64,000 bases of DNA from the NCBI GenBank assembly GCA_002841495.1, contig PGZV01000002.1, positions 1,488-65,487 of the forward strand, given 5' to 3'. This document shows positions 1 to 64,000 of the stretch, piece after piece. The translations under genes were made by a program, and so were the position numbers. The notes below the pieces were generated by a model. It saw only the letters and a program-made list of their open reading frames with translations. It was not told the DNA's origin and did no database searches. Source of the DNA: Firmicutes bacterium HGW-Firmicutes-2. Its GTDB lineage: Bacteria > Bacillota > Clostridia > Lachnospirales > Vallitaleaceae. Position 1 is the first letter of the stretch. Each line of letters begins with the position of its first letter.

Positions 1-592
1 GTGCTACCTTTTTCATTTTCATCGTTGGCCAATCTTTGTCATTTGTAATTGGATTACCAAACAACTCGATAAATTGAGATTTCACCAACTCATCTGTTTT
101 CTCAATTAATTTCTTATATGTTTTCTTCGTCCCCTCCATGGCCCACAATAACTTTGACAATTCGCGTTGTTTATCCATATTCGGCAGCTCAAATTCATAA
201 TTCTTTAGGTTTTCCCATTTAACACGAGGCGAAAGAGAGCCAGCTGACTTACCAACAGCAAAATCAAACAGTGCTTCGTTCTGAATTATAAACGGCAATA
301 ATTCCGGCAATATTTTTTCAGGAATTGCTTCGATTACAGTAATGTCGCCTGAGCATATTCCATCAAAAGGAGCTAATGATGCTTTTTTGAGATAAGCTCT
401 TCTTCTTCCGAAAAGAATATCGCCTTCGTGAAATAATTTCGTAAATGTATTTTCTTTTTCTTCATCCCACAAGGTTAAACTTATTTCTTCTGGAATCAAA
501 TGTTCAAGTCCCACAATCGGATAACCTTCTTTGCTGCCTTTGCACACTTCTCTACGTTCTTTAGCAACATCTCCCAATAACACTTTACTCAT
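1..592 (-). CDS. hsdS: Type I restriction specificity subunit HsdS (partial, C-terminus outside window)
   Basis: An open frame of about 197 codons begins with ATG at 592 and runs off the left edge. It starts MSKVLLGDVAKERREV and contains the half-domain pattern of type I specificity subunits: a target-recognition region with FGRRRAYLKKA, then PRVKWENLKNYEFELP, then a conserved helix beginning QRELSKLLWAM, and FIELFGNP leading into the second half. HsdS chooses the DNA sequence recognised by the methylase and restriction complex. The start codon overlaps the stop of the upstream hsdM in the string ATGAGTAA, so translation is probably coupled. HsdR is not in view and could lie to the left. Confidence 0.85.
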   Translation of the reverse strand, partial: MSKVLLGDVAKERREVCKGSKEGYPIVGLEHLIPEEISLTLWDEEKENTFTKLFHEGDILFGRRRAYLKKASLAPFDGICSGDITVIEAIPEKILPELLPFIIQNEALFDFAVGKSAGSLSPRVKWENLKNYEFELPNMDKQRELSKLLWAMEGTKKTYKKLIEKTDELVKSQFIELFGNPITNDKDWPTMKMKKVA

Positions 593-2084
593 TTTCTTCA
601 GCCCCCTTTCCGATCATTTCGTTCAATTTCATATAACGCAATTTCATAATTTCTGATGCTGTTCTCCAATCCTCGTAACATTCTTGAAGTGATCGTTCAT
701 CTACTTCTAATTCATGATCTGAATGTTTTACATAGAGTGGAATGCTCAATGAAAAATTATTCTCTTCCAAATCCTGAATCGTTACGACAGCAGCAAATCC
801 ATCATCCGTCTTATACTCTTTATACGCTTTAGCTATTTTCTTTATATGCTTATCTTCCAGAAAGCTTTGTGCATTTTTACGTTCTACTTCCTTAACAGCA
901 TTGATGAATAATACTTGTCCTCGTCTTTCTGGCTGTTTATTCATACGACAGATAATAATACAAGCTTCCATCGGTGAGTTATAGAACAAATTTGGACCTA
1001 AACCTATAATGCATTCCAGCATATCATTACGAATGAGACTTTCACGCATTGAACTTTCTTCATTTCTAAAAAGCACTCCATGTGGGAATAGAATCGCGCA
1101 ACGTCCGGTTTTCTCATCCAGACTCTTTATAATATGTTGTAAGAAAGCATAGTCCGCACGACCCTGTGGAGGGACTCCAAGAATATTACGTCCATATTTA
1201 TCACTAGCAAATGCTTCCCTGTCCCACTGGCTAATTGAGTACGGTGGATTTGCGAGAATCAAATCAAACTGTCTCAATTTCCCTTTTTCAATAAATGCTG
1301 GTGCCTTTAGGGTGTCACCATTTACAATATCGAAATCTTTTACTCCATGTAGAAAAAGGTTCATCTTGCCGATTGCTGACGTTAGTGCATTGATCTCTTG
1401 ACCAAAAACAGCAACGTTGCGCCATTCTTTTTTCTGCTCTTTTAAATATGCAATTGCCGAAATCAGCATACCTGCGCTACCGCATGTAGGATCATAGATT
1501 GATTCCCCTGATTCAGGCTTCAGCATCTCCGTCATTAAGTGCACGACCGTTCGATTGGTATAAAACTCTTGGGCAGTATGTCCACTATCATCAGCGAATT
1601 TCTTTATCAGGTACTCATAACCCTGACCAAGTTCATCTTCAGGACAGTTCTTTATTGATAGCGTTTTAGTACTAAAATGCTCAATCAGCTCCTTTAACAA
1701 TCTGTCAGGAAGACGATTTTTGTTCGTCCAAGCGCCATCACCAAAAACTCCTTGTAGTTTATCTGAGTTTGCATTTTCTACTTTACGAAATGCATTCACG
1801 ATTGCTACACCAACATTTTCTGAAACAGAACGGACATCACTCCAGTGAGCTCCTTCCGGAACAATAAATCGATGATTTTCTTCCCATTCTAAAGCTTCTT
1901 CATCACCACCATATTCTTCAAGAATATGGTGGCACTCTTCATCGTATACATCACTGATACGTTTAAAAAACAGAAGTGGAAAAATATACTGTTTATAAGC
2001 GCCTGCATCAATGTTCGTTCTAAGCAATACTGCTGAATTCCAAAGGTAGGATTGTAGTTCTTCAATTGTGATTCGCTTACTCAT
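585..2084 (-). CDS. hsdM: Type I restriction-modification methylase subunit HsdM
   Basis: About 499 residues, a normal HsdM length. The N-terminal helical domain has FPLLFFKRISDVYDEE. The SAM-binding motif I is DPTCGSAGM at about residues 198-206 and the catalytic motif IV is NPPY at about 279-282, so N6-adenine methylation is expected. The usual EFYTPR motif reads EFYTNR here. I chose ATG 2084 because the purine-rich AAGGGGG site lies 8 nt before it; an upstream ATG at 2090 is only 2 nt from that site. The start overlaps the preceding DraG-HsdM stop as ATGAGTAA, the same overlap seen at the hsdM-hsdS junction. It is a paralogue of the HsdM half of its upstream neighbour. Confidence 0.9.
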   Translation of the reverse strand: MSKRITIEELQSYLWNSAVLLRTNIDAGAYKQYIFPLLFFKRISDVYDEECHHILEEYGGDEEALEWEENHRFIVPEGAHWSDVRSVSENVGVAIVNAFRKVENANSDKLQGVFGDGAWTNKNRLPDRLLKELIEHFSTKTLSIKNCPEDELGQGYEYLIKKFADDSGHTAQEFYTNRTVVHLMTEMLKPESGESIYDPTCGSAGMLISAIAYLKEQKKEWRNVAVFGQEINALTSAIGKMNLFLHGVKDFDIVNGDTLKAPAFIEKGKLRQFDLILANPPYSISQWDREAFASDKYGRNILGVPPQGRADYAFLQHIIKSLDEKTGRCAILFPHGVLFRNEESSMRESLIRNDMLECIIGLGPNLFYNSPMEACIIICRMNKQPERRGQVLFINAVKEVERKNAQSFLEDKHIKKIAKAYKEYKTDDGFAAVVTIQDLEENNFSLSIPLYVKHSDHELEVDERSLQECYEDWRTASEIMKLRYMKLNEMIGKGAEENE

Positions 2085-4497
2085 TGACATATCCCCCTTC
2101 CAACAGTAATTTCATCATCTTTTCTTCTGCCTCAATCATTTCGTCAAATGCCTCAAAATATTCTCTACGCACTTCTTCTGGTGACACAGTTTCCTGTTCT
2201 TTTTTCTCAATGTAATTATTGATTGCCAGTGTATAATCCTTTTTGCGGATATCATCTAAATTAACAATCTTCACATGCTCAATAACATCTTCATAATCAA
2301 CATAGTAATCATAGACTTTTTGAATGTCTTGATCCGTCATAATATTCTGAGCCCTTTGAGGCGTATATATAGTGGAGGCATCAATTAAGCATATTCTACC
2401 TTTGTGTTTATTTGGTTTGTTATTGTTCAACAGCAAGATACAGGCCGATACCCCTGTAGAATAAAACACACCGCCCACTAATGTTATAATGCATTCCAGC
2501 TTATCTGATTCTATGAGAAGCTTACGAATCTCACCTTCTTTTCCACCTCGAAACAGCACCCCTTGTGGAAGAACAACTGCACATCGGCCATTATCTTTGT
2601 CCATGGATTTAACCATATGTTGTAGCCATGCGAAGTCACCATTTGAATCTGTTGGACAGCCCCATGTATTTCTACCAAAAATATCAGAGCTAAATTGATC
2701 TGCACCCCAGTTCTTTAACGAAAAAGGTGGATTTGCAATAACACAATCGAAGGTTTTTAATTTACCACCTTCCAAATAATTAGGCGATCTCAACGTATCG
2801 CCTTGAGTCACCTTAAATTCTCTAGCGCCGTGAAGGAACAGATTCATTCTCGCGATTGCGGATGTTGCCAGATTTTTTTCTTGGCCATAGATCCGACCAT
2901 ATGTGAGCTTATCACCTTTCATATAGTGAATGGCTTCAATAAGCATTCCACCTGTTCCTGCAGCAGGATCGTATACCGATTCACCAACCTTTGGAGCTAA
3001 TAGCATAACCAAAAGCTTAACGATGGATCTCGGTGTATAGAACTCTCCAGCATTTTTCTTTGACAAGTCAGCAAACTTCTTTATCAGGAACTCATAACTG
3101 TCGCCCATAACATCAGCTGAATAATTGCTGTTTCCAACCTTAATCTTTGACATATGCTCAACAAGATCTTTGAGACGTTCATCAGACAGCTTCGACTTAT
3201 CCGTCCAGTTAGCATCATCAAAACTACTAAAAACTCCGTGGAGTGTATCCGGATTTGCTCGTTCAATTCCATTCATGGCATTAACAATGGATACACCAAC
3301 ATTTTCACTGGTCTCACGTACATCCTGCCAATGGCAACCATCTGGTATCACAAAGCGATGATTTTCTGGGAAGCTTGCATATTCCTCATCACCACCTGAT
3401 TCCTCCAGTGCTGCCTGTGTTTCTTCATCATACACATCTGACAAACGTTTAAAAAAGAGAATCGGTGTCACATAGCTTTTGTACTCATCCTGATTGATCG
3501 GACCGCGAAGAATGTTACATGCCTCGAAGAGATGAGAAAACAATTTCTGGCTTGTTGTTTCTTCCGGTTGTACCGAACTATCATGTAGCGTTTCATCTGC
3601 TGAGTCAATTGCCGATTTTAGCATTTCGTCTCTACCTCCTTTTTTTCTAGCAACATCTACTGCCTTCTCTTTGTAACTGACACTTCCCGTTGATTGTAAC
3701 TTTTCCATTTTTCCAGGATATCGATTTTCAAACTCAAGCAATATTCCTAATAGCTTTTCATCAAGAAAAGTCAAGGCATGCTTTCTAATTTGTGTCGGAA
3801 CCCCATAATAAGCTTCAGCTATACCACCAGTGATAGCGGCAATCGTATCACTGTCACCACCTATTGAAATAGCATTTCTGATTGCATCTTCAAAATCAGT
3901 GGATTCAAAGAAGGCAACCAATGCCTTAGGAACTGTTTCTTTACTGGTTTCGTTAAACTGATAAGTTTCTCGAATATCATCTAAACTAAAATTCATTGGG
4001 TAGTAGTTTTTATCGATATAATCCCGTATTTCCAGTAGGTTTTTTCCACTACGAGCCATAAACACCGCGACTGAAACTGCTTCAGCTCCTTTTATACCTT
4101 CTGGGTGATTATGAGTTACTGCTGTAACTGTGTACGATAGAGATTTGGTCTCTTCTATGGATTGCGCTACATGGCCACAGGCACTTATACGCATAGCTGC
4201 TCCATTACCAAAACTGTTATAGGGTTCAGGCGAGTCACTGTACATCCAATTATAGAACATTCCACCATAACCACACTTTGGATACGGTCTACCTATCTCC
4301 TGCATATTCCTAATTGCTTGATCACTTAAATCACTATAATCTGTTTGGCACTCCATCAATGCCTTACAAACTGCCAATGACATAACCGTGTCATCCGTAA
4401 AGAAACATTTATATGTTAAAAATTCAAAGTCTTTCGACCGGTGATTATTCCATTCAAATCTGGAACCAACTATATCACCAATGATTGCACCAATCAT
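2077..4497 (-). CDS. ADP-ribosylglycohydrolase (DraG)-HsdM fusion protein
   Basis: One 806-residue frame joins two enzymes. Residues 1-265 are a DraG-type ADP-ribosylglycohydrolase with the family's metal and substrate motifs intact: FTDDT (33-37), GNGAAMR (97-103), THNHPEG (128-134) and GGDSDT (213-218). Residues 265-315 are a charged linker. Residues 316-806 are an HsdM adenine methylase with FFKRLSDVYDEE, EFYTPR, motif I DPAAGTGGM (510-518) and motif IV NPPF (589-592). A GAGGAGG ribosome site precedes ATG 4497. No stop or frameshift separates the halves, so it is a genuine fusion. DraG enzymes remove ADP-ribose from proteins or other acceptors; the target here is unknown. A link to DNA or complex modification is inference from the fusion and operon. 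Confidence 0.85.
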   Translation of the reverse strand: MIGAIIGDIVGSRFEWNNHRSKDFEFLTYKCFFTDDTVMSLAVCKALMECQTDYSDLSDQAIRNMQEIGRPYPKCGYGGMFYNWMYSDSPEPYNSFGNGAAMRISACGHVAQSIEETKSLSYTVTAVTHNHPEGIKGAEAVSVAVFMARSGKNLLEIRDYIDKNYYPMNFSLDDIRETYQFNETSKETVPKALVAFFESTDFEDAIRNAISIGGDSDTIAAITGGIAEAYYGVPTQIRKHALTFLDEKLLGILLEFENRYPGKMEKLQSTGSVSYKEKAVDVARKKGGRDEMLKSAIDSADETLHDSSVQPEETTSQKLFSHLFEACNILRGPINQDEYKSYVTPILFFKRLSDVYDEETQAALEESGGDEEYASFPENHRFVIPDGCHWQDVRETSENVGVSIVNAMNGIERANPDTLHGVFSSFDDANWTDKSKLSDERLKDLVEHMSKIKVGNSNYSADVMGDSYEFLIKKFADLSKKNAGEFYTPRSIVKLLVMLLAPKVGESVYDPAAGTGGMLIEAIHYMKGDKLTYGRIYGQEKNLATSAIARMNLFLHGAREFKVTQGDTLRSPNYLEGGKLKTFDCVIANPPFSLKNWGADQFSSDIFGRNTWGCPTDSNGDFAWLQHMVKSMDKDNGRCAVVLPQGVLFRGGKEGEIRKLLIESDKLECIITLVGGVFYSTGVSACILLLNNNKPNKHKGRICLIDASTIYTPQRAQNIMTDQDIQKVYDYYVDYEDVIEHVKIVNLDDIRKKDYTLAINNYIEKKEQETVSPEEVRREYFEAFDEMIEAEEKMMKLLLEGGYVNE

Positions 4498-4538
4498 GGC
4501 TTATCCTCCTCTTTTTACCTTCGGTATTGACCTTTCTT

Positions 4539-6158
4539 TTATTTCACTTTCAAAAGGTTATCTTGTAGTCGTGTCACAACACTTTGCCATCTATCTTCAG
4601 CATTTTTAATGCTTTCAAGATAAAGTTCCAGTTCTTGCTCATATTCATCAACAACAGCTTGCTGTTCTTCAAGTCTAAGCAACGGTATTTCAATCGTTTT
4701 AAGATCTTTATAGCTTATGTTATTGACAATCGTTCCTTGCTGCTTGCCTGATAACACTTTGTTACCAGTCGGACTATCTAAAAACACTTTCAAATACGTT
4801 GATAATAATAATTTTTCATTAGGTCTTATTACAATAATGTTGGATGAGGCAATACATGGATATTTTTGCTCTTTAAAAACTGCAATTCTAATCGCCGTCC
4901 CTCTAGCAGGTAAAAGCAAGTCACCGTCTTTTAGAAGATAATTGGCTACTTTTCTTTCTTCCTCTTCTATATGATCCAAATCATCATAACTGATGTCAAA
5001 AACATTTATATTTGAAATATTTAGAACGCCTATACTTCCGTTCGGATCTTTTTTGCTGACTGCTTTCCCACGGAAAACCTCAGCGACTTTACCAAGCTCT
5101 TCTCTTTTCAAGTTTGAGTTCTGATATCGTTGCCACTCTTCGTCTACCATCGCAAAGATATGGTCGATATTCCAATCTCCCATCTCAATCAATTCATCCA
5201 TCATTACAAATGTGTCCTCAGATAATACCAATTGATTGATTCCCTCTTTTTTGACATTTCGCGTATCCGCATCATATCTCTTGACCATGACATCTTCAGT
5301 TCGACCTGTTGTGATCGTAAACATGTATGACTTGATTGCTGTTGACTTAAATATTCCTGCAGGTAATTCAGCAATTTCTTCTAGTCGATACATGCCTTGA
5401 ACAAATTCCCTTAAATCTTTCACTGTACCAGCAGCAAATGTAATTCTCGCCGGCAGAACAATTACCAGCCGCCCCGAACTATTTAAGTGCAATAATAAAT
5501 TCTCAACCGCAATCATTTCATATTCTCTGCATATGAAATCTCCGTTGTCCTCAGCACGCTCTCTTGCACCAAAAATCGGTACCGATAGAATCAGATCAAA
5601 CTTCTTTGCAGTAAATTCATAATCATATATACTTGTTTCTTGTACAACCACATTTGGGTATTCAACAAACATCTCCTCAAGAATAATCTTGCTTACAGCA
5701 TTCATGGTTGTTACAAAAAACTGACATTTCGAGTTTTGATTTATTAGCTCCATCAAATGTGGAACGAATTTTTCAGCTTCCGCAATCAATACCATGTTGA
5801 TATCGGGTCCAAAATGCTTACTAAATTCATCAATCAACACCTTTGGTATATAGAACGTCTCATTTGGATCCGCAGAAGTAAGCATGAGTTCCCAATCAAC
5901 CTCTTCGCTATCCATTGCCATAAATTCATTATAAAAAACAGCTGGATCCTTAAACGGATTTAATAAACCGTATTTATCAGCTATGGATTGTAATGCCTTG
6001 AAAGCTTTTTGCTCTGTAGGCTTTTGAGGACTTGTAACAAACTCATCCTTTGTCTTTTTCAGAAGAAATAGCGCAACTGGCAGTTCTGACTGAACAGCAT
6101 ATCCTCTTAATGCATTATATCGATTCCAAATTTGGTTAATCTGCTTATCGTTACGCAC
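4539..6158 (-). CDS. Degenerate N6-methylase-like domain fused to HsdS-like region
   Basis: 539 residues from GTG 6158, preceded by AAGGAGG at 8 nt. The first ~300 residues follow an HsdM-like fold pattern, but the catalytic motif IV reads SVPIF (192-196) instead of NPPF/Y and the glycine-rich SAM motif is not recognisable (around VLIAEAEKF). Residues from about 340 look like a specificity half: EVFRGKAVSK, GDLLLPARGTAIRIAVF, GTIVNNISYKDLKTIEIPLL, and a C-terminal coiled region starting EEQQAVVDEYEQELEL that resembles HsdS conserved helices. It is first in the hsd operon, 41 nt before the DraG fusion. I infer a non-catalytic or recognition subunit; it could instead be a divergent methylase. 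Confidence 0.65.
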   Translation of the reverse strand: MRNDKQINQIWNRYNALRGYAVQSELPVALFLLKKTKDEFVTSPQKPTEQKAFKALQSIADKYGLLNPFKDPAVFYNEFMAMDSEEVDWELMLTSADPNETFYIPKVLIDEFSKHFGPDINMVLIAEAEKFVPHLMELINQNSKCQFFVTTMNAVSKIILEEMFVEYPNVVVQETSIYDYEFTAKKFDLILSVPIFGARERAEDNGDFICREYEMIAVENLLLHLNSSGRLVIVLPARITFAAGTVKDLREFVQGMYRLEEIAELPAGIFKSTAIKSYMFTITTGRTEDVMVKRYDADTRNVKKEGINQLVLSEDTFVMMDELIEMGDWNIDHIFAMVDEEWQRYQNSNLKREELGKVAEVFRGKAVSKKDPNGSIGVLNISNINVFDISYDDLDHIEEEERKVANYLLKDGDLLLPARGTAIRIAVFKEQKYPCIASSNIIVIRPNEKLLLSTYLKVFLDSPTGNKVLSGKQQGTIVNNISYKDLKTIEIPLLRLEEQQAVVDEYEQELELYLESIKNAEDRWQSVVTRLQDNLLKVK

Positions 6159-6203
6159 CTTCGTGACCTCCTTACAAAATAATCCATCTTAAATCACAAA
6201 TAA

Positions 6204-6233
6204 AATATATCACTCTATCTATGGTCCTGTCAA
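6204..6233 (-). promoter_or_regulatory. Promoter of the hsd/DraG operon
   Basis: On the minus strand a perfect TTGACA (-35, plus positions 6228-6233) is followed by an 18-nt spacer and TATATT (-10, 6204-6209). It points at the GTG start at 6158. No other strong candidate lies between it and the gene. Confidence 0.75.
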
Positions 6234-6244
6234 CAATTATTTTG

Positions 6245-6266
6245 TTTTGGTATTCTAATACCAAAA
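6245..6266. repeat. 22-bp palindrome upstream of the hsd promoter (possible operator)
   Basis: Perfect 9-bp arms TTTTGGTAT and ATACCAAAA are separated by TCTA. The palindrome ends 12 bp upstream of the -35 box of the hsd operon. The position and perfect dyad suit a regulator site, but no regulator gene sits next to it. Confidence 0.5.
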
Positions 6267-6374
6267 TGTATTTATGTTTAATTTTCACTAGGGTATACCT
6301 ATTTCTACTGCCCGAGTATGTACTCATCTATATTTCTTTCTCTGATGTTAATCTATTATTCAAGTGATTCCTTC

Positions 6375-6419
6375 TTGTCAGTCCATTATGAACCGGAGGT
6401 AGGTCCACTGAACTGACAA
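6375..6419. repeat. Inverted repeat in the gap between hsd operon and element A
   Basis: TTGTCAGT (6375-6382) and ACTGACAA (6412-6419) form perfect 8-bp arms around a 29-nt loop that itself holds GGACC and GGTCC-like pieces. No T-tract follows on either strand, so it is not a plain terminator. It lies downstream of the last element A gene and might mark the element edge. The rest of 6267-6467 holds no gene; a short dyad GAGTATGTACTC is near 6314. Confidence 0.4.
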
Positions 6420-6467
6420 AGAACCCCCTTGGCGGAGATTACAAAATTTTCTCTATTGATACATTCG

Positions 6468-6722
6468 TTAAGTGATGAAATACCGGTTGGAAGAATTACC
6501 GCCATTCTCCCTATAGCGCCTTTCCTTCGTAAGTAAACCACACTTCATCAAATCCTCTATCGCTCTTTTCACCGTACTGACAGACATGGATGTATCTCTG
6601 GCAATAGTCTTAATGGCCGGCCAACATTCGCCTTGAACGTTACTTCGGTCTTTTAGATACATATAGACAGTCTTAGCCCTTGACGGAATTTCTTCTTGAT
6701 ACAGTTTTCCAAAGAAACTCAT
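6468..6722 (-). CDS. Small helix-turn-helix protein
   Basis: 84 residues from ATG 6722 with AAGGAGG upstream. The middle reads as a winged-helix/HTH: IKTIARDTSMSVSTVKRAIEDL followed by the wing LLTKERRYRENGG. Such small HTH proteins of the replication-initiator/DnaD-like type are common at the end of clostridial conjugative elements. It follows the coupling protein gene by 11 nt and is probably the last gene of the operon. Role as regulator or replication accessory is inferred. Confidence 0.75.
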   Translation of the reverse strand: MSFFGKLYQEEIPSRAKTVYMYLKDRSNVQGECWPAIKTIARDTSMSVSTVKRAIEDLMKCGLLTKERRYRENGGNSSNRYFIT

Positions 6723-6733
6723 CTACGTCCTCC

Positions 6734-8578
6734 TTATGTTCTTATAACCGTTTTTCGTTTGATTGAATTATCATCACTCGGTTCCTGTGTTGGTGAATGT
6801 ATCGTACCGCCTCGTTTTCTAGCATCAGAGTCTTCATCATCACTAATTTCATCCACTTCAAGAGCCATGGTATATCTAACAATATTTTCTTCCAGCTCTT
6901 CTTTATCAGCGTAGTAAACTTTGCGATTAGATCTTTCTTCTGTTTCATAGGTTTTGTCAAAAGTGATCCCCCAATCTAGAAACAATTTCAACTTCGTTTT
7001 CATAGGATGGACACCAGTTTTCATCACGACAAAGTTCCCTTTAGGTAGTGACTTCAATTCATCTGCCGATAAAAGCGGACGCTCAATCATCTGTAGACTT
7101 TGTGATGGATCGTTTTTACCACGGCTGATGCTTCCACTCATGACTGTTCGGGTTCCTAATGCTTTAGAGAGGACTTGAGCAGTTTCTGAGTTAGGTGCAA
7201 ATCCTCCAAAGATTGTCACCTGACAGTTGTCTGTTATGATTTCACTGCCTTCTTTACCATAATTCTTTTCTAGCTGGGCAAAGGATTGAATGATCGGTAT
7301 GACAGATATTCTTCTGGATCTTCCTGCGGACAGCATCATTTCAAAGGATTCAATCTTCGGAATAGTTCCTATTTCATCTGCATAGATCATCACTCGGTTA
7401 GGAAGCTTACCGCCATTCTCATCAGCAACCGTTAACATCTCGCGGTAGAATTGTTGTAGGAACAATGACACCATAAAATATTTTGTGTTGTCCTCCTCGG
7501 GGAGTATAAGAAAGATTGCGGATTTTTCATGGCAGAAGGTTTCAGCGTCAATCGCCGTATCAAAGCACAGAATCTGTTCCATCTCAGAATCCAAAAAGGC
7601 ATTAAGTCTTGAGAGTACCGTTGACAGAACTGATGCCATAGCTTGATCTGCCGAGTTCAGTGCAGCACCGGCAAACCATTTCGCTTTATGTGTTGGCGGT
7701 AGCTTGTCCATCAACAGTTGGAACTGACTCTTTCCCTTAACCTTGCTTGGTGCCATAAGGTCTTGCACCATCTTAAAAACTGATATAATGTGTCGCTTAT
7801 CGACTCTTTGTCCATCTTCCATAACCGGCGGAAGAAATTCTGCTATCAATAAAATGACAGATGTTAGAAGACCTTCTGCAGCATCATAAAAGAATGCATT
7901 CTGACCCATTGCAGCATTATTGCCGTCTGCTGAAATGATTGTCTTGGAAATAATTTTTGCATACTTCTCTGCTTTTGCTTTAACTGAGTAATTATTACTG
8001 TTCTCTCTAAATTGATCCATATATTTATTGACCAGATGAAGCAGATTATTACCATCACTTCGTGTTGGGTTTCGCAGATCAATGACCGCGATATTGTAGC
8101 CATAATTCTCCTTCGCAATCATGCCGTAATTTCTTGCAAGATCACCTTTGGTATCTGTTGTTATGAATGACATACCACTGGCGCAAGCATATTCCAGATT
8201 TGGATATAGAAAATATGCGGTTTTGCCAACACCAGCTGCGCCGATCATTAGACAATGGACATCGCCAGTATCAATGATTCCACTAGTCGTTCCACCGGAT
8301 CCAACTGAACCAATGACGAGTCCTTGAATCGAATCTCCATTCAAGTCTCTTGGAAGATTCTCCCCTCGTCGCCAGTCATCAACTATGAAAGAGATATGTT
8401 GATAGGTACTTTGGATTTCCTTCTTTGTAGCAAATCGAGCAACGCCATGTTGCCCATCTCCAACTGTTTTAGATTTGATTCCATTCAGGGTATAGTAATG
8501 TGCTAATAACGACAAGCCGCCAATCACAGAAAACATGATTGCTGCCGCTGCAATTAACATGTACACTTGTGAGTTCAT
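6734..8578 (-). CDS. virD4: Type IV coupling protein, VirD4/TraG family
   Basis: 614 residues. An N-terminal hydrophobic segment (about 5-27) anchors it in the membrane. The Walker A motif GAAGVGKT is at 113-120 and the Walker B region MIYADEIGTIP lies near 405. These ATPases bring the relaxase-DNA complex to the mating channel. ATG 8578 has a GGAGG site. It lies 17 nt after the Toprim gene. A second, different VirD4 is present at 43173-45242, one of the signs that two elements are joined here. Confidence 0.92.
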   Translation of the reverse strand: MNSQVYMLIAAAAIMFSVIGGLSLLAHYYTLNGIKSKTVGDGQHGVARFATKKEIQSTYQHISFIVDDWRRGENLPRDLNGDSIQGLVIGSVGSGGTTSGIIDTGDVHCLMIGAAGVGKTAYFLYPNLEYACASGMSFITTDTKGDLARNYGMIAKENYGYNIAVIDLRNPTRSDGNNLLHLVNKYMDQFRENSNNYSVKAKAEKYAKIISKTIISADGNNAAMGQNAFFYDAAEGLLTSVILLIAEFLPPVMEDGQRVDKRHIISVFKMVQDLMAPSKVKGKSQFQLLMDKLPPTHKAKWFAGAALNSADQAMASVLSTVLSRLNAFLDSEMEQILCFDTAIDAETFCHEKSAIFLILPEEDNTKYFMVSLFLQQFYREMLTVADENGGKLPNRVMIYADEIGTIPKIESFEMMLSAGRSRRISVIPIIQSFAQLEKNYGKEGSEIITDNCQVTIFGGFAPNSETAQVLSKALGTRTVMSGSISRGKNDPSQSLQMIERPLLSADELKSLPKGNFVVMKTGVHPMKTKLKLFLDWGITFDKTYETEERSNRKVYYADKEELEENIVRYTMALEVDEISDDEDSDARKRGGTIHSPTQEPSDDNSIKRKTVIRT

Positions 8579-8595
8579 CGATTACCTCCATTTTT

Positions 8596-9993
8596 TCACG
8601 CCATCTTCATGTTCAGGTTCTGTTCTTGTTTTTGCTGTGCCATTTCTTTTTTGATTACTGTTTTAATTAATTCTAGAGATATCTTTTTGTATACTTCAAG
8701 TAGCTCTGACGTTTCTTTCCCTGATCCCTTTAACGCCTCCATATCATCGAACATCGATTTTATTTCCTCATATTTCGGATCCAATCTACCTCTATTCTGA
8801 TATGCTTTGAACCGGTCACTTATTTCTTCAATCAACTCGTTGAGCGTCATTGTAATTCCTCTTTTATAGCCTTCTGATTTACAAAGACATAAAAAAAGAG
8901 CTGATACCACTTTCATAGCTTCAGCTTGATGTTCAACTTCCGTAAGTGATTTTTGTAGTGCCGCTTTACATTTTTCGAACGTGATACTTTTCTCACTATA
9001 TTCATTGGCTATATTGAGGAGCTCCGAATATATCTGTTTTTTTAATACATGTTGTGGGTGCTCTTCTGCGGCAATTGGAAGTCGATTATAAACTGATTTC
9101 AAATCTTCATTCCAGTCCTTATATTTCGGCTGCATTATAGTACAATCAATTTCACGACCACCCAGTTGATCCACTATTTTTTCAGACGCTTCGATACCTG
9201 CTGGATCATGATCAAGGCAAAGGGCAACCCGGTTCAAGTGTGTATGATTCTCCAGTGTTTTAATGATTGCTTGTTCTGACAATCCACACAAAGCAACATA
9301 ACTGTGTTTCTTCCAATCGGCATTTTTGTGAAGGGTTATGAATGACATTAGATCTATTGGCGCTTCGAAGACATAGAGCCGATCGCTTGTACCAATGTAA
9401 TGAAAACTATAACCAGGATTGCTGCTGTCGATGTTACCCTTGAAACTCTTTCCTTCGGTATAGATTCCTCTTTTATGAGCATGTCTGGGTATGCCATTCT
9501 CATCGTAACCAACAAAAATGGCATTGTGATATTCCTTCGTCCTGTCTGCTGATTGTTCTTTACTTTCATAAATCAATTTCTCTTTAGCAAAGAAACTTAC
9601 CACTTCCTGATCAATTAGCCTGTGCTTGATTAGGTATGCAAATACACGGCGCATGTCATTATTCTTTGATGGTAATTCAAAAGGTCTTTTCCTCTCTACT
9701 TTTTCAGTAGTACCTACATAAGTTATCCCTTGTTCACCACCAAGCAGCATTGTGACTGCTTCCGGGAAAGATAGACCATAGACGGTTTGCACAAAATCAA
9801 TAGCAAGACCACCTTCTTTCGTTGCATGATCAAACCATTCGTTTCCTCTAACTGTAATGCTGTGATTGCTTTTCAGTCTTTTTTCTCTTCCTGATGGCAA
9901 CAGGGTTTCTCCTTGTCTTCTTAGAAATTCAACAAGATCGATACCGTTAGCTCGTTGCTTCTGTTCTTCTGTAAAATGAATATAGGTTCCCAC
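8596..9993 (-). CDS. DUF3991/Toprim-domain primase-like protein
   Basis: 465 residues from GTG 9993 (AGGAGG upstream). Residues ~1-90 resemble the DUF3991-type zinc-free primase N-domain (EFLRRQGETLLPSG, NEWFDHATKEGGLAIDFV). Residues ~200-300 are Toprim-like, with the acidic motifs VFEAPIDLMS and LCLDHDPAG. A helical tail follows. Such proteins are thought to help make primers or process transferred DNA on conjugative elements; the reaction is not shown. The family is represented again at 50420-51382, which lacks most of the C-terminal tail. Confidence 0.8.
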   Translation of the reverse strand: MGTYIHFTEEQKQRANGIDLVEFLRRQGETLLPSGREKRLKSNHSITVRGNEWFDHATKEGGLAIDFVQTVYGLSFPEAVTMLLGGEQGITYVGTTEKVERKRPFELPSKNNDMRRVFAYLIKHRLIDQEVVSFFAKEKLIYESKEQSADRTKEYHNAIFVGYDENGIPRHAHKRGIYTEGKSFKGNIDSSNPGYSFHYIGTSDRLYVFEAPIDLMSFITLHKNADWKKHSYVALCGLSEQAIIKTLENHTHLNRVALCLDHDPAGIEASEKIVDQLGGREIDCTIMQPKYKDWNEDLKSVYNRLPIAAEEHPQHVLKKQIYSELLNIANEYSEKSITFEKCKAALQKSLTEVEHQAEAMKVVSALFLCLCKSEGYKRGITMTLNELIEEISDRFKAYQNRGRLDPKYEEIKSMFDDMEALKGSGKETSELLEVYKKISLELIKTVIKKEMAQQKQEQNLNMKMA

Positions 9994-10003
9994 GGCGCAC
10001 CTC

Positions 10004-10135
10004 CTATTGTTTTCTGCTGCCGATACGATGAAACGCCGTCCTTTTTATTGGGCGACGTTTTGTGAGTTGGTTGATATTTGACTTTGATGGTTCTTTGGTT
10101 TTTGTGAATGCTTTGTAGTATACATTTTTCTTCAT
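10004..10135 (-). CDS. Small basic hypothetical protein (43 aa)
   Basis: ATG 10135 follows CAGGAGAATCAG, a good ribosome site, and the frame ends at TAG 10004, inside the ribosome site region of the next gene. The protein begins MKKNVYYKAFTK and is rich in Lys and Arg (pI clearly basic). The tight packing before the Toprim gene supports real translation. No family recognised. Confidence 0.55.
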   Translation of the reverse strand: MKKNVYYKAFTKTKEPSKSNINQLTKRRPIKRTAFHRIGSRKQ

Positions 10136-10171
10136 CTGATTCTCCTGTTCATAGTGCTGATTCTTGACAAC

Positions 10172-10201
10172 AAAAAAACAGCCTCTCGTAAAGAAAGACT
10201 G
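10172..10201 (-). terminator. Rho-independent terminator after the 104-aa gene
   Basis: On the minus strand CAGTCTTTC pairs with GAGAGGCTG (two G-U pairs) around a TTTAC loop, followed by seven T. It ends the unit carrying 10222-10536. Confidence 0.7.
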
Positions 10202-10221
10202 TCACTTGTTCCTGTTGATAT

Positions 10222-10536
10222 TCACTTTAAATATTTATATCGTTCTTTGATTATCCTTTTTGCTGTTTCAACCGCGAGAGGATTCTGTTTTGCTATTCTA
10301 GATGACTCAGAAATTTTCTTCAGAGCTTCCATTCCACGCTGATTATCAATAATTCTAATCAGTGATGAAACTCTGGTGCTTGTACCTGATCGCTTTGAAT
10401 CAGTTCCATCTTTAAAAATGAGATCAATCAAATCATCTTTACTGCCTTTCCAATCTGCCACTGTTTCAAAATACATTGCTACAAACCATCCGCCTGCTGC
10501 TGTAAAAGCATCATCAAATTGTTTATCTGAAATCAT
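10222..10536 (-). CDS. Hypothetical protein (104 aa)
   Basis: ATG 10536 follows GGGGGAGAG. Predicted soluble and mostly helical, with a Lys/Arg-rich C-terminus (AKRIIKERYKYLK). It stands between the relaxase and a terminator. No family recognised; a relaxosome or regulatory accessory role is only suggested by position. Confidence 0.65.
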   Translation of the reverse strand: MISDKQFDDAFTAAGGWFVAMYFETVADWKGSKDDLIDLIFKDGTDSKRSGTSTRVSSLIRIIDNQRGMEALKKISESSRIAKQNPLAVETAKRIIKERYKYLK

Positions 10537-10647
10537 ATGTTCTCTCCCCCTAGAAGCAGCCAGCTCATGCTAATTGATTTTACTTGACGTAACTATTTTA
10601 CCACAAAATGTTAACCTGCTACACCAGAATATATTTTCTCGCCTTTG

Positions 10648-13203
10648 CTACAGACATTGGTTTACCTCTTGTTTAAAACCAAGCGCTCTTTTCTTCTCTC
10701 TCATTTTCCTCAGCAGCTTGCTGTCGATCTTCACCACTCCCTCTTGCCTGTTCGAAATCATGTTATCTTCAAAAATCTTACTCATGTGATTCATCATTCG
10801 TGAAAAGCAGAACACTACCGAAGGATCTCGGTACCGATTAATATTTTCAAGAAAAGCTCTTGCATACTCATTACCTTGTTCCGCCGACAGTGTGAGCCAC
10901 TTAATTGCCATCTCTTTAGCCTTCGGAACTTCCTTGCCTAACAAATAAATTTTGCCTAAAGCAAATTGCGCATATTGGTTACCCTCCTCTGCCGAAATAT
11001 TGAGATATGACAAAGCGAGACGAATATCTTTTGTCACAGCTCTTCCTTCAAGATATAGCTTTCCCAAAGTGTATGCGGCTACTTCTTTCATTTTAACCAA
11101 ATCTTTATCCTCAATGACAATCAATGACTTCAAATATTCAGCAGCTTCCAGCAGCTCATCTTTATCCGGATGTTCCTCTTTCAATATCAATTTCGCCAGG
11201 GCAAATTTTGCGAACACATTTCCAAGACTTTCTGACTTCTTAAAATACTCTTTTGCACGAATAGAAATCTTTTCAACTCCAATTCCATTTTGTAGCATCC
11301 AACCCAATCGATATTGAATCTTATCATCTGGATTTATTCTTTCAAGTATCTCAAAACCTTCAAATGCTCTTTTGAAATGTTCCGATGATTTTGAGTCATT
11401 TATTTCTGTACCTATACCATCCCGATACATCTTTGCTAATTCAAAATCTGCATATGGAAAGTTCTGTTGTGCTGCCTTTTGGTATAGTCCGAGTGCTTTA
11501 TGATAATCCTTCTCTACACCTTGACCTTGATAATATAAAGCACCCAATGAATACTGCGCATACTTATAATTTTGATCCGCCGACAGCATAAACCAACCAG
11601 CAGCCATTTCATGATTTTGCGCTACTCCAAGTCCAGCGGCCAACATCTTTCCAATCCGATATTCGGTATATTTCCAAGCATTCTTTTCTTCGACTTCATT
11701 AAATCCGATAAAAGCTTTTCGAAAATATTCATTTGCTATCTCCGAATCTTTTTGAACACCTAAACCACTGAAAAAAATACGTCCCAAATCATAGATGGCA
11801 AGTACATTTCCATTTTGAGCTTCAATCCCAAGGATACTTCTGGCAGTTTCGAAGTTCTGTATTATTGATTCAGTTCCAACCAAATAATCACGAGCCCTTT
11901 TATAATCATCGGTCCAGTCAACATAAAATGCCTGTGATTCATTTTCTCTTGTTTCATCTGCTACATTTTCCATTTCAATATCATTATCGGTACCATCTAC
12001 CATGATCGTCGCGTTCAAGTGCTCATCATCAAATAATCTGACAACATTGTTTTCACCCTCTTCACCAAAGTCATAGTCTATCGCATTGAATTTATCAGCT
12101 TCAGAGATGATCATATTCTTGATAGGTTTAAACTCCTTCTGCTGTGAGAGCGGAAGTCTTTCAGGCAGTTCATCCAGATAACTATAAAGCACTTCTTCCC
12201 GCATTTCATACCATAAATCGTAGGCTTTCCCAATCTGCTCGGCCTTTGACATCTCATCGACGATTTCATCTACTACCGATTTCAGGCTTGACTTCAAATA
12301 ACCATACACTTTTTTGCCTGCTGTTTGCTTCAGTTCATCCGATAAGTACAAAAAAAGTTCTTCAAGTTTTGGATTCTCTATGACGCCGTTTTTCATTTCA
12401 CGAATGAGCTTCAATATTGCTTCTTGGCTCTCTTTTTTAAGTACATCTCTCCTGTTACTCTGTTCAGCATAAATCATCGGCATTTCATGCTTAAATATGT
12501 TCTTCACTAGCCCAGACTTCATTTTTTCGATTCCCTTTTTTGTTAGAAATCCTTCAGCCGGATTCGTGGAGTAACAAACCATATGAACATGAGGATGATG
12601 ACTTTCATTATGAAAGGCTGCATACCACCTGAAATTCTGAATCGGTATTTTCATTGCTTCAGCAATCTCTGGTGCAGAGTACGAAAGCATGTTGTGCCAA
12701 AAATCCGCATTATCAAATCCAGTTTGAATAGCATCTTCTCTACGAAGGGATATGATTGGTATCCAGATATTCCCCAGATGATTGGCCACTTCATCAACGA
12801 TCCGGCTCAATACAATTTCATCATCTCCAGCGGTAAACAATCCGTGTGCACCTCTTCGTTCTACTCTTGGTCGATTCGCAATGTAATCAACGTAATTTTC
12901 TCGCTGACCTATCTCATCCATATTTTGTTCAAGTGCCATAGTTATAAACTCTGACGCATTTTCTACAGACTTATCTTCCATGTAATCTTCATACTCAAAC
13001 AATTGTTTGCTTTCAGGAAATTCTGTTATTATCTGCTGGATCAAATCTTCTTGCTTCAATGTAGACGGCATTTTAGTTTTTGGTTTGGGAAGTTTCTCAA
13101 CGCCACTTCGCGTTGCCATGTAGGTCACGAGATTGGAACGATGCGATACCGCCTTTTTAGTATTCCCTTTTAGATACGGACACTTCAATACAATCCTTGG
13201 CAT
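10648..13203 (-). CDS. MobP-type relaxase with C-terminal Sel1 repeats
   Basis: 851 residues. The first ~300 are a relaxase: VTYMATRSGVEKL near the N-terminus and the metal-binding histidine motif ESHHPHVHM near residue 205, as in MobP3-like nickases that cut oriT and bind the 5' end. From about residue 455 to 805 there are eight or so Sel1-type repeats, each with an A..LG..Y..G.GV..D core, for example YSLGALYYQGQGVEKD. Sel1 repeats bind partner proteins. The relaxase lies 21 nt after the MobC-like gene and close to the oriT candidate. The start at ATG 13203 has only a weak GGTGGTG site. Confidence 0.88.
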   Translation of the reverse strand: MPRIVLKCPYLKGNTKKAVSHRSNLVTYMATRSGVEKLPKPKTKMPSTLKQEDLIQQIITEFPESKQLFEYEDYMEDKSVENASEFITMALEQNMDEIGQRENYVDYIANRPRVERRGAHGLFTAGDDEIVLSRIVDEVANHLGNIWIPIISLRREDAIQTGFDNADFWHNMLSYSAPEIAEAMKIPIQNFRWYAAFHNESHHPHVHMVCYSTNPAEGFLTKKGIEKMKSGLVKNIFKHEMPMIYAEQSNRRDVLKKESQEAILKLIREMKNGVIENPKLEELFLYLSDELKQTAGKKVYGYLKSSLKSVVDEIVDEMSKAEQIGKAYDLWYEMREEVLYSYLDELPERLPLSQQKEFKPIKNMIISEADKFNAIDYDFGEEGENNVVRLFDDEHLNATIMVDGTDNDIEMENVADETRENESQAFYVDWTDDYKRARDYLVGTESIIQNFETARSILGIEAQNGNVLAIYDLGRIFFSGLGVQKDSEIANEYFRKAFIGFNEVEEKNAWKYTEYRIGKMLAAGLGVAQNHEMAAGWFMLSADQNYKYAQYSLGALYYQGQGVEKDYHKALGLYQKAAQQNFPYADFELAKMYRDGIGTEINDSKSSEHFKRAFEGFEILERINPDDKIQYRLGWMLQNGIGVEKISIRAKEYFKKSESLGNVFAKFALAKLILKEEHPDKDELLEAAEYLKSLIVIEDKDLVKMKEVAAYTLGKLYLEGRAVTKDIRLALSYLNISAEEGNQYAQFALGKIYLLGKEVPKAKEMAIKWLTLSAEQGNEYARAFLENINRYRDPSVVFCFSRMMNHMSKIFEDNMISNRQEGVVKIDSKLLRKMREKKRALGFKQEVNQCL

Positions 13204-13224
13204 ACGTCACCACCCACTTTCCTT

Positions 13225-13644
13225 TTATTCAATACCTCGCTGAAATTGAACAGCTTCTTCCATATTGATCCGTCCTTTTGTCTTTTTCACTTCATTGACA
13301 CATCGTCCTCGTAGTTTTCTCAAATCCTCATCACTGATTTCAAGACCCGCAGCCAAGATATTCATCATCATCGACATCTCTACGGATAATCGAAATAGAT
13401 TTCCGGAATGTCTGTTTTCAGTTTCACGTAGCAGCCCTTGGATTACAGTGACAATAACTTTTGATAAATATTCTGTCGACTCTTCATTGTTGAGATAGCT
13501 CATATAAAACTGCAGTGCCTTTTCAATAAACTCACTCCGGCTTTTTGCATTGTCTTTTTCCAATAAAGAATCCATTCGCTCTATTGTATCTGGATACAAC
13601 CAGACTGCCGTTCTGGTCTTTGCTGCGCTTTGTAATTGGCTCAC
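13225..13644 (-). CDS. mobC: MobC-like ribbon-helix-helix relaxosome protein
   Basis: 139 residues from GTG 13644, with GGAGGTGA upstream. The N-terminus (TAVWLYPDTIERMDSLLEKDNAKSRSEFIEKAL region) has the beta strand plus two helices of a ribbon-helix-helix DNA-binding domain. Directly between the oriT-like repeats and the relaxase gene, it is the likely oriT-binding accessory factor. Confidence 0.8.
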   Translation of the reverse strand: MSQLQSAAKTRTAVWLYPDTIERMDSLLEKDNAKSRSEFIEKALQFYMSYLNNEESTEYLSKVIVTVIQGLLRETENRHSGNLFRLSVEMSMMMNILAAGLEISDEDLRKLRGRCVNEVKKTKGRINMEEAVQFQRGIE

Positions 13645-13679
13645 CTATTTCACCTCCAAATCTATGAAATCAACTGCTT

Positions 13680-13845
13680 GACCACCCTTCTGACCACCTG
13701 ATATTCTTTGACTTTTGGGCATTTATTTCATCATCGACCACCTTTTTGTCCCATTTGCGCGATTCTGACCACCTACCTCAGATTTCAAAGCGCTCGGCAC
13801 TGCCGGGCGAAGTGGTCGAGAGGTGGCGCTATGCGACCACCTCTC
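13680..13845. other. oriT: Candidate origin of transfer (oriT) with iterated GACCACC repeats
   Basis: In the 385-bp gene-free gap upstream of mobC, GACCACC occurs five times in one orientation (starts 13680, 13692, 13736, 13767, 13835) and once inverted in GTGGTC (13813). The last copies form overlapping dyads: GAGAGGTGG (13818-13826) with CCACCTCTC (13837-13845), and GTGGTCG with CGACCAC. A small dyad CGGCACTGCCG is near 13795. Iterons plus hairpin next to mobC and relaxase are the usual oriT layout. The nick site is not assigned; 13846-14029 shows nothing further. Confidence 0.65.
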
Positions 13846-14029
13846 TTTATCCTGCACCAGAATAATTAGAACCATCGTGCTCTTTTGACGGCATATTTCA
13901 TCTATTCTCAGGATTTTGATTATCGCCAAATTGGCTCAATTTTTGCCCAAACGGCCGGCAAGGGTATTGTTATGCCACTCTTGCTCAAACAATCGCACAA
14001 AAGGGCAAATAACGCTTCACGCTGCCAGA

Positions 14030-14293
14030 TTACTCTTGACCTGTTTGCCCTGAACTGTAACTTCTTGATTCAGCCGGTGTTTTTGCCGCTTTTTTCGGTT
14101 GTGACGGTTTTGCTTCTTCCTCAACCCGCTCATCGATATACTCCCTGACATTTGCCGGGACGTATTTCTCATAGAGCTTCTGAAGCTGGTCCACCATTTC
14201 TTGATCCAGATCAGCTTCCTTTTTTTCCATGTACTTTTTAATGGCCCTGAGCTTTTCAGACTCAAGACTGATGGTGATATTATCTTTCTTCAT
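14030..14293 (-). CDS. DUF6103-like small protein
   Basis: 87 residues, ATG 14293 with GGAGG upstream. Highly charged, helical, with YMEKKEADLDQEMVDQLQKL and YEKYVPANVREYIDER. It is a paralogue of the next gene upstream (14351-14752), which shares the Y-EKYVPA..R-Y core. Such proteins sit near the mobilisation region of clostridial elements; function unknown. Confidence 0.7.
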   Translation of the reverse strand: MKKDNITISLESEKLRAIKKYMEKKEADLDQEMVDQLQKLYEKYVPANVREYIDERVEEEAKPSQPKKAAKTPAESRSYSSGQTGQE

Positions 14294-14350
14294 GATCCTA
14301 TTCCTCCATTTTTTCGTTTTGGTGTGCTGTTAAATCTGCGATGATAACTG

Positions 14351-14752
14351 CTACATCGATAGACTCATGCCACCTGATTCTTGCTCTGTCTGTTCCTGTG
14401 ATTCAGTAGCAGTTTCGACCTGATCCGATTGGACCGGTTCTGTGACTTCCACATTTTCTTCCCTGCTGTTACGTCTTCTTCCCCTAGTAGATGGTGCCGG
14501 TTGAGGGGCAATTTCTTGCTGAGTTGGCTCCGGTTCCAAGGTGACTTCCGCTTGAATTTCTGTTTCTGAATCGTTGCGGTCCAGGTATCTTCTGGTGGCT
14601 GCTGGCACATATTTTTCGTAAACACTCTTGATATGAGACTGCAATTCTTTTTCAACAGTTGTATCCTTTTCGTCCATATAGAACTTCATAGCCTCCAGTT
14701 TTTCCTTGGAAAAGCTCAGTTGAATGGTTGCTTTTTCTGATCTTACGCTCAT
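14351..14752 (-). CDS. DUF6103-like protein with acidic low-complexity tail
   Basis: 133 residues, ATG 14752 with GGAGG. Residues 1-60 match the paralogue at 14030-14293 (MKFYMDEKDTTVEKEL, VYEKYVPAATRRYLD). Residues 65-133 are a Glu/Gln/Pro-rich disordered tail with a basic RGRRRNSRE patch. Duplication followed by tail divergence is likely. Confidence 0.7.
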   Translation of the reverse strand: MSVRSEKATIQLSFSKEKLEAMKFYMDEKDTTVEKELQSHIKSVYEKYVPAATRRYLDRNDSETEIQAEVTLEPEPTQQEIAPQPAPSTRGRRRNSREENVEVTEPVQSDQVETATESQEQTEQESGGMSLSM

Positions 14753-14764
14753 TGATTTGTCCTC

Positions 14765-15142
14765 CTAAAATCTGAAATTGATGAAGGTCATTCGGGGTTG
14801 GGCTTCCGGTTCATCGCCGGTAAACTCAGGCGCATCTTTAAAGTCAGCCATGTACTTATCCAACTGATCATTGGTCAAAGAGACGAATTCCCCTTCATCA
14901 CTGTCACCACAAATAAAAAAAGGACCGGCGATAATATCATTTCCAATCCTTCTGTTCAGCTCCATCCCATTCAGTTTTCCTTCTTCATTGACCACTGCAA
15001 TGCAGCCATCTCTGAGATACACACATTCGAACAAGCCTTCGACCTCTTTCTGAATGCCTTCAAGATCGTTGACCATTTCCTTTTCATATGGCATCTTTCC
15101 CTGTTCAATTTTCAACACTCTAATCGTATTATCATTCTTCAT
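14765..15142 (-). CDS. DUF3846-like protein
   Basis: 125 residues, ATG 15142 after AAAGGAGG. It opens with IRVLKIEQGKMPYEKEM and continues with VYLRDGCIAVVNEEGKLNGMELNRRI and IIAGPFFICG, the pattern of DUF3846 proteins of mobile elements, which often sit near antirestriction or transfer genes. No catalytic residues evident. Confidence 0.65.
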   Translation of the reverse strand: MKNDNTIRVLKIEQGKMPYEKEMVNDLEGIQKEVEGLFECVYLRDGCIAVVNEEGKLNGMELNRRIGNDIIAGPFFICGDSDEGEFVSLTNDQLDKYMADFKDAPEFTGDEPEAQPRMTFINFRF

Positions 15143-15157
15143 TTCTGTTTTCCTCCT

Positions 15158-15730
15158 TTACATTCCAAGATCTTTCAGTTCCGATGGATTCAGGTTTTTG
15201 CAATAATCCAGATACAATGTCATATCAAGACACTCATCATCAAGATTAAATTCTGCCATTTCTTCTCTGCTTTGAAGCTCTCTTAACAGCAGTGTACCAA
15301 TGCCATTGTTAGCTGATACATTAATCCCATACTGCTCGGCAATCTCATCAAAATACACAATCCAGCTTCCATTGGAAGTATTCTCTGCTGCTTCCTGAAG
15401 GATTTTGTCAGCCAGTTGAGTGATTTCCTGATCAATAAAGGCTTTGATATTTGGCATAAAACTGACATATCTGGCGTAATCATAGCCACTGCTGTCAATC
15501 AGAATACCATCACCACTTTCCTCATTCAACGCAAGGATGCAGTGTGTCAGGCCATAGGGGTCTGTAAACATATCCACCTTTTTATCAGCAATAAAGGACC
15601 GATCCACCAGTAAATGATGAGAGAACTCGCTGTACTCAAAATGATTCATCAGCTGAATCGCTTCGATGATACAGGGCTGGGGTTCCATTTTAATGATCTT
15701 CCTTTGAAACATTCCGTTTGTTTTTAGCAT
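15158..15730 (-). CDS. Hypothetical element protein (190 aa)
   Basis: ATG 15730 follows GAAAGGAAG. Acidic soluble protein with no membrane segment or recognised motif; it contains SFIADKKVDMFTDPYG and SGYDYARYVSF. It lies 15 nt before the DUF3846-like gene in a compact operon. Conserved-element hypothetical at best. Confidence 0.6.
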   Translation of the reverse strand: MLKTNGMFQRKIIKMEPQPCIIEAIQLMNHFEYSEFSHHLLVDRSFIADKKVDMFTDPYGLTHCILALNEESGDGILIDSSGYDYARYVSFMPNIKAFIDQEITQLADKILQEAAENTSNGSWIVYFDEIAEQYGINVSANNGIGTLLLRELQSREEMAEFNLDDECLDMTLYLDYCKNLNPSELKDLGM

Positions 15731-15745
15731 AGTTGCTCTTCCTTT

Positions 15746-16846
15746 CTATGGCTCGATATGTGGTCTGCCATATAAAACCTGCTTGTTTGTATGATAAATG
15801 TTCCGGTAAACAACCACGCCCTTGGTACTGGAAGCATCGATGACCATATCATCCCCGGCATAAATACCGACATGGGTGATATTCATGAACCGTCCATTGG
15901 GTTCGTAACTCCAGAAGACAAGGTCACCGGGAACCAAGTCTTCTCTTGTAATCGTTAATCCATTGTTGTAACAATACCTCGCCTGCTCAGCAGCGGTTCC
16001 CGGTATTGTGATGCCAATTTGTCCATAGCACCACATGGTCAGATAACTGCAATCCACGTAATCCCCTTGACCTCTTAAGGCTTGTGAGTATGGATCCCCA
16101 AGTCTTGTCATTGCTTGAAGTACAATCTCACTTCCCAGTTCACCTTCGGGCAAACTATGATATAGATTGGCCAATTCCTCTGCTGTAGGTGTATAGATCC
16201 AGTTATCCCATCCGTTTGACCCGTCAGCTTCTAGAGGAGCTGTTGTCCCATAGGCAATGCGATAATAGACATCTGTTGCATTGGCCATATCGGAATACGA
16301 TGCGGTCGTTCCTGTCGCGTTGCCGATGTTTTGATAAATAACAGATAGATCTGAGATGGGAACAGCCACCGTATAAGTACTTTCAGATGTTGTTCCATCT
16401 CCGTTATCAATAAGTTCTGTCCGTTCTTCATAAGTTACAAAGCAATCGACAAATTGCTGGGCTGCATAGCTTGCCGGATCAGCCTCGCCGAAATACTGAG
16501 AATAGAAAATTGACTTCACTTTTACAGAATCGAGGCTGTGACCGTTTTCCATCGCCCCATTCGTACTTTGAATATAGCCATCCAAAGTTGAGAAACAGCT
16601 TCTCATTGTTTCAATGTGCGTCCGATATTCAACCGGGTAACTTGCGTCAATAGAGCTGCTGCCAAAGCATAACTCCAGAACAGAAGCATTACTAGTCGCT
16701 GCACCAGAGAGCATGCCACACACAATAGCGATGATTACAATAATAGGTGACAGCACTGCCGCCATGATCCATCCGACGCCTTTTCGGATGCGGTTGTCAC
16801 TGAGTGCGACTGCAACTGCTTTTGCTATTAATGCAGGATTAGCCAT
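15746..16846 (-). CDS. Membrane-anchored NlpC/P60 peptidoglycan hydrolase (VirB1-like)
   Basis: 366 residues. A hydrophobic segment near 25-48 anchors or exports it. The NlpC/P60 domain occupies ~235-366, with the catalytic Cys266 in DYVDCSYLTMWCYG and His325 in NITHVGIYAGDD. In Gram-positive conjugation such enzymes open the cell wall for the channel. It is in the same operon as VirB4 and the amidoligase, 7 nt after the GGCT-like gene. Confidence 0.85.
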   Translation of the reverse strand: MANPALIAKAVAVALSDNRIRKGVGWIMAAVLSPIIVIIAIVCGMLSGAATSNASVLELCFGSSSIDASYPVEYRTHIETMRSCFSTLDGYIQSTNGAMENGHSLDSVKVKSIFYSQYFGEADPASYAAQQFVDCFVTYEERTELIDNGDGTTSESTYTVAVPISDLSVIYQNIGNATGTTASYSDMANATDVYYRIAYGTTAPLEADGSNGWDNWIYTPTAEELANLYHSLPEGELGSEIVLQAMTRLGDPYSQALRGQGDYVDCSYLTMWCYGQIGITIPGTAAEQARYCYNNGLTITREDLVPGDLVFWSYEPNGRFMNITHVGIYAGDDMVIDASSTKGVVVYRNIYHTNKQVLYGRPHIEP

Positions 16847-16853
16847 AGCGCAA

Positions 16854-17357
16854 TCACCACCATTTCATGCCGAACAGCGTATCTTGTTCGAAGATTTCAT
16901 GTTGCTCTGTTTCCATCAGTTCCTTGGTTCTATCAAGAGCTTTCTCTAAAACAGCAACATCAAAGCCTGCGGTTTCATAACCGTCTTCGATGGTTTTAAG
17001 ATAATACTCTGACGGAACACCAATCTGCAGTCCGTCCGTCATGACATACACAAAAGCAGAAATCTTATGATCAGCTACTTCAAGACTCATCTCTTCTTTT
17101 CCATAAAATCTTGGATAGCCTTCATATTTGTCTAGCGCCAGCTCATCCGCTGGCTTTACGGACCAGATTAGAACAGGCACCTTGCTTCCTTCACAAGGTT
17201 CAATAGTTGCATAAGCTCCGGTTTTTGACCCTCTGAATAGAAGCTCATATCCTTCAATTTCCGATGTTCCAACAACCGTTGCCGTCGGACATCGTTGTTT
17301 CATCTGCGGCAGATTCAGGTTACTGCCATAGGCAATATAATATTTTTCTTTCTGCAT
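16854..17357 (-). CDS. Gamma-glutamylcyclotransferase/AIG2-like protein
   Basis: 167 residues. ATG 17357 is set by AGGGAGGTCAAC just upstream; the open frame extends 79 codons further but those overlap the amidoligase in another frame. YYIAYGSNLN is the substrate-binding YGSN motif and DKYEGYPRFYGKE carries the expected catalytic glutamate. The family cleaves gamma-glutamyl or related isopeptide-like amide bonds. It sits 10 nt after an amidoligase, a pairing that suggests making and breaking the same bond type. Confidence 0.8.
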   Translation of the reverse strand: MQKEKYYIAYGSNLNLPQMKQRCPTATVVGTSEIEGYELLFRGSKTGAYATIEPCEGSKVPVLIWSVKPADELALDKYEGYPRFYGKEEMSLEVADHKISAFVYVMTDGLQIGVPSEYYLKTIEDGYETAGFDVAVLEKALDRTKELMETEQHEIFEQDTLFGMKWW

Positions 17358-17367
17358 GTTGACCTCC

Positions 17368-18414
17368 CTAAATTCCCAATGACATAGAAAAAGCAGGGGA
17401 TTGTTCATCTTGCTGTCCATCATCCATATTCTGTGCCACCAGGGATTCTGTGACATTTTGAGATACTGATTGTTCCTGTTCTTTCTTTTTACGCAGTCGT
17501 TCTTTTTGAGCCAGAGCCTGTTCCGGTGATTTCCAAGCGATGTTGCCATCCAGATGATCCAGCAGATGTTTGCGTGCCGTTTTGAATTCATCACCGATCA
17601 TACCCAGCCTAAGCAACCATACACGGAAGGTATACTTCTCGTTATCAGACACTATTTTAATTGGACTGGCTGATCGTTGATTATAAGCCTGTGCTGTAAT
17701 GGCCATGCAAAACTGAACATAGGCTTTCATCTTGCCGGCATGAAAGGATCCGTTGAAGGCTCTAAACTCAATGGTTCCCTTTTGAAAAACCGAGTGCAAA
17801 TTCAAACAGTGATAACGGCTGTCGTGGTAATGCTGATAGCTTCCGTCATCTCCTTTGTACCAAAGATCTTGAAGTTGCCTCATAGTTTTTGGTTTCTTGC
17901 GGTTCAGACTTTCCAAGAATTCAGTGTCAATCTTTTTGCAGTACCGTCTTTCCCTCTGGGAATCCACTTGCAATGCCCGGTAGACCATATCTTCTTTTGA
18001 TGCAATGATGTTCACCAGATTTCTTAGTTGATAGGCTTCAAATGGTGCCGCATTGATATGAATATGGATCCCGCAGGACTTGTTGCTAAAGGCACCCGCC
18101 TCCCTTAGCGCCCGTATCATTTCCTGAACTCTTTCGATGTCTTCATACGTGCAAACGGGACTCACCAGTTCTACACTGTAATCACGATCTGCCGCTTGCT
18201 TTCTACTCCCCACTTTTCTCTGACACTGAATACTGGCATCGCTGACCAGCTTCCACTTACGATGTTCAGCATCTACAACCGAATAAGCACTATAGCCACC
18301 GCCATCATATTGAGGTGATGTGCCCAGATACCCTGCCAGAACCTCTGCCGCCCTTTGCCTTGTTATACCAGTCATCTCAATTTCTATTCCGAATTTTTGA
18401 TCCCTTAAGTCCAC
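17368..18414 (-). CDS. Amidoligase-family (glutamine synthetase-like) enzyme
   Basis: 348 residues from GTG 18414. It has FGIEIEMTG near the N-terminus (acidic metal ligands), CGIHIHINA (~115) and IEFRAFNG (~220), the pattern of the Amidoligase_2 family, relatives of glutamine synthetase that form ATP-dependent amide bonds. The tail from ~300 is a Lys/Glu/Gln-rich coil. It lies in the transfer operon with the GGCT-like gene, so a peptide-tag or cell-wall peptide substrate is plausible, but not shown. Confidence 0.75.
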   Translation of the reverse strand: MDLRDQKFGIEIEMTGITRQRAAEVLAGYLGTSPQYDGGGYSAYSVVDAEHRKWKLVSDASIQCQRKVGSRKQAADRDYSVELVSPVCTYEDIERVQEMIRALREAGAFSNKSCGIHIHINAAPFEAYQLRNLVNIIASKEDMVYRALQVDSQRERRYCKKIDTEFLESLNRKKPKTMRQLQDLWYKGDDGSYQHYHDSRYHCLNLHSVFQKGTIEFRAFNGSFHAGKMKAYVQFCMAITAQAYNQRSASPIKIVSDNEKYTFRVWLLRLGMIGDEFKTARKHLLDHLDGNIAWKSPEQALAQKERLRKKKEQEQSVSQNVTESLVAQNMDDGQQDEQSPAFSMSLGI

Positions 18415-18426
18415 GGCATCACCGCC

Positions 18427-18915
18427 TTACCAGCTTCGAAGCTCATTAACGATACCCTTGATGCCATCGATTTTTAAAAATCCCTCTGCATCTTCAAAAA
18501 ATCTCAACAGCTTTTCTCTTCGATAGGTATCAATCAATTCTCCCTGACAGCTGACATTCAAATTATTTAGCTGTTGAATTAGGTTCTTGATCTCAAGCTC
18601 TCTTTCCCAGGCTTTATAGTTTTGACGTTTACTTTGTTCAATAAATCCTGTTAGTAGTTGTTCGAATCGCTCAATGTCATCTACCGAATAACAATAATAA
18701 GCTTCAAAAGGATTTTCATAATCAGTACCGGTCATGCACTTTTTGATCTGATCAAGGAGCCTTGGTCTTTCGCTAATTGCCGACTTGATATATCGCTCCA
18801 TAAGACAGAGCAAGTCATTTTCTCGGTGAGGTTCATAGGTGATACATGCTTTCATGTCAGCCACAATTTCCTCTTTCATTTGGATTAAAACATCTATCTC
18901 TTTATTCAATTTCAT
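18427..18915 (-). CDS. Hypothetical helical protein (162 aa)
   Basis: ATG 18915 overlaps the VirB4 stop by one base (TAATG) with GGTGGAAG as ribosome site. Entirely helical and charged, with several short coiled segments; no membrane segment. No family recognised. Strict coupling to virB4 suggests a role near the channel ATPase. Confidence 0.65.
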   Translation of the reverse strand: MKLNKEIDVLIQMKEEIVADMKACITYEPHRENDLLCLMERYIKSAISERPRLLDQIKKCMTGTDYENPFEAYYCYSVDDIERFEQLLTGFIEQSKRQNYKAWERELEIKNLIQQLNNLNVSCQGELIDTYRREKLLRFFEDAEGFLKIDGIKGIVNELRSW

Positions 18916-20735
18916 TATCTTCCACCTGCCTTTCCAAACAGTTTTTCTTTATATGCTGGGGCGTGAACGGCCAGATTATAGCGCTCATTGCCACACTTGT
19001 ATAAACAAACACCTCGCTGCGGGAACTTGATCAGGTTGTATTCTGATTCTTCCAGCTGCAAGGTGTCCATATAGAATTGCTTATCGATGTTACCGGCATT
19101 AAATAGAAAAGCATGTGTGGGAATGGAGAACAGGGGTTTTGTCAGCTCCTTGATGCCCTCAATGTTGAAATCCTCAAGGTTCTGGGAACTGAGTATGACC
19201 GCTGATTCTTTCTTGCGCACACGCTTCATAAAGTTACGGATATATTCTATGGCAGTCAGATTTGTGAGAAACAGATAGAGTTCATCAATCCCGGCTGCCG
19301 TATGCCCTTCTGTCAGAAGCTTATCGCTCATAAAGGACAGAATGTTAAAGAGCAGCGCATTTTTCACATTCCTGCTCGCCTGTAGCAATCCCTTAACCCC
19401 AAACACAATAAACCTATTGGAGGTGATATTGGTATGACCGTTGAAGAATTTACTTTCAGCTCCTTGGCACATGGAATGGAGCCCGAGGAGAATCTCCTGC
19501 AACATCTCCGGTGTATAGAGCTGGAATTTTCCTTTATCGTAGGATTTATAATCTTCTTCGATGAGCTCATACAGGTCTGACAGAATCGGATACCTCTCAG
19601 ATTCCAATGTATCAAAGTTCGTCTGATCACTAATGCCAAACTTCATATAAAGCTTACCCAGCATAATCTCAATGACATCTATGTGTTTATCTTTGAAGTC
19701 TTTGTAACACCTGAAAAAGTCCTTTAAAAACGAGATATGCTGACTCAGTTTAGTCGTTTGCCTAAAAGTCATCGGTGCATCCTTGTCCTGCGGCGAACCA
19801 CCTTCATCCCAAGTTTTTGGCTCCAAAGGATTAATCATGTAATCTCCAGACATGAGATCCACGAAGCATCCGCCCATATTTTCAGCCAGTTCAACATATT
19901 CATGCTCGGGATCCAGGCAGATCACATTCTTGCCGGATTCAAGGATGTTGCACAAGATTAATTTCAGCAGATAACTCTTCCCTTGACCAGAGTTACCAAG
20001 AATCAGGATACAGGGATTGGTTTTATCATCATCACGCTTATCAAAGTCCACGATGACGTTTGAACCGTATTTATCCCGGCCCAGATAGAATCCTTTTGCA
20101 TCCGTTTTACCTGAGTAGTTGAATGGATATAGATTTGCCACAGATGATGCCGGTAGCACCCGTTCAAACTGACTCCCGAACACATTTCTTCCTGTTGGAC
20201 CGACACTCAAAAAGCCTTGTTGCTGTCGAAGCAATAGCCGGTCAACATTTAGCTTGCTGCGCACAAGCTCTGTCAGAACATCGGTCTGCAACAGTTTTAG
20301 TGCATCCATGTCGCTGGCTGACAATTCAATGAAAACAGCACAGTGGAGTAGAGGCTCCCTATTTCTGTGCATGGTTGACACCAATGTAACCACATCCTGA
20401 AGGTTGCTTTCTGCAGTAACCGTTTGTTGTAGATCATTAGTGTTGGACGAATGCATCCGGTTCTTGTTGGCGGCATTATGAATGATCTTCTTCTCCTCAT
20501 TTGCTGTCACTTGTCTGGTATAAATTCTTAACGTCACACCATCTTTTTCACCTAAATGTCTCAGGATTGCCTGCTCATTGGTACTAGTGGGGTATTCTCT
20601 GAGAGCCCATACACAGCGGAAGGTGTTGCCACATATGAAATGATCCACGTTGAATTTGATGACAGAGGGTGCAATCATATCAATGAATGCTTTAATATTG
20701 TCGATCTTATATATACATTCTTTGTTTTTCTGCAT
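18915..20735 (-). CDS. virB4: VirB4/TraE-like conjugation ATPase
   Basis: 606 residues. ATG 20735 is chosen because AAAGGA lies 8 nt upstream; a TTG at 20756 lacks a site. Walker A GNSGQGKS is at 247-254 and the Walker B-like stretch is AAGIDELYLFL. VLSSQNLEDF follows, as in VirB4 C-terminal motor domains. It powers the type IV channel. The usual N-terminal portion is short, and the gene upstream (21513-22118) may supply it. Confidence 0.9.
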   Translation of the reverse strand: MQKNKECIYKIDNIKAFIDMIAPSVIKFNVDHFICGNTFRCVWALREYPTSTNEQAILRHLGEKDGVTLRIYTRQVTANEEKKIIHNAANKNRMHSSNTNDLQQTVTAESNLQDVVTLVSTMHRNREPLLHCAVFIELSASDMDALKLLQTDVLTELVRSKLNVDRLLLRQQQGFLSVGPTGRNVFGSQFERVLPASSVANLYPFNYSGKTDAKGFYLGRDKYGSNVIVDFDKRDDDKTNPCILILGNSGQGKSYLLKLILCNILESGKNVICLDPEHEYVELAENMGGCFVDLMSGDYMINPLEPKTWDEGGSPQDKDAPMTFRQTTKLSQHISFLKDFFRCYKDFKDKHIDVIEIMLGKLYMKFGISDQTNFDTLESERYPILSDLYELIEEDYKSYDKGKFQLYTPEMLQEILLGLHSMCQGAESKFFNGHTNITSNRFIVFGVKGLLQASRNVKNALLFNILSFMSDKLLTEGHTAAGIDELYLFLTNLTAIEYIRNFMKRVRKKESAVILSSQNLEDFNIEGIKELTKPLFSIPTHAFLFNAGNIDKQFYMDTLQLEESEYNLIKFPQRGVCLYKCGNERYNLAVHAPAYKEKLFGKAGGR

Positions 20736-20756
20736 TTGTTCAATCCTTTCTGGCAA

Positions 20757-20792
20757 TAAAAAAACAACCCCATATGTGTCGCTGAGGTTGTT
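20757..20792 (-). terminator. Rho-independent terminator before virB4
   Basis: Minus-strand AACAACC (20786-20792) pairs with GGTTGTT (20763-20769), followed by a run of T to 20757. It lies between the Zn-ribbon gene and virB4, so it should cut read-through into virB4. Confidence 0.65.
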
Positions 20793-20822
20793 CTTTCTTT
20801 GTTATAATTTGTTTACAAACTA

Positions 20823-21065
20823 TTACTCACTGTCATCATTATTCCCATTCAACTCTTCATTCATTTCTGCTTCAATGTCTTCATTAGTATCAAAACTCAA
20901 TACCTTTTTAAAATTGCAGTTGTAACAAATTAAAGTTGTTCTGATTCCATTCCCATAGTAATCATTACTAATATTTTCAGAAAAATCAAATTCTTGCTTG
21001 CAAATTGGGCACTCTCTTGGTATTTCATCACCTGGAGTATCAAAACTCTCGTCGTACTTTTTCAT
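20823..21065 (-). CDS. Small zinc-ribbon-like protein
   Basis: 80 residues. Two cysteine pairs, CPIC (about 19-22) and CYNC (about 47-50), are spaced as in a zinc ribbon; the ends are acidic. Lies downstream of an HTH gene and before a terminator, so the two form a small unit inside the transfer operon. Function unknown. Confidence 0.6.
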   Translation of the reverse strand: MKKYDESFDTPGDEIPRECPICKQEFDFSENISNDYYGNGIRTTLICYNCNFKKVLSFDTNEDIEAEMNEELNGNNDDSE

Positions 21066-21121
21066 CTTAAAATAATTTCCTTTCCATCATCATATGTTCT
21101 TCTTACTAACAACATATCATA

Positions 21122-21445
21122 TCATTTCATCGATTTCAACACATTACAAACAGTCCCTTGAGATATGTCAAGCATATCAGCAATGTCATCTTGTACGTAT
21201 TTATTGGACAAGTCTTGTATAATCTTATTACGTTCTTCTTTTGAAGAATAATTAGGTATGGTTACCAAAGATTCTTCTGTAACTCCTGAAGGCGATAGAG
21301 ATTTGATAAATGTTCTACCATCCGCAGTTACAGCTTTTGCAATTTTTTCACCTGTTCTTTTTTTGTATCCAATCTTTAACGAAACCAAATCCTCATTTAG
21401 TACTTTGGGTTCATTTGAAAATATTGTCATTAATTCATTAGACAT
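21122..21445 (-). CDS. HTH-containing putative regulator (107 aa)
   Basis: ATG 21445 follows AAAGGAGGTC. The C-terminal part YVQDDIADMLDISQGTVCNV is a helix-turn-helix typical of resolvase-like or sigma-like small regulators. Its own promoter overlaps a dyad (see 21476-21503), which suggests autoregulation. It is set between virB4 and the upstream transfer genes. Confidence 0.65.
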   Translation of the reverse strand: MSNELMTIFSNEPKVLNEDLVSLKIGYKKRTGEKIAKAVTADGRTFIKSLSPSGVTEESLVTIPNYSSKEERNKIIQDLSNKYVQDDIADMLDISQGTVCNVLKSMK

Positions 21446-21475
21446 TTCGAGACCTCCTTTATCAAATTAATAATA

Positions 21476-21503
21476 GTTTAATATCAATTTGATATTTTGT
21501 CAA
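21476..21503 (-). promoter_or_regulatory. Promoter with internal operator for the HTH/Zn-ribbon unit
   Basis: Minus-strand TTGACA (21498-21503), 16-nt spacer, TAAACT (21476-21481). The spacer contains ATATCAAATTGATAT, a dyad with 7-bp arms around one base (21481-21495). A second TTTGATA half lies just before the ribosome site. The layout fits repression by the HTH protein encoded directly downstream. Confidence 0.6.
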
Positions 21504-21512
21504 TCTCAAATT

Positions 21513-22118
21513 TTACTCACCTAAAATCACCCACCTTTCACCGTCGTAATCCTCATATTTTTCCGTCGTTACATTCTGCTCATAATAGACCCCAAGTAGT
21601 CTTTTGATATCGGCATTATCCGCTCGCCTTGCTGTAAATCCCTGATCCTTCAGGCTCTTTTCAATCCTTGTTAAGTATGGAAACACATCTGCCGACTTTT
21701 CCTGCTTCCCTTTCCCCACACTTTCATTCAATCGAATGATGATCAAAAACTCACGAGCCGTTGCCATCTGTATCTGCATCCGGTCCAGATTGGTACTGTC
21801 CATCTGCAACAGATTACGAATGACCGGATTGGGTTCTTCATCGATTCTTTTTTTGAGATACTGCTTGTTTGCATCAAAGTTCTCCTTTGAGTTCAGACAG
21901 AGCATTTCAATTTCCGCGATGCCCTTCAGCACCGTCATCAACGCATAGATTCTGGCACTCACATTCGATTCTGACAAAACAGATATATTGGTCGGTCGAA
22001 TGATGAAATAGACCAATTCTCCATAGCCTGTTCGAAGACTATAGTCTGTAATATCTTCAATGCCAATCAGTTCCTTCGTCGATTGATTCTGTTTTTCTTT
22101 CTGCTTTTTATTTTTCAA
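21513..22118 (-). CDS. Conserved transfer protein, possible VirB4 N-terminal partner
   Basis: About 201 residues. TTG 22118 has GGAGG at 8 nt; a GTG at 22133 is in frame but lacks a site. The N-terminus is Lys/Gln-rich, then TGYGELVYFIIRPTNISVLSESN, similar in feel to the N-domain of VirB4/TraC-like proteins, which is missing from the short virB4 product. No Walker motif. Follows the VirB3-like gene directly. Confidence 0.55.
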   Translation of the reverse strand: MKNKKQKEKQNQSTKELIGIEDITDYSLRTGYGELVYFIIRPTNISVLSESNVSARIYALMTVLKGIAEIEMLCLNSKENFDANKQYLKKRIDEEPNPVIRNLLQMDSTNLDRMQIQMATAREFLIIIRLNESVGKGKQEKSADVFPYLTRIEKSLKDQGFTARRADNADIKRLLGVYYEQNVTTEKYEDYDGERWVILGE

Positions 22119-22120
22119 TG

Positions 22121-22378
22121 TTACATCCTCCACTCAAACATCTGTTGCTTAAAAATAAAAAAGGCACCGGCATGACGGATGAAATCCATGATGCTGATGT
22201 CTTCAAAACGAATGGATAAAAAGGTGTAGGCGGCTGTTATCACGATAGGAACCATGATCCCCATCTGGGCCAGAGCAAAGACAGAAATCAGAAGACCCAC
22301 ACCGATAATGCCTATATCCTTTAGCTCCCATAACCATAAGGTTGCCTTTGCCTTTAAATTATCCGGATACATATACAT
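22121..22378 (-). CDS. PrgI/VirB3-like inner membrane channel protein
   Basis: About 85 residues. ATG 22378 has GAGG at 8 nt; an in-frame GTG lies at 22387. Two hydrophobic stretches (IGIIGVGLLISVFALAQMG and VPIVITAAYTFLSI) form a hairpin, as in PrgI/VirB3 proteins that partner VirB4. Located between virB6-like and virB4 genes as usual. Confidence 0.8.
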   Translation of the reverse strand: MYMYPDNLKAKATLWLWELKDIGIIGVGLLISVFALAQMGIMVPIVITAAYTFLSIRFEDISIMDFIRHAGAFFIFKQQMFEWRM

Positions 22379-22396
22379 AACACTCACCTCACTCTC

Positions 22397-23299
22397 TTAT
22401 TTTGGTACGGCTTGGACAATGGTCCTAGTGGTGTTCACTGCTGCTTGTGCTGTGTAAACCGCACTCATCACATTTGCCTTTGTTGATGTATCTAAGCCAA
22501 AAGCACCGGCAATTCTAGGAACCTCACCGGCAGACAGCATCAGTCCAAGCCCCAACAATGCATGGTCTTTCAGCACCATAAGCCCTGCCGTCAAGATGGT
22601 CGCCTGTAAAAAGGTAGTCAGACACAGACCAATAATCTGCTTTGTCCATTGAACAAAGCCATCGATGTATCCCCTCGGAACAGAGAACATATAAAGACTG
22701 CCAACCGCAATCTGGATGAGCAAAATTCCGCCACGCTTCAAATTGGAAAAGAACACTTTGATGACCGCATACCCCATCAGGATGACAATGAACAAGCCCA
22801 TAATAGGACTTGTAATCGACGAAAGTCCTCCGAATGCACCAGAGCTGCCGATGGATGAAATATCTCCTATTGCTCCCAGTTCACCAATAATTCCATTAGC
22901 CAAGTCACTAATACCATTGCTGTGACCTGTGATTCCGGTTGTCAAACTTGCCTGCAACGTAACCGAAAGTTTGTACAACTCAATAGGTGCAGTGGTGAAT
23001 AAGCTCACCGTCATAAATCCTTTAATAGCATTAAGCGCTGCATCCTTCACACTGCCTCTGCCATACTGGTACTCAATACCTGTTTCAAAGCAGGAGACGA
23101 CAAGCCCGATGCCGTACAAAGCCCAAGCCAGATATGAAAAGAAAAGGACAATGCTCTGGACCCAGTCCATATCAAAAAGTTCTACACCCATGTTGCCCAT
23201 CTGAGCAAAGAAATCACCCAGAAAGCCTACGATATGACCATAAATCCAATCGATGATTTGATCCATTACATCGCCCATGACAAAGTCCCATATAAACAA
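22397..23299 (-). CDS. VirB6/TrbL-like polytopic channel protein
   Basis: 300 residues from TTG 23299 with AAGGAGG at 9 nt. Six or so membrane segments, for example IVLFFSYLAWALYGIGLVV and ILTAGLMVLKDHALLGLGLM. A Gly/Ser-rich loop lies near 130-160. Size, topology and position upstream of the VirB3-like gene match VirB6-type proteins that form the inner membrane part of the channel. Confidence 0.8.
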   Translation of the reverse strand: MFIWDFVMGDVMDQIIDWIYGHIVGFLGDFFAQMGNMGVELFDMDWVQSIVLFFSYLAWALYGIGLVVSCFETGIEYQYGRGSVKDAALNAIKGFMTVSLFTTAPIELYKLSVTLQASLTTGITGHSNGISDLANGIIGELGAIGDISSIGSSGAFGGLSSITSPIMGLFIVILMGYAVIKVFFSNLKRGGILLIQIAVGSLYMFSVPRGYIDGFVQWTKQIIGLCLTTFLQATILTAGLMVLKDHALLGLGLMLSAGEVPRIAGAFGLDTSTKANVMSAVYTAQAAVNTTRTIVQAVPK

Positions 23300-23359
23300 T
23301 TCAGGATTCCTCCTTCCGAAAAAAACAGGACATGTCGATATTACTCGTCATGCCCTGCC

Positions 23360-23797
23360 TTACATTTGCTGATTCATTGAAATGCCTCTACTCATTTCAG
23401 GCATTTGTTCATTAAAAAGCTCCGCATATTCCTTTACCGAATCAGCAAGTATTCGATAATCCGATGTTGTCGGTTCATAAGCATACCACTCAGGTTTATC
23501 ATTGTAGATCCAGATATGGGGACCCATGCCTTCTCTGAAATTAGGATGGTTCAATTTCTTCTTGCCCAAAATATCTGAAAACTTCAAGACCAGAGAATCG
23601 ATGACGCCATCCTTTTTATCAATTACTGTTGCTTTGATGCCTTCATACTTTTGATGAGTTCCCATCGTTACAAATTCAAGCTTCATACGGGTTTGATCTG
23701 TCAAAGTGCCGTAACAGGTTTTCCCAATGAAGCTCACCCGATTGAATCCATTGTTCTTTTCAAAAATCTTTCTGAGTTCTTGTTCAAAAAAGTTCAT
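23360..23797 (-). CDS. Hypothetical transfer-operon protein (145 aa)
   Basis: ATG 23797 with GGAGGGG. A soluble alpha/beta protein, with VSFIGKTCYGTL and GPHIWIYNDKPEWYAYEPT; no signal peptide or known motif. Sits between the VirB2-like pilin and the VirB6-like gene. Confidence 0.6.
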   Translation of the reverse strand: MNFFEQELRKIFEKNNGFNRVSFIGKTCYGTLTDQTRMKLEFVTMGTHQKYEGIKATVIDKKDGVIDSLVLKFSDILGKKKLNHPNFREGMGPHIWIYNDKPEWYAYEPTTSDYRILADSVKEYAELFNEQMPEMSRGISMNQQM

Positions 23798-23809
23798 GCC
23801 GCGCCCCTC

Positions 23810-24151
23810 CTACATTCCAAGAATTGTCCAAATATAAGTTGGTGCTGTCAGCGTAAACACCAGACATGCGAACAAGATTGCCGGTCCGGCCCATTCAAAC
23901 TGGCCATGCTTCCGATAATCAAAATACGCCATTCCAAGTTTCGCAAAGAAAAAGACCGCCAGAATAAGGTCTATTGCCGGAAAGACAACCTTGTTCACGA
24001 CGGTCTTGATTTGACTTGATGCATCTGTCCAAGTGCTTTCAATGGCACCGGCCACATCTCCACTTCCTGCTGCAAATGCTGTCATGCTAAACAGCAACGT
24101 TAGCAAGACAACCAAACAAAATACTAATGCAATTTTCTTATATGCTTTCAT
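23810..24151 (-). CDS. VirB2-like pilin/DUF3852 membrane protein
   Basis: 113 residues. A signal peptide (MKAYKKIALVFCLVVLL...) ends at AFA-A near residue 28. Two further hydrophobic segments, IDLILAVFFFAKLG and ILFACLVFTLTAPTYIW, give the VirB2/TrbC topology. It is the probable conjugative pilin or channel lining subunit of element A. Confidence 0.7.
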   Translation of the reverse strand: MKAYKKIALVFCLVVLLTLLFSMTAFAAGSGDVAGAIESTWTDASSQIKTVVNKVVFPAIDLILAVFFFAKLGMAYFDYRKHGQFEWAGPAILFACLVFTLTAPTYIWTILGM

Positions 24152-24173
24152 TTATGATTCCACCTTTCATTAT

Positions 24174-25919
24174 TTATCGTTCAGGATCCAGAGGCGCAAT
24201 GTGCCAGTCGCTCCAAAGGTTCCCCTCTATCGTCAGTGAATCTGCCAGATTCATTGACAGCATTCCCACTGGAGTCCAGGCATCTATCAACCACGTATTC
24301 ACTTTATAATTTCCGTCCGGCATCCATATAGGCGTAAAATGGGTTCTGTTCTTATAGGTGCTATAAACGTTTTTTTGAAATTCAAACTTAGCCGTTGAAC
24401 CACTCTGGATTCGTTCCAACAAACGCCAATAGGTTTGATATTGAAATTCTGGGAAATATGACACCGCTGTTTGAGGATAGGTCACCGCTGAACTCTGATT
24501 TGTGCTTATGGTCGCTGTTACCGATTCTTTAATGCCATACCCGCTTTTCATAGTCCTTCCTTCGGCAGTTGGATTCGTGCTGTCACAGACAATCTGCATG
24601 CTTGAGGACAAGGTTGCATGATATTCAATATGATCAAATTCCCACCATCCTCGGTCAACCCACTTTGAAATCCATCGTCTGCTAGTATGAGTAATCCCTA
24701 AACTATCCGTCCACGATGAATATCTCCAGTGCCCTTCATCTACCCAATAAGCTTGCCACCATGGACGCCATATTCCCCATTCTGCTCTGGTATCTTCTGC
24801 TCTATTGGGTACAGACGCAAAAGAAAAACTGTCGTTGCGGTCATCTGCAACCGGATTCGGTGGCGGGTTCTTATCCATATCAACCACATTAACATGGATT
24901 GTTGACTGACTCGCATTTCCCGGTCCACTAACTGTGACTTGGATATCCATTGTCTGTTCTGTTGATGGAGTATGCCATTTAACCCACACCAATTGTGAAT
25001 CACCATCCGGATAAAACACATTGCTGACGGTGTATGTCGCCCCTGCAATTTTAAAACTTACCCGTGTCGATTGATCCGGATCCGATTGTCCACCACTCAC
25101 TGTTACTGCCGTTATAACATCGGTATCCACACGGTACTCATAATCATATGCGCTTATTTCTAATTCTTCAGGAATTTCTGTAAATCGAACGATTCCAAGA
25201 CCAAGAGAAGATTTAATATCAGCATCAGAAGCCGATGTTGTTGTGCTTCCACTCCATGCCGGATATCCTAAATCGGATACCTCAAGAAACATCGCTAGTG
25301 GTAGATTTTTATGAGTCAAGGATACCATTCTGCTTCTTAACAGACCGTTGACCACCTCATCATACATCGCTGCTTCAGTTGCCGTTGTAGCAATCATAAC
25401 ACCTTCGAATTTGTAGTAAGCTATGGGTTCAAGCAACAGTTTATAATCGCCGTTGATGAGAATGTCGAAGTTCATTCCTGTCAAGGCAGCAATGGAACGG
25501 ATTACTTGTTCATCTGTGAAATAGCTTTTGATTGCATCAATGTTGTTATTCCCATCTGTACTTATGATTCGTGGGATCGACTGACTTGGTTTCACACAGA
25601 CATATCCTCCTGCTACAGGTGATAATGATCTTCCGTTGCTATATTGTACTTTGCTTACTTTCCCAAAGTTATATATTGATGCACTCGGTGGCTTATTTGT
25701 AATGTCTACAGGATTTGTCACCACTGTATGATCGCTGCTTCGTATAACAGTGACACGAACACCTTCATCACCCGGTGACCATACATTCGTACTTGTTCCT
25801 TGCCCCATACCTCCTCCACCCGTATCAATATTACCATCTCCGACGGCATACACTGATATCGGTAGTAGTGTTGTGCTTAATAACAAAACCACCAAAAACA
25901 TAATCAAGTTTTTCTTCAT
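24174..25919 (-). CDS. Large secreted surface protein of the transfer operon
   Basis: 581 residues. ATG 25919 is chosen because AAAGGA precedes it by 6 nt. Signal peptide MKKNLIMFLVVLLLSTT... with likely cleavage after VYA. A Gly-rich segment follows, then beta-rich regions with Ser/Thr and many Trp (WGIWRPWWQAYW). One VTVSGPGNASQSTIHVNV stretch resembles an Ig-like strand pattern. No sortase motif at the C-terminus. Likely a surface or pilus-associated factor for mating contact; that is inference. Confidence 0.65.
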   Translation of the reverse strand: MKKNLIMFLVVLLLSTTLLPISVYAVGDGNIDTGGGGMGQGTSTNVWSPGDEGVRVTVIRSSDHTVVTNPVDITNKPPSASIYNFGKVSKVQYSNGRSLSPVAGGYVCVKPSQSIPRIISTDGNNNIDAIKSYFTDEQVIRSIAALTGMNFDILINGDYKLLLEPIAYYKFEGVMIATTATEAAMYDEVVNGLLRSRMVSLTHKNLPLAMFLEVSDLGYPAWSGSTTTSASDADIKSSLGLGIVRFTEIPEELEISAYDYEYRVDTDVITAVTVSGGQSDPDQSTRVSFKIAGATYTVSNVFYPDGDSQLVWVKWHTPSTEQTMDIQVTVSGPGNASQSTIHVNVVDMDKNPPPNPVADDRNDSFSFASVPNRAEDTRAEWGIWRPWWQAYWVDEGHWRYSSWTDSLGITHTSRRWISKWVDRGWWEFDHIEYHATLSSSMQIVCDSTNPTAEGRTMKSGYGIKESVTATISTNQSSAVTYPQTAVSYFPEFQYQTYWRLLERIQSGSTAKFEFQKNVYSTYKNRTHFTPIWMPDGNYKVNTWLIDAWTPVGMLSMNLADSLTIEGNLWSDWHIAPLDPER

Positions 25920-25937
25920 ACACATTCCTTTCTGCAT

Positions 25938-25967
25938 TAAAAAAGCACCACATTTCTGCAGTGCTTA
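25938..25967 (-). terminator. Rho-independent terminator before the surface protein gene
   Basis: Minus-strand AAGCAC and GTGCTT arms with extra pairing (TGCA/TGTG) and a GAAA-like loop are followed by six T. It separates the Tad block (with 25985-26554) from the T4SS block. Confidence 0.65.
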
Positions 25968-25984
25968 AGTTCTTATGCTTTCAA

Positions 25985-26554
25985 TTAATCCATATTCCCT
26001 ATTTTATTACCATTCTCATACATGTCTGTAGCTTCAATCACTTGACCTGACCCGCCATCCGGCACACTATCAAATCCAGGCAATCCGCCCGAAGATTGTG
26101 TTGCACTTGGTACCGGTGCCTCTACTGGTGTTTGTACAACTTCCTCTGTTCCAGTCTCATCATCCTGCGGTGGATCCACAGGCACGCCATCCGGTGTCTG
26201 AGTTGAATCTGATAGTTGTTCTTCAGTATAAGTTTGTTTTTCAGGAATATCCGGTTGAATGGTTTGTTCCGTCCCGTTATCATCTGCTGTGCCTATTTCT
26301 TCGGCAGATTCATCAATGTCGATCGGTTCGACTACCACATCTTCTTTTTCTGATGATTCATTCACCACTGTTGGAACTACAACATTATCATCTATTGAAA
26401 CTTCTTCCGTTTGGTTATTCGTTTCCTGTACAGGTACCACTTCTGCTGGATCACTTTGCATCCTTGATCCGATCATAAAAATCAGTGCGATACAAAGCAA
26501 TATTCCTGCAGTTACAATGAATCCTCTTTTCGCTTTATCACTCATATTTTTCAT
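25985..26554 (-). CDS. Membrane-anchored acidic protein
   Basis: 189 residues; ATG 26554 has AAGGAGG at 9 nt. One N-terminal membrane segment (GFIVTAGILLCIALIFMIG) and then a long Glu/Asp/Thr/Pro/Val-rich disordered extracellular region ending in GGLPGFDSVPDGGSG. This looks like a wall-spanning stalk at the end of the Tad operon. No enzymatic motif. Confidence 0.6.
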   Translation of the reverse strand: MKNMSDKAKRGFIVTAGILLCIALIFMIGSRMQSDPAEVVPVQETNNQTEEVSIDDNVVVPTVVNESSEKEDVVVEPIDIDESAEEIGTADDNGTEQTIQPDIPEKQTYTEEQLSDSTQTPDGVPVDPPQDDETGTEEVVQTPVEAPVPSATQSSGGLPGFDSVPDGGSGQVIEATDMYENGNKIGNMD

Positions 26555-26654
26555 CAGCAAACGCCTCCTTATTTCAAAAATCTTCCTTCTTCTTTAAGCC
26601 TCACCCTACCACAAGCTTTCTGATAAGTCCACTACAATTTCATGAAATGTACCA

Positions 26655-27206
26655 TTAAAACTTAGGGGTATAGCCGGCACTGTTTCTCACCTGTATCCGC
26701 ATCGTTGGAAGTACCTTGCCAGCGAACGAAACCGGGACTTCAAGCACAATAGTAGAATTGATCTCAAACCTTTGCCCCGCCGTATCGCCACTTGCTATAG
26801 GTGCATTTTCAATGTTTACTGTCAAATTATAAATTTTCAGTTGAGTCTCTCTGTTACTATCATACTTGACGTGTTCACCACCGCTTTGTTCAAGACCAAG
26901 AATCTCATCCAATTGGTTATAGATATCACCATAATCTATGGATTCCTGAAAGTTAGAAGCGATCGGTTGATATCCTCCTGAATAACCTTCCCGAACACCG
27001 TGATAGACATTGTCATAGTTGTCATTCACTGTTGTTATGACGGCATCTTGAAGGGCATTCCGCACACCTTGCGCAATAATCATGAGTCGGAAATACTCTG
27101 AGACACCACTGAAAATCATGACAAGACATAGGGTGATCGCTACCGCAAGCGGAAAGCCACTTCCTTTGTTATTAAAAAGAATACCCTTTAGCTTTTTCAT
27201 TTCCAA
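26655..27206 (-). CDS. TadE/TadG-like minor pseudopilin
   Basis: 183 residues; TTG 27206 has GGGGAAG at 6 nt, with an alternative ATG at 27200. After a short basic leader with NNKGSGF comes one hydrophobic helix (PLAVAITLCLVMIFSGV) and a beta-rich exterior. The leader plus single helix and operon position fit TadE/TadG minor pilins. It overlaps the upstream gene's end. Confidence 0.65.
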   Translation of the reverse strand: MEMKKLKGILFNNKGSGFPLAVAITLCLVMIFSGVSEYFRLMIIAQGVRNALQDAVITTVNDNYDNVYHGVREGYSGGYQPIASNFQESIDYGDIYNQLDEILGLEQSGGEHVKYDSNRETQLKIYNLTVNIENAPIASGDTAGQRFEINSTIVLEVPVSFAGKVLPTMRIQVRNSAGYTPKF

Positions 27207-27592
27207 TAGACTTCCCCTTTCCCTGATGCTTCCGACCTAAGCGTTATCGGAAACGATCCAAACTCACTAAAGTTCCCGATTTCAACGGTATAGGTAACCG
27301 TGACTTTTATTTCCTCATTCAGCTGAATCTTTCCGGTTTTTGACCACGTTACTGTCGGAATTATACCGATATTATCGCGAAGCAACATCTCTCGGTTTGT
27401 TGTTTCACTACCAACACGACCTGCAATTTCTGCCTCCCGAACCAGTTCCGTTGCAAAGGTATCCAGCTGCTGCTTAACGATATATGCCGGGAAGATCTTT
27501 ACCGCAAGTGCAATAACAAGAATGGCACATAAGACCAGAATAACTGTATCAATGTAACCTTCACCTCTCTTGTTGCAAAGAATCTCTTTCAA
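27197..27592 (-). CDS. DUF4320-like pilin-type protein
   Basis: 131 residues from TTG 27592 (GGTGA upstream). A short leader CNKRGEGYID is followed by a 20-residue hydrophobic helix (TVILVLCAILVIALAVKIF) and a beta-rich domain. The leader GE-x-x-I-D pattern is pilin-like and recurs in the Maff2 proteins of element B. Likely a Tad pilus subunit. Confidence 0.65.
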   Translation of the reverse strand: MKEILCNKRGEGYIDTVILVLCAILVIALAVKIFPAYIVKQQLDTFATELVREAEIAGRVGSETTNREMLLRDNIGIIPTVTWSKTGKIQLNEEIKVTVTYTVEIGNFSEFGSFPITLRSEASGKGEVYWK

Positions 27593-27605
27593 TCTTAATC
27601 ACCCC

Positions 27606-28478
27606 CTAAAACATTCCGCTCATGGAATTTAAGATTTCAAACACAATGATGGCGATATACGTTAACAGAAAGCACATCAGCATGATAAAGCTGAACACCC
27701 TGATCTTTGGAGGTATTTTCATCGCCTGTGCTTTCAGTTTCTGTAGCTCTAACTGCTTCATGTCATGAGCCAGCATCTGAAAGTACACGGCTCCATCATC
27801 ACCACGAAGGACACCAATCAGCCCTCTTGTTAAATCCGAAAGCATGGGTGAATTGATTCTTGCCTCAAATCTTGTCAGGGCAGCTTCGTAACTGCTCGAT
27901 CGCATATCGGCTGTAAGGACATCTAATTCGCCCGCAAACACTTCTCCTGCATTCGACTTATACTTCTCGATCATTCCAAGAACATCCCTGTTTGCTTTCA
28001 ATTCCTGAGTGAGTGTTGATACAAATCGCGGCAGTTCGGATTCGATATTTGTTCTCTTGGCGGACAGTTTTTCATCCGCTTTCCTGATCTCTTTAAAATA
28101 AATCAGAACGGCAAGAAAGAGAATGATGGGTGCGAGCAGCGGCAACACCAGAAGACAAGGAATGATTCCAAAAGCTATAAGACCGGCCTTTACAAATGCA
28201 AACGCAGTAAATTCCTCAGGCGTTTTGTTTATTCCTGCAGCTTTCAGCGTGTTTTTCATCCGGTTCTTTTTATAACTGTCCATGGGTATATGCTTGGCCA
28301 ATGCAATCGACCAACTGTTGATCAGAGCATCTATTCCCTTAACCTTTTCATTGCGATTCACAGCTGCTGTCAGCATAGCCTTACCAGTGGCAAGCTTTGG
28401 AATCTTTAATAATTCCAACGCAATGAAGAAAAAACCACCTGCCAAGGTTAACCCAAATAAAACCATTGTTATTGTCAT
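27606..28478 (-). CDS. tadC: TadC-like pilus platform protein (T2SS F family)
   Basis: 290 residues, ATG 28478 with GGAGG. Hydrophobic segments at the N-terminus, centre (LLVLPLLAPIILFLAVLIYF) and C-terminus flank the cytoplasmic T2SSF segment (LPRFVSTLTQELKANRDVLGMIEKY region). It pairs with the TadB-like protein upstream as the inner membrane platform for pilus assembly. Confidence 0.82.
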   Translation of the reverse strand: MTITMVLFGLTLAGGFFFIALELLKIPKLATGKAMLTAAVNRNEKVKGIDALINSWSIALAKHIPMDSYKKNRMKNTLKAAGINKTPEEFTAFAFVKAGLIAFGIIPCLLVLPLLAPIILFLAVLIYFKEIRKADEKLSAKRTNIESELPRFVSTLTQELKANRDVLGMIEKYKSNAGEVFAGELDVLTADMRSSSYEAALTRFEARINSPMLSDLTRGLIGVLRGDDGAVYFQMLAHDMKQLELQKLKAQAMKIPPKIRVFSFIMLMCFLLTYIAIIVFEILNSMSGMF

Positions 28479-28482
28479 ATGG

Positions 28483-29412
28483 CTACCTCCTGTACTCGAT
28501 TGGCTGTGTCAGCTTGATGACAAAAGCCCCTGATATGAACACTGCTGCAAAACAAACGGCAAGGATCAGTTGTCCCAAAGGGGTATGCATCAAGGTATGG
28601 TACCAATCGTTATTCAAGAAATAGAGTAATGGTATGTTACCGATGACCAAGATCTGCATGGTAATGAATTCTTTTCTCGGTTCAAAGACCATATTCTCAA
28701 GCTCTCCGTTGACCACGCGCATATCTGAAAGCTTTGTAACTATGGGCGTCAGTGTAGTTTTTAAACTCCTGTCAAACTGGCAGCCAATCATAGCTTCACA
28801 CCACTCACGAAACACAGCGTTATCTATCTGTTGCTTCATCTCCTTCAAACCGGCCAGAACATCGGGATCCACCATCTTAATCCGGTATAAAAATGCTTTG
28901 AATACAGACAGAACCGGCGGATTCAAGTAGTCTACATTCTCCTCGATTGCTGTAAGCAAATCTTCATTACGTAGATAGGATGTTGTAATAATGGATAGGG
29001 CCGTTTCCAGCTCAGCTGCAATGTCCTTCTTAAAATGAGACTGCGTCAATCGGATATACCAAAAGGGTAGCATCATAAATCCGATCCCAAGCACCGGAAG
29101 TGCAAAGAGATTTCCCAGTAATATGGCTATACTGCTTCCAATGACAAACAATAATAAGGACAAAGCGCAGACCATTGAAAACCACGACTCACGACCAGTC
29201 AGTTTCAGTATGGCCTGAACTTCAGATATCTCTCTTCGAAAATAAGATATCTTCTTTCGCTGAGTCGCGACTTTGATTTCGTTCTTGATACTGCCAGGTC
29301 GCTTACTCAGGCTTGCCAACAGTTGATTTGCAAATGCTTTCGGCGATAATGATACCAAAATAAAAGAACCTGTTATCATTCCGATACAGGCTATAAGCAA
29401 TAAGGTATTCAA
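28483..29412 (-). CDS. tadB: TadB-like pilus platform protein (T2SS F family)
   Basis: 309 residues from TTG 29412 (GGAGG at 10 nt). Membrane segments at the N-terminus, at ~100-135 and at the C-terminus, with a T2SSF-like core (AELETALSIITTSYLRNEDLLTAI region). Overlaps the tadA stop by 4 nt, so coupling is likely. Confidence 0.8.
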   Translation of the reverse strand: MNTLLLIACIGMITGSFILVSLSPKAFANQLLASLSKRPGSIKNEIKVATQRKKISYFRREISEVQAILKLTGRESWFSMVCALSLLLFVIGSSIAILLGNLFALPVLGIGFMMLPFWYIRLTQSHFKKDIAAELETALSIITTSYLRNEDLLTAIEENVDYLNPPVLSVFKAFLYRIKMVDPDVLAGLKEMKQQIDNAVFREWCEAMIGCQFDRSLKTTLTPIVTKLSDMRVVNGELENMVFEPRKEFITMQILVIGNIPLLYFLNNDWYHTLMHTPLGQLILAVCFAAVFISGAFVIKLTQPIEYRR

Positions 29413-30992
29413 TCCGATGTCGCCTCCTTTCTTGTCATGCGATGAATCATCTGGATCGGCATTCCATTTTCCAACAGACGTTTAGCCAGACTATCAGAAA
29501 TTGGATTCTGTTTTTGATGGGTGCCTTCGATAATAAATTGACCAGATGTATCAAGTCTGTTTTCGGTGATGATATATTGGAACAACGGTCGATAATTTCT
29601 TGTTCCATCAGGCATTATTTCACATTCCATGACTTCCATCATCCGTCGTTGCTTGTTCTCAAGCTGTTTGCAAAACACAATAATAGGATAGGCTTCCGTC
29701 ACATATCCAAGCAAGGTCTCATCGGACATTTCCACCGCTCTTTTGCAAAGTGAAACCATACGACGATAAGTAGCTTCACAAGAATTGGCATGTATCGTTG
29801 TTAGAACAGCAATTCCTGTTCGAGCGGCTTCCTGTGCTGCATTGGCCTCTGCACCACGCATTTCGCCGACAACAGCGATGTCCGGATTAAACCGCAAGGC
29901 CATATCCAACAATGTAATCTGATCAACCCGTTGCTTATCGTTGTCACTGTCCCGAGTAATGGTATGAATGACCGAGTTAATGGGTCTGCCATTTTCATAA
30001 CGGATCAAGTCAAGCTCACGGGAACCATTTTCAATGGTATAAATCCTCTTGTTGTTGGGTATGGTTGTCAGCAACCATCCAAGTACCGTTGTCTTCCCTG
30101 AACTGGTGGCACCGGCAACACAAACCGAGATACCATAACGTATGATATTGGACAGAAAATCCAGCATCTCTTCTGTTGCAGTGCCACTACAAACAAAGTC
30201 TTCCTTCTTCATGCTTTGAGGATTGACGATACGTATCGATGCTGAGATGCCGACATCCTCATCCACCAATGGTGTTTTCAGAACAGCTATACGAATATTC
30301 TTCGATAAGTGTCCCAGAACAGCCGGGCTGGCATTGTCCAAAACCATACCTGATACATGTAGCATCCTTCTAATGACATTGATAGCATGGTCTGGTGAAT
30401 CAAAAGATTCTTCCAGTTTGACGTTTCTCCCATCCGAATATTGAACTTCAATGTCCTGCCAGGAATTGATATCTATTTCCTCAATCCCTTTCCCGAAAAT
30501 ATACTTTGTCAGAAAACCATACTCCGCCATTTCCGTATAAAGCTCATCTATGAGCGCATCAGCTTCCATTCCCTTTACAGAAATCCTTTGATCTATGATG
30601 TATTTACTAATGTATCGCTTCATTTGGTCCTTTGAATCTTCCAAATCCTGATCAGTGATCAGCGTTGCAAAGTGACTTGAGATATACTCCTGCACTTCTT
30701 TCAGAACTGATTGAAAATCTCGTTTCTCAGCATCCGGCGCAAAAAATAGCGTGTGAGTTCGATTCCCTATCCCCAACTCTTTAGGCTTTTCTGAGTTTAT
30801 CGAAGCGTTCATCAAGTCTTCCATCCGTGTGCTGGTTCCATGATTCATTGATGTTTCCTCGATTGATTCATCTATGGGTTCCACCCTTGACTCGTTTATC
30901 GATTCATTATCTGCCTCAGCTACTACAATTGATTCTTCAGCGACATTCCCCTCCTCCTGAAACAAAGATCCGGTACGCTTAACACCTAACAT
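29409..30992 (-). CDS. tadA: TadA/CpaF secretion ATPase
   Basis: 527 residues. The N-terminal 100 residues are variable and acidic. The ATPase has Walker A GATSSGKT, an Asp-box region, and Walker B AVVGEMRGAEANAAQEA, with the HANS motif TIHANSCEATYRR. This family powers Tad pilus extension. It heads the platform genes and overlaps the tadZ end by 7 nt. Confidence 0.92.
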   Translation of the reverse strand: MLGVKRTGSLFQEEGNVAEESIVVAEADNESINESRVEPIDESIEETSMNHGTSTRMEDLMNASINSEKPKELGIGNRTHTLFFAPDAEKRDFQSVLKEVQEYISSHFATLITDQDLEDSKDQMKRYISKYIIDQRISVKGMEADALIDELYTEMAEYGFLTKYIFGKGIEEIDINSWQDIEVQYSDGRNVKLEESFDSPDHAINVIRRMLHVSGMVLDNASPAVLGHLSKNIRIAVLKTPLVDEDVGISASIRIVNPQSMKKEDFVCSGTATEEMLDFLSNIIRYGISVCVAGATSSGKTTVLGWLLTTIPNNKRIYTIENGSRELDLIRYENGRPINSVIHTITRDSDNDKQRVDQITLLDMALRFNPDIAVVGEMRGAEANAAQEAARTGIAVLTTIHANSCEATYRRMVSLCKRAVEMSDETLLGYVTEAYPIIVFCKQLENKQRRMMEVMECEIMPDGTRNYRPLFQYIITENRLDTSGQFIIEGTHQKQNPISDSLAKRLLENGMPIQMIHRMTRKEATSD

Positions 30993-31792
30993 CCGAACAC
31001 CTCCCTTGCAATCTTTTCAATCTCCTTTCTAAACAACCGGCTGTTTTTCATCGACATATCTGCAAGCAGATTACCAGACAGGTATTGTTCTTCCAGTTCT
31101 TCTGAGTACGGAAGTTTAAAAGAAACACTCCCCACGGCTCCCGTCATATGTTCTATGCTGTGATTGGGTTTAATGTTCGATGCTACCTTATATTGTTTGT
31201 CCGTATCCCAGTTACTGTTTTGAAGAAGCTGCAGCTGGCTGGACAGATAGCTGATGGATTTCAGATCACAGATTGCCAACCGAAGTGCACTATCACATTC
31301 CAATAGAGCCACTGCCGACAAAATATCATTGGCAATATAACTGCCACAGTCAATAATCACAAAAGGTGCTATTTTTCTGAGTGCCTCAACTAGCTCCTGA
31401 GCCTGAACTTTAGAATAGGATGCATAGGTATATTCGTTTTCACCTTTCAACATACCAATGAAGGTGAGATGGTCCATCTTCTTATGCGTGACCATGTTGT
31501 ACTTTACCAAAGCTTCTGTTACATGAGTCGCTGACAGAATGCTCCCAAGAGATTTTTCGATCTCCAGATCCGTAGGTGGGCAGATACATGGCAGCATAGG
31601 AGCTGTCATATCACACAGTACCAGTACCACATTTTTCTTTTTGTCTGCAAGGTATTTTGCCAACTTCACAGCGACCGTCGTCTTTCCAGAACCAGGACTT
31701 CCCCAGACTGCGAGCACACCGCCATGCATGGGGTCACTCTCATGTTTTGGAGATTCCCGATTAAAAATCGTATCTTTCTTAAAGCTGATCAT
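30986..31792 (-). CDS. TadZ/CpaE-like P-loop protein
   Basis: 268 residues. ATG 31792 is set by GGGGAGGAG just upstream; a longer frame exists but overlaps the cpaB gene. The P-loop GSPGSGKTTVAVKLA and the later FVIIDCGSYIAND follow the MinD/ParA-like TadZ pattern that places the pilus machine in the cell. The lysine of the deviant ParA Walker A is replaced by Pro/Gly here. Confidence 0.75.
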   Translation of the reverse strand: MISFKKDTIFNRESPKHESDPMHGGVLAVWGSPGSGKTTVAVKLAKYLADKKKNVVLVLCDMTAPMLPCICPPTDLEIEKSLGSILSATHVTEALVKYNMVTHKKMDHLTFIGMLKGENEYTYASYSKVQAQELVEALRKIAPFVIIDCGSYIANDILSAVALLECDSALRLAICDLKSISYLSSQLQLLQNSNWDTDKQYKVASNIKPNHSIEHMTGAVGSVSFKLPYSEELEEQYLSGNLLADMSMKNSRLFRKEIEKIAREVFGC

Positions 31793-32660
31793 CTGACTCC
31801 TCCCCACTGTCTGGTTCATGAGAATCCGGTACATCTGATGTTGCAGCCGGCTCTGCATCAAAAGTTTGACCTTCAATCACAGGAATCTCATCTTGCACAT
31901 CTGTTTCCTCACCATCCGTAGTCACTGATTCCTCCGGATAGAGTTCTTTCAAGATTTCAGACTGCATCTCCAAGAACTTTGTGGTATTCACAGATTCACC
32001 GCGATACACAAGAGACAGATGACATTTGCCGTCAGCCTCAAGAGTGGCAAGCAGGTTGCCCTGCTCTGGTGTTACCAATAAAGTCACCGTTGAAGGCAAT
32101 TCCTTTTCATCTTCACTGGTTGATTCACCGGTATTGGCATCATCGCCATTAGATGCAGTCACTGATATGACCTCTACATACTTTAGTTCCGGCGGTATAA
32201 CCGTCTCACCTTGCCCTCTATAATCTGGTGCAATTATCGAGACAATGTCACCACTTTGAAGCTTGCCGGACAGACCATTGGCAAAGCTTTTGATTGTAAT
32301 AGAAATGGCTTGTTTGCTGCCATCCAACCGATACAGATAAGCATTCTCGGATGCCGGTGTTACGGATACTTTGGTGTTTAGAATATAATCGCCAACGGAT
32401 AGATCCGCTAACGCATAGGTTCCTACTGCATTCTCTTTCGTTCGAATGACGTTCTCCGGAAGATTGTATCCACCTACCTCTATACTTTTCACCATGTCTT
32501 CGGTGATGATATCACCCGACTTAATTTCTTTAGTCACCCGGATGATTTCAGTCTTTTGACTGATACCCTGATTAAAAAGGGGTGTGAGTCCAAAGCATAT
32601 AATCAAGGATAATAATATACAGACCACACCAATGACCATTCTGTTCTTTAGTAAATTCAT
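31779..32660 (-). CDS. cpaB: CpaB/RcpC-like SAF-domain protein
   Basis: 293 residues, ATG 32660 with GGAGGTA. An N-terminal membrane anchor (MVIGVVCILLSLIICFGL) is followed by a SAF domain (IKSGDIITEDMVKSIEV) and a beta-rich RcpC region, then an acidic tail. In Gram-negatives this is a periplasmic pilus factor; here it would face the wall. Confidence 0.8.
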   Translation of the reverse strand: MNLLKNRMVIGVVCILLSLIICFGLTPLFNQGISQKTEIIRVTKEIKSGDIITEDMVKSIEVGGYNLPENVIRTKENAVGTYALADLSVGDYILNTKVSVTPASENAYLYRLDGSKQAISITIKSFANGLSGKLQSGDIVSIIAPDYRGQGETVIPPELKYVEVISVTASNGDDANTGESTSEDEKELPSTVTLLVTPEQGNLLATLEADGKCHLSLVYRGESVNTTKFLEMQSEILKELYPEESVTTDGEETDVQDEIPVIEGQTFDAEPAATSDVPDSHEPDSGEESDDQL

Positions 32661-32691
32661 ATCCTACCTCCAATTTTTCGTTTAACTCGAA

Positions 32692-32913
32692 TCAACCCAT
32701 TAGCATTTCTGGGCCTTCTATTATTTTCAACTTTCCATCTTCAATCAGCTCATTGATTTCACTTTCTGTGTAAATTAGTACTTCTAGCTTTTCAGCATTT
32801 ACCGGTGCAAGCACCATTCCATCTGACCACCTCCCTACTAATTCATAGGGTTCATGATCATAACTGGTTTCAAATCGTTGGCCTTTTTCAAACACCTGCC
32901 AAACTCCTTTCAT
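32692..32913 (-). CDS. Small hypothetical protein in the Tad operon (73 aa)
   Basis: ATG 32913 overlaps the prepilin peptidase stop (ATGA). Soluble, acidic, with SYDHEPYELVGRWSDGM. No family recognised; strict overlap supports expression with the pilus genes. Confidence 0.6.
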   Translation of the reverse strand: MKGVWQVFEKGQRFETSYDHEPYELVGRWSDGMVLAPVNAEKLEVLIYTESEINELIEDGKLKIIEGPEMLMG

Positions 32914-33398
32914 ATAAAATAGGTAGATATAAAACCCACCATAAGGAATGGAGCCAAAGGATAACCCTTTGGCTTTGCTTCCCTACTTTGAGTGGTTCTA
33001 AATAGATACAGGATCATGTGGATTACAAGTATAATCACCAAACCTACAATCAATCCAATCGTAGCTTTTTCAAACCCTAAAACAAGTCCAGCTGCAGCAG
33101 TAAGCTTGATATCGCCCCCACCCAATCCTGTTGAATCGATTCTTGCTACAATCAGTAATGGTAAGGCTGCTATGACTCCCAGCAGATGAACAGGATTAAA
33201 ATCTAAAAGAGATACCAGGACAATGGCAACACATATGCCATCCGGTATCTCTCTCTTCTTTATATCCACATAGGCTGCTGCACTTAGTAGAATCATAAAC
33301 AGTATTACTTGTATCATGACGTTAGCCTGCATAGTTGAACATCGATTTAATTTTATCAACGAGGGTTGGGAGGACTTTTCTACACCGTCGATTAACAC
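32910..33398 (-). CDS. Prepilin peptidase (A24 family, short type)
   Basis: 162 residues from GTG 33398 (CAGGGGGAT 10 nt upstream; a later ATG at 33332 has a poor site). Catalytic aspartates are visible in AAYVDIKKREIPDG and in the GxGD-type motif GLGGGDIKLT. It lacks the N-terminal methylase part, as in Tad/CpaA peptidases. It would mature the pilin-like proteins of this operon. Confidence 0.85.
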   Translation of the reverse strand: MLIDGVEKSSQPSLIKLNRCSTMQANVMIQVILFMILLSAAAYVDIKKREIPDGICVAIVLVSLLDFNPVHLLGVIAALPLLIVARIDSTGLGGGDIKLTAAAGLVLGFEKATIGLIVGLVIILVIHMILYLFRTTQSREAKPKGYPLAPFLMVGFISTYFI

Positions 33399-33459
33399 GA
33401 TTAAGAAAATCCCCCTGAAAATATCTCCAAAATTTAGATTGAATCCTTTTGCAAACCAT
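33322..33459 (-). CDS. Possible 45-aa basic ORF at the head of the Tad operon
   Basis: ATG 33459 follows GGAAGG and the frame runs to TAA 33322, overlapping the start of the peptidase gene in another frame. The product (MVCKRIQSKFWRYFQ...) is basic with no hydrophobic helix, so it is not a Flp pilin. It may be a leader peptide or chance frame. Confidence 0.3.
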   Translation of the reverse strand: MVCKRIQSKFWRYFQGDFLNRVNRRCRKVLPTLVDKIKSMFNYAG

Positions 33460-33498
33460 TGTCTTTACCTTCCTTTCATAAATTTTTTATAAAATAAA

Positions 33499-33528
33499 AC
33501 ACGACTAAACAACATAGTTTAATCGTGT
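33499..33528 (-). terminator. Terminator between recombinase block and Tad operon
   Basis: ACACGATTAAAC and GTTTAGTCGTGT (minus strand) form a 12-bp stem with one G-U pair around TATGTT, followed by TTTTATTTTAT. It should stop transcription from the recombinase genes. Confidence 0.7.
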
Positions 33529-33602
33529 CAATTTTTCTACTCTATTTTCAGTTAAATGTACTAATATTCACCAGCAACAAATCCAAAAAAACTGCTGCTA
33601 TT

Positions 33603-33998
33603 CTATTCATTTCTTTGCCTCAATAAAAACAACCTCCCCCTCAGAAGCTCACATTCTTGTTTCAATTCTGTGTTTTCTTCAATAAGCTTACCAATCCGTT
33701 CATTCTTGCGCTTCAACTCTTTCCTTAGTCGTTTTTCTATAGATAAACTGTCCTTGGAATCCACTCTTTCTTCTTTAATGTTCTTCTTTTCTACAACATC
33801 ATAACGCTCTAGAACTTCTCTTACGTGGACCTTTCCAAAGGTTGATCGCGATAATCCTGTATACGCCATTAGGTCCTTAATTCTGATCACATAACCCTGT
33901 TCTTGTAACTCATGTATTGCCTTTATGACCGCATTAATGGTTTGTTGCCTCATCAATTCTTGCTTTTCTTTAAGTGACTGTGGTACTTTCTCATTCAT
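33603..33998 (-). CDS. TnpC/DUF6262-like transposition accessory protein
   Basis: 131 residues. An N-terminal HTH-like segment (IKDLMAYTGLSRSTFGKVHVREVL) and a C-terminal coiled coil (LRKELKRKNERIGKLIEENTELKQE region). ATG 33998 overlaps the preceding recombinase by 8 nt. Matches the size and place of TnpC in Tn554-like units, where it helps direct integration. Confidence 0.75.
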   Translation of the reverse strand: MNEKVPQSLKEKQELMRQQTINAVIKAIHELQEQGYVIRIKDLMAYTGLSRSTFGKVHVREVLERYDVVEKKNIKEERVDSKDSLSIEKRLRKELKRKNERIGKLIEENTELKQECELLRGRLFLLRQRNE

Positions 33999-35529
33999 TT
34001 TTTAACTTCTCCAATCGTATTTTATCAACAACATCCTCAAATAATCCTGCAGTTTTAATAGCATTATCACGAACCATTGGCATCTTTTCAAAGCGTTTTG
34101 CCTTTTCCTTCCATGAGACAATCTGGCCCACAAAATAAGACTCCTGATCGCTGTCAGGTATGAAATGCTCACAAGTTAGACAGTTCCACATATCACTTTT
34201 GCAACCAGTGACATCGCCACATATCCCTCCTGGAACCCGATGTGCACGAATATTTCTGAGTAGTCGTTTCTCTAGCAACTCATCCATCCCTAATATTCTT
34301 CCGCCAAAAAGAATATACTTACTATCCTCATCTGCTGACTCTTTTAAAACAGACCTTTGCTTTTTCACAATCGTTTCAGGCCTTAAGTTAAGATGCGCAT
34401 AGGCATTCCAGATCATAGCATTTCCATGATGTCCCGTCATATCTGCAATCTGTTCCATGGTAAAACCAGCTTCTAGGCGATCTGTAATACCATTATGACG
34501 GAACTGATGGGAGGTAAGGTTATAGATATGTCCGTCATTATCCTTTATGTCATATGCCTTACAAATCCGTTTAAAATGATAATCCACAAAACTCACAAGC
34601 ATGGTATTAGCTACTCCTGCTTTAGATGTGCCACCCTTCTTGTAATGAAGAATTCGCTGATACGAGAACAAGCACCCTTTTTTATGTACATCTAACCGTG
34701 TTTGTAGCTGATTTGCTATTTTTTTCTGTTCCTTGATCAATCCCAAAAGGTAACCTGCAATACCGGTATCCTCAATATGTATTGATCGCATGATCGGCTC
34801 AATATTACCACCATTTTGTTTCCATGTAGGAATGAAAATCACATATTTCCCATTATAGGGTTTAACACAATCAATCTTCATGGCCAAAACCTCAGATATT
34901 CTTGATGGTATTAGTCTTAATATCCAGTAAACACACCTTAAATGCAGCTCTATTTCTTCTCTTTTGAACACTTCATCCAATTTACAAGCTATGCTTTCAG
35001 GAATGTACTTATAATCCAATTTCATCTTTTGTATATATGGATTAGCAGTAAATGGATTTTTAATTGTCCTGCCTTCAAACCCATCCATTGTCCTTAATAG
35101 AGAACTGGTCTGCAACCAGATACTTTTTTTAGTACTTTCAGCCATCTTTGAACCATCCAGATATTCCTTGAACCGGATCGCAATGCTTATATTACACGCT
35201 GAAAGCAATGGTGCAGAATAATTTTCTTTTAGAAACTGTGTAAAGGGAACTATTTTTCCAATACTGGTACGGACAGTCCTTACTGTATTTCCTTGTAATA
35301 ACCGAATAATCCCATAATATTTAACCAGATTTTTATACGCATAAGGTATGCTTGCAAAATATATATTCATATAGTTGGCCGGATCTGTATTATTGCGTCT
35401 ACGTTTATCACAAACCCATGTATCATCATCAAAATGAATATCACTTCCAAAAGCCTGGAGCAGTTCAATATATCGCCCTTTTTGAGTTTCATCATAGATT
35501 TCAATTTGTTGATACTGTGGAAATTTCAT
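33991..35529 (-). CDS. Tyrosine recombinase, third of the trio (512 aa)
   Basis: Catalytic pattern R...HxxR...H...Y is visible: PSRISEVLAM, LTSHQFRHNGI, MTGHHGNAMIWNAYAHL. A cysteine cluster near the C-terminus (GICGDVTGCKSDMWNCLTC) resembles TnpB-type recombinases. ATG 35529 has GGAAGGAG and overlaps the previous stop by one base. Confidence 0.85.
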   Translation of the reverse strand: MKFPQYQQIEIYDETQKGRYIELLQAFGSDIHFDDDTWVCDKRRRNNTDPANYMNIYFASIPYAYKNLVKYYGIIRLLQGNTVRTVRTSIGKIVPFTQFLKENYSAPLLSACNISIAIRFKEYLDGSKMAESTKKSIWLQTSSLLRTMDGFEGRTIKNPFTANPYIQKMKLDYKYIPESIACKLDEVFKREEIELHLRCVYWILRLIPSRISEVLAMKIDCVKPYNGKYVIFIPTWKQNGGNIEPIMRSIHIEDTGIAGYLLGLIKEQKKIANQLQTRLDVHKKGCLFSYQRILHYKKGGTSKAGVANTMLVSFVDYHFKRICKAYDIKDNDGHIYNLTSHQFRHNGITDRLEAGFTMEQIADMTGHHGNAMIWNAYAHLNLRPETIVKKQRSVLKESADEDSKYILFGGRILGMDELLEKRLLRNIRAHRVPGGICGDVTGCKSDMWNCLTCEHFIPDSDQESYFVGQIVSWKEKAKRFEKMPMVRDNAIKTAGLFEDVVDKIRLEKLKNE

Positions 35530-37781
35530 TAGCTGTCTCCTTCCACAATTGCTTTAACTGTATTCTCATAACAATTCTTTATAAAGACCGCTTGGTTATA
35601 CTCTTTAAATTCTTCATAGTTTAAAATATTTGCTTGATTATAAGATAATATTAAGGCGTCAACTAAACGTGTCTGCTCTTTTAAAAGCTCTTGCCAATAG
35701 GGCAGATAAGCCTTTCCTGTACAGAGATTCTTGCAGTTGACACAATTTATCATACTGCTCCTATTAGCACACCCACCATCTGCCAGTTTTTTTAAACAAA
35801 ACCCAAACTCAACCCGTCGTTGCTCTAATCTAAAATCCATGTAAAGTAGTCTACGTTCTTCTTCTGAATAATCTGCCAGCTGTTCCTTTGATATCAACAA
35901 ATCAAACTTTTTGCTATAAAACTCTGTATTCAATGATGCCAATTTCATCTGACGAACCTCGGCATAATAACTGGAAGCACTGCTTCTGCTAAGATGTCCC
36001 AACCAATAGGCAAGTTCATCCACTGATCCACCATTTTCGATTAATGTAACCGCTAAGGTTTTTCTCTGCTGTTTGCTGGTAAAATGCCAAACTTCACCGC
36101 TCTCATCACAAAGATTATGCTGTTGAATCAGCTTATTTATTATCCATACATAATACCCCATGTTTATCATTCCAGGTCTATGATTCGGCTTTTGATTGAC
36201 AAAAATATAAGGTACTCCCAATGTCTGACGTAACATAGCTCTTTCTTCAATCTGTACTTTTATTTGATCTGCTAATGATTGAAAAATCAAAACCCTATGA
36301 TAATCCGAAATGCCTTGCTTCCTTCTGGCTTTCAGTGTTTTGTATGGTTTATATTTGATCTGGACCAAACCATCATAGGGAGACGGCTCAAGGCAGTCCG
36401 TTTCCAAGAACAGGACTTCTTTCATTCGCATGCCGGTACTTGAAAAAACACGGTATAATAAGGCATGTATATCATCAAGCTCATGAAGATGAGCATCAAT
36501 CCCTTCTGCTACAGCTTCAGGTATAATTAATGTTCGAATTTTATAATCTTTAACATTATGAAACTTATATTGTTTAAAGGGATTTCCTTGTGGTACAGGA
36601 CTTCGCATAGCTGCATCTCGCCGATCACTCGACAGGTAGTCCATTAGTAATGACATCACACTAAAAATTCTCATAATGCCTGATACTGATTTTCCTCCTG
36701 ATTCTTGTCCAAAACGTCTCTCCATCACCATATACAGGGCTCTAACATCTACATCATCCACATCAGCGAAAAAGTGTAACGATGGATTCCCTTCAACTAA
36801 AAGATTGGCAGCTTCTGATAATGTATGAATGATTGTATCTTTTTTCGCCGAAATATAATAGTAACGGTATCTCATGAAATACTTAATTTCAAGCCGCAAG
36901 GATTTAGACTGAATCTTGCAAAAATCCATGGTGTTCTTATACAAAGATGGTCCATGTTTATAATAAAGAATCCATTGATCCGATTTAACATCAAGCTGTC
37001 TTGGATTATCTTCAATAAACTTTTTACACTGATGCTGATACTCTTTTTTGACAACTACATCTACCATTCGAACAAAATCTGGGTCAAAGCGTTCTCTTGA
37101 CATCATTAAATTACTTCCCATAAGGCTTCTGCAAAAACTTTGAATTGTTATAAGTTTTCGTTCCATTGTAAATTTATTAGCCATATATTCTAGATATTCC
37201 GTTATCATAACTGTAGGTAGTTGAGCTAAAGAAGCTGTTGTCATCAAAGCTCCTATTCGCACCCTAATATTATCAAGCGGTTCCTTTTCTTCCACCTTAT
37301 TTTTAACTTGTATTTTCCAGAAAGCAGAAAACTTTTCTTCGTAAATATCAAAAAAGCATTGGTTATCGCAAGGAATATTCTTTAAAATAGCGATGGGACT
37401 ATCCGATTTATCGACTAATTGATTTTTGAACATATATACAAACGCCGGAAACATACTTGTTCTATTGGAAACAAGTTTTTTATCAGACAATTCCCATGCC
37501 CTAATATAGCGTTCAGTATAATAGGCAAACATTTTTATGAATGTCTCAAAATAAATTTCAATACCAATCCGCAAAAGTATAACATCTCCCAATATGGCGT
37601 TAATCTCACATATTTTTGTTGGATGCTCTTTGTACTCTTCATTAAGCAACAGCTCTCGGTATTCTCCGATTAATTGCTCCGTCAGTACATCTCCGATAGA
37701 CTTTTTTCTTTGAAATCGTAAAATCACACCATCTATTTCCCAAAAGGCACTTCCTGTTTTTATTTCAATCAACTTGATCAT
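35529..37781 (-). CDS. tnpB: Tyrosine recombinase, TnpB-like (750 aa)
   Basis: ATG 37781 is preferred (AGAGGT at 8 nt) over ATG 37802. Catalytic residues sit in SSTGMRMKEVLFL, FTSKQQRKTLAVTL and YWLGHLSRSSASSYYAEV; the usual HxxR histidine appears as Ser-Lys-Gln-Gln-Arg. A C-terminal zinc-like cluster reads CANRSSMINCVNCKNLC. The long N-terminal half is typical of Tn554 TnpB. Confidence 0.82.
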   Translation of the reverse strand: MIKLIEIKTGSAFWEIDGVILRFQRKKSIGDVLTEQLIGEYRELLLNEEYKEHPTKICEINAILGDVILLRIGIEIYFETFIKMFAYYTERYIRAWELSDKKLVSNRTSMFPAFVYMFKNQLVDKSDSPIAILKNIPCDNQCFFDIYEEKFSAFWKIQVKNKVEEKEPLDNIRVRIGALMTTASLAQLPTVMITEYLEYMANKFTMERKLITIQSFCRSLMGSNLMMSRERFDPDFVRMVDVVVKKEYQHQCKKFIEDNPRQLDVKSDQWILYYKHGPSLYKNTMDFCKIQSKSLRLEIKYFMRYRYYYISAKKDTIIHTLSEAANLLVEGNPSLHFFADVDDVDVRALYMVMERRFGQESGGKSVSGIMRIFSVMSLLMDYLSSDRRDAAMRSPVPQGNPFKQYKFHNVKDYKIRTLIIPEAVAEGIDAHLHELDDIHALLYRVFSSTGMRMKEVLFLETDCLEPSPYDGLVQIKYKPYKTLKARRKQGISDYHRVLIFQSLADQIKVQIEERAMLRQTLGVPYIFVNQKPNHRPGMINMGYYVWIINKLIQQHNLCDESGEVWHFTSKQQRKTLAVTLIENGGSVDELAYWLGHLSRSSASSYYAEVRQMKLASLNTEFYSKKFDLLISKEQLADYSEEERRLLYMDFRLEQRRVEFGFCLKKLADGGCANRSSMINCVNCKNLCTGKAYLPYWQELLKEQTRLVDALILSYNQANILNYEEFKEYNQAVFIKNCYENTVKAIVEGDS

Positions 37782-38940
37782 TTGAAGTACCTCTTTTTTC
37801 ATGAATTTTCTTCATAATGGCTTTAGCAATAACTGGATTGTTGTGATTTCTATAAGGAAGAATAGATTCTGCTGAATTCCACCCGAAACTTTCCATGATA
37901 ATAGAATCATCAATACCATCCTCAGGATATAGTGCTTGATGCTCCAAATATTCCATCACTTTCGTACTTCGTCCGCTATGGGTACGGATTTTTGTCTGGT
38001 CAAATCCAGCTCTTTTAGCACATCGTTTAAATATTTTGTAGTAGTTTCCATAACTTAGCGGTTTGCCTTGGGCACCAGACCGTTGAAGATTAATAAAAAG
38101 TACATCGCTGATCACACCACTTTCATTTTCAGCAACCATACGCTCAGTTTGGATATATCTATTTAAAAGTTCACAGAGTTCTTTTGGCAGTGCAATTAAA
38201 CGCAAATGATTGGTATGATCCGGATTAACATCTTGCTTTCCCTTAGATCGTGATGGCTGAATGGTCTGTTCCACAGGATCATAGTTTGACAGCGTCATAC
38301 TTAGTACCTCGTCAATACGAAATCCTTCTAAAGTAATACCGAATACTGCCTTATCTCTTAGGGTTTCAAAAGCGTTATATAGAGCCTTTTTTTCAGCATC
38401 TGTATACCATTTAATGTATTCCCTACGATATTTCTGACGCGCTAGGCTCGCATCAATAATGTACTGATAATCATATGAATAGATTTGTCCATACAAAAAT
38501 GATTTCTTTGCCCTATAGGTATCTTTTTTTGTTTGAAAGGTTATATTGGTTTCATAATTACTAGCCAGCCATTTATAAAACTCTGTTATAACCGTTAAAT
38601 ATCTGGCTGCAGTGGAAGAAACAACTGCCGTATCATAAAATAGTAGTTTCAAGTCTTCTGCGTCACCATAGATAAGTTTGTGAAGGAACTTTTTCACATG
38701 CCGATTCGTTGCTTCGTCATACTCCACACCTTCAGCTGCAAGATCATTAAGGAAAACAACTAGCATCTTCCCATATTCTCTTGCTGTACTCTTTTTACGT
38801 AATGCCTTACTTTCTAGCCATTGATTCGCTTCTAGCACAGGAATCTGCTGATCTGTAATTAAATGCCGATAGACCACTCCACCATCCCTTGTTTCAAAAG
38901 CAAAACGTACTAATCGAAACCGCTTTTTCTCATTTCTCAT
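37765..38940 (-). CDS. tnpA: Tyrosine recombinase, TnpA-like (391 aa)
   Basis: ATG 38940 follows AGAAAGAGGTG; an ATG-free extension to 38994 is unlikely. Catalytic motifs: GFRIDEVLSMTL, RTHSGRSTKVMEYL, and ESFGWNSAESILPYRN with the tyrosine nucleophile. First gene of the trio; a hairpin lies just upstream of its ribosome site. Confidence 0.85.
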   Translation of the reverse strand: MRNEKKRFRLVRFAFETRDGGVVYRHLITDQQIPVLEANQWLESKALRKKSTAREYGKMLVVFLNDLAAEGVEYDEATNRHVKKFLHKLIYGDAEDLKLLFYDTAVVSSTAARYLTVITEFYKWLASNYETNITFQTKKDTYRAKKSFLYGQIYSYDYQYIIDASLARQKYRREYIKWYTDAEKKALYNAFETLRDKAVFGITLEGFRIDEVLSMTLSNYDPVEQTIQPSRSKGKQDVNPDHTNHLRLIALPKELCELLNRYIQTERMVAENESGVISDVLFINLQRSGAQGKPLSYGNYYKIFKRCAKRAGFDQTKIRTHSGRSTKVMEYLEHQALYPEDGIDDSIIMESFGWNSAESILPYRNHNNPVIAKAIMKKIHEKRGTSNDQVD

Positions 38941-39045
38941 GGTACACCTCTTTCTGAGCAAGACTACTATGTCTGCCCAGAAAAAGTATACCATGACAGC
39001 ATCTAAGGGCTACTATTGTCGTTATATTCAACCATATCAGGAATA
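38938..39045. repeat. Hairpin/core repeat R1 (recombinase end)
   Basis: Positions 38938-38997 align base for base with 42182-42241 (about 48 of 60 identical by eye). Both include a dyad TTCTGAGCA-13 nt-TGCYCAGAA. The core 39020-39045 matches 42252-42277 with three differences in 26 bp. R1 also has an outer dyad CATGGTA/TACCATG. The rest of 39046-39247 holds no gene except the terminator. Confidence 0.7.
38985..38993 (-). promoter_or_regulatory. Extended -10 promoter of the recombinase operon
   Basis: Minus-strand TGGTATACT is an extended -10 (TGn plus TATACT) lying in R1. No good -35 is seen. The transcript would carry the R1 hairpin directly before the tnpA ribosome site. Confidence 0.45.
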
Positions 39046-39097
39046 AATCAAAGCATATTTATATGAACCATTTCAAATTTTAACAAATGAATGTACG

Positions 39098-39139
39098 AAA
39101 AAAAAGATTCTGTAACCATATAATAGTTGCAAAATCTTT
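39098..39139 (-). terminator. Rho-independent terminator of the M23 peptidase gene
   Basis: Minus-strand AAAGATT and AATCTTT arms with further pairing (TG/CA, AAC/GTT) lead into eight T. It lies about 110 nt after the peptidase stop. Confidence 0.65.
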
Positions 39140-39247
39140 TAATCAAGTATATTCAATTTGTTATTGCAATTTAAGAAATATATTCAATATGTATAACATA
39201 ATGTTTATTAGCTAAAAATGCTTCAAATAAGTCATCTTTTAAACAAA

Positions 39248-40633
39248 TTATCCAATATAATCATATGGATTCACCGCATTTCCATCCACAATAACTTCAA
39301 AATGAAGGTGAGGTCCTGTACTATTACCCGTATTCCCCGATTTTGCAATGGTCTCACCTTGACCAACAACTTCGCCATATTCCACCAATAATTTACTATT
39401 ATGTGCATAACGCGTAGTTATCCCATTTCCATGATCTATATCAACTCTATATCCATAAGCATTATCCCAGCCTGCAAATATAACCTGTCCACCATCAGAT
39501 GCTTTTACAGTAGTACCTGACGAAACCGCCATATCAAGACCTCTATGTGTCTTCCCCCATCTTGGTCCATAAGATGAAGTTAATCTGTAATAATTTAAAG
39601 GCGTTACAAAAAAACCAGCCGGACCATCCTCTGGTACAGGGGCTGTACCAATTAAAACCAATTGGGATACTGGTTCTGTTACTACAAGGCTTTCCATAAT
39701 CGATTCATTAACGATTTCATCATTAACAATATCAACATCCATCTTCAATAATTCTTTACCCTCTTCACCTTCTTCAGCTATAACTGTCAACCCAGAATAT
39801 ATAGTATTATCCTCTTGATATACTACTTCTGGAGGAATAGAATTTATTTCAGTAGCCTTGTAACAATTAACAATCGATAATTCCGGAATTAACTTCTCAA
39901 CTACAAGTTTTTCACCAATTTGAAGTGTTTTCTCACGTTTTTCTAACCAAGGATTTAGCTCATAAAGTTCTAAAAGACTCATTTCATTTTTTTCTGCAAT
40001 TAATGACGCTGAATCGCCTGATTCAATAGTATATTCTGCCGGTTCTGAATTTAACCTCAATAACTCTTCAACCACATTTGTAACATTAGATATATTCTGT
40101 GAATCTTTTACCACCGATTCCACAATCACCTTCTCATTAAAATCCAACTTTGCTAAAACTTCGGATGGTTCATAAGATACATCATTGACAATTTCATTAT
40201 TTCTTGTATATGTAGGATTGGGTCCAGCCATTACAAAGTTTCGTTCAACAATTTCTGCTGATAATGTTGGTATAGCTTCAAAATCAATATTCACATTTTC
40301 TCCATCTATAGTCACTTCAATATCTTTTGTATTCTCTGTAGATAATTCTACAACTTTCGTTAAAACCTGTTCTATTTCATCTTCTGACTCAAAATAATAT
40401 ATCTTGTCATCTACAGATAATTCATATATTAACTCTATTGACTCTTTATTCTCTGCTTTAGAATCTTCGTAATAATCGTTATTAAAGACTTGTTTTTCTT
40501 GATCTACCGTAGACGATTCAGATTTCGATATCTGTTTATTCATTAAACCGTTACCTGCGAAATCAGCTACTGTAAAACCCATCAATATTATTAGAAGCAT
40601 TATCCCTATGCCTCCAAATAACCATTTCTTCAT
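39248..40633 (-). CDS. LysM-G5-M23 cell-wall metallopeptidase
   Basis: 461 residues. ATG 40633 is set by GGAGGA; longer frames run upstream without a site. A membrane anchor (WLFGGIGIMLLIILMG) is followed by an acidic linker, a LysM repeat (YTIESGDSASLIAEKNEM), a G5 domain (INSIPPEVVYQEDNTIYSG) and a C-terminal M23 domain with zinc ligands HRGLD and HLHF. It cleaves peptidoglycan peptide bridges. Carried next to a zinc exporter on the R1-R2 block. Confidence 0.85.
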   Translation of the reverse strand: MKKWLFGGIGIMLLIILMGFTVADFAGNGLMNKQISKSESSTVDQEKQVFNNDYYEDSKAENKESIELIYELSVDDKIYYFESEDEIEQVLTKVVELSTENTKDIEVTIDGENVNIDFEAIPTLSAEIVERNFVMAGPNPTYTRNNEIVNDVSYEPSEVLAKLDFNEKVIVESVVKDSQNISNVTNVVEELLRLNSEPAEYTIESGDSASLIAEKNEMSLLELYELNPWLEKREKTLQIGEKLVVEKLIPELSIVNCYKATEINSIPPEVVYQEDNTIYSGLTVIAEEGEEGKELLKMDVDIVNDEIVNESIMESLVVTEPVSQLVLIGTAPVPEDGPAGFFVTPLNYYRLTSSYGPRWGKTHRGLDMAVSSGTTVKASDGGQVIFAGWDNAYGYRVDIDHGNGITTRYAHNSKLLVEYGEVVGQGETIAKSGNTGNSTGPHLHFEVIVDGNAVNPYDYIG

Positions 40634-40769
40634 CACGTTGTAGTCCTCCATGTTCTTTTTCTCGTCAATGTTTAACTTAAGCAAAATCCATTTTACTTTA
40701 TCACACTTTTGTGACATTTTCAAGTCAAACCCCAAACCCAAACAAATAATATAAACAAATAAAAAACAC

Positions 40770-40826
40770 TTGACAATTGAATGTCTGTTCAACTATAATA
40801 AACTTAACAATTGAACAACCATTCAA
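40770..40826 (+). promoter_or_regulatory. Promoter and twin ArsR-type operators for the zinc efflux genes
   Basis: TTGACA (40770-40775), 18-nt spacer, TATAAT (40794-40799). Two dyads TTGAA-6 nt-TTCAA lie at 40777-40792 (inside the spacer) and 40811-40826 (downstream), as expected for CzrA/SmtB-type repressors. The ArsR gene is in the same operon. Confidence 0.8.
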
Positions 40827-40866
40827 CCATTAGGTTAGTAAATACTTAAAATTAGGAGGAATATAT

Positions 40867-41706
40867 ATGTCTCACGATCACAATCATCATAAACCAAGTA
40901 ACATAGGAATTGCCTTTTTGCTAAACTTCAGTTTTTCAATCATTGAAATTTTTGGTGGGATACTAACAAACAGTACAGCTATTTTATCAGATGCTGTCCA
41001 TGATTTAGGCGATAGTCTTGCTCTTGCATTATCCTTTTTTTCTGAACGCTTGAGTAAGAAAGAGCCCACCAAAAAGTACCCATATGGATTTAAAAGATTA
41101 TCACTTATCGGCGCAATCATAAATATACTTGTTTTGTCTGTAGGTACAGGTTATGTTATATCTGAAGCTATAGCATCCTTTCAAAATCCACAGAAAGTTG
41201 ATTCTATAGGAATGCTATGGTTGGCTTTTTTAGGTATTGCGATTAATGGTATTGCCGCACTTAGGATGAAAGGCTCAAAGAAAATTCTCGACAAAACTGT
41301 TGTCATGCATCTTCTAGAAGACCTTATGGGTTGGGTAGCTGTTCTAGTTGTAAGTATAGTCATATATTTTACTAATTGGTATATATTAGACCCTGTTCTT
41401 TCTATGTTCATCGCTCTAGTTATTATACGAAATATATGGATAAACTCAAAACTAGTATTTGGGATTTTGATGCAATCAGTACCAGATGAAGACCTGTATA
41501 ATGAGCTCAAAGAGCATATTGAATCTATTGAAGGTGTTAAACTTATTGATAACTTCAAACTGTGGAGTTTAGATGGCGAAGAACATATTGCAACCATTAC
41601 ATTATCTGTACTAGTTAATGCTGATGTTCAGAACATTCGACTTAAAACAAAAAGTATACTAAACAAACATAATATTAATCAAACTACAGTTGAAGTCATT
41701 GCATAG
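40867..41706 (+). CDS. Cation diffusion facilitator (zinc-type) exporter
   Basis: 279 residues, ATG 40867 after TTAGGAGG. A His-rich N-terminus (MSHDHNHH) and six membrane segments. The metal site residues appear as SDAVHDLGD (TM2) and HLLEDLMGW (TM5), the zinc/cadmium CDF pattern. A cytoplasmic C-domain follows. It exports divalent metal in exchange for protons. First gene of a two-gene plus-strand operon with its sensor. Confidence 0.88.
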   Translation: MSHDHNHHKPSNIGIAFLLNFSFSIIEIFGGILTNSTAILSDAVHDLGDSLALALSFFSERLSKKEPTKKYPYGFKRLSLIGAIINILVLSVGTGYVISEAIASFQNPQKVDSIGMLWLAFLGIAINGIAALRMKGSKKILDKTVVMHLLEDLMGWVAVLVVSIVIYFTNWYILDPVLSMFIALVIIRNIWINSKLVFGILMQSVPDEDLYNELKEHIESIEGVKLIDNFKLWSLDGEEHIATITLSVLVNADVQNIRLKTKSILNKHNINQTTVEVIA

Positions 41707-41717
41707 GAGAATATATC

Positions 41718-42074
41718 ATGGAAAAAAAAACCTCGACAGATTGTACACCAAACGATATAAAAATTGTTGAAACTGTTTCTGAGGAATTGGCAAACTCGCA
41801 AAATATTGATACTGTTGCTAATTTTCTAAAAATCATTTCAGATCCAACCAGATTGAAAATAATAATGATTTTAGAAAACCATGAAGTCAGTGTCAATGAT
41901 ATAGCAGTTTTGATGAATATGACTAAATCAGCAGTTTCGCATCAGTTAAAAGTCTTAAAAAATGCAGGATATATTAAGGATCGTCGTTCAGGCAAAAATA
42001 AGTATTATTCTCTATTCGATGAGCACATCATGGTTATTATTCACTCCGCATATGACCATGTAAATCATTGTTAG
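41718..42074 (+). CDS. ArsR/SmtB-family zinc sensor repressor
   Basis: 118 residues, ATG 41718 after AGGAG. Winged HTH with SVNDIAVLMNMTKSAVSHQLKVL. The C-terminal helix has D-x-H-(x)10-H-x-x-H (FDEH...HVNH), exactly the alpha5 zinc site of CzrA/SmtB; no CxC alpha3N site. It should repress the operon until zinc binds. Confidence 0.88.
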   Translation: MEKKTSTDCTPNDIKIVETVSEELANSQNIDTVANFLKIISDPTRLKIIMILENHEVSVNDIAVLMNMTKSAVSHQLKVLKNAGYIKDRRSGKNKYYSLFDEHIMVIIHSAYDHVNHC

Positions 42075-42181
42075 ATCAAGAAGTGCTTGTCATGTCAGAG
42101 ATTATTCCATCTGCAATATGTTCTATTCCCCCTGTTTCCAAGCACAAAATTCATTAAACTATAAAGTGCATTTGCTTCTTT

Positions 42182-42277
42182 CATGGCACACTTATTTCTG
42201 AGCAAGACTATATATCCTGCTCAGAAAAAGTATGGCATGACGACTTTTAACCGTTATACTCAAACATATCAGAAATA
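42182..42277. repeat. Hairpin/core repeat R2 at the 3' end of a Maff2 gene
   Basis: Homologue of R1. The hairpin TTCTGAGCA/TGCTCAGAA is perfect here. The core 42252-42277 codes for the last residues of the Maff2 protein (ISDMFEYN). In the tnpA position an ATG (42184) opens only a 29-codon frame unlike TnpA, so any recombinase gene of this copy is gone. 42075-42181 has no gene; a GTGCTTG/CAAGCAC pair spans it. Confidence 0.65.
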
Positions 42278-42477
42278 CGCTGTTGCAATTCAGGAAGCAC
42301 CGTACCCTCTATCAATGCATACAATCCAGCTAATAATAGGGCTCCAATCACGACAGAAATCAATATTTTGATCGCTGTATCAATAAAAGTTTCCCCTCGA
42401 TTATCTGCTAGAATCGTTTGAAGTTTAATCATGCCTCTCAAGCTTTTCTCTTTAACTGTACTCATAATTTTCTTCAT
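42247..42477 (-). CDS. Maff2-family small membrane protein
   Basis: 76 residues, ATG 42477 with AAAGGAG. A basic leader, then DNRGETFIDTA and a hydrophobic helix IKILISVVIGALLLAGLYAL, ending LPELQQRISDMFEYNG. Maff2 proteins sit beside T4SS genes; they may be pilin-like. The last codons are the core of repeat R2. Confidence 0.8.
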   Translation of the reverse strand: MKKIMSTVKEKSLRGMIKLQTILADNRGETFIDTAIKILISVVIGALLLAGLYALIEGTVLPELQQRISDMFEYNG

Positions 42478-42553
42478 AATCTCATTGCTCCTTTTCTTTT
42501 AATAGTTGTGTAATTATTCATTGAATCTGTAATGGAGGTAATACTCATCAAGT

Positions 42554-42778
42554 TTAAGCGTAGCAATCTCTATCGTGGTTACGCAGTGAAGAAAACAAAA
42601 TCACGTCACCAAAAAGTGCGTACAAACCCGCTAATAGCAATGCGCCAATGACAATCGAAATCAAAATTTTGACCGCCGAATCAACCATTCCTTCACCGCT
42701 ATTTCCTGCTAGAATTGCTCTTCCTTTAATTATTACTTTTACCATTTCCATTTGTGCTTTGTTCATTAACTTTCTCAT
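42554..42778 (-). CDS. Maff2-family small membrane protein, altered C-terminus
   Basis: 74 residues, ATG 42778 with GGAGG. Leader GNSGEGMVDSA plus helix VKILISIVIGALLLAGLYAL match the neighbour closely. The end reads FSSLRNHDRDCYA, unlike the LPELQQRI..MF.Y.G of its sibling, and no other frame restores it. The 3' end is probably degenerate. Confidence 0.7.
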   Translation of the reverse strand: MRKLMNKAQMEMVKVIIKGRAILAGNSGEGMVDSAVKILISIVIGALLLAGLYALFGDVILFSSLRNHDRDCYA

Positions 42779-42835
42779 TTCATTACCTCCGTAAGTTTAA
42801 ATTTGTTTTTATTTTTAATCGGGACTTTCCCATGA

Positions 42836-43192
42836 TTAAACGTAATAACCAATAATCAGATTAAGTGTTGCAGAAGCTAGAACTGCTCCTATAACTGAAA
42901 CAATTACCGTAACAATACGGTTGTTCCACTTCTTCTGATCAATTTCATCTGCTGCACTTCTTCTAATGAAGAAATAAATAATCAGCAAAACACCGACAAT
43001 CGGTGCTAGAACCATTAGCCATGTTGTTACATCTTGAATCAATTTTTCAGTACCTTTGACAATTTGACTGTCCTTAACCGTATCTGCCATAACTGGAACC
43101 GTTGACATCATCATCACGACCAGTGTTCCAAAGATTGTCTTTAAAGTATTCCTTGCTTTCATTTTTAGTGGTTTAAGTTTCACCTTGTTCAC
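42836..43192 (-). CDS. VirB2/TrbC-like small membrane protein
   Basis: 118 residues from GTG 43192, overlapping the virD4 end; later starts are possible. A signal-like segment (IFGTLVVMMMSTVPVMA-D) and two membrane segments (WLMVLAPIVGVLLIIYFF, IVSVIGAVLASATLNLIIGY) give pilin/VirB2 topology. Likely channel subunit of element B. Confidence 0.65.
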   Translation of the reverse strand: MNKVKLKPLKMKARNTLKTIFGTLVVMMMSTVPVMADTVKDSQIVKGTEKLIQDVTTWLMVLAPIVGVLLIIYFFIRRSAADEIDQKKWNNRIVTVIVSVIGAVLASATLNLIIGYYV

Positions 43193-45242
43193 CGCCTTTC
43201 ATATTTCGCATATAAACAAAATTCGATTTTTCTTCTTGGGTGTAATACTCCCAAATATTCCATGTATCAATGGCATTAGAAGATTTTCTTACGTTACGTT
43301 TTTCTTCTCTTTTTTCACGCACCTTTCTGTTGTGCTCTTTGTCTCCAAGCCCAAATAGGGTATTAAAAAACCACTCCGATAGTTCTGGCAATTGCATCAT
43401 TGCCGGGTGATTTCTCGAAGTGATTAATGTATATGGTCTATTGATTCGTCTGATCTCATCCACCGTTAATAAAGCTCGGTGAGTCAGATTTACGCTATGG
43501 GAACTTGATGGATTAGAATATTTACCATGAGATGAACTCAGAGAATAAGTGGATACGGTATAGTTCCCCAGCTTCTTTGATATTTCATCCAAAGTTCCCA
43601 AATCATCTGCCTGAAGATAAAGCCAGGTTTCACAGTTGGATTTAATAGTGCCAGCGACTTCTTTACCATACTTCTCATCCAGTTGCATAAAGCTTTGAAG
43701 GAATAAATTGAAGCGAATGCCTCTACCACCACCTACAGTCAGCTTATTTGCAAAATCAGGGATTTTAACAAAGTTACCGAACTCCTCAAGCATGAAGTTC
43801 ACTCTTCTCTTTAATCGACCACCTCTTTCGTCTGCATTTTTCACCAGTTGCATATAACATTGATTAACAAAGAGACTGGCTAAACTATAATAGGTTGTCT
43901 TTTCATCAGGAAGAACAATAAACAGTACCTGCTTGTCTGTTCCCATTTTCCTTAAGTCAAAGTCACTGGCTTCTGACATCGAATGAATGAGTGGGTTTGT
44001 AAACAGCCTTAATGTTGTCAGTGCTGAAGTATAAAATGATCCTCTAGTTTTGCTTGGAGCAACTTCACTTATGGCAAGTAAGGCTTTTGCAGGATGATGT
44101 GTCGGCATGTTCTTCATGTATTTGATGATAGGCATTGCGCCATCCACCACTTTGCACATCTCACTGATGAAGAAATAGACATTACTCATGTTCTGATACC
44201 TTCTATCTTTACCATTACGATTGTCATAAACGACTGCCATAATAGCACTGGCAATGATACTGGCTTCACCGTTGGTCCATATTTTTTCATTATGACTATT
44301 CTCCGGTACAAGAGCAGCTGTTAAATCCCATGTGACATCGACTGCTTTTGAAATATCATTTTCATCAATGGCATCGATGACTGGCTGTAAGAAGTTATAC
44401 CGGTCACTCTTTAGGGGATTTTTAAAATCAATGCAAATAACCTCATAACCAAGGGCTTCAAAATAGGGATAGGTGTAAGTGAAGATTTCACCTTTTGGGT
44501 CACTGATAACTAAACTTTCAGCTGAAAGCCCCAGTAGTCCAACCGATTGAAGCACCACTGACCTTGTTTTTCCTGATCGTGTTGCACCAATACAGAGACT
44601 ATGGGTATCCTCATCAATGTAAAATATCTTTTCTGTATCACCTTCTTGATGAAAACCGACAACAATACCACCTTGGTTTAGCTTGGGGATCGAATATTCC
44701 TGCGTATCGGTTTCTGGCAAGTCTTTTTCATTTGACTTTTCATGACCTCTTTCTGATGGTTTTTGAAGGGTTTCTCCTTGGGATAAGCTTTTTTCTTTTG
44801 GACAGTTTTCTTTTTCTTCATCCTGCCTGGTCCTTTCCATTAATATTTTTAATTCGTTTTTTCTAAGCTTTATAGATTTAAAGCCTTTGTTCTTTTCTTC
44901 TTCTGTGAGCCATCTTGCTGAGCCAAATTGCATCTGTCCTGCTCTAACCGGCGTTGCTATATCAGGAGTAATTGCTTCTAAATCTGATTGATAGGGTTTC
45001 ATATTGGCCAGATAGAAGTAAATGGAGCACAGAAGGATAAAACCTTGTAAATAGAAAAATAGCGACAAATGTTGACCACTTGCCGCCATACTTTCAAAAC
45101 ATGATTTTATTGGAATAAAGGTGAGCACCTTCATTTTTCCTGATAATAAAAAATGTAGGTTCGTGGAAAAATAAATATTCATCCATAAACCTACAAGAAA
45201 TATTAGTGCTGATATCATCAGCTTCAGTTGTTTATACTTCAT
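43173..45242 (-). CDS. virD4: Type IV coupling protein, VirD4/TraG family (element B)
   Basis: 689 residues; ATG 45242 has GAGGTGA at 8 nt (in-frame GTG at 45254). Two N-terminal membrane segments, a charged linker, Walker A GATRSGKT near 226 and Walker B NFMLEEFGNF. FNLFLQSFMQLDEKYG follows. A distinct sequence from the element A protein at 6734-8578. Confidence 0.92.
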   Translation of the reverse strand: MKYKQLKLMISALIFLVGLWMNIYFSTNLHFLLSGKMKVLTFIPIKSCFESMAASGQHLSLFFYLQGFILLCSIYFYLANMKPYQSDLEAITPDIATPVRAGQMQFGSARWLTEEEKNKGFKSIKLRKNELKILMERTRQDEEKENCPKEKSLSQGETLQKPSERGHEKSNEKDLPETDTQEYSIPKLNQGGIVVGFHQEGDTEKIFYIDEDTHSLCIGATRSGKTRSVVLQSVGLLGLSAESLVISDPKGEIFTYTYPYFEALGYEVICIDFKNPLKSDRYNFLQPVIDAIDENDISKAVDVTWDLTAALVPENSHNEKIWTNGEASIIASAIMAVVYDNRNGKDRRYQNMSNVYFFISEMCKVVDGAMPIIKYMKNMPTHHPAKALLAISEVAPSKTRGSFYTSALTTLRLFTNPLIHSMSEASDFDLRKMGTDKQVLFIVLPDEKTTYYSLASLFVNQCYMQLVKNADERGGRLKRRVNFMLEEFGNFVKIPDFANKLTVGGGRGIRFNLFLQSFMQLDEKYGKEVAGTIKSNCETWLYLQADDLGTLDEISKKLGNYTVSTYSLSSSHGKYSNPSSSHSVNLTHRALLTVDEIRRINRPYTLITSRNHPAMMQLPELSEWFFNTLFGLGDKEHNRKVREKREEKRNVRKSSNAIDTWNIWEYYTQEEKSNFVYMRNMKGGEQGET

Positions 45243-45255
45243 CTTTAAAATCACC

Positions 45256-45705
45256 TCACAGTTCTATCCCGTCATCAGCAACCATTTCGAGGTCTTCAAG
45301 CTTCTCATGGCGTAAAATCTCCGGGACAATCAATTCAATTTTTTCAAGAATAGAACCAATGGCTTTTTCGTCCTTATAATTCAAGTTGCCATTAAGCCCC
45401 ACATAATTCACAAGGCTTGAATGGATTAATTTTAAGTCCGTTTCACCAAACATCCGATTGGCATTAATGAGTCCTGATCGTTTAGCAAAATCCTCTTTTG
45501 CACCTTCAAGACTTGTAAAATAATGCCCTAATGTAACGGAGTTACCATCATAGGTATATCGCCAAGTCACAAATTCAAAGCCATCCTGCATTTTACCCAT
45601 AGCTAAAACATGTCCATCATGTTCTAAAATTTTACGATAGCCCTCTCTTAGTCCATCCGCCTTCAATGGTTTTAGTTGATTGTAAAGTTCCATTAATTTT
45701 GTCAT
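45256..45705 (-). CDS. Hypothetical protein (149 aa) upstream of VirD4
   Basis: ATG 45705 follows AAAGGTGG. Soluble alpha/beta protein with LAMGKMQDGFEFVTWRYTYD and a C-terminal acidic end. Found between relaxase and coupling protein genes; family not recognised. Confidence 0.65.
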   Translation of the reverse strand: MTKLMELYNQLKPLKADGLREGYRKILEHDGHVLAMGKMQDGFEFVTWRYTYDGNSVTLGHYFTSLEGAKEDFAKRSGLINANRMFGETDLKLIHSSLVNYVGLNGNLNYKDEKAIGSILEKIELIVPEILRHEKLEDLEMVADDGIEL

Positions 45706-45724
45706 TCAATCGTCCACCTTTCTT

Positions 45725-46681
45725 TTACATACTGTTTTCACTTTCTTTGTCCCAGTTAAGCCCTTTACCTTTCTTTGATTCTTCAATTTTTTCTTTTAGC
45801 GCTTCTCCTTCCAGTGTTGATAATGGATAGTTCTTACCGGTATCTAATGGATCATCCATTTTGACAAGTTGTACTGCCGATAAAAGCATTTCCATTTTAT
45901 TCTGAGATAGTTTAGCATCCATTCTTTGACTGTTTAATTCAAAAGCTTTTAAGAGTGCTTCTTTTGTAAAATGTTCTGGTGGATACAGCTTTCTATTTCT
46001 GCATTTTTTGCCCTCCCCATTTGTAAAAGTAATATATTTTCTAGTATCACTCCAATCCACTTGATAGCCTAATGCCTTCATATTGGCTATGAACTCTTCT
46101 TTACTTCTGGCAATCCATTTTACTTTTTTCACTGCTAAAAAGAGTTCATATTTCCAACTATGACCTTTTTCTTTAGAACGGTATTCACCCCGATTCACAT
46201 GACTGCCTGATTTGCCCTGAGTAATAATTAATCCGTATTTTCTACATATCTCATCAGAATAATCTTTCATCATTTGAAGCTGCTCTGCACTTTGTTTCCA
46301 CTTTATGCCTGTTTTCTTATTGACGGTGTTTACAACAAAATGGGTGTGAAGATGATCTCTATCTGTATGGACTGCATAAGCAACTTGAAAACCTTTAAAG
46401 GTTTCCATTTGAACCAGCTCATCCGCAATTTGTTTGACGATTTCCGGTGTCACCTTATCATAAGGAGCAAAGCTCTGAGTGAAATGAATGTATTGTCTAC
46501 CCTTTAATTTACTGTATTCCGACTTCGTCATGAAAAACTCATTATAAGCCGTATTTACTTCACAATTGTGACCACCTTTAAGATTTTCATCTGTTTTCGC
46601 GGGATTGATAATATATTTTAAAACTCTGTTAAGCGCTGATAGGGTATTGTTTTTCCCGTTAATAAATTCAATAACAGCCAT
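45725..46681 (-). CDS. MobP-type relaxase/mobilisation nuclease (element B)
   Basis: 318 residues. QYIHFTQSFAPYD and the metal-binding HLHTHFVVN (near 110) mark the relaxase domain. No Sel1 repeats, unlike the relaxase of element A. Partner MobC is at 47050-47358. It nicks oriT and leads the strand into the recipient. Confidence 0.88.
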   Translation of the reverse strand: MAVIEFINGKNNTLSALNRVLKYIINPAKTDENLKGGHNCEVNTAYNEFFMTKSEYSKLKGRQYIHFTQSFAPYDKVTPEIVKQIADELVQMETFKGFQVAYAVHTDRDHLHTHFVVNTVNKKTGIKWKQSAEQLQMMKDYSDEICRKYGLIITQGKSGSHVNRGEYRSKEKGHSWKYELFLAVKKVKWIARSKEEFIANMKALGYQVDWSDTRKYITFTNGEGKKCRNRKLYPPEHFTKEALLKAFELNSQRMDAKLSQNKMEMLLSAVQLVKMDDPLDTGKNYPLSTLEGEALKEKIEESKKGKGLNWDKESENSM

Positions 46682-46686
46682 AAGCG

Positions 46687-47043
46687 CTACATCTCATCTA
46701 TTTCATGATCTAGTTCATTGGCTAAATCCTTTAAGTCTTCAAGCATCTTCTGACTGAATTCAGATTTAACACCTACAGCCTCATATAGATCAGACAGAGC
46801 TTTAATCATCTTTTCGGGGTTCTCTTTAAAAAGTCTTGATTGCCTGATGTCTTGGGATATTAGAAAATCTTGCCCCTCAGCGTACTGTCCCTTAATTACC
46901 ACATCCACTGCATAAGAACCCTCAGTAATGCCTATGGTGGTATACTTTCCATCTGTCGGTAATTGATTAAAATAATTAGCAGCATCCTTAAGATCATCCA
47001 TCCATTTACAACCATTTTCATAACGATAAATATGATATTTCAT
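46687..47043 (-). CDS. Hypothetical mobilisation-region protein (118 aa)
   Basis: ATG 47043 with AAGAGGTGA. Contains GKYTTIGITEGSYAVDVVIKG and an amphipathic C-terminus. Lies between MobC and the relaxase with 5-6 nt gaps, so translated together. No family recognised. Confidence 0.65.
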   Translation of the reverse strand: MKYHIYRYENGCKWMDDLKDAANYFNQLPTDGKYTTIGITEGSYAVDVVIKGQYAEGQDFLISQDIRQSRLFKENPEKMIKALSDLYEAVGVKSEFSQKMLEDLKDLANELDHEIDEM

Positions 47044-47049
47044 TTGTCA

Positions 47050-47358
47050 TCACCTCTTCCCTTTCACTAATTTACACAACTCATCCCATAGACCGGTGAA
47101 TGTTTCTCTTGTCTGCGTTAGATTAACTTCTTTGATTTTTCCTTGATGGGCTAATACGGTCAACTGGTTTAAGTTGTTGCCTATTTTCGATAATTGATGA
47201 TTCATCTCTTTAATGTCATCAAAAAAAATAATCTCCTTGTCCAGTGCGGACAGGGAGACATATTTACTGATTGAATGATTTGATTTTTCAGCTTTCTTTT
47301 TTATTTTATTGTATTCGGCTTCTGTTACCCGGAAACCGATAAATTTGGTTTTATTCAT
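47050..47358 (-). CDS. mobC: MobC relaxosome protein (element B)
   Basis: 102 residues from ATG 47358 (in-frame TTG at 47370). FIGFRVTEAEYNKIKKKAEKS forms a ribbon-helix-helix start, and MNHQLSKIGNNLNQLT is the MobC signature. It should bind oriT and help the relaxase. Confidence 0.85.
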   Translation of the reverse strand: MNKTKFIGFRVTEAEYNKIKKKAEKSNHSISKYVSLSALDKEIIFFDDIKEMNHQLSKIGNNLNQLTVLAHQGKIKEVNLTQTRETFTGLWDELCKLVKGKR

Positions 47359-47401
47359 TTTTTCACCCAACTCTTTTTCAAATTACTTCTTTATTGTGGA
47401 T

Positions 47402-49102
47402 CTATTCATTTATCGCTTGTTCCATCTCATATTCAAGCCTTGCTTCATGCTCCATTTTTCTATCCAAATACTCCATAAAATAATCTATTTTTTTCTTTCT
47501 TGTAAATTCTACTTCTTCCTTTTTCTTTTCAATTAAGTAATCATTTGCAGTCTCACTTTCAGTTTTATCAATAAGATTTTCTATACTTCTAGCTCCATCT
47601 TCTGAATATGTGATAACTAATTGATTGTAATAAAAGTCAAAGATTTCAATGAAACGTTTCTTATCATTTAATTCATTAAATTTTAGCAGAGATAACACGC
47701 GCCCATATTCTTGATTCATAATTGCTTCTTGTTGTTGATTTAAAATAAACGTCTCATATTTGTCTTTACAGGTATTATTAATCTTATCAATAAATTTCTT
47801 AACTATATCTCTACACTCAATTTCATTACCATATTCATCTACATCATCCCATGATGAGTATTTTATCTTTTCATGAATACCTTGATTCACATCATATAGA
47901 TCAACAGCATTTTTTAATAATGATTTTTCAAAATCTATATCTACTTCATATATATCATTGAGAGCACTAAAAACTGAAATTATATTTTCTTGTTTTATGA
48001 AATACTCCATATCTCCGGATTCTGATTTCATCATAATTTTTTTCTTAAGTTCATCAAACTCTCTCTCATTTAGTGTATATGCATTGTAAATTTTAATCAC
48101 ATCTGCTCTGACCTCAGACTTAGCTATTAAGTATTCATTGAATTCATTTTCGTTAATCTCCTCATTTGAGTTTATTTTATATATGGTTTTATAAATATTA
48201 TATTTATCAAAATTCATTGATTTTCTCTTTCCTTCTCTTTCGGGAAAGTAAATATCATAAATAACTGCTTTACATATTTCTAAAATGTCCTTACCTAATT
48301 TATTGGCAACAAGGTGCTCTTTCACTCTAATAATTAATTCTACATATTTTAAAAATATTCTCAAATTATAAATATTTCCCACCTTATAACCTTTATCCGA
48401 AGATCTTGGCTTTCCAAAGCCAAGATTACCTTCAAGATAAACATTGATAATTTCATCTTCTTCATCTACGGTTTTAGATATATTCTTCATAATTGTATAG
48501 AGAATGGTTTTATCGAGTTTATTTAATTCAATAATGTGGTCGATAACTTTCTCTTTATACCTCGAGAATATTTCCTGATCACATTCTGCTATCTCTTTTG
48601 TATTACCAACCACAATTATATCAAAATTTCTAGTAGCTCTTTCAATCAAGCCTAGTAAGCTTCTCATTTCAATTGATTCAGATTTTCTCTCGATATCATC
48701 AATACATATCACAATTCTTTTATCCGGACTGGTCCATTTCACATCTTCTATGGAAAAGGAATTAACATAATTTTCTACACTGACACCTAAAAATTTATCC
48801 CCTATATCATTCAATAAGGTTTTCGCTACTTTTACACCTATACTTTCATCTTTTACATTCTTTAGCCCTGGTATTAAATTAAAAAGCATTGATTTTTCAA
48901 TATCTCTTACACTTTCTTTTCCAAATATCGACGTATATACTAAGTCGTATTCACTACTAAAACTCTTAAAATAGTCTTGGACAAAGTATGTTTTCCCAAT
49001 CCCCCAGTTTCCATCTATCAAAATGCATTTTTTCTCATTTATTCCAATTTTAGAATCACTAAAAATTATATCTAAAGCTAAAGAAGCTTGAGTCGTATTC
49101 AT
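47402..49102 (-). CDS. KAP-type P-loop NTPase, probable defence cargo
   Basis: 566 residues. ATG 49102 is set by GGGAGGTTC; an upstream ATG at 49138 lacks a site. Walker A GNWGIGKT near 32-39 and Walker B IVICIDDIER near 130 fit the KAP/STAND-like family. The rest is helical and AT-rich (clearly lower GC than neighbours), ending in Lys/Glu coils. It interrupts the usual gene order between MobC and the Toprim gene, as cargo does. Antiphage role is inferred from family and neighbour. Confidence 0.7.
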   Translation of the reverse strand: MNTTQASLALDIIFSDSKIGINEKKCILIDGNWGIGKTYFVQDYFKSFSSEYDLVYTSIFGKESVRDIEKSMLFNLIPGLKNVKDESIGVKVAKTLLNDIGDKFLGVSVENYVNSFSIEDVKWTSPDKRIVICIDDIERKSESIEMRSLLGLIERATRNFDIIVVGNTKEIAECDQEIFSRYKEKVIDHIIELNKLDKTILYTIMKNISKTVDEEDEIINVYLEGNLGFGKPRSSDKGYKVGNIYNLRIFLKYVELIIRVKEHLVANKLGKDILEICKAVIYDIYFPEREGKRKSMNFDKYNIYKTIYKINSNEEINENEFNEYLIAKSEVRADVIKIYNAYTLNEREFDELKKKIMMKSESGDMEYFIKQENIISVFSALNDIYEVDIDFEKSLLKNAVDLYDVNQGIHEKIKYSSWDDVDEYGNEIECRDIVKKFIDKINNTCKDKYETFILNQQQEAIMNQEYGRVLSLLKFNELNDKKRFIEIFDFYYNQLVITYSEDGARSIENLIDKTESETANDYLIEKKKEEVEFTRKKKIDYFMEYLDRKMEHEARLEYEMEQAINE

Positions 49103-49156
49103 CTTTGAACCTCCCACATTCATAAATCTATTATTCATTAATAATCAAAGAGGGTT

Positions 49157-49230
49157 TGGGATACATCCCAACATTCAAGCACACTTTGTTAAACAAAGTG
49201 GAAGCTTGCCCTCATGAAAGCAGAGCTTTC
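49157..49230. repeat. Three consecutive palindromes between nuclease and KAP genes
   Basis: TGGGAT-AC-ATCCCA (49157-49170); CAAGC plus CACTTTGTT-A-AACAAAGTG plus GCTTG (49176-49208); GAAAGC-AGA-GCTTTC (49216-49230). No T-run follows any of them. The last lies directly after the nuclease stop codon. Confidence 0.65.
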
Positions 49231-49887
49231 TTATTCGGTCTTTGGGGTATTGAAAAATAAGGTTTTTCTCTCTACATCAATCAATATATATCTGAATTGA
49301 CCATTTCTCTTGTCATCAAACTTGCTAAAATCATACCAGTTAAGATTATAACTTCCGTTCATAATAATTGTCGCTTCCCTATTTTTCATCGTTCCTGCAC
49401 CTGTATGTTCAGCCCATTTCATGTTTCCAGTTACAACCCTACCATCAGCAATGCTAAAATCAGCACAACAAGTGTTTTCTTTACTGTCCTTTTTCCAGTA
49501 ACTTGGATCATTCGTTAGCATAATGACATGACCATCTACAAATTTATTATGATCCTGAAGAACTTTTTCAACTCTTACTACATCTTTAAGCAAATCATAT
49601 TTTCCAAGATCTTGAGCTCCATGATTTTTCAGATGAAATTCTTCCGACTCAAATATGACACTCTTTTTCAAGGTCTTATACTTCAGCTCGATGGGAATAT
49701 ATTGATTCTCATTGATTACCAATATATCAATATGATAAAGCTTATCACCAATTTTATAAGCATGTTCAAGACGAACCTCAACTTCTGGATACTCACGCTG
49801 TATTTCCCAGGCTAAAGCAAACTGAAAATCAGCTTCTGAATGAAAAATCTGTCGCTTAGACTTTAATTTATTCATGATTAGATTCAT
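49231..49887 (-). CDS. PD-(D/E)XK-like nuclease, probable defence cargo
   Basis: 218 residues from ATG 49887 (another ATG 4 codons on; no clear ribosome site). An early glutamate (SEADFQFALAWEIQ), HIDILVINENQ and PIELKYKT give the E...D...ExK nuclease core. The C-terminal part is beta-rich. Upstream of the KAP NTPase on the same strand, it makes an NTPase-nuclease pair. 49888-49992 has no gene. Confidence 0.65.
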   Translation of the reverse strand: MNLIMNKLKSKRQIFHSEADFQFALAWEIQREYPEVEVRLEHAYKIGDKLYHIDILVINENQYIPIELKYKTLKKSVIFESEEFHLKNHGAQDLGKYDLLKDVVRVEKVLQDHNKFVDGHVIMLTNDPSYWKKDSKENTCCADFSIADGRVVTGNMKWAEHTGAGTMKNREATIIMNGSYNLNWYDFSKFDDKRNGQFRYILIDVERKTLFFNTPKTE

Positions 49888-49992
49888 ATCTAGATTTATT
49901 GCAATCGCCCCCTTTATTATGGTTAATTCTGCTAATACTATTTTCTCATAAACATCAGATTATTTCATCAACTATTGTAAACTTCTTTAATT

Positions 49993-50406
49993 TCATATGA
50001 ACTCAATATCCATCTCTTCATCCAACTCTCCAGAAATTTGTTTTTCAATATCTCCATTAAATCTCATATCGATTCCACCTTTGGCGACTAGATAATTCTT
50101 TCGATCCAGATTACAAAACAAATCTCTTGGCGTTGTGTACTCATCTTCATAGCCATTAAAAAGATTGAAGGCAAGTCTTACTAAGGCCTTACTACTAGAA
50201 CACAAATCCACTTGACCATTTGTTAGAATTCCCGGATTAATTTCATGATTCTTAAAGTCATAGATATGTCGAAACTTTGTAAATAAATCTTCATTCCCTC
50301 CAATGATATAAAAAAGTGACATTCTCTCTAAATCACTTGGATGGGTTCGGTCTTTTAAAATCATATTTTGAAAATTATAAGCATGATCTTCATTTAAAAA
50401 ATACAT
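49993..50406 (-). CDS. DUF6075-like protein
   Basis: 137 residues; ATG 50406 follows AAAGGAGG, and the longer frame overlaps the Toprim gene. Begins MYFLNEDHAYNFQNM and contains LFYIIGGNEDLFTKFRHIYD, VRLAFNLFNGY. Typical accessory gene next to the Toprim gene on such elements; function unknown. Confidence 0.7.
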   Translation of the reverse strand: MYFLNEDHAYNFQNMILKDRTHPSDLERMSLFYIIGGNEDLFTKFRHIYDFKNHEINPGILTNGQVDLCSSSKALVRLAFNLFNGYEDEYTTPRDLFCNLDRKNYLVAKGGIDMRFNGDIEKQISGELDEEMDIEFI

Positions 50407-50419
50407 TTGCTGCCTCCTT

Positions 50420-51382
50420 TCAAAGCTCCATTTCTTCTTCCCAATCCCTTTCCATTGCATAACTTGCTTCTAGCTCTCTTGCTCGACTTTCCTGTTGATT
50501 GCTTTTTATAGTTAGTAGGTCTTCATTAAAATCCTTGCCTGTTGGGCTATGCCTTAACAACTTATACTTCTCATGGTATTTCTCATTAAACTGCTGACAA
50601 GCAAAATGCCCTGCTTCGTCATTGTCGAGGCAGAGCATAATTCGATTAATTTTAGGATGAAGTTTTAAATAATAATCTAATGCTCGATCAGCTACACCTC
50701 CAAGTGAAATCATATGATGTTCAAAAGATTCAATTCCATGATATTGGAGCAAGGTTAAATAACTCATCAGATCAATGGGGGATTCAAAGACGCATACTGT
50801 TGTACTACTACCTTCGTAAGAAAAGGGAAATGCCTTATCAGAGTTTTTTACATCTCCCCGATAGGAATTCCCCCTCGTATTGGTACTGCGTACACTGGCG
50901 TACTTGGCTTCATGTTTTTCATCATAGCCTACAAAGACACAGCTTCTATGAGTGTTTTCATATAACTTATCTTGGCTGATAAAATCATAGACAGCTTCCT
51001 TATCAATACCTCTTGACTGTATGAGATAGGCAATGACATGTTTATAGGTATCATTTTTATCCGGCAATACAAATGGTCCTTTTGCATCATCAATCGGTTT
51101 AGGTCTTGGTGTAAAATCACTTTTTTCTGTACCAAGAAGTGTATAGACTGCATCTACCCAGTTCTTGCTTTCCATTTCCATAACAAATTGAATAGGACCA
51201 CCGCCTGCATCTTTAGAAAACCAATTCCATTTAGCACCGGTTGCATCAATATAAAGTCCACCATAATCTTTGACTTTGTAGGAATTCCCCACCTTCTTAA
51301 GACTAAGTCCTATCTTTTCAGCATAGACAATAAGGTTGATGCTATTCGCTTCACTAATTTCTGCTTCAGTAAATCGTTTCAA
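50420..51382 (-). CDS. DUF3991/Toprim-domain protein (element B)
   Basis: 320 residues from TTG 51382 (GGGGTG upstream). N-domain: IVYAEKIGLSLKKVG, WNWFSKDAGGGPIQFV. Toprim motifs: VFESPIDLMSYL and LCLDNDEAGH. Same family as 8596-9993, but without that protein's ~130-residue C-terminal tail. Probable primer or DNA-processing role. Confidence 0.8.
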   Translation of the reverse strand: MKRFTEAEISEANSINLIVYAEKIGLSLKKVGNSYKVKDYGGLYIDATGAKWNWFSKDAGGGPIQFVMEMESKNWVDAVYTLLGTEKSDFTPRPKPIDDAKGPFVLPDKNDTYKHVIAYLIQSRGIDKEAVYDFISQDKLYENTHRSCVFVGYDEKHEAKYASVRSTNTRGNSYRGDVKNSDKAFPFSYEGSSTTVCVFESPIDLMSYLTLLQYHGIESFEHHMISLGGVADRALDYYLKLHPKINRIMLCLDNDEAGHFACQQFNEKYHEKYKLLRHSPTGKDFNEDLLTIKSNQQESRARELEASYAMERDWEEEMEL

Positions 51383-51385
51383 AGC

Positions 51386-51643
51386 TTAACACCCCTCATC
51401 CATATCACCAAAGTTGATTGTTTCAATATCCCCATCAAAGGTTTGAATCACTCGCTTTAATACATCGATTTTCTCATGTTCTTCTGTAGCAATTTCAAGT
51501 TGTTTATGGTGTAGTAAAAATGCTTTAATCCCCTGGTCCATAATATAGTTTTTAATCTTTTCCTTTGTTTCACCTGTTGCACCAAGAATCCACGTAATGG
51601 TTTCAGCATTATTTTCTCGAATATGTTCTGTTCTATTATTCAT
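51386..51643 (-). CDS. Small paired hypothetical protein (85 aa)
   Basis: ATG 51643 with AGGAGGG. ENNAETITWILGATGETKE then GIKAFLLH and VLKRVIQTF. The same layout recurs in 52365-52613 on the other side of radC, so the two are likely paralogues. Confidence 0.65.
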   Translation of the reverse strand: MNNRTEHIRENNAETITWILGATGETKEKIKNYIMDQGIKAFLLHHKQLEIATEEHEKIDVLKRVIQTFDGDIETINFGDMDEGC

Positions 51644-51655
51644 CGATGATCCCTC

Positions 51656-52363
51656 CTACAATTCCATTTCTTCATCCACTGAAGTATATTCAACCTGCTC
51701 TTCTTCAGCTGCTGATAATTTAATAGGTTCATAATTTGCAACATCCATTCTATCGTTTGGTAACACGCCATTTTCTGCCATAGAACTAAAGCTATAACCA
51801 CCCACAATAATATGATCTAATACTTTAATATCTAAGGGTCTAAAGATATCGACAATCCTTTGTGTTAAAGCGATATCTTCACTAGAAGCTTTTAAGCTCC
51901 CACCGGGATGATTGTGAGAAAGCATGATGCTACTGCAATCATTTGCTAGAGCCATTTTAAGGATATCTCTTGGGTATACAACTGCCATATTGGTAGTGCC
52001 TTGTGACACTGTCCTAAGCTCAATGATGCTGTTGCTGTTATCTAAAAAGGCAACCAAGAACCTTTCCTTATCTTTTACACCACCAAGTAGTGATGCAAAG
52101 TATTTCCCTGAATCATTAGGTGATTTAAAAGTAATTTTCTCATTTTCTTGATCCAACTTCAGCACATTGTAAGAGGCAATGAATTCGTTCAGCTTGTTGA
52201 TTTTTTCAAGCTGTCTATCATTAGGATCAACAACACCTGGATGTTCTAAGATATTAAAGGGATTATTTTCTTTTGCATAACTTTTTAATTTACTCATTGG
52301 GATACCGGTCAGTTTATTTAAACTTTGAAAAAAGCTATCTGAGTATTTTGCTTTTGTTGCCAT
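51656..52363 (-). CDS. radC: RadC-like JAB/MPN-domain protein
   Basis: 235 residues, ATG 52363 with GGAAGGGGG. The JAMM motif is SHNHPGGSLKASSEDIALT (H-x-H...S...D), after MALANDCSSIML. RadC-like proteins are common on conjugative elements; a DNA-repair role is doubtful and the substrate unknown. Ends in an acidic tail. Confidence 0.85.
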   Translation of the reverse strand: MATKAKYSDSFFQSLNKLTGIPMSKLKSYAKENNPFNILEHPGVVDPNDRQLEKINKLNEFIASYNVLKLDQENEKITFKSPNDSGKYFASLLGGVKDKERFLVAFLDNSNSIIELRTVSQGTTNMAVVYPRDILKMALANDCSSIMLSHNHPGGSLKASSEDIALTQRIVDIFRPLDIKVLDHIIVGGYSFSSMAENGVLPNDRMDVANYEPIKLSAAEEEQVEYTSVDEEMEL

Positions 52364-52364
52364 T

Positions 52365-52613
52365 TCACTGTCCCCCTTCCAATGCTTCTAATGATTTTAC
52401 TTTAGCTTCAATCACTTCTTTAAGTGCCTTAATTCTGTCCTTTTCAACCTCTTCAACATCCAAAGCATCAATGCTTGTAAAAAATGCCTGAATGCCTAAT
52501 TTTTCTACTGCTTTTGTCACTTTCTTTTCTGAGCTTTCCGAGAGCTCCAACACCTCACACATCAGCTCAATGACATTTTCTTGTTTGACATTTTGAATCA
52601 TTTGTCTAGTCAT
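52365..52613 (-). CDS. Small paired hypothetical protein (82 aa)
   Basis: ATG 52613 is 9 nt after GGAG; an in-frame TTG lies at 52622. QENVIELMCEVLELSESSE, LGIQAFFTS and ALKEVIEAK mirror the gene at 51386-51643. Function unknown. Confidence 0.65.
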   Translation of the reverse strand: MTRQMIQNVKQENVIELMCEVLELSESSEKKVTKAVEKLGIQAFFTSIDALDVEEVEKDRIKALKEVIEAKVKSLEALEGGQ

Positions 52614-52633
52614 TAAATTCAACTCCTTCCATT

Positions 52634-52659
52634 AAAATAGCAGGGGTTTCCCCCTGCTA
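52634..52659 (-). terminator. Terminator overlapping the helicase stop codon
   Basis: Minus-strand TAGCAGGGG and CCCCTGCTA form a strong stem with a short G/A loop, then TTTTAA. The first T-A-G is the stop codon of the helicase gene. Confidence 0.7.
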
Positions 52660-54003
52660 AACTGTCATTTCTTCATCATCTTCAGTTATCACATCTTCAT
52701 TAAAATCTTCTTCACTCACTGCTATGCCATCATCTCCTTTGTCCATGTCCAGTTCAGCGTTAAGTTCAAATTGTCGCTTTAACTTTTGCCCTAATGCTTC
52801 CTCATACATAAATGGTTTCTCCCATTCTTCCTTGGATTGGGTCATATTTCTTTCATACTCATCAATCTGGCTTTCCGTTTTTTCAATGCGCTTTTCAAGA
52901 CCATCCAAAAGGTTTTCAAGCCTTACCATGTTACCGTGGGGACTATCTCCAAATTCAACTTCGTACTTTTGCTCTGCATGAAGGCTCATCTTATGCTGAC
53001 CAAAGAAATTATTCTTTAGGATTAAGAGGTCGAAGCCATTAAATGTTCCCACATGAGTTTCCTTATCTGGCTCAATCCTTGAAAGTAACACTTGAAGATA
53101 TGTTCCGGCTTTTTCCCTTTCGTCAAAAAACTTACCATCAACATTGATTTGAAACTCTTCTGTCTTGTTCATATCTCGCCTACTGATGTCTTTAATCAAG
53201 CCTTCAAGACGCTGTTTTGCCAGTTGAATCAGCTTAGGATATTTGTAGGTGAAATTATCCTCCATGGCATACCTTCTACTGTTGAATTCAGACTTTAAAA
53301 GACTTAAACGACTGACTTCATTATCAATATCCATCTTTTCTTTAATCAAAGGGTTCCCTGTTGCCAGGGCTTTAACTTCTGCAAATGAAAGTACCGTTTC
53401 ATCAATATCCTCAGCATTTCTTGCAACAGATTTGCTGGTCATAATTTGGCTGATAAAGCGCTGTTTGTTCTCAACAATTTGCCACAAATAGCTGTCAAAT
53501 GTTGATTTTGTCACGTATTTATAGATGTTTACAGCTTCATTTTGATTGCCTTGTCTTAAGATTCTTCCTTCCCTCTGCTCCAGATCACTTGGCCGCCACG
53601 GACAGTCTAAATGATGAAGTGCAATTAAACGGTCCTGTATATTAGTTCCAGTCCCCATCTTAGCAGTTGACCCAAGGATAATGCGCTTATTGCCACTACG
53701 CATATCTGCAAATAGAGTTTCTCTTTGCGCTTCACTATTGGCATCATGTATGAAACAGACTTCTTTTTCTGGAATACCTCTCTTTATCAATTCATCCTTG
53801 ATATAAGGGTATACAGAAAAACGCCCATCTGAATTAGGCGTTCCTACATCACAAAATATAATTTGTGTTCCTTTAAAAGTATGGCTCTCCTTATATTCTT
53901 CAAAGACCTTATCAATACACTGATTGACTTTACTATCTGCTTCATTAGGTGCTTCATCATAAAGCAGTCTTGGGTCAAGTCCCAAAAGTCTTGCTTCATT
54001 GGT
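52657..54003 (-). CDS. Methylase-helicase, downstream exon (helicase C-domain)
   Basis: 448 codons in frame from ACC 54003, the continuation of 56404-62163 after intron removal. TNEARLLGLD joins the upstream ...DNMLKI end. Helicase motifs: IFCDVGTP, STAKMGTGTNIQ (motif V) and DLEQREGRILRQGN (motif VI). C-terminal coil and acidic tail. Without splicing, only a TTG-started fragment from 53985 could be made. Confidence 0.8.
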   Translation of the reverse strand, partial: TNEARLLGLDPRLLYDEAPNEADSKVNQCIDKVFEEYKESHTFKGTQIIFCDVGTPNSDGRFSVYPYIKDELIKRGIPEKEVCFIHDANSEAQRETLFADMRSGNKRIILGSTAKMGTGTNIQDRLIALHHLDCPWRPSDLEQREGRILRQGNQNEAVNIYKYVTKSTFDSYLWQIVENKQRFISQIMTSKSVARNAEDIDETVLSFAEVKALATGNPLIKEKMDIDNEVSRLSLLKSEFNSRRYAMEDNFTYKYPKLIQLAKQRLEGLIKDISRRDMNKTEEFQINVDGKFFDEREKAGTYLQVLLSRIEPDKETHVGTFNGFDLLILKNNFFGQHKMSLHAEQKYEVEFGDSPHGNMVRLENLLDGLEKRIEKTESQIDEYERNMTQSKEEWEKPFMYEEALGQKLKRQFELNAELDMDKGDDGIAVSEEDFNEDVITEDDEEMTV

Positions 54004-56403
54004 GACGGGTAGGCAACCAGCGAGGTAACTATTTCAGTCCCTTTTCTGTCTGCCCCCCTCCAAACCGTGCTTGCAACTTTCACTGCACACGGCTCTCCAG
54101 TAACTTTATTTCAAACAACCATTATGAATATTGTTATGACATTTTCTACAGACTACAAGCGTTTTTCTTCTTCTCGTAGCCATAATTTGTATCCATACTG
54201 GTTTTGTGGATTTCCCTTTCGTATTTAGGTCAGATAATTTTCTAACATGATGAACTTCTATATCCTCTGTAGACCCACATAATTCACATGTATCTGCGAG
54301 TATTCTTTTAAGAAGTTCCGTTCTACCTCCCCAAACTTGATAAGGTGTATCATCAATAACTGTTTTCCTTTTATGTGTTAGTGATATTCCTCCAAATTGC
54401 GCTTCTAATGGCTTTTTATTTTCTCGCTCTACAACAACCTTTATACATTTTAAAGTTTTTCCCGTTTTCTTATCAGTAACTTCACAAGCATACTTCTTCT
54501 TCATTTTTTTCATAGAAGACTTATGCTTGTATGCAAGAGTTTTTAATAATGACCCTTGCATAATCCATAAAAGTTGATGTAACCACGATACATTTTGCGC
54601 CATCAGATAATACTGAACTACACCACGAAATTCTTGTCCATATCTTGCAACAATGGAAAAATCATCGTCGTGTAGTAGTTTTCCTAGATGAATTGTTTTA
54701 CCATTCTTCATATAGTTAGCACATTTCTTATTAATCACTTCAGCAGGCACGAAAAGTGCCACAACCCCATTTGCTCCACGTCTACCTGTAGAATCAACAT
54801 AGTCATTAGCTTTTTGTACTTTAACGTCATAACCTAAGAATCTTGCAGCTGTTGTTGTCGCATGAGTTATCAACGTCTTTTCTTCTGATAAATTCAGCTT
54901 TAAGTTTGTTTTTAACCATGATGCAATTTCTACTTTAATATCCTCAGCTTCGCTTTTTGACCCGTTGAATCCTAAAAGAAAATCGTCCGCATATCTTACG
55001 TATCTCAGCCTTCTGTAGTCTGCGTTTTTAGTGTCAATAGACGGCATCTTTCGCCTTTCTATTTTCAAATCCCTTGCAGATATGAAGTCATTGTTCTTTT
55101 TACACTTGGCGATTTCTCGGTTCAGTTTGCTATATTCTGGGTTTGCTATTTGCCTTTTCCCCTTGGTATACTTTGGTATCAATTCTGTCTTAACGAAATT
55201 ATCAAATTCATTAAGGTAAATGTTTGCTAGCAAAGGACTTATAACGCCGCCCTGTGGTGTTCCACTTAGCGTTTTATTATATTTCCAGTCCTCTTGATAT
55301 CCAGCTTCTAAGAGATTTTGCACTAGTCTTAAGAATCGATTGTCTTTAATAGACTTTGACAAAATCCCTATCATAACTTCATGATTTATTGTGTCAAAAT
55401 ACTTAGATATGTCACCTTCAATAAACCATTTTGTCCCTTTCCAAACTTGAATTTCCGATAATGCAGTATGACATCCTCTCTGTGGTCTAAAACCATGAGA
55501 ACTATCACTAAACTGTGGCTCATAATATGCCTCTAAAATCATACGAATAACTTCTTGTAATAACTTGTCACGCCAGGTTGGAATACCAAGTGGACGCTTC
55601 TTTCCGTTTTTCTTTGGAATATACACACGTCTAGTCGGAGTCCATTTATATCTTTCATGACGGATATCATCAATTAGTTCTTCGATTTTTCTTATTGACA
55701 TTCCATCAACCGTTTCATTTGTTGCACCTTCTGTCATAGACCCACTATTTGGGTATAGCTTTGAATAAGCTATCAGGTACAACTCCTTGTTGTACAGCGA
55801 TTTGTAAAGTCTTTCCAATGGCAGTTTTTGACTACCTCTTGTTTGAATGACTGCTAAAATAGTTTTGGCTTCACGCATCTCACGCACCTAGTCCTTTCTA
55901 AAACAATCAAAGTTACCTGTTGCCCTTCGCCTTGTACAAGGCTTTCCCTTGCTCTGACTACTATGGCAACTCCGTTACCTTAGAGCTCTCGCCCCTTAGG
56001 CAATCCTGCAATCCGTCAAAAATGTACTATAGTATCCTTTAGGTTCCTTACTCATTCTTTTAATTACACTCACCGTGTACTCTTTCATCATACGAAGTTA
56101 ATTGCCACAAAATAACAGAAGCAACTATATGATGACATCGGGTTGAAATCAATTTTGATTTCCAATCGCTTTCCGAAGGGCGATGCTATGCACCAAGTCA
56201 GAATTAAGGTTCAGGCAATCCAGCTTTAACCATGGGATACGGAACTTGCGGAGCATCATTCTATCGCGACTAAGAATTTATCCGCTTTACCAGTATGCTA
56301 TTGTCCTCTTTGTGTTTCCACGCCAAGTGAACTGGTTATTCCTATTATTTACTTCGAATAATTTCCCCTTAGGGGAGATACATTTTTGCGTTTAACAGCG
56401 CAC
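54004..56403 (-). mobile_element. Group II intron with reverse transcriptase
   Basis: It starts with GTGCG (56403-56399). Domain V is visible as GAGCCGTG...GCACGGTT near 54045-54080, and domain VI ends GCCTACCCGTCAC with the bulged A. The 5' ~515 nt (55888-56403) are RNA domains without a gene. The 3' end is set here by reading frame; a canonical AY end would be at 54002. Confidence 0.85.
54106..55887 (-). CDS. ltrA: Group II intron reverse transcriptase/maturase with HNH domain
   Basis: 593 residues from GTG 55887 (AAGGA upstream; ATG at 55878). RT motifs: RRVYIPKKNGKKRPLGIPT, HGFRPQRGCH, GTPQGGVISPLLANIYL and catalytic YADD. Maturase X domain follows. The C-terminal HNH endonuclease has CELCG, VHHVRKL and CRKCHNNIH. 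No stop interrupts it, so the intron may be mobile. Confidence 0.92.
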   Translation of the reverse strand: MREMREAKTILAVIQTRGSQKLPLERLYKSLYNKELYLIAYSKLYPNSGSMTEGATNETVDGMSIRKIEELIDDIRHERYKWTPTRRVYIPKKNGKKRPLGIPTWRDKLLQEVIRMILEAYYEPQFSDSSHGFRPQRGCHTALSEIQVWKGTKWFIEGDISKYFDTINHEVMIGILSKSIKDNRFLRLVQNLLEAGYQEDWKYNKTLSGTPQGGVISPLLANIYLNEFDNFVKTELIPKYTKGKRQIANPEYSKLNREIAKCKKNNDFISARDLKIERRKMPSIDTKNADYRRLRYVRYADDFLLGFNGSKSEAEDIKVEIASWLKTNLKLNLSEEKTLITHATTTAARFLGYDVKVQKANDYVDSTGRRGANGVVALFVPAEVINKKCANYMKNGKTIHLGKLLHDDDFSIVARYGQEFRGVVQYYLMAQNVSWLHQLLWIMQGSLLKTLAYKHKSSMKKMKKKYACEVTDKKTGKTLKCIKVVVERENKKPLEAQFGGISLTHKRKTVIDDTPYQVWGGRTELLKRILADTCELCGSTEDIEVHHVRKLSDLNTKGKSTKPVWIQIMATRRRKTLVVCRKCHNNIHNGCLK

Positions 56404-59400
56404 TATCTTTAGCATGTTGTCGATCCTTGGATCAACCATCCCATTTCGAATATCACTTGCCCTTTCAACAAAGCTTTCCATGATCTCTTTTGTAAAATCA
56501 CTGGACTCTGCTGAAATCAACTTATGTTTGTCTCCCTTTAATTTAGGAATAGGTAACTTAAGCATGTCTGCTGTTTTAACATCTGCCATGTTTTTAAATA
56601 TCGTCATGAGTTCCGGTAAATTTGAAAACTTAGCAAATCTACTTTTATAGCGATAGCCTGTACCTTCAGGCGCTAGTTCAAGACTTGAAACCACTTCTCC
56701 AAACTGTGCTGCCCATGCATCAAAGTGATGGATACCTCTTGCTTCAAGCTCCTTATTTTGAATATACCTTTGCATAACATACATTTCAGTCATGCTATTA
56801 CTGATGGGTGTACCAGTCGCAAAGATGACGCCACGTCCTTGATTGATTTCTTGGATATACTGGGTTTTCATGAGCATATCCATGGATTTTTTACTACGTG
56901 TATTGGAGATTCCCGCAACATTTCTTATCTTTGAAAATACAGCACAGTTCTTAAAATAATGAGCTTCATCTACATAAACACAATCTATTCCAAGTTCTTC
57001 AAAGTTAATCACATCATCTTTGGGGCTGTCGTGAAGTCGTTTGATTTCAGCTGTTAGTGATAGCTTGAGTTTTTCCATCTGCTTGATACTCCAGTTTTCG
57101 CCATTACTCTTTTTTGCATCAGCAATAGCAGCAGAGATATCATTGATCTGCCTGTGAATCATTTCTTCCTGACGTTCTTTCGAAACAGGGATTTTCTCGA
57201 ATTGCGAGTGCCCCATAATAACAGCATCATAAGCGCCAGTAGCAATACGACTAACAAAACGTCTTCGATTGGATTTTTGAAAATCTTTCTTTGTGGTGAC
57301 TAGAATATTAGCCGATGGATAAAGCCTTAAGAACTCACTGCCGATATGCTGTGTTAAATGATTTGGTACAACAAGAACTGCTTTATTAATCAGTCCCAGT
57401 CGCTTTTGCTCCATACAGCTGGCAACCATTTCGAAAGTCTTACCAGCACCTACTGAATGTGCTAGAAGTGTACTGCCACCATAGATAATCCTTGCAATGG
57501 CAGCTGTTTGGTGTTCTCTTAATTTAATGTCCGGATTCATCCCTGGCAATTTTAAATGACTACCATCATATTCTCTAAGGCGGATATTGTTATAGTGCTG
57601 ATTATAATAATCTACATACTTTTTACGTCTCTCTGGATCTTTAAATAACCATTCTTTAAAGGCTTGTTTTAATAGCGATTGTTTTTCTCTTGCTAGCATG
57701 GTCTCTTTTTTGTTGATGACATATTTGACAATGTCTCCATCTTCAACACGGTCTTTAACCGTAGAATTTCTAAGATTCAAGCTGTCTTCAATGATGTAGT
57801 AAGCATTAATTCTAGATGTACCAAAGGTTTCTTTAGCTGAAACCGAATACCCATCTAATCCTTTGTTCTCAACTGCAAAGCTTGCATTGTAATTGTTATA
57901 GTGCACTTTGATTTCATTTCTGCCACCGGTATTGTGATAATATCTCGGTGTTTTCAAGGTTTCATAGATAAACTGCTCATAATCTACTGGTTCAATCCAT
58001 GTGGTTCCTAACCGCACATCAATATCACTGGCCTCAAGATCAATGGGTTGTACTTTTTCTAGGGCAGGAACATTCTTTGAAAAGAGTTCCGGATTCATAT
58101 CCGCAAAGACTTTGGCAAATTTAAGCTTTTGTCTCACATCACCCGAGAGATACTCATCAGCTGTTTCCCAACCTCTCAAAACATCATTTTCATCATACTT
58201 TTCAGGGTTCAAATAAATACCTTGTTCAAGTTCCTTAATGATGACTTCTGCTTCTTCATCATAAAGCTCAGCCATAAATGGAATATCCACCATACCTTTT
58301 TCATTTAAGGATGCTGTTAATGCTTCAAATGCAGAATCTACATCCGTTATGGATTCATATGGCTTAATGGTTCTTTTGGTAAACATATCTGCCTTTGTGA
58401 CATGATGATCTTCATCCTCCACTTCTAGAGAACATAAAAGCGGATAGTCATTGTCATCACGGAAGGCACTGGCATTGGGTCTTGAAGTAATATAATCATA
58501 GTCTTTAACAAATGCATCATAGATTTGATTTAACTGGTCTTGAGCCTTTTCAAGTGATTCTTTCGTGCAGCCTTCGGTTTGAAGCGTAATGATTTCTCTT
58601 GTTATGTCCCGAACTGCCATCATGCCTTGAATTCGTTCAAGGGTTTTACCGGTATAATCCATTCGTCTCATGATAGAATTCTCACGGTAATAGAGTTTGT
58701 CATCAATGAAGGCATAGCAATAATTCTTGTACTTAGGATCGGCTGGTATGTCATTGCTGTCCTCTTTTTTCTCCTGCTCATAATAACCGATTTCAGCTTG
58801 TAGATGAGACACAGCTTCTGATAGAGCTTCTTCAAGATTAAAGTTACTATCTGTATTTACACACGTGGTATAACGACTGTCTCTACCAAACATCCTTTCA
58901 TCAAATATCATTTCACCAAGCATCATATGGGGATGGTCAATGAAATATTGATTGACGGGGACCCCATTTTCATTATCTATAACCGATAACCAAGTTGGTA
59001 TTTCAACCGACCGGCGTTCTCTTTTTTTTAGAAAAAGAATATCTGCAGTTACATCGGTATTGGCATTTTCCTTAAATGCTGTATTAGGTAATCGTATAGC
59101 ACCAATTAATTCAGCTCTTTCAGCAATATACTTCCTGACAGCTTGATCTTTTTTATCCATGGTTCCCTTACTGGTAACAAAGGCAATGATGCCACCAGGT
59201 CGTACTTTATCTAGGGTTTTTGCAAAGAAATAATCATGGATCATGAAGTTATGCTTATCATAAAGTCTGTCATATACCTTGTAATTCCCAAAAGGTACAT
59301 TGCCAATGGCTACATCAAAAAAGTTGTCTTCAAACTGTGTTTCTTCATAACCTTTGACTTGAATCTGCGCTTTCTGATAGAGCTGCCTTGCAATACGTCC

Positions 59401-62163
59401 GGATACATCATCTAGTTCAACCCCAAAAAGTTTTGACTTGTTCATAGAATCAGGAAGGTGGGAAAAGAAATTACCAACACCTAAGGAAGGTTCCAAGATG
59501 TTTCCCTTTTTAAAACCAAACTGATCAAGTGCCTGATAAATACTTTGAATGACAACAGAGGATGTATAGTGGGCATTAGGCGTTGACGCTTTTGCACTAT
59601 CATATTCTTCTTGTGACAACAGTTTTTTTAGTTCACCGTATTCATTGCTCCAACCACTTGCCCCTATATCAAAAGCTTGTGGCATACCACCCCAACCAAC
59701 ATATCTGGCTAATATGGACTGTTCTTTGTCCGTGGCCATACGGTTTTCTGTTTCAATAACTTTTAGCGTCTTAATCGCTTCAACGTTGGTTCTGAATTTT
59801 GTTTTTAGCCCACCAATACCGATTTCATCTTCAGGTGAAAATTGATAATTGATTTTTTTAGATTGTAGCCTTTCTTGATTTTCATCTTCAACTGGACCAA
59901 TGGATACAATGCCCCACTTTTCTTCTTCCGTCAGTGGTTTCTCATCGGGCAGATAATCTAAAACAAAATCAACACTTTCTTTTCTGAAAATTGGATAACC
60001 GGTTTGCCCTGCAAAGGTTAAATCCATAAGAGATACCGCATTGTTATCATAGTCAATGGATTCGATTTGAAATTTCCTTCCCTCAATATCCACTTCCATG
60101 CCAATTTCTAAGGGGTACTCATGGAGATCCTCATCTTCTAGGTCCAATAAATCATCCGTTCCCGAAGATGCTTCAACAAGGATTTCATGACCTTTATCAT
60201 CAAATGTTGGTTCTTCATTTTCTTCATCAATATCCTCTGAGTAATAAGCCTTATAAACAATGTGACCTTGTCTAGCAATATTCGATAACCAATCTTTGAG
60301 AAAGACATTTAATTCATCTTCTAAATCAGGATTAATTAACTCATCTCCTTGATAGGCTTCATGATAGATTGCCATGTTATCTTGCTTAAAGGTTGCTGCT
60401 GTTAATGTCTTTTGATTATGATCCACAATGAGTTCCATATCCGGATCACTCATCAAGTCTCCATTTTGTTCATAATAATGGGATAGAGAGATTCTATTCT
60501 CATAGAGCTTTTCAATAACAAGATCCATAAAGCCAGGGGCTTTTAGCTTCATATAGCTATAACGTCCATTTAAGATACCTGGGGCAATCTTCATTAGCTT
60601 TTTATAGTTCTCATGTGTAACGTTATCTTCAGCGTAATTGATGTCAAATAAAGTTGGTTGATACACTGCCCTTCTTGTTGGTGGATTATCATTCTTATAC
60701 CGAGGTTCAAAGTACTTACCATTATCCATTAAGGCCTCAATACCGGAAGCAACTTTAGCCCAAGACAAATGAATTTTTTTATCAGATTTATATAAATCAA
60801 TGGTAATCCCTTTACTGTCGTGATTTTCAAAACCACTTAGATCATCAGTGAATGTAACAGAACCACCACCAGTACCATATTCATTTTTTAGAAAGTCTGC
60901 TCTTTCTTTTGCAGTATGTTCTTCTGAAAAGAAATCAACAATTCGCTGTTTTCCACCTTCAAAGCCAGAACCTCTTAGAAGCACCGTTTCAATAAGCTCA
61001 TCATCTGTTAGCTCCATTAAAAAAGAGCTACGCTCTGGCAGCTCTAAATCTTTAGCTATCTCTCCTTGAAGATGATTTCTTTCAGAATGATCTCTTCCGC
61101 TCTCGTTCTGATCATCTCCCTGTGACGATAAGTCTGATAGGTGTTGGTCGGATCTTGAATCGGCTCTTTCTGTAGCATCTGCTCCTGAAGTTTCTCCATC
61201 CTCTCCCATGCTTCCTCGTTCACTTGATGCATCAGTGGAAGCAGCGTCCCTTCTGTCACTAGATAATTGTACCGATTGATATGTTCCTCTTTCAGGTAAT
61301 TGATTGCCATCTGCCCGTACTTCCCTAATGGCTTCTTGTCGTAGCTTTTTTCCCTCGATATTTGAATCTGAGGATGATAAATCCCTTGTACTTCCTGATA
61401 ACTGAGTTCCATGGGTTTCATTGACATTCACACTCCTTTTTTCTTTTTTGATGGTTTTAATTTCTCTTTCAACTTCTCTTAAAAGCTGTTCTGAGATGGT
61501 ACTTGTCAAATAGCCTAATCTTAAGGTTAGTGCTTTGGTATCAAAATCTGTTACTGTATTAAATGGGTTTAAATTACTTAGCTTAGGTTCTTCAATACCT
61601 GATCGAATGGCTGTCATATACTCTACACTATCCATAAGAGACTGCATAAACTGCCTTGTAACGCCTTCAATAGGTAATCCCGATAGTTTGGTCTTAGATA
61701 GCTCTTTTTCAACCCCATGCTGAATATCTGAGGCATATGCAAGGACAGATTCATGGGTCCGCCTTGCAATCCATTCTGACAAGGTATTCGCTTTGAAGCT
61801 TTCTAACAACTGCGATTCTAATGCTTCGTTTAATTGCCATACTTTAGGAATAGTATGTGGCTGACCATGGGTATCTTCAATATCAAATAGATATTTTAGT
61901 TTTAAATAAGCACTTTGATCATCAAAGACTGCTATACTCTTAGCGCCCCTGTTGATCCACCTGCCGATACGACGGTTCCAGATTTCCATATCAGCAACTA
62001 ATGTAGCTTCCGGTCTTTGGGCATATATAAGCACGGCGTTATTAAAACTGTGTTTATATATCCTTGCGTGAAAGGTTAAAAAGTCTTTCCAGGCCTGCTC
62101 ATCTTGCATGATTTCTTTCAAGATATAATCATAAATTTCTTTGATTTCTGTCAGTCTACTCAA
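56404..62163 (-). CDS. Giant methylase-helicase, upstream exon
   Basis: 1920 codons from TTG 62163, overlapping the parB stop. Residues ~1-150 are ArdC-like ([19 protein letters not shown]). ~250-380 is a charged, low-complexity segment. An N6-methylase-like domain has EPSLGVGNF (~890) and NVPFGNY (~955). The helicase N-domain has Walker A HSVGAGKT (~1568) and DEAH in VYVDEAHYF (~1729). It ends DNMLKI at the intron. With the second exon the protein is ~2370 residues, usual for this family, which may protect and remodel transferred DNA. Confidence 0.85.
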
Positions 62164-63178
62164 TCATCTCCTCCCCCTCCTCAATATCATGTAATTGGTT
62201 TTTCATCTGGCTAAAGTAAAATTCCAGTGCTTTTTCAATTGTTTTTTCAATAGCCTTCTTATCCTCATTTGGATTAAAATATTTTGATATGATTGTCGGT
62301 TCAAGCTTAAATGGTTTCACTTTACCTGTGCTTTTAAGCATATCGCCACTGATAATCTTTTGGGCTGTATTCCAATTAAGATTGCCTTCTTTCTCATATT
62401 TTCTTAAAAGAGCAGCCTTTTTCATATCTACTTTAAAGGTGTTTTCAGAAATAATGGCCTCCACCATTTCTTGATTTTCCTGTGATAGATAAGAAAGGTC
62501 AACTCCCGCTCGCATGGCAATTTTACCTTCATCAACTAAGTCTTTTAATGGAGCACTTAATTCGTTGATACGTAAATAACGGGATACCGAACGAGAGGAC
62601 AAATCATATTTTTCACCAATTTCTTTTTTTGTATCTAACTTCGTGCCCACTGGGCATGAAGTTAAATCTTCCATTGAATTAGGCGCTTTAGACAACTTCT
62701 CAATCTCACTTAGTAAATCTGTTCTGACACCTTGACTTTTCATTACACTGTGTCTAGTAGCAAGAACTGTAGCTCTTTCTGAGTGCGCAAGTTCTGAAAA
62801 AGAACGTTGCATTAGATTTGTTTCTGTGACAATGAGTGTCGCTTCTTCTTCAGTGAGTCCTTCTTTTATTACCGTTGGAATCTCAGTTAACCCGGATTCT
62901 TTAGCAGCATTAACTCTGTTGTGACCAGATAATATTTCAAACTTGTCATCAATTTTCCTAACAACAATAGGAACAATCACACCATAGTTTTTAATACTCT
63001 CAACCATGTCATTAAATCGGTCTCCTTCATAAAGCTTGAATGGATGATTCCTAAAAGGGATAAGATCGTTAAGCCTTAATGACGTAGTGCCATCTGTTTT
63101 TTCAGATGGCACTTCACTATGATCTTCACCAAATATTGAGGCAAAGGTTTCAACTTTTTTCATTTTTGTTTTATCCAT
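62156..63178 (-). CDS. parB: ParB-like partition protein
   Basis: 340 residues, ATG 63178 with AAAGGAG. ParB/Sulfiredoxin motif [17 protein letters not shown], then [18 protein letters not shown] and an HTH ([21 protein letters not shown]). Overlaps parA. It binds a centromere-like site and helps keep the excised circle. Confidence 0.9.
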
Positions 63179-63953
63179 TAGTAATCAACTCCTTTGTTAG
63201 TTCCTGATAAGCAACAGCTGCCTTGTTCGTTGGCATATAATCTACAATACATTTACTTTGAAGATTGGCTTCTCCTACTTTTACTGATTTAGGAATTCTA
63301 ATATCAAACACTTTGATATGCTCACCATAAGCTTCATCCACCATTTCAATCATGTTCTTGGATAGATTGGTTCTTTCATCAAACATAGTTAGTAGAATGC
63401 CTTCAAAAGTAATCCTTGGATTAATTCGGCGCTTTATCTTCATAATCGTTTGAAGTAACAACTCTAGGCCTTTTACCGATAGGTACTCCGGGGTTGCCGG
63501 AATCAACACACTGTCACAAGCAGCTAGTACATTTAATGTCATTAAACCTAATGATGGGGCTGAATCCACAATAATGTAGTCATAATCAGGTCTAAGCTGT
63601 TCTGTGATTGTTTTTAGAACATATTCCCTACTCATCGTACTGACCAAGTTCATTTCAATAGCTGACATTTCAATACTACTTGGGATAACATCAACGCCGT
63701 CCCTATTTAGTATGTAGTTCTCTTTTAGTGGTAGATCATCTTCATTCATAACAGCCATCATCAAATGGTACAGTGTCGTATTAAGTGTTTCAGGTTTTAC
63801 AATACCAAAACAATCAGTCATTGAAGCTTGATTGTCTGTATCAATTGCGAGTACCTTGTAACCCTCCTTTGCTAAAATCGTTGCTAAATTCCTACAAGTC
63901 GTACTTTTTGCTACCCCACCTTTTTGGGATGCTACAGCTATAATTTTACTCAT
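63171..63953 (-). CDS. parA: ParA-like partition ATPase
   Basis: 260 residues; ATG 63953 follows AAAGGAG (longer frame to 63977). Deviant Walker A SQKGGVAKST near 10-19, then DTDNQASMTDCFG and IIVDSAPSLGLMTLN. Pairs with parB, overlapping by 8 nt. 63954-64000 shows nothing more. Confidence 0.92.
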   Translation of the reverse strand: MSKIIAVASQKGGVAKSTTCRNLATILAKEGYKVLAIDTDNQASMTDCFGIVKPETLNTTLYHLMMAVMNEDDLPLKENYILNRDGVDVIPSSIEMSAIEMNLVSTMSREYVLKTITEQLRPDYDYIIVDSAPSLGLMTLNVLAACDSVLIPATPEYLSVKGLELLLQTIMKIKRRINPRITFEGILLTMFDERTNLSKNMIEMVDEAYGEHIKVFDIRIPKSVKVGEANLQSKCIVDYMPTNKAAVAYQELTKELITNG

Positions 63954-64000
63954 GATTTTTTTACTCCTTTCTGACATTCACTTTATAATTTGATAATACA

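Follow-up and report, generated by a model that had tools for sequence, protein, structure and literature searches.

Why would the DNA-methylating subunit of a restriction enzyme carry a domain of the kind that removes ADP-ribose? The question is raised by an operon near the start of the window, by which we mean the whole stretch of 64,000 nucleotides analysed here. A prediction made from the letters alone, called the original prediction in the following, had placed intact DraG and HsdM motifs in one uninterrupted frame inside a restriction-modification (R-M) operon. The genes and their parts are arranged as follows:

4539–6158, minus strand: dMS, 539 aa; pseudo-methylase (type I M fold) plus one conserved 'Esub1'-kind TRD
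2077–4497, minus strand: draG::hsdM1 fusion gene, 806 aa; ATG at 4497, preceded by AGGAGG (found by eye)
3712–4497, minus strand: ARH/DraG ADP-ribosylglycohydrolase domain, aa 1–262; motifs GDIVGSRFE (7–15), TDD (34–36), HNHPEG (129–134) and GGDSDT (213–218)
3556–3711, minus strand: linker, aa 263–314; sequence varies, length almost constant
3622–3639, minus strand: internal GGAGGT (codons 287–288) and in-frame ATG (aa 292, 3624–3622); predicted second start
2077–3555, minus strand: M1 (HsdM), aa 315–806; NPPF at aa 589–592; best solved match PacII M1 (7vru chain A)
585–2090, minus strand: hsdM2, 501 aa, NPPY; 14-base overlap with the fusion gene's 3' end; best solved match PacII M2 (7vru chain B)
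1–592, minus strand: 5' part of hsdS, which leaves the window; 371 aa when whole, in record L113

A hydrolase and a methylase in one frame

The predicted coordinates of the fusion, 2077–4497, proved exact, with the gene running on the minus strand from 4497 to 2077; a plus-strand reading of the interval was rejected because of its many stops. In the window's own genome the gene is a single stop-free frame, and Pfam finds both partners in it: ADP_ribosyl_GH (PF03747) covers aa 1–233 with 115.6 bits against a curated cut-off of 26.2, HsdM_N covers aa 321–448, and N6_Mtase covers aa 460–769 with 323.2 bits. An assembly or sequencing artefact that joined two genes would be conceivable at this place, where the junction holds a run of A and a ribosome-binding site and one extra base would split the frame. 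However, the same in-frame fusion with almost equal linker length occurs in many genera, in isolates and in metagenome assemblies alike, while the junction DNA differs between genera. These homologues rule out a sequencing error as the source of the fusion, and we consider an artefact next to impossible.

The catalytic motifs of the hydrolase are intact, as had been claimed. The metal-binding and catalytic residues of PF03747 are present, the motifs of the fusion domains align with E41, T76-D77-D78 and D314-D316-T317 of ARH3, and the 24 motif positions tested are invariant in the fusion domains covering them (24 or 25), with the exception of E15. This residue, at the position of ARH3 E41, is K in one fusion (L142/L207), which is one of the 24 domains covering it. 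Across the 25 hydrolase domains counted, the motifs are thus kept save one position in one domain, and the loss in relatives that would have spoken against the prediction did not appear. ARH3 is the best solved match of the hydrolase part by sequence and, by fold, the best among hydrolases (Z 24.7, rmsd 3.0 Å, 249 aligned); the confidence of the structure models is moderate (pLDDT 72 and 78), and the mutual placing of the domains was left unused. With ARH3, DraG and ARH1 (PF03747) the domain shares the fold, the TDD and GGDxDT motifs and the E41 position, but it is short (about 262 aa) and joined to a DNA methylase, whereas the solved relatives listed are separate proteins. By sequence it is a member of the DraG superfamily and not the dinitrogenase-reductase DraG proper, whose strict model (TIGR02662) gives 57.5 bits against an NCBIfam equivalog cut-off of 337.05.

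Judged by dN/dS, the hydrolase domain is under purifying selection. The ratio is 0.03–0.15 in the seven of ten pairs with a defined value and undefined in the other three; four of the seven values (0.09–0.15) come from dS < 1 and three from dS 1.8–2.3, near saturation. In the low-dS pairs, the constraint on the hydrolase is somewhat weaker than that on M1.

The restriction-modification core and the gene ahead of it

The operon was rightly recognised as an R-M operon with a second complete HsdM (2090–585, NPPY), yet this description had a gap: a pair of different HsdM genes is what characterises the M1M2S (m6A/m4C) type I subgroup, according to the accessible text of PMC9613975. The same text describes the PacII-type non-canonical type I systems as composed of M1, M2, S and R, with m6A set on one strand and m4C on the other. 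The core found here is, by its sequence features, such a known system of PacII type, with NPPF (predicted m6A) in M1, NPPY (predicted m4C) in M2, S and R. Indeed, it has a tandem pair of different HsdM genes together with S and R, and it shares with the PacII group the order M1-M2-S-R, the NPPF/NPPY pair and chains A and B of 7vru as best solved matches. The model of the M1 part aligns with PacII M1 over 483 residues (Z 39.2, rmsd 5.4 Å). The arginine R29, present in M2 but not in M1, is a feature of the PacII group (PMC9613975, accessible text); it is kept here as R24 of M2. M1 differs in also having an arginine at the matching place, R331, which is invariant in 18 aligned sequences and is a threonine in PacII M1. 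The further differences from PacII are the hydrolase domain on M1 and the extra dMS gene ahead of M1 in most loci. In plasmid records from Exiguobacterium and Streptomyces, the annotated gene order is simply methylase-methylase-S-R.

HsdR lies beyond the window. It was read behind S in L139, and within the window's own genome a different contig opens with a 100% identical HsdR. The 15 loci that we mapped were chosen for a nearby HsdR, and its presence in 15 of 15 is therefore no frequency. Record L113 has exactly the window's hydrolase, M1 and M2; in the window's own genome, the second half of hsdS is partly masked (N).

Incomplete, too, was the original prediction on the upstream gene, and a reading of 4539–6158 as the HsdS was rejected. 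The true HsdS starts at 592, and the gene at 4539–6158 is dMS: it combines a domain resembling a methylase, in which the customary SAM and NPPF/Y motifs are missing (judged by eye), with one conserved TRD. The fold of this TRD resembles that of Esub1 (PDB 8vsq; 8vsr with Prx), with 196 residues aligned at Z 23.7, rmsd 2.7 Å and 36% identity; unlike in Esub1, the TRD is here joined to a pseudo-methylase. In the S. anginosus genus, 31 of 147 genomes match dMS; one match is dMS itself and the rest cover the TRD only, mostly in frames of about 200 aa. In the eight of these streptococcal TRD contexts that were read (13–14 kb each), nothing related to the other proteins of the operon turned up, and the idea that the 'Esub1' loci are reduced forms of the operon is thus unsupported. 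In one locus, L190, a DUF2971 gene of unassigned function lies between dMS and the fusion.

We also compared the operon with MADS, to which it has weak PADLOC/NCBIfam matches via general methylase and S domains; an AAA-type ORF behind HsdR in L139 is a weak mad8 match (E 2.7e-5). Membership was rejected on a comparison that covered the MAD2, MAD5 and mad8 matches, with MAD2 reaching 66.2 of 720 bits and MAD5 57.1 of 400, far below the NCBIfam cut-offs.

Spread and descent of the fusion

A search for the two-domain architecture found it in many genera, and it is therefore not confined to this assembly. By sequence comparison, many Gram-positive bacteria share the fusion, and selection maintains it. 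The hydrolase is present on 29 of 35 distinct M1 relatives (≥45% identity, ≥200 aa aligned), a proportion biased by the many loci that came from a hydrolase query. A scan of viral contigs by M1 alone, partly overlapping the other locus sets, gave the fusion in nine of 11 loci; of the two others, one is truncated where its contig ends and the second is only 57% identical. Whole genomes seldom carry a full-length fusion. M1s without hydrolase were seen in L156 (84%), L157 (70%), L186 (60%, broken frame), L258 (57%) and L269 (49%), from which we conclude that the R-M core does not need the hydrolase.

In the M1 tree, which holds 26 fused rows including the window's gene twice, the fused forms group together. 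The M1s outside this group lack the hydrolase, as do two nested M1s; two of the hydrolase-less rows sit on long branches. The fusion label needs four changes, one of them an effect of L257, whose sequence simply stops where its contig does. This fits one origin and two losses of the fusion, and several gains are also possible. A quick hydrolase tree needs nine changes of the label, its starred branches forcing at least six, and the hydrolase clade of 36 rows, with all 25 fused domains and 11 free ones, has an SH-aLRT of 84 only; a single origin thus rests mainly on the M1 tree. Some free hydrolases (L192, L046) retain remnants of the linker and look like escapes. The window's genome encodes another PF03747 protein, free-standing and about 307 aa long.

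What the hydrolase may do for the complex

For the system, the original prediction had offered removal of ADP-ribose from DNA or from the complex, resistance to phage ADP-ribosyltransferases, or a switch, and each of these is still a plausible role. The fusion suggests a restriction machine that removes a chemical tag, perhaps one attached by a virus. We favour the reading that the restriction complex carries its own eraser, most likely directed against phage ADP-ribosyltransferases, and give it a probability of roughly 40%. ADP-ribosylation is a known weapon in phage conflict; we know of no phage ADP-ribosyltransferase that hits a type I enzyme. The ARH/DraG hydrolase at the N terminus of the putative m6A subunit M1 would provide one eraser in each complex built with full-length M1, probably close to the DNA. 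Phage transferases would put ADP-ribose on the complex or on the DNA being read, and the eraser would strip it off again, so that restriction and methylation could go on during infection. In PacII, as far as the accessible text of PMC9613975 reports, M1 is the first to bind S, and the larger DNA contact is made by helix α1 of M2 and not of M1; because of this, the N terminus of M1 may be the roomier spot for a DNA-near add-on.

The internal GGAGGT and ATG at the junction recur in 14 of 24 fusions with codon-level conservation, in a test whose rows were selected by amino acid only. The predicted start would yield a 515-aa M1 without hydrolase as a second product, and we infer that it may be in use, in which case slightly more than half of the examined fusions would also make an eraser-free M1. 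Since M1 alone would then be available, eraser-loaded and unloaded complexes may coexist. Rather doubtful is the more detailed proposal that the M1 arm de-ADP-ribosylates DNA or the complex during reading and that two translation starts in one gene set the ratio of eraser-bearing to eraser-free forms.

Three other roles have to be weighed against an eraser that protects the complex from phage transferases. The hydrolase could clean the target: it would free the bases or ends of DNA that phages or DarT-like defence enzymes have ADP-ribosylated, which would open this DNA to reading, methylation or cutting by the complex; we regard this as unlikely. We know of no phage genome that carries ADP-ribose, which counts against it. 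ARH3, the best solved match, clears ADP-ribose from nucleic-acid phosphate ends, which speaks for cleaning, and its D77A variant removes none from RNA ends; ARH1 and ARH2, however, are inactive on RNA ends (PMC6582358, accessible text), and the domain here may resemble any of these ARHs in substrate. Similarly, CmdT modifies adenine N6, which is also the predicted methylation target of M1, but its main substrate is RNA, and ssDNA is modified weakly (accessible text of PMC11618068). Also unlikely, and ranking behind target cleaning, is service to a small molecule or general cell substrate, with the join to M1 providing just shared expression or mobility. Given the 11 free clade members and the free PF03747 protein of the window's genome, the substrate may indeed be unrelated to R-M. 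The neighbourhoods of free-standing clade members lack the other genes of the operon, and the predicted internal start would let M1 be made alone. Against this reading stand a fusion kept over many genera with near-constant linker length and few losses and, in the loci mapped, a hydrolase that is never joined to M2, S or R.

The least probable of the three is an on/off switch, in which a host ADP-ribosyltransferase would silence M1, M2, S or R and the hydrolase would reactivate it. DraG acts in this way with DraT on nitrogenase reductase (PMC4465626, accessible text), the hydrolase is tethered to the very enzyme under its would-be control, and the DUF2971 gene of the one locus could also be seen in this light. 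Yet no transferase was found among the operon-side ORFs run against Pfam, the other ORFs of the layout having been compared with the operon's own proteins only. A DarTG-type module is no better match, with no DarT in the window's genome and none in 19 of 21 fusion carriers. DarT occurs in 2/21 fusion genomes and 0/21 others, too few to mean anything, and on contigs other than that of the locus, never beside it; we rejected it as a partner, which tells against a DarT-driven switch only.

In our literature search, which had the founding m4C type I paper (Morgan 2016) and REBASE outside its scope, we found no description of the fusion, nor of a restriction enzyme with its own eraser. The claim that no system with this layout has been described thus stands for the fusion in the literature searched but not for the core, the known M1M2S type I subgroup; new relative to the same literature are the hydrolase on M1 and the conserved internal start. 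If the hydrolase is active, the fusion points to a phage strategy of ADP-ribosylating R-M systems or their DNA, which is open to direct search, and it provides a defined protein, with point mutants, for probing this strategy; the internal start is a second clear prediction. If the more detailed proposal holds, R-M would have a counter-counter-defence of its own, and one would expect phage transferases able to disable type I enzymes.

The fused gene and its operon

We find that the fusion of an ADP-ribosylglycohydrolase to the type I methylase subunit HsdM1 (M1) holds as one uninterrupted minus-strand frame, with fusions found in many other genera as well. The second HsdM and the HsdS of the original prediction are both present, and this second HsdM matches the M2 of a known non-canonical type I group.

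2077-4497, minus strand: draG::hsdM1 fusion gene, 806 aa, single frame
Fusion aa 1-233: ADP_ribosyl_GH (Pfam)
Fusion aa 321-448: HsdM_N (Pfam)
Fusion aa 460-769: N6_Mtase (Pfam)
2090-585, minus strand: hsdM2, downstream of the fusion gene with a 14-base overlap
Start at 592, extending past the window edge, minus strand: hsdS, downstream of hsdM2
6158-4539, minus strand: dMS (pseudo-methylase plus one target-recognition domain, TRD), upstream of the fusion gene

A virus-collection record (L113/L139) matches the window's hydrolase, M1 and M2 exactly, and there the rest of the operon comprises a 371-aa HsdS, a 326-aa tyrosine recombinase, a spare TRD and a 969-aa HsdR. In the window's genome the contig stops around the recombinase gene, and an HsdR 100% identical to that of L113/L139 opens another contig (C21:138-3044). 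The neighbourhood is conjugative, with coupling proteins, a MobL relaxase and ParA/ParB. This region also holds a group II intron reverse transcriptase/maturase (window:54106-55887) and, adjoining the ParB and ParA genes, a gene for a protein of 1923 aa that combines DUF6908 with an SNF2-like domain (window:56392-62163). The genome also encodes a second, free-standing PF03747 protein.

The methylase core is a known kind of R-M system. The best solved relatives of HsdM1 and HsdM2 are M1 and M2 of PacII (7vru chain A, 478 bits, and chain B, 570 bits), which PMC9613975 places in a non-canonical type I group with m6A formed by M1 (NPPF) and m4C by M2 (NPPY). Like that group, the operon has NPPF in M1 (aa 589-592, unchanged across an alignment of 18 fusions) and NPPY in M2, and R24 of M2 aligns with PacII R29. 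M1 differs in that it has R331, invariant in the 18, at the R29-matching place, where PacII M1 has threonine. On Exiguobacterium and Streptomyces plasmids, operons are annotated that consist of a methylase pair plus S and R and lack a hydrolase gene.

The DraG motifs are indeed intact: over 25 fusion domains (four other fusions fall outside this count) each of 24 motif positions is invariant where covered, the one exception being E15, which is K in a single locus (L207 = L142). By alignment and the entries' residue numbers, E15, T34-D35-D36 and D215-D217-T218 correspond to E41, T76-D77-D78 and D314-D316-T317 of ARH3, whose D77A mutant had no action on RNA ends according to PMC6582358. The dN/dS values are 0.03-0.15 for the hydrolase domain and 0.02-0.10 for M1, each defined in 7 of 10 pairs. 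The modelled hydrolase part aligns with ARH3 over 249 residues at an rmsd of 3.0 A (Z 24.7), and it matches R. rubrum DraG with Z 22.6 and ARH1 with Z 21.8; these scores do not distinguish between substrates. The domain looks active.

Distribution and history of the fusion

The fusion is genuine and widely spread, yet rare. When genomes were scanned with the hydrolase domain as query, 80 of 305 loci were kept and 16 of the 80 carried it, including one locus cut by a contig end (L045) and two with a shortened M1 (L037 and L048). The carriers were Alkalibacterium, three Paenibacillus, Streptococcus anginosus, Dorea and Ruminococcus, together with other Lachnospiraceae, Oscillospiraceae, Veillonellaceae and other MAGs; the S. 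anginosus copy is broken, with a truncated M1 and no M2, S or R within the 18 kb examined. Whole-genome searching (E <= 1e-100) detected the full-length fusion in 3/392 genomes of the window's order, its own included. At the same threshold it was found in 5/344 genomes of another order, three of them already known as carriers, and in 398 genomes of the phylum it was limited to the window's own fusion plus a single copy whose frame is broken.

Among 35 distinct M1 relatives (at least 45% identity, at least 200 aa aligned) the hydrolase is present in 29 and absent in 6, one of which (L257) is cut by a contig end, a count biased by the hydrolase query. When viral contigs were scanned with M1 alone, 9 of the 11 loci were fused, L257 was cut off and L258 (57%) had no hydrolase. 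The M1 tree contains one group of fused forms, with the hydrolase-less L156 and L157 nested inside and L258 and L269, both without hydrolase, outside; it fits one gain and two losses of the hydrolase, although several gains may instead have occurred. A quick-method hydrolase tree has one 36-row clade (support 84) made up of all 25 fused domains and 11 free ones. In a close system without hydrolase (L187:3586-5539; M1 84% identical), dMS is replaced by two separate genes, one for a 209-aa TRD protein and the other for a methylase-like protein of 447 aa.

Junction, dMS and exchange of modules

In the window's fusion gene the linker codons GGA GGT (aa 287-288) make up a strong predicted ribosome-binding site, with the predicted start at the ATG of aa 292. 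Of 24 distinct fusions, 14 have a site of this kind at the junction (aa 286-293), and the rest of all 24 genes holds five in-frame ATG cases only. In 14 rows selected by the amino acids GG alone, the junction codons are GGA in 13/14 and GGT in 13/14, and these columns have the two lowest codon entropies (0.37) among 45 conserved glycine columns (median 1.56). The rows are mutually related, and the same relatedness applies to the other 43 columns. The junction is thus conserved as DNA and not as protein alone, and a hydrolase-free M1 is predicted wherever the site is kept, with 515 aa in the window. In the other 10 fusions the site decayed or never existed.

Residues 1-339 of dMS have the type I M fold (2okc: Z 25.2, 3.8 A, 328 aligned), with the SAM motif and NPPF/Y lost as judged by eye. 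The TRD (340-536) resembles Esub1 (8vsq: Z 23.7, 2.7 A, 196 aligned); PDB 8vsr is titled as a co-crystal of Prx and Esub1, and from its name and from abstracts we infer that Prx is the phage protein paratox. An alignment of 14 dMS proteins has 76 invariant columns, 48 of them in the TRD, which makes up the last 200 residues, and 28 within residues 1-339; such conservation is unlike that of a variable specificity domain. Among loci chosen for a nearby HsdR, dMS adjoins the fusion in 12 of the 13 reaching far enough upstream and is absent in the exception, L147. Other genes lie between the two in L190 (a DUF2971 gene, L190:4951-5913, in this single locus), L252 (HsdR) and L256. Stand-alone Esub1-like TRDs of ~200 aa were examined in context in eight streptococcal-genus genomes (L243-L250), and six of these (L244, L245, L246, L248, L249, L250) encode, at most ~2 kb away, a presumed DUF2130 protein that has IKCPxC at its start.

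Compared in stretches of 150 bases, two Paenibacillus loci, L141 and L143, show mostly 84-97% identity in dMS, hydrolase and the first ~140 residues of M1, and 91-97% in HsdR after a first stretch at 81%, whereas the remaining M1 and M2 are only 57-78% identical and S lower. For this single pair, the methylation core was swapped and dMS, hydrolase and nuclease remained together.

In L139 (10145-12905) the tyrosine recombinase comes after HsdS, together with a second, spare TRD that lies in direct orientation and is 99.6% identical over 542 bases; the recombinase is also seen just beyond the window (L138:87-1067). L257 has the same arrangement (615 bases at 99.8%), L145 and L147 share repeats of 23-28 bases only, and L255 has repeats of that kind and, in addition, a 167-base match at 74%. 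DNA specificity looks to be changed by cassette exchange at short direct repeats rather than by inversion.

Five loci encode a further protein:

L140:14235-16172; L145:15959-17929; L148:12977-14896; L152:9694-11643; L264:5618-7531: ~650-aa protein after HsdR

An HExxH motif is present in 5/5 examined, those of L140 and L145 match CapP/M78 peptidase and a C-terminal HTH weakly, and that of L140 matches phrog_4031, a family of unknown function, over its full length. The protein may be a peptidase-type regulator that controls the operon. In L252 a 607-aa gene (11157-12980) lies between HsdS and a CapP-like gene, and the start of its protein resembles DUF262 proteins.

Role of the hydrolase

The full-text literature searched, with the founding m4C type I paper and REBASE outside its coverage, yielded no description of the fusion. 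The hydrolase name and R-M terms co-occur in PMC3900703, PMC10434189, PMC13160076, PMC4465626 and PMC6773835, in passages that do not concern it. The architecture is detectable by any domain scan, so databases may list it uncommented.

ADP-ribose is used in conflict: DarT acts on DNA (PMC6582358), and CmdT, which works against T4, modifies RNA at the N6 of adenine (PMC11618068). In PacII (PMC9613975) S is bound by M1 first, and on DNA helix alpha1 of M2 lies in the major groove and that of M1 does not. Because of this order and this placement, an N-terminal hydrolase would stand near DNA in every complex made with full-length M1. It could there reverse modification of the system by a host enzyme, as a switch, or erase modifications brought by phage. 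Against the switch, no transferase was found among the operon-side ORFs examined with Pfam, and DarT, the sole transferase family searched genome-wide, occurs in 2/21 fusion carriers versus 0/21 other genomes. We therefore favour, with modest confidence, a hydrolase that erases phage-brought modifications.
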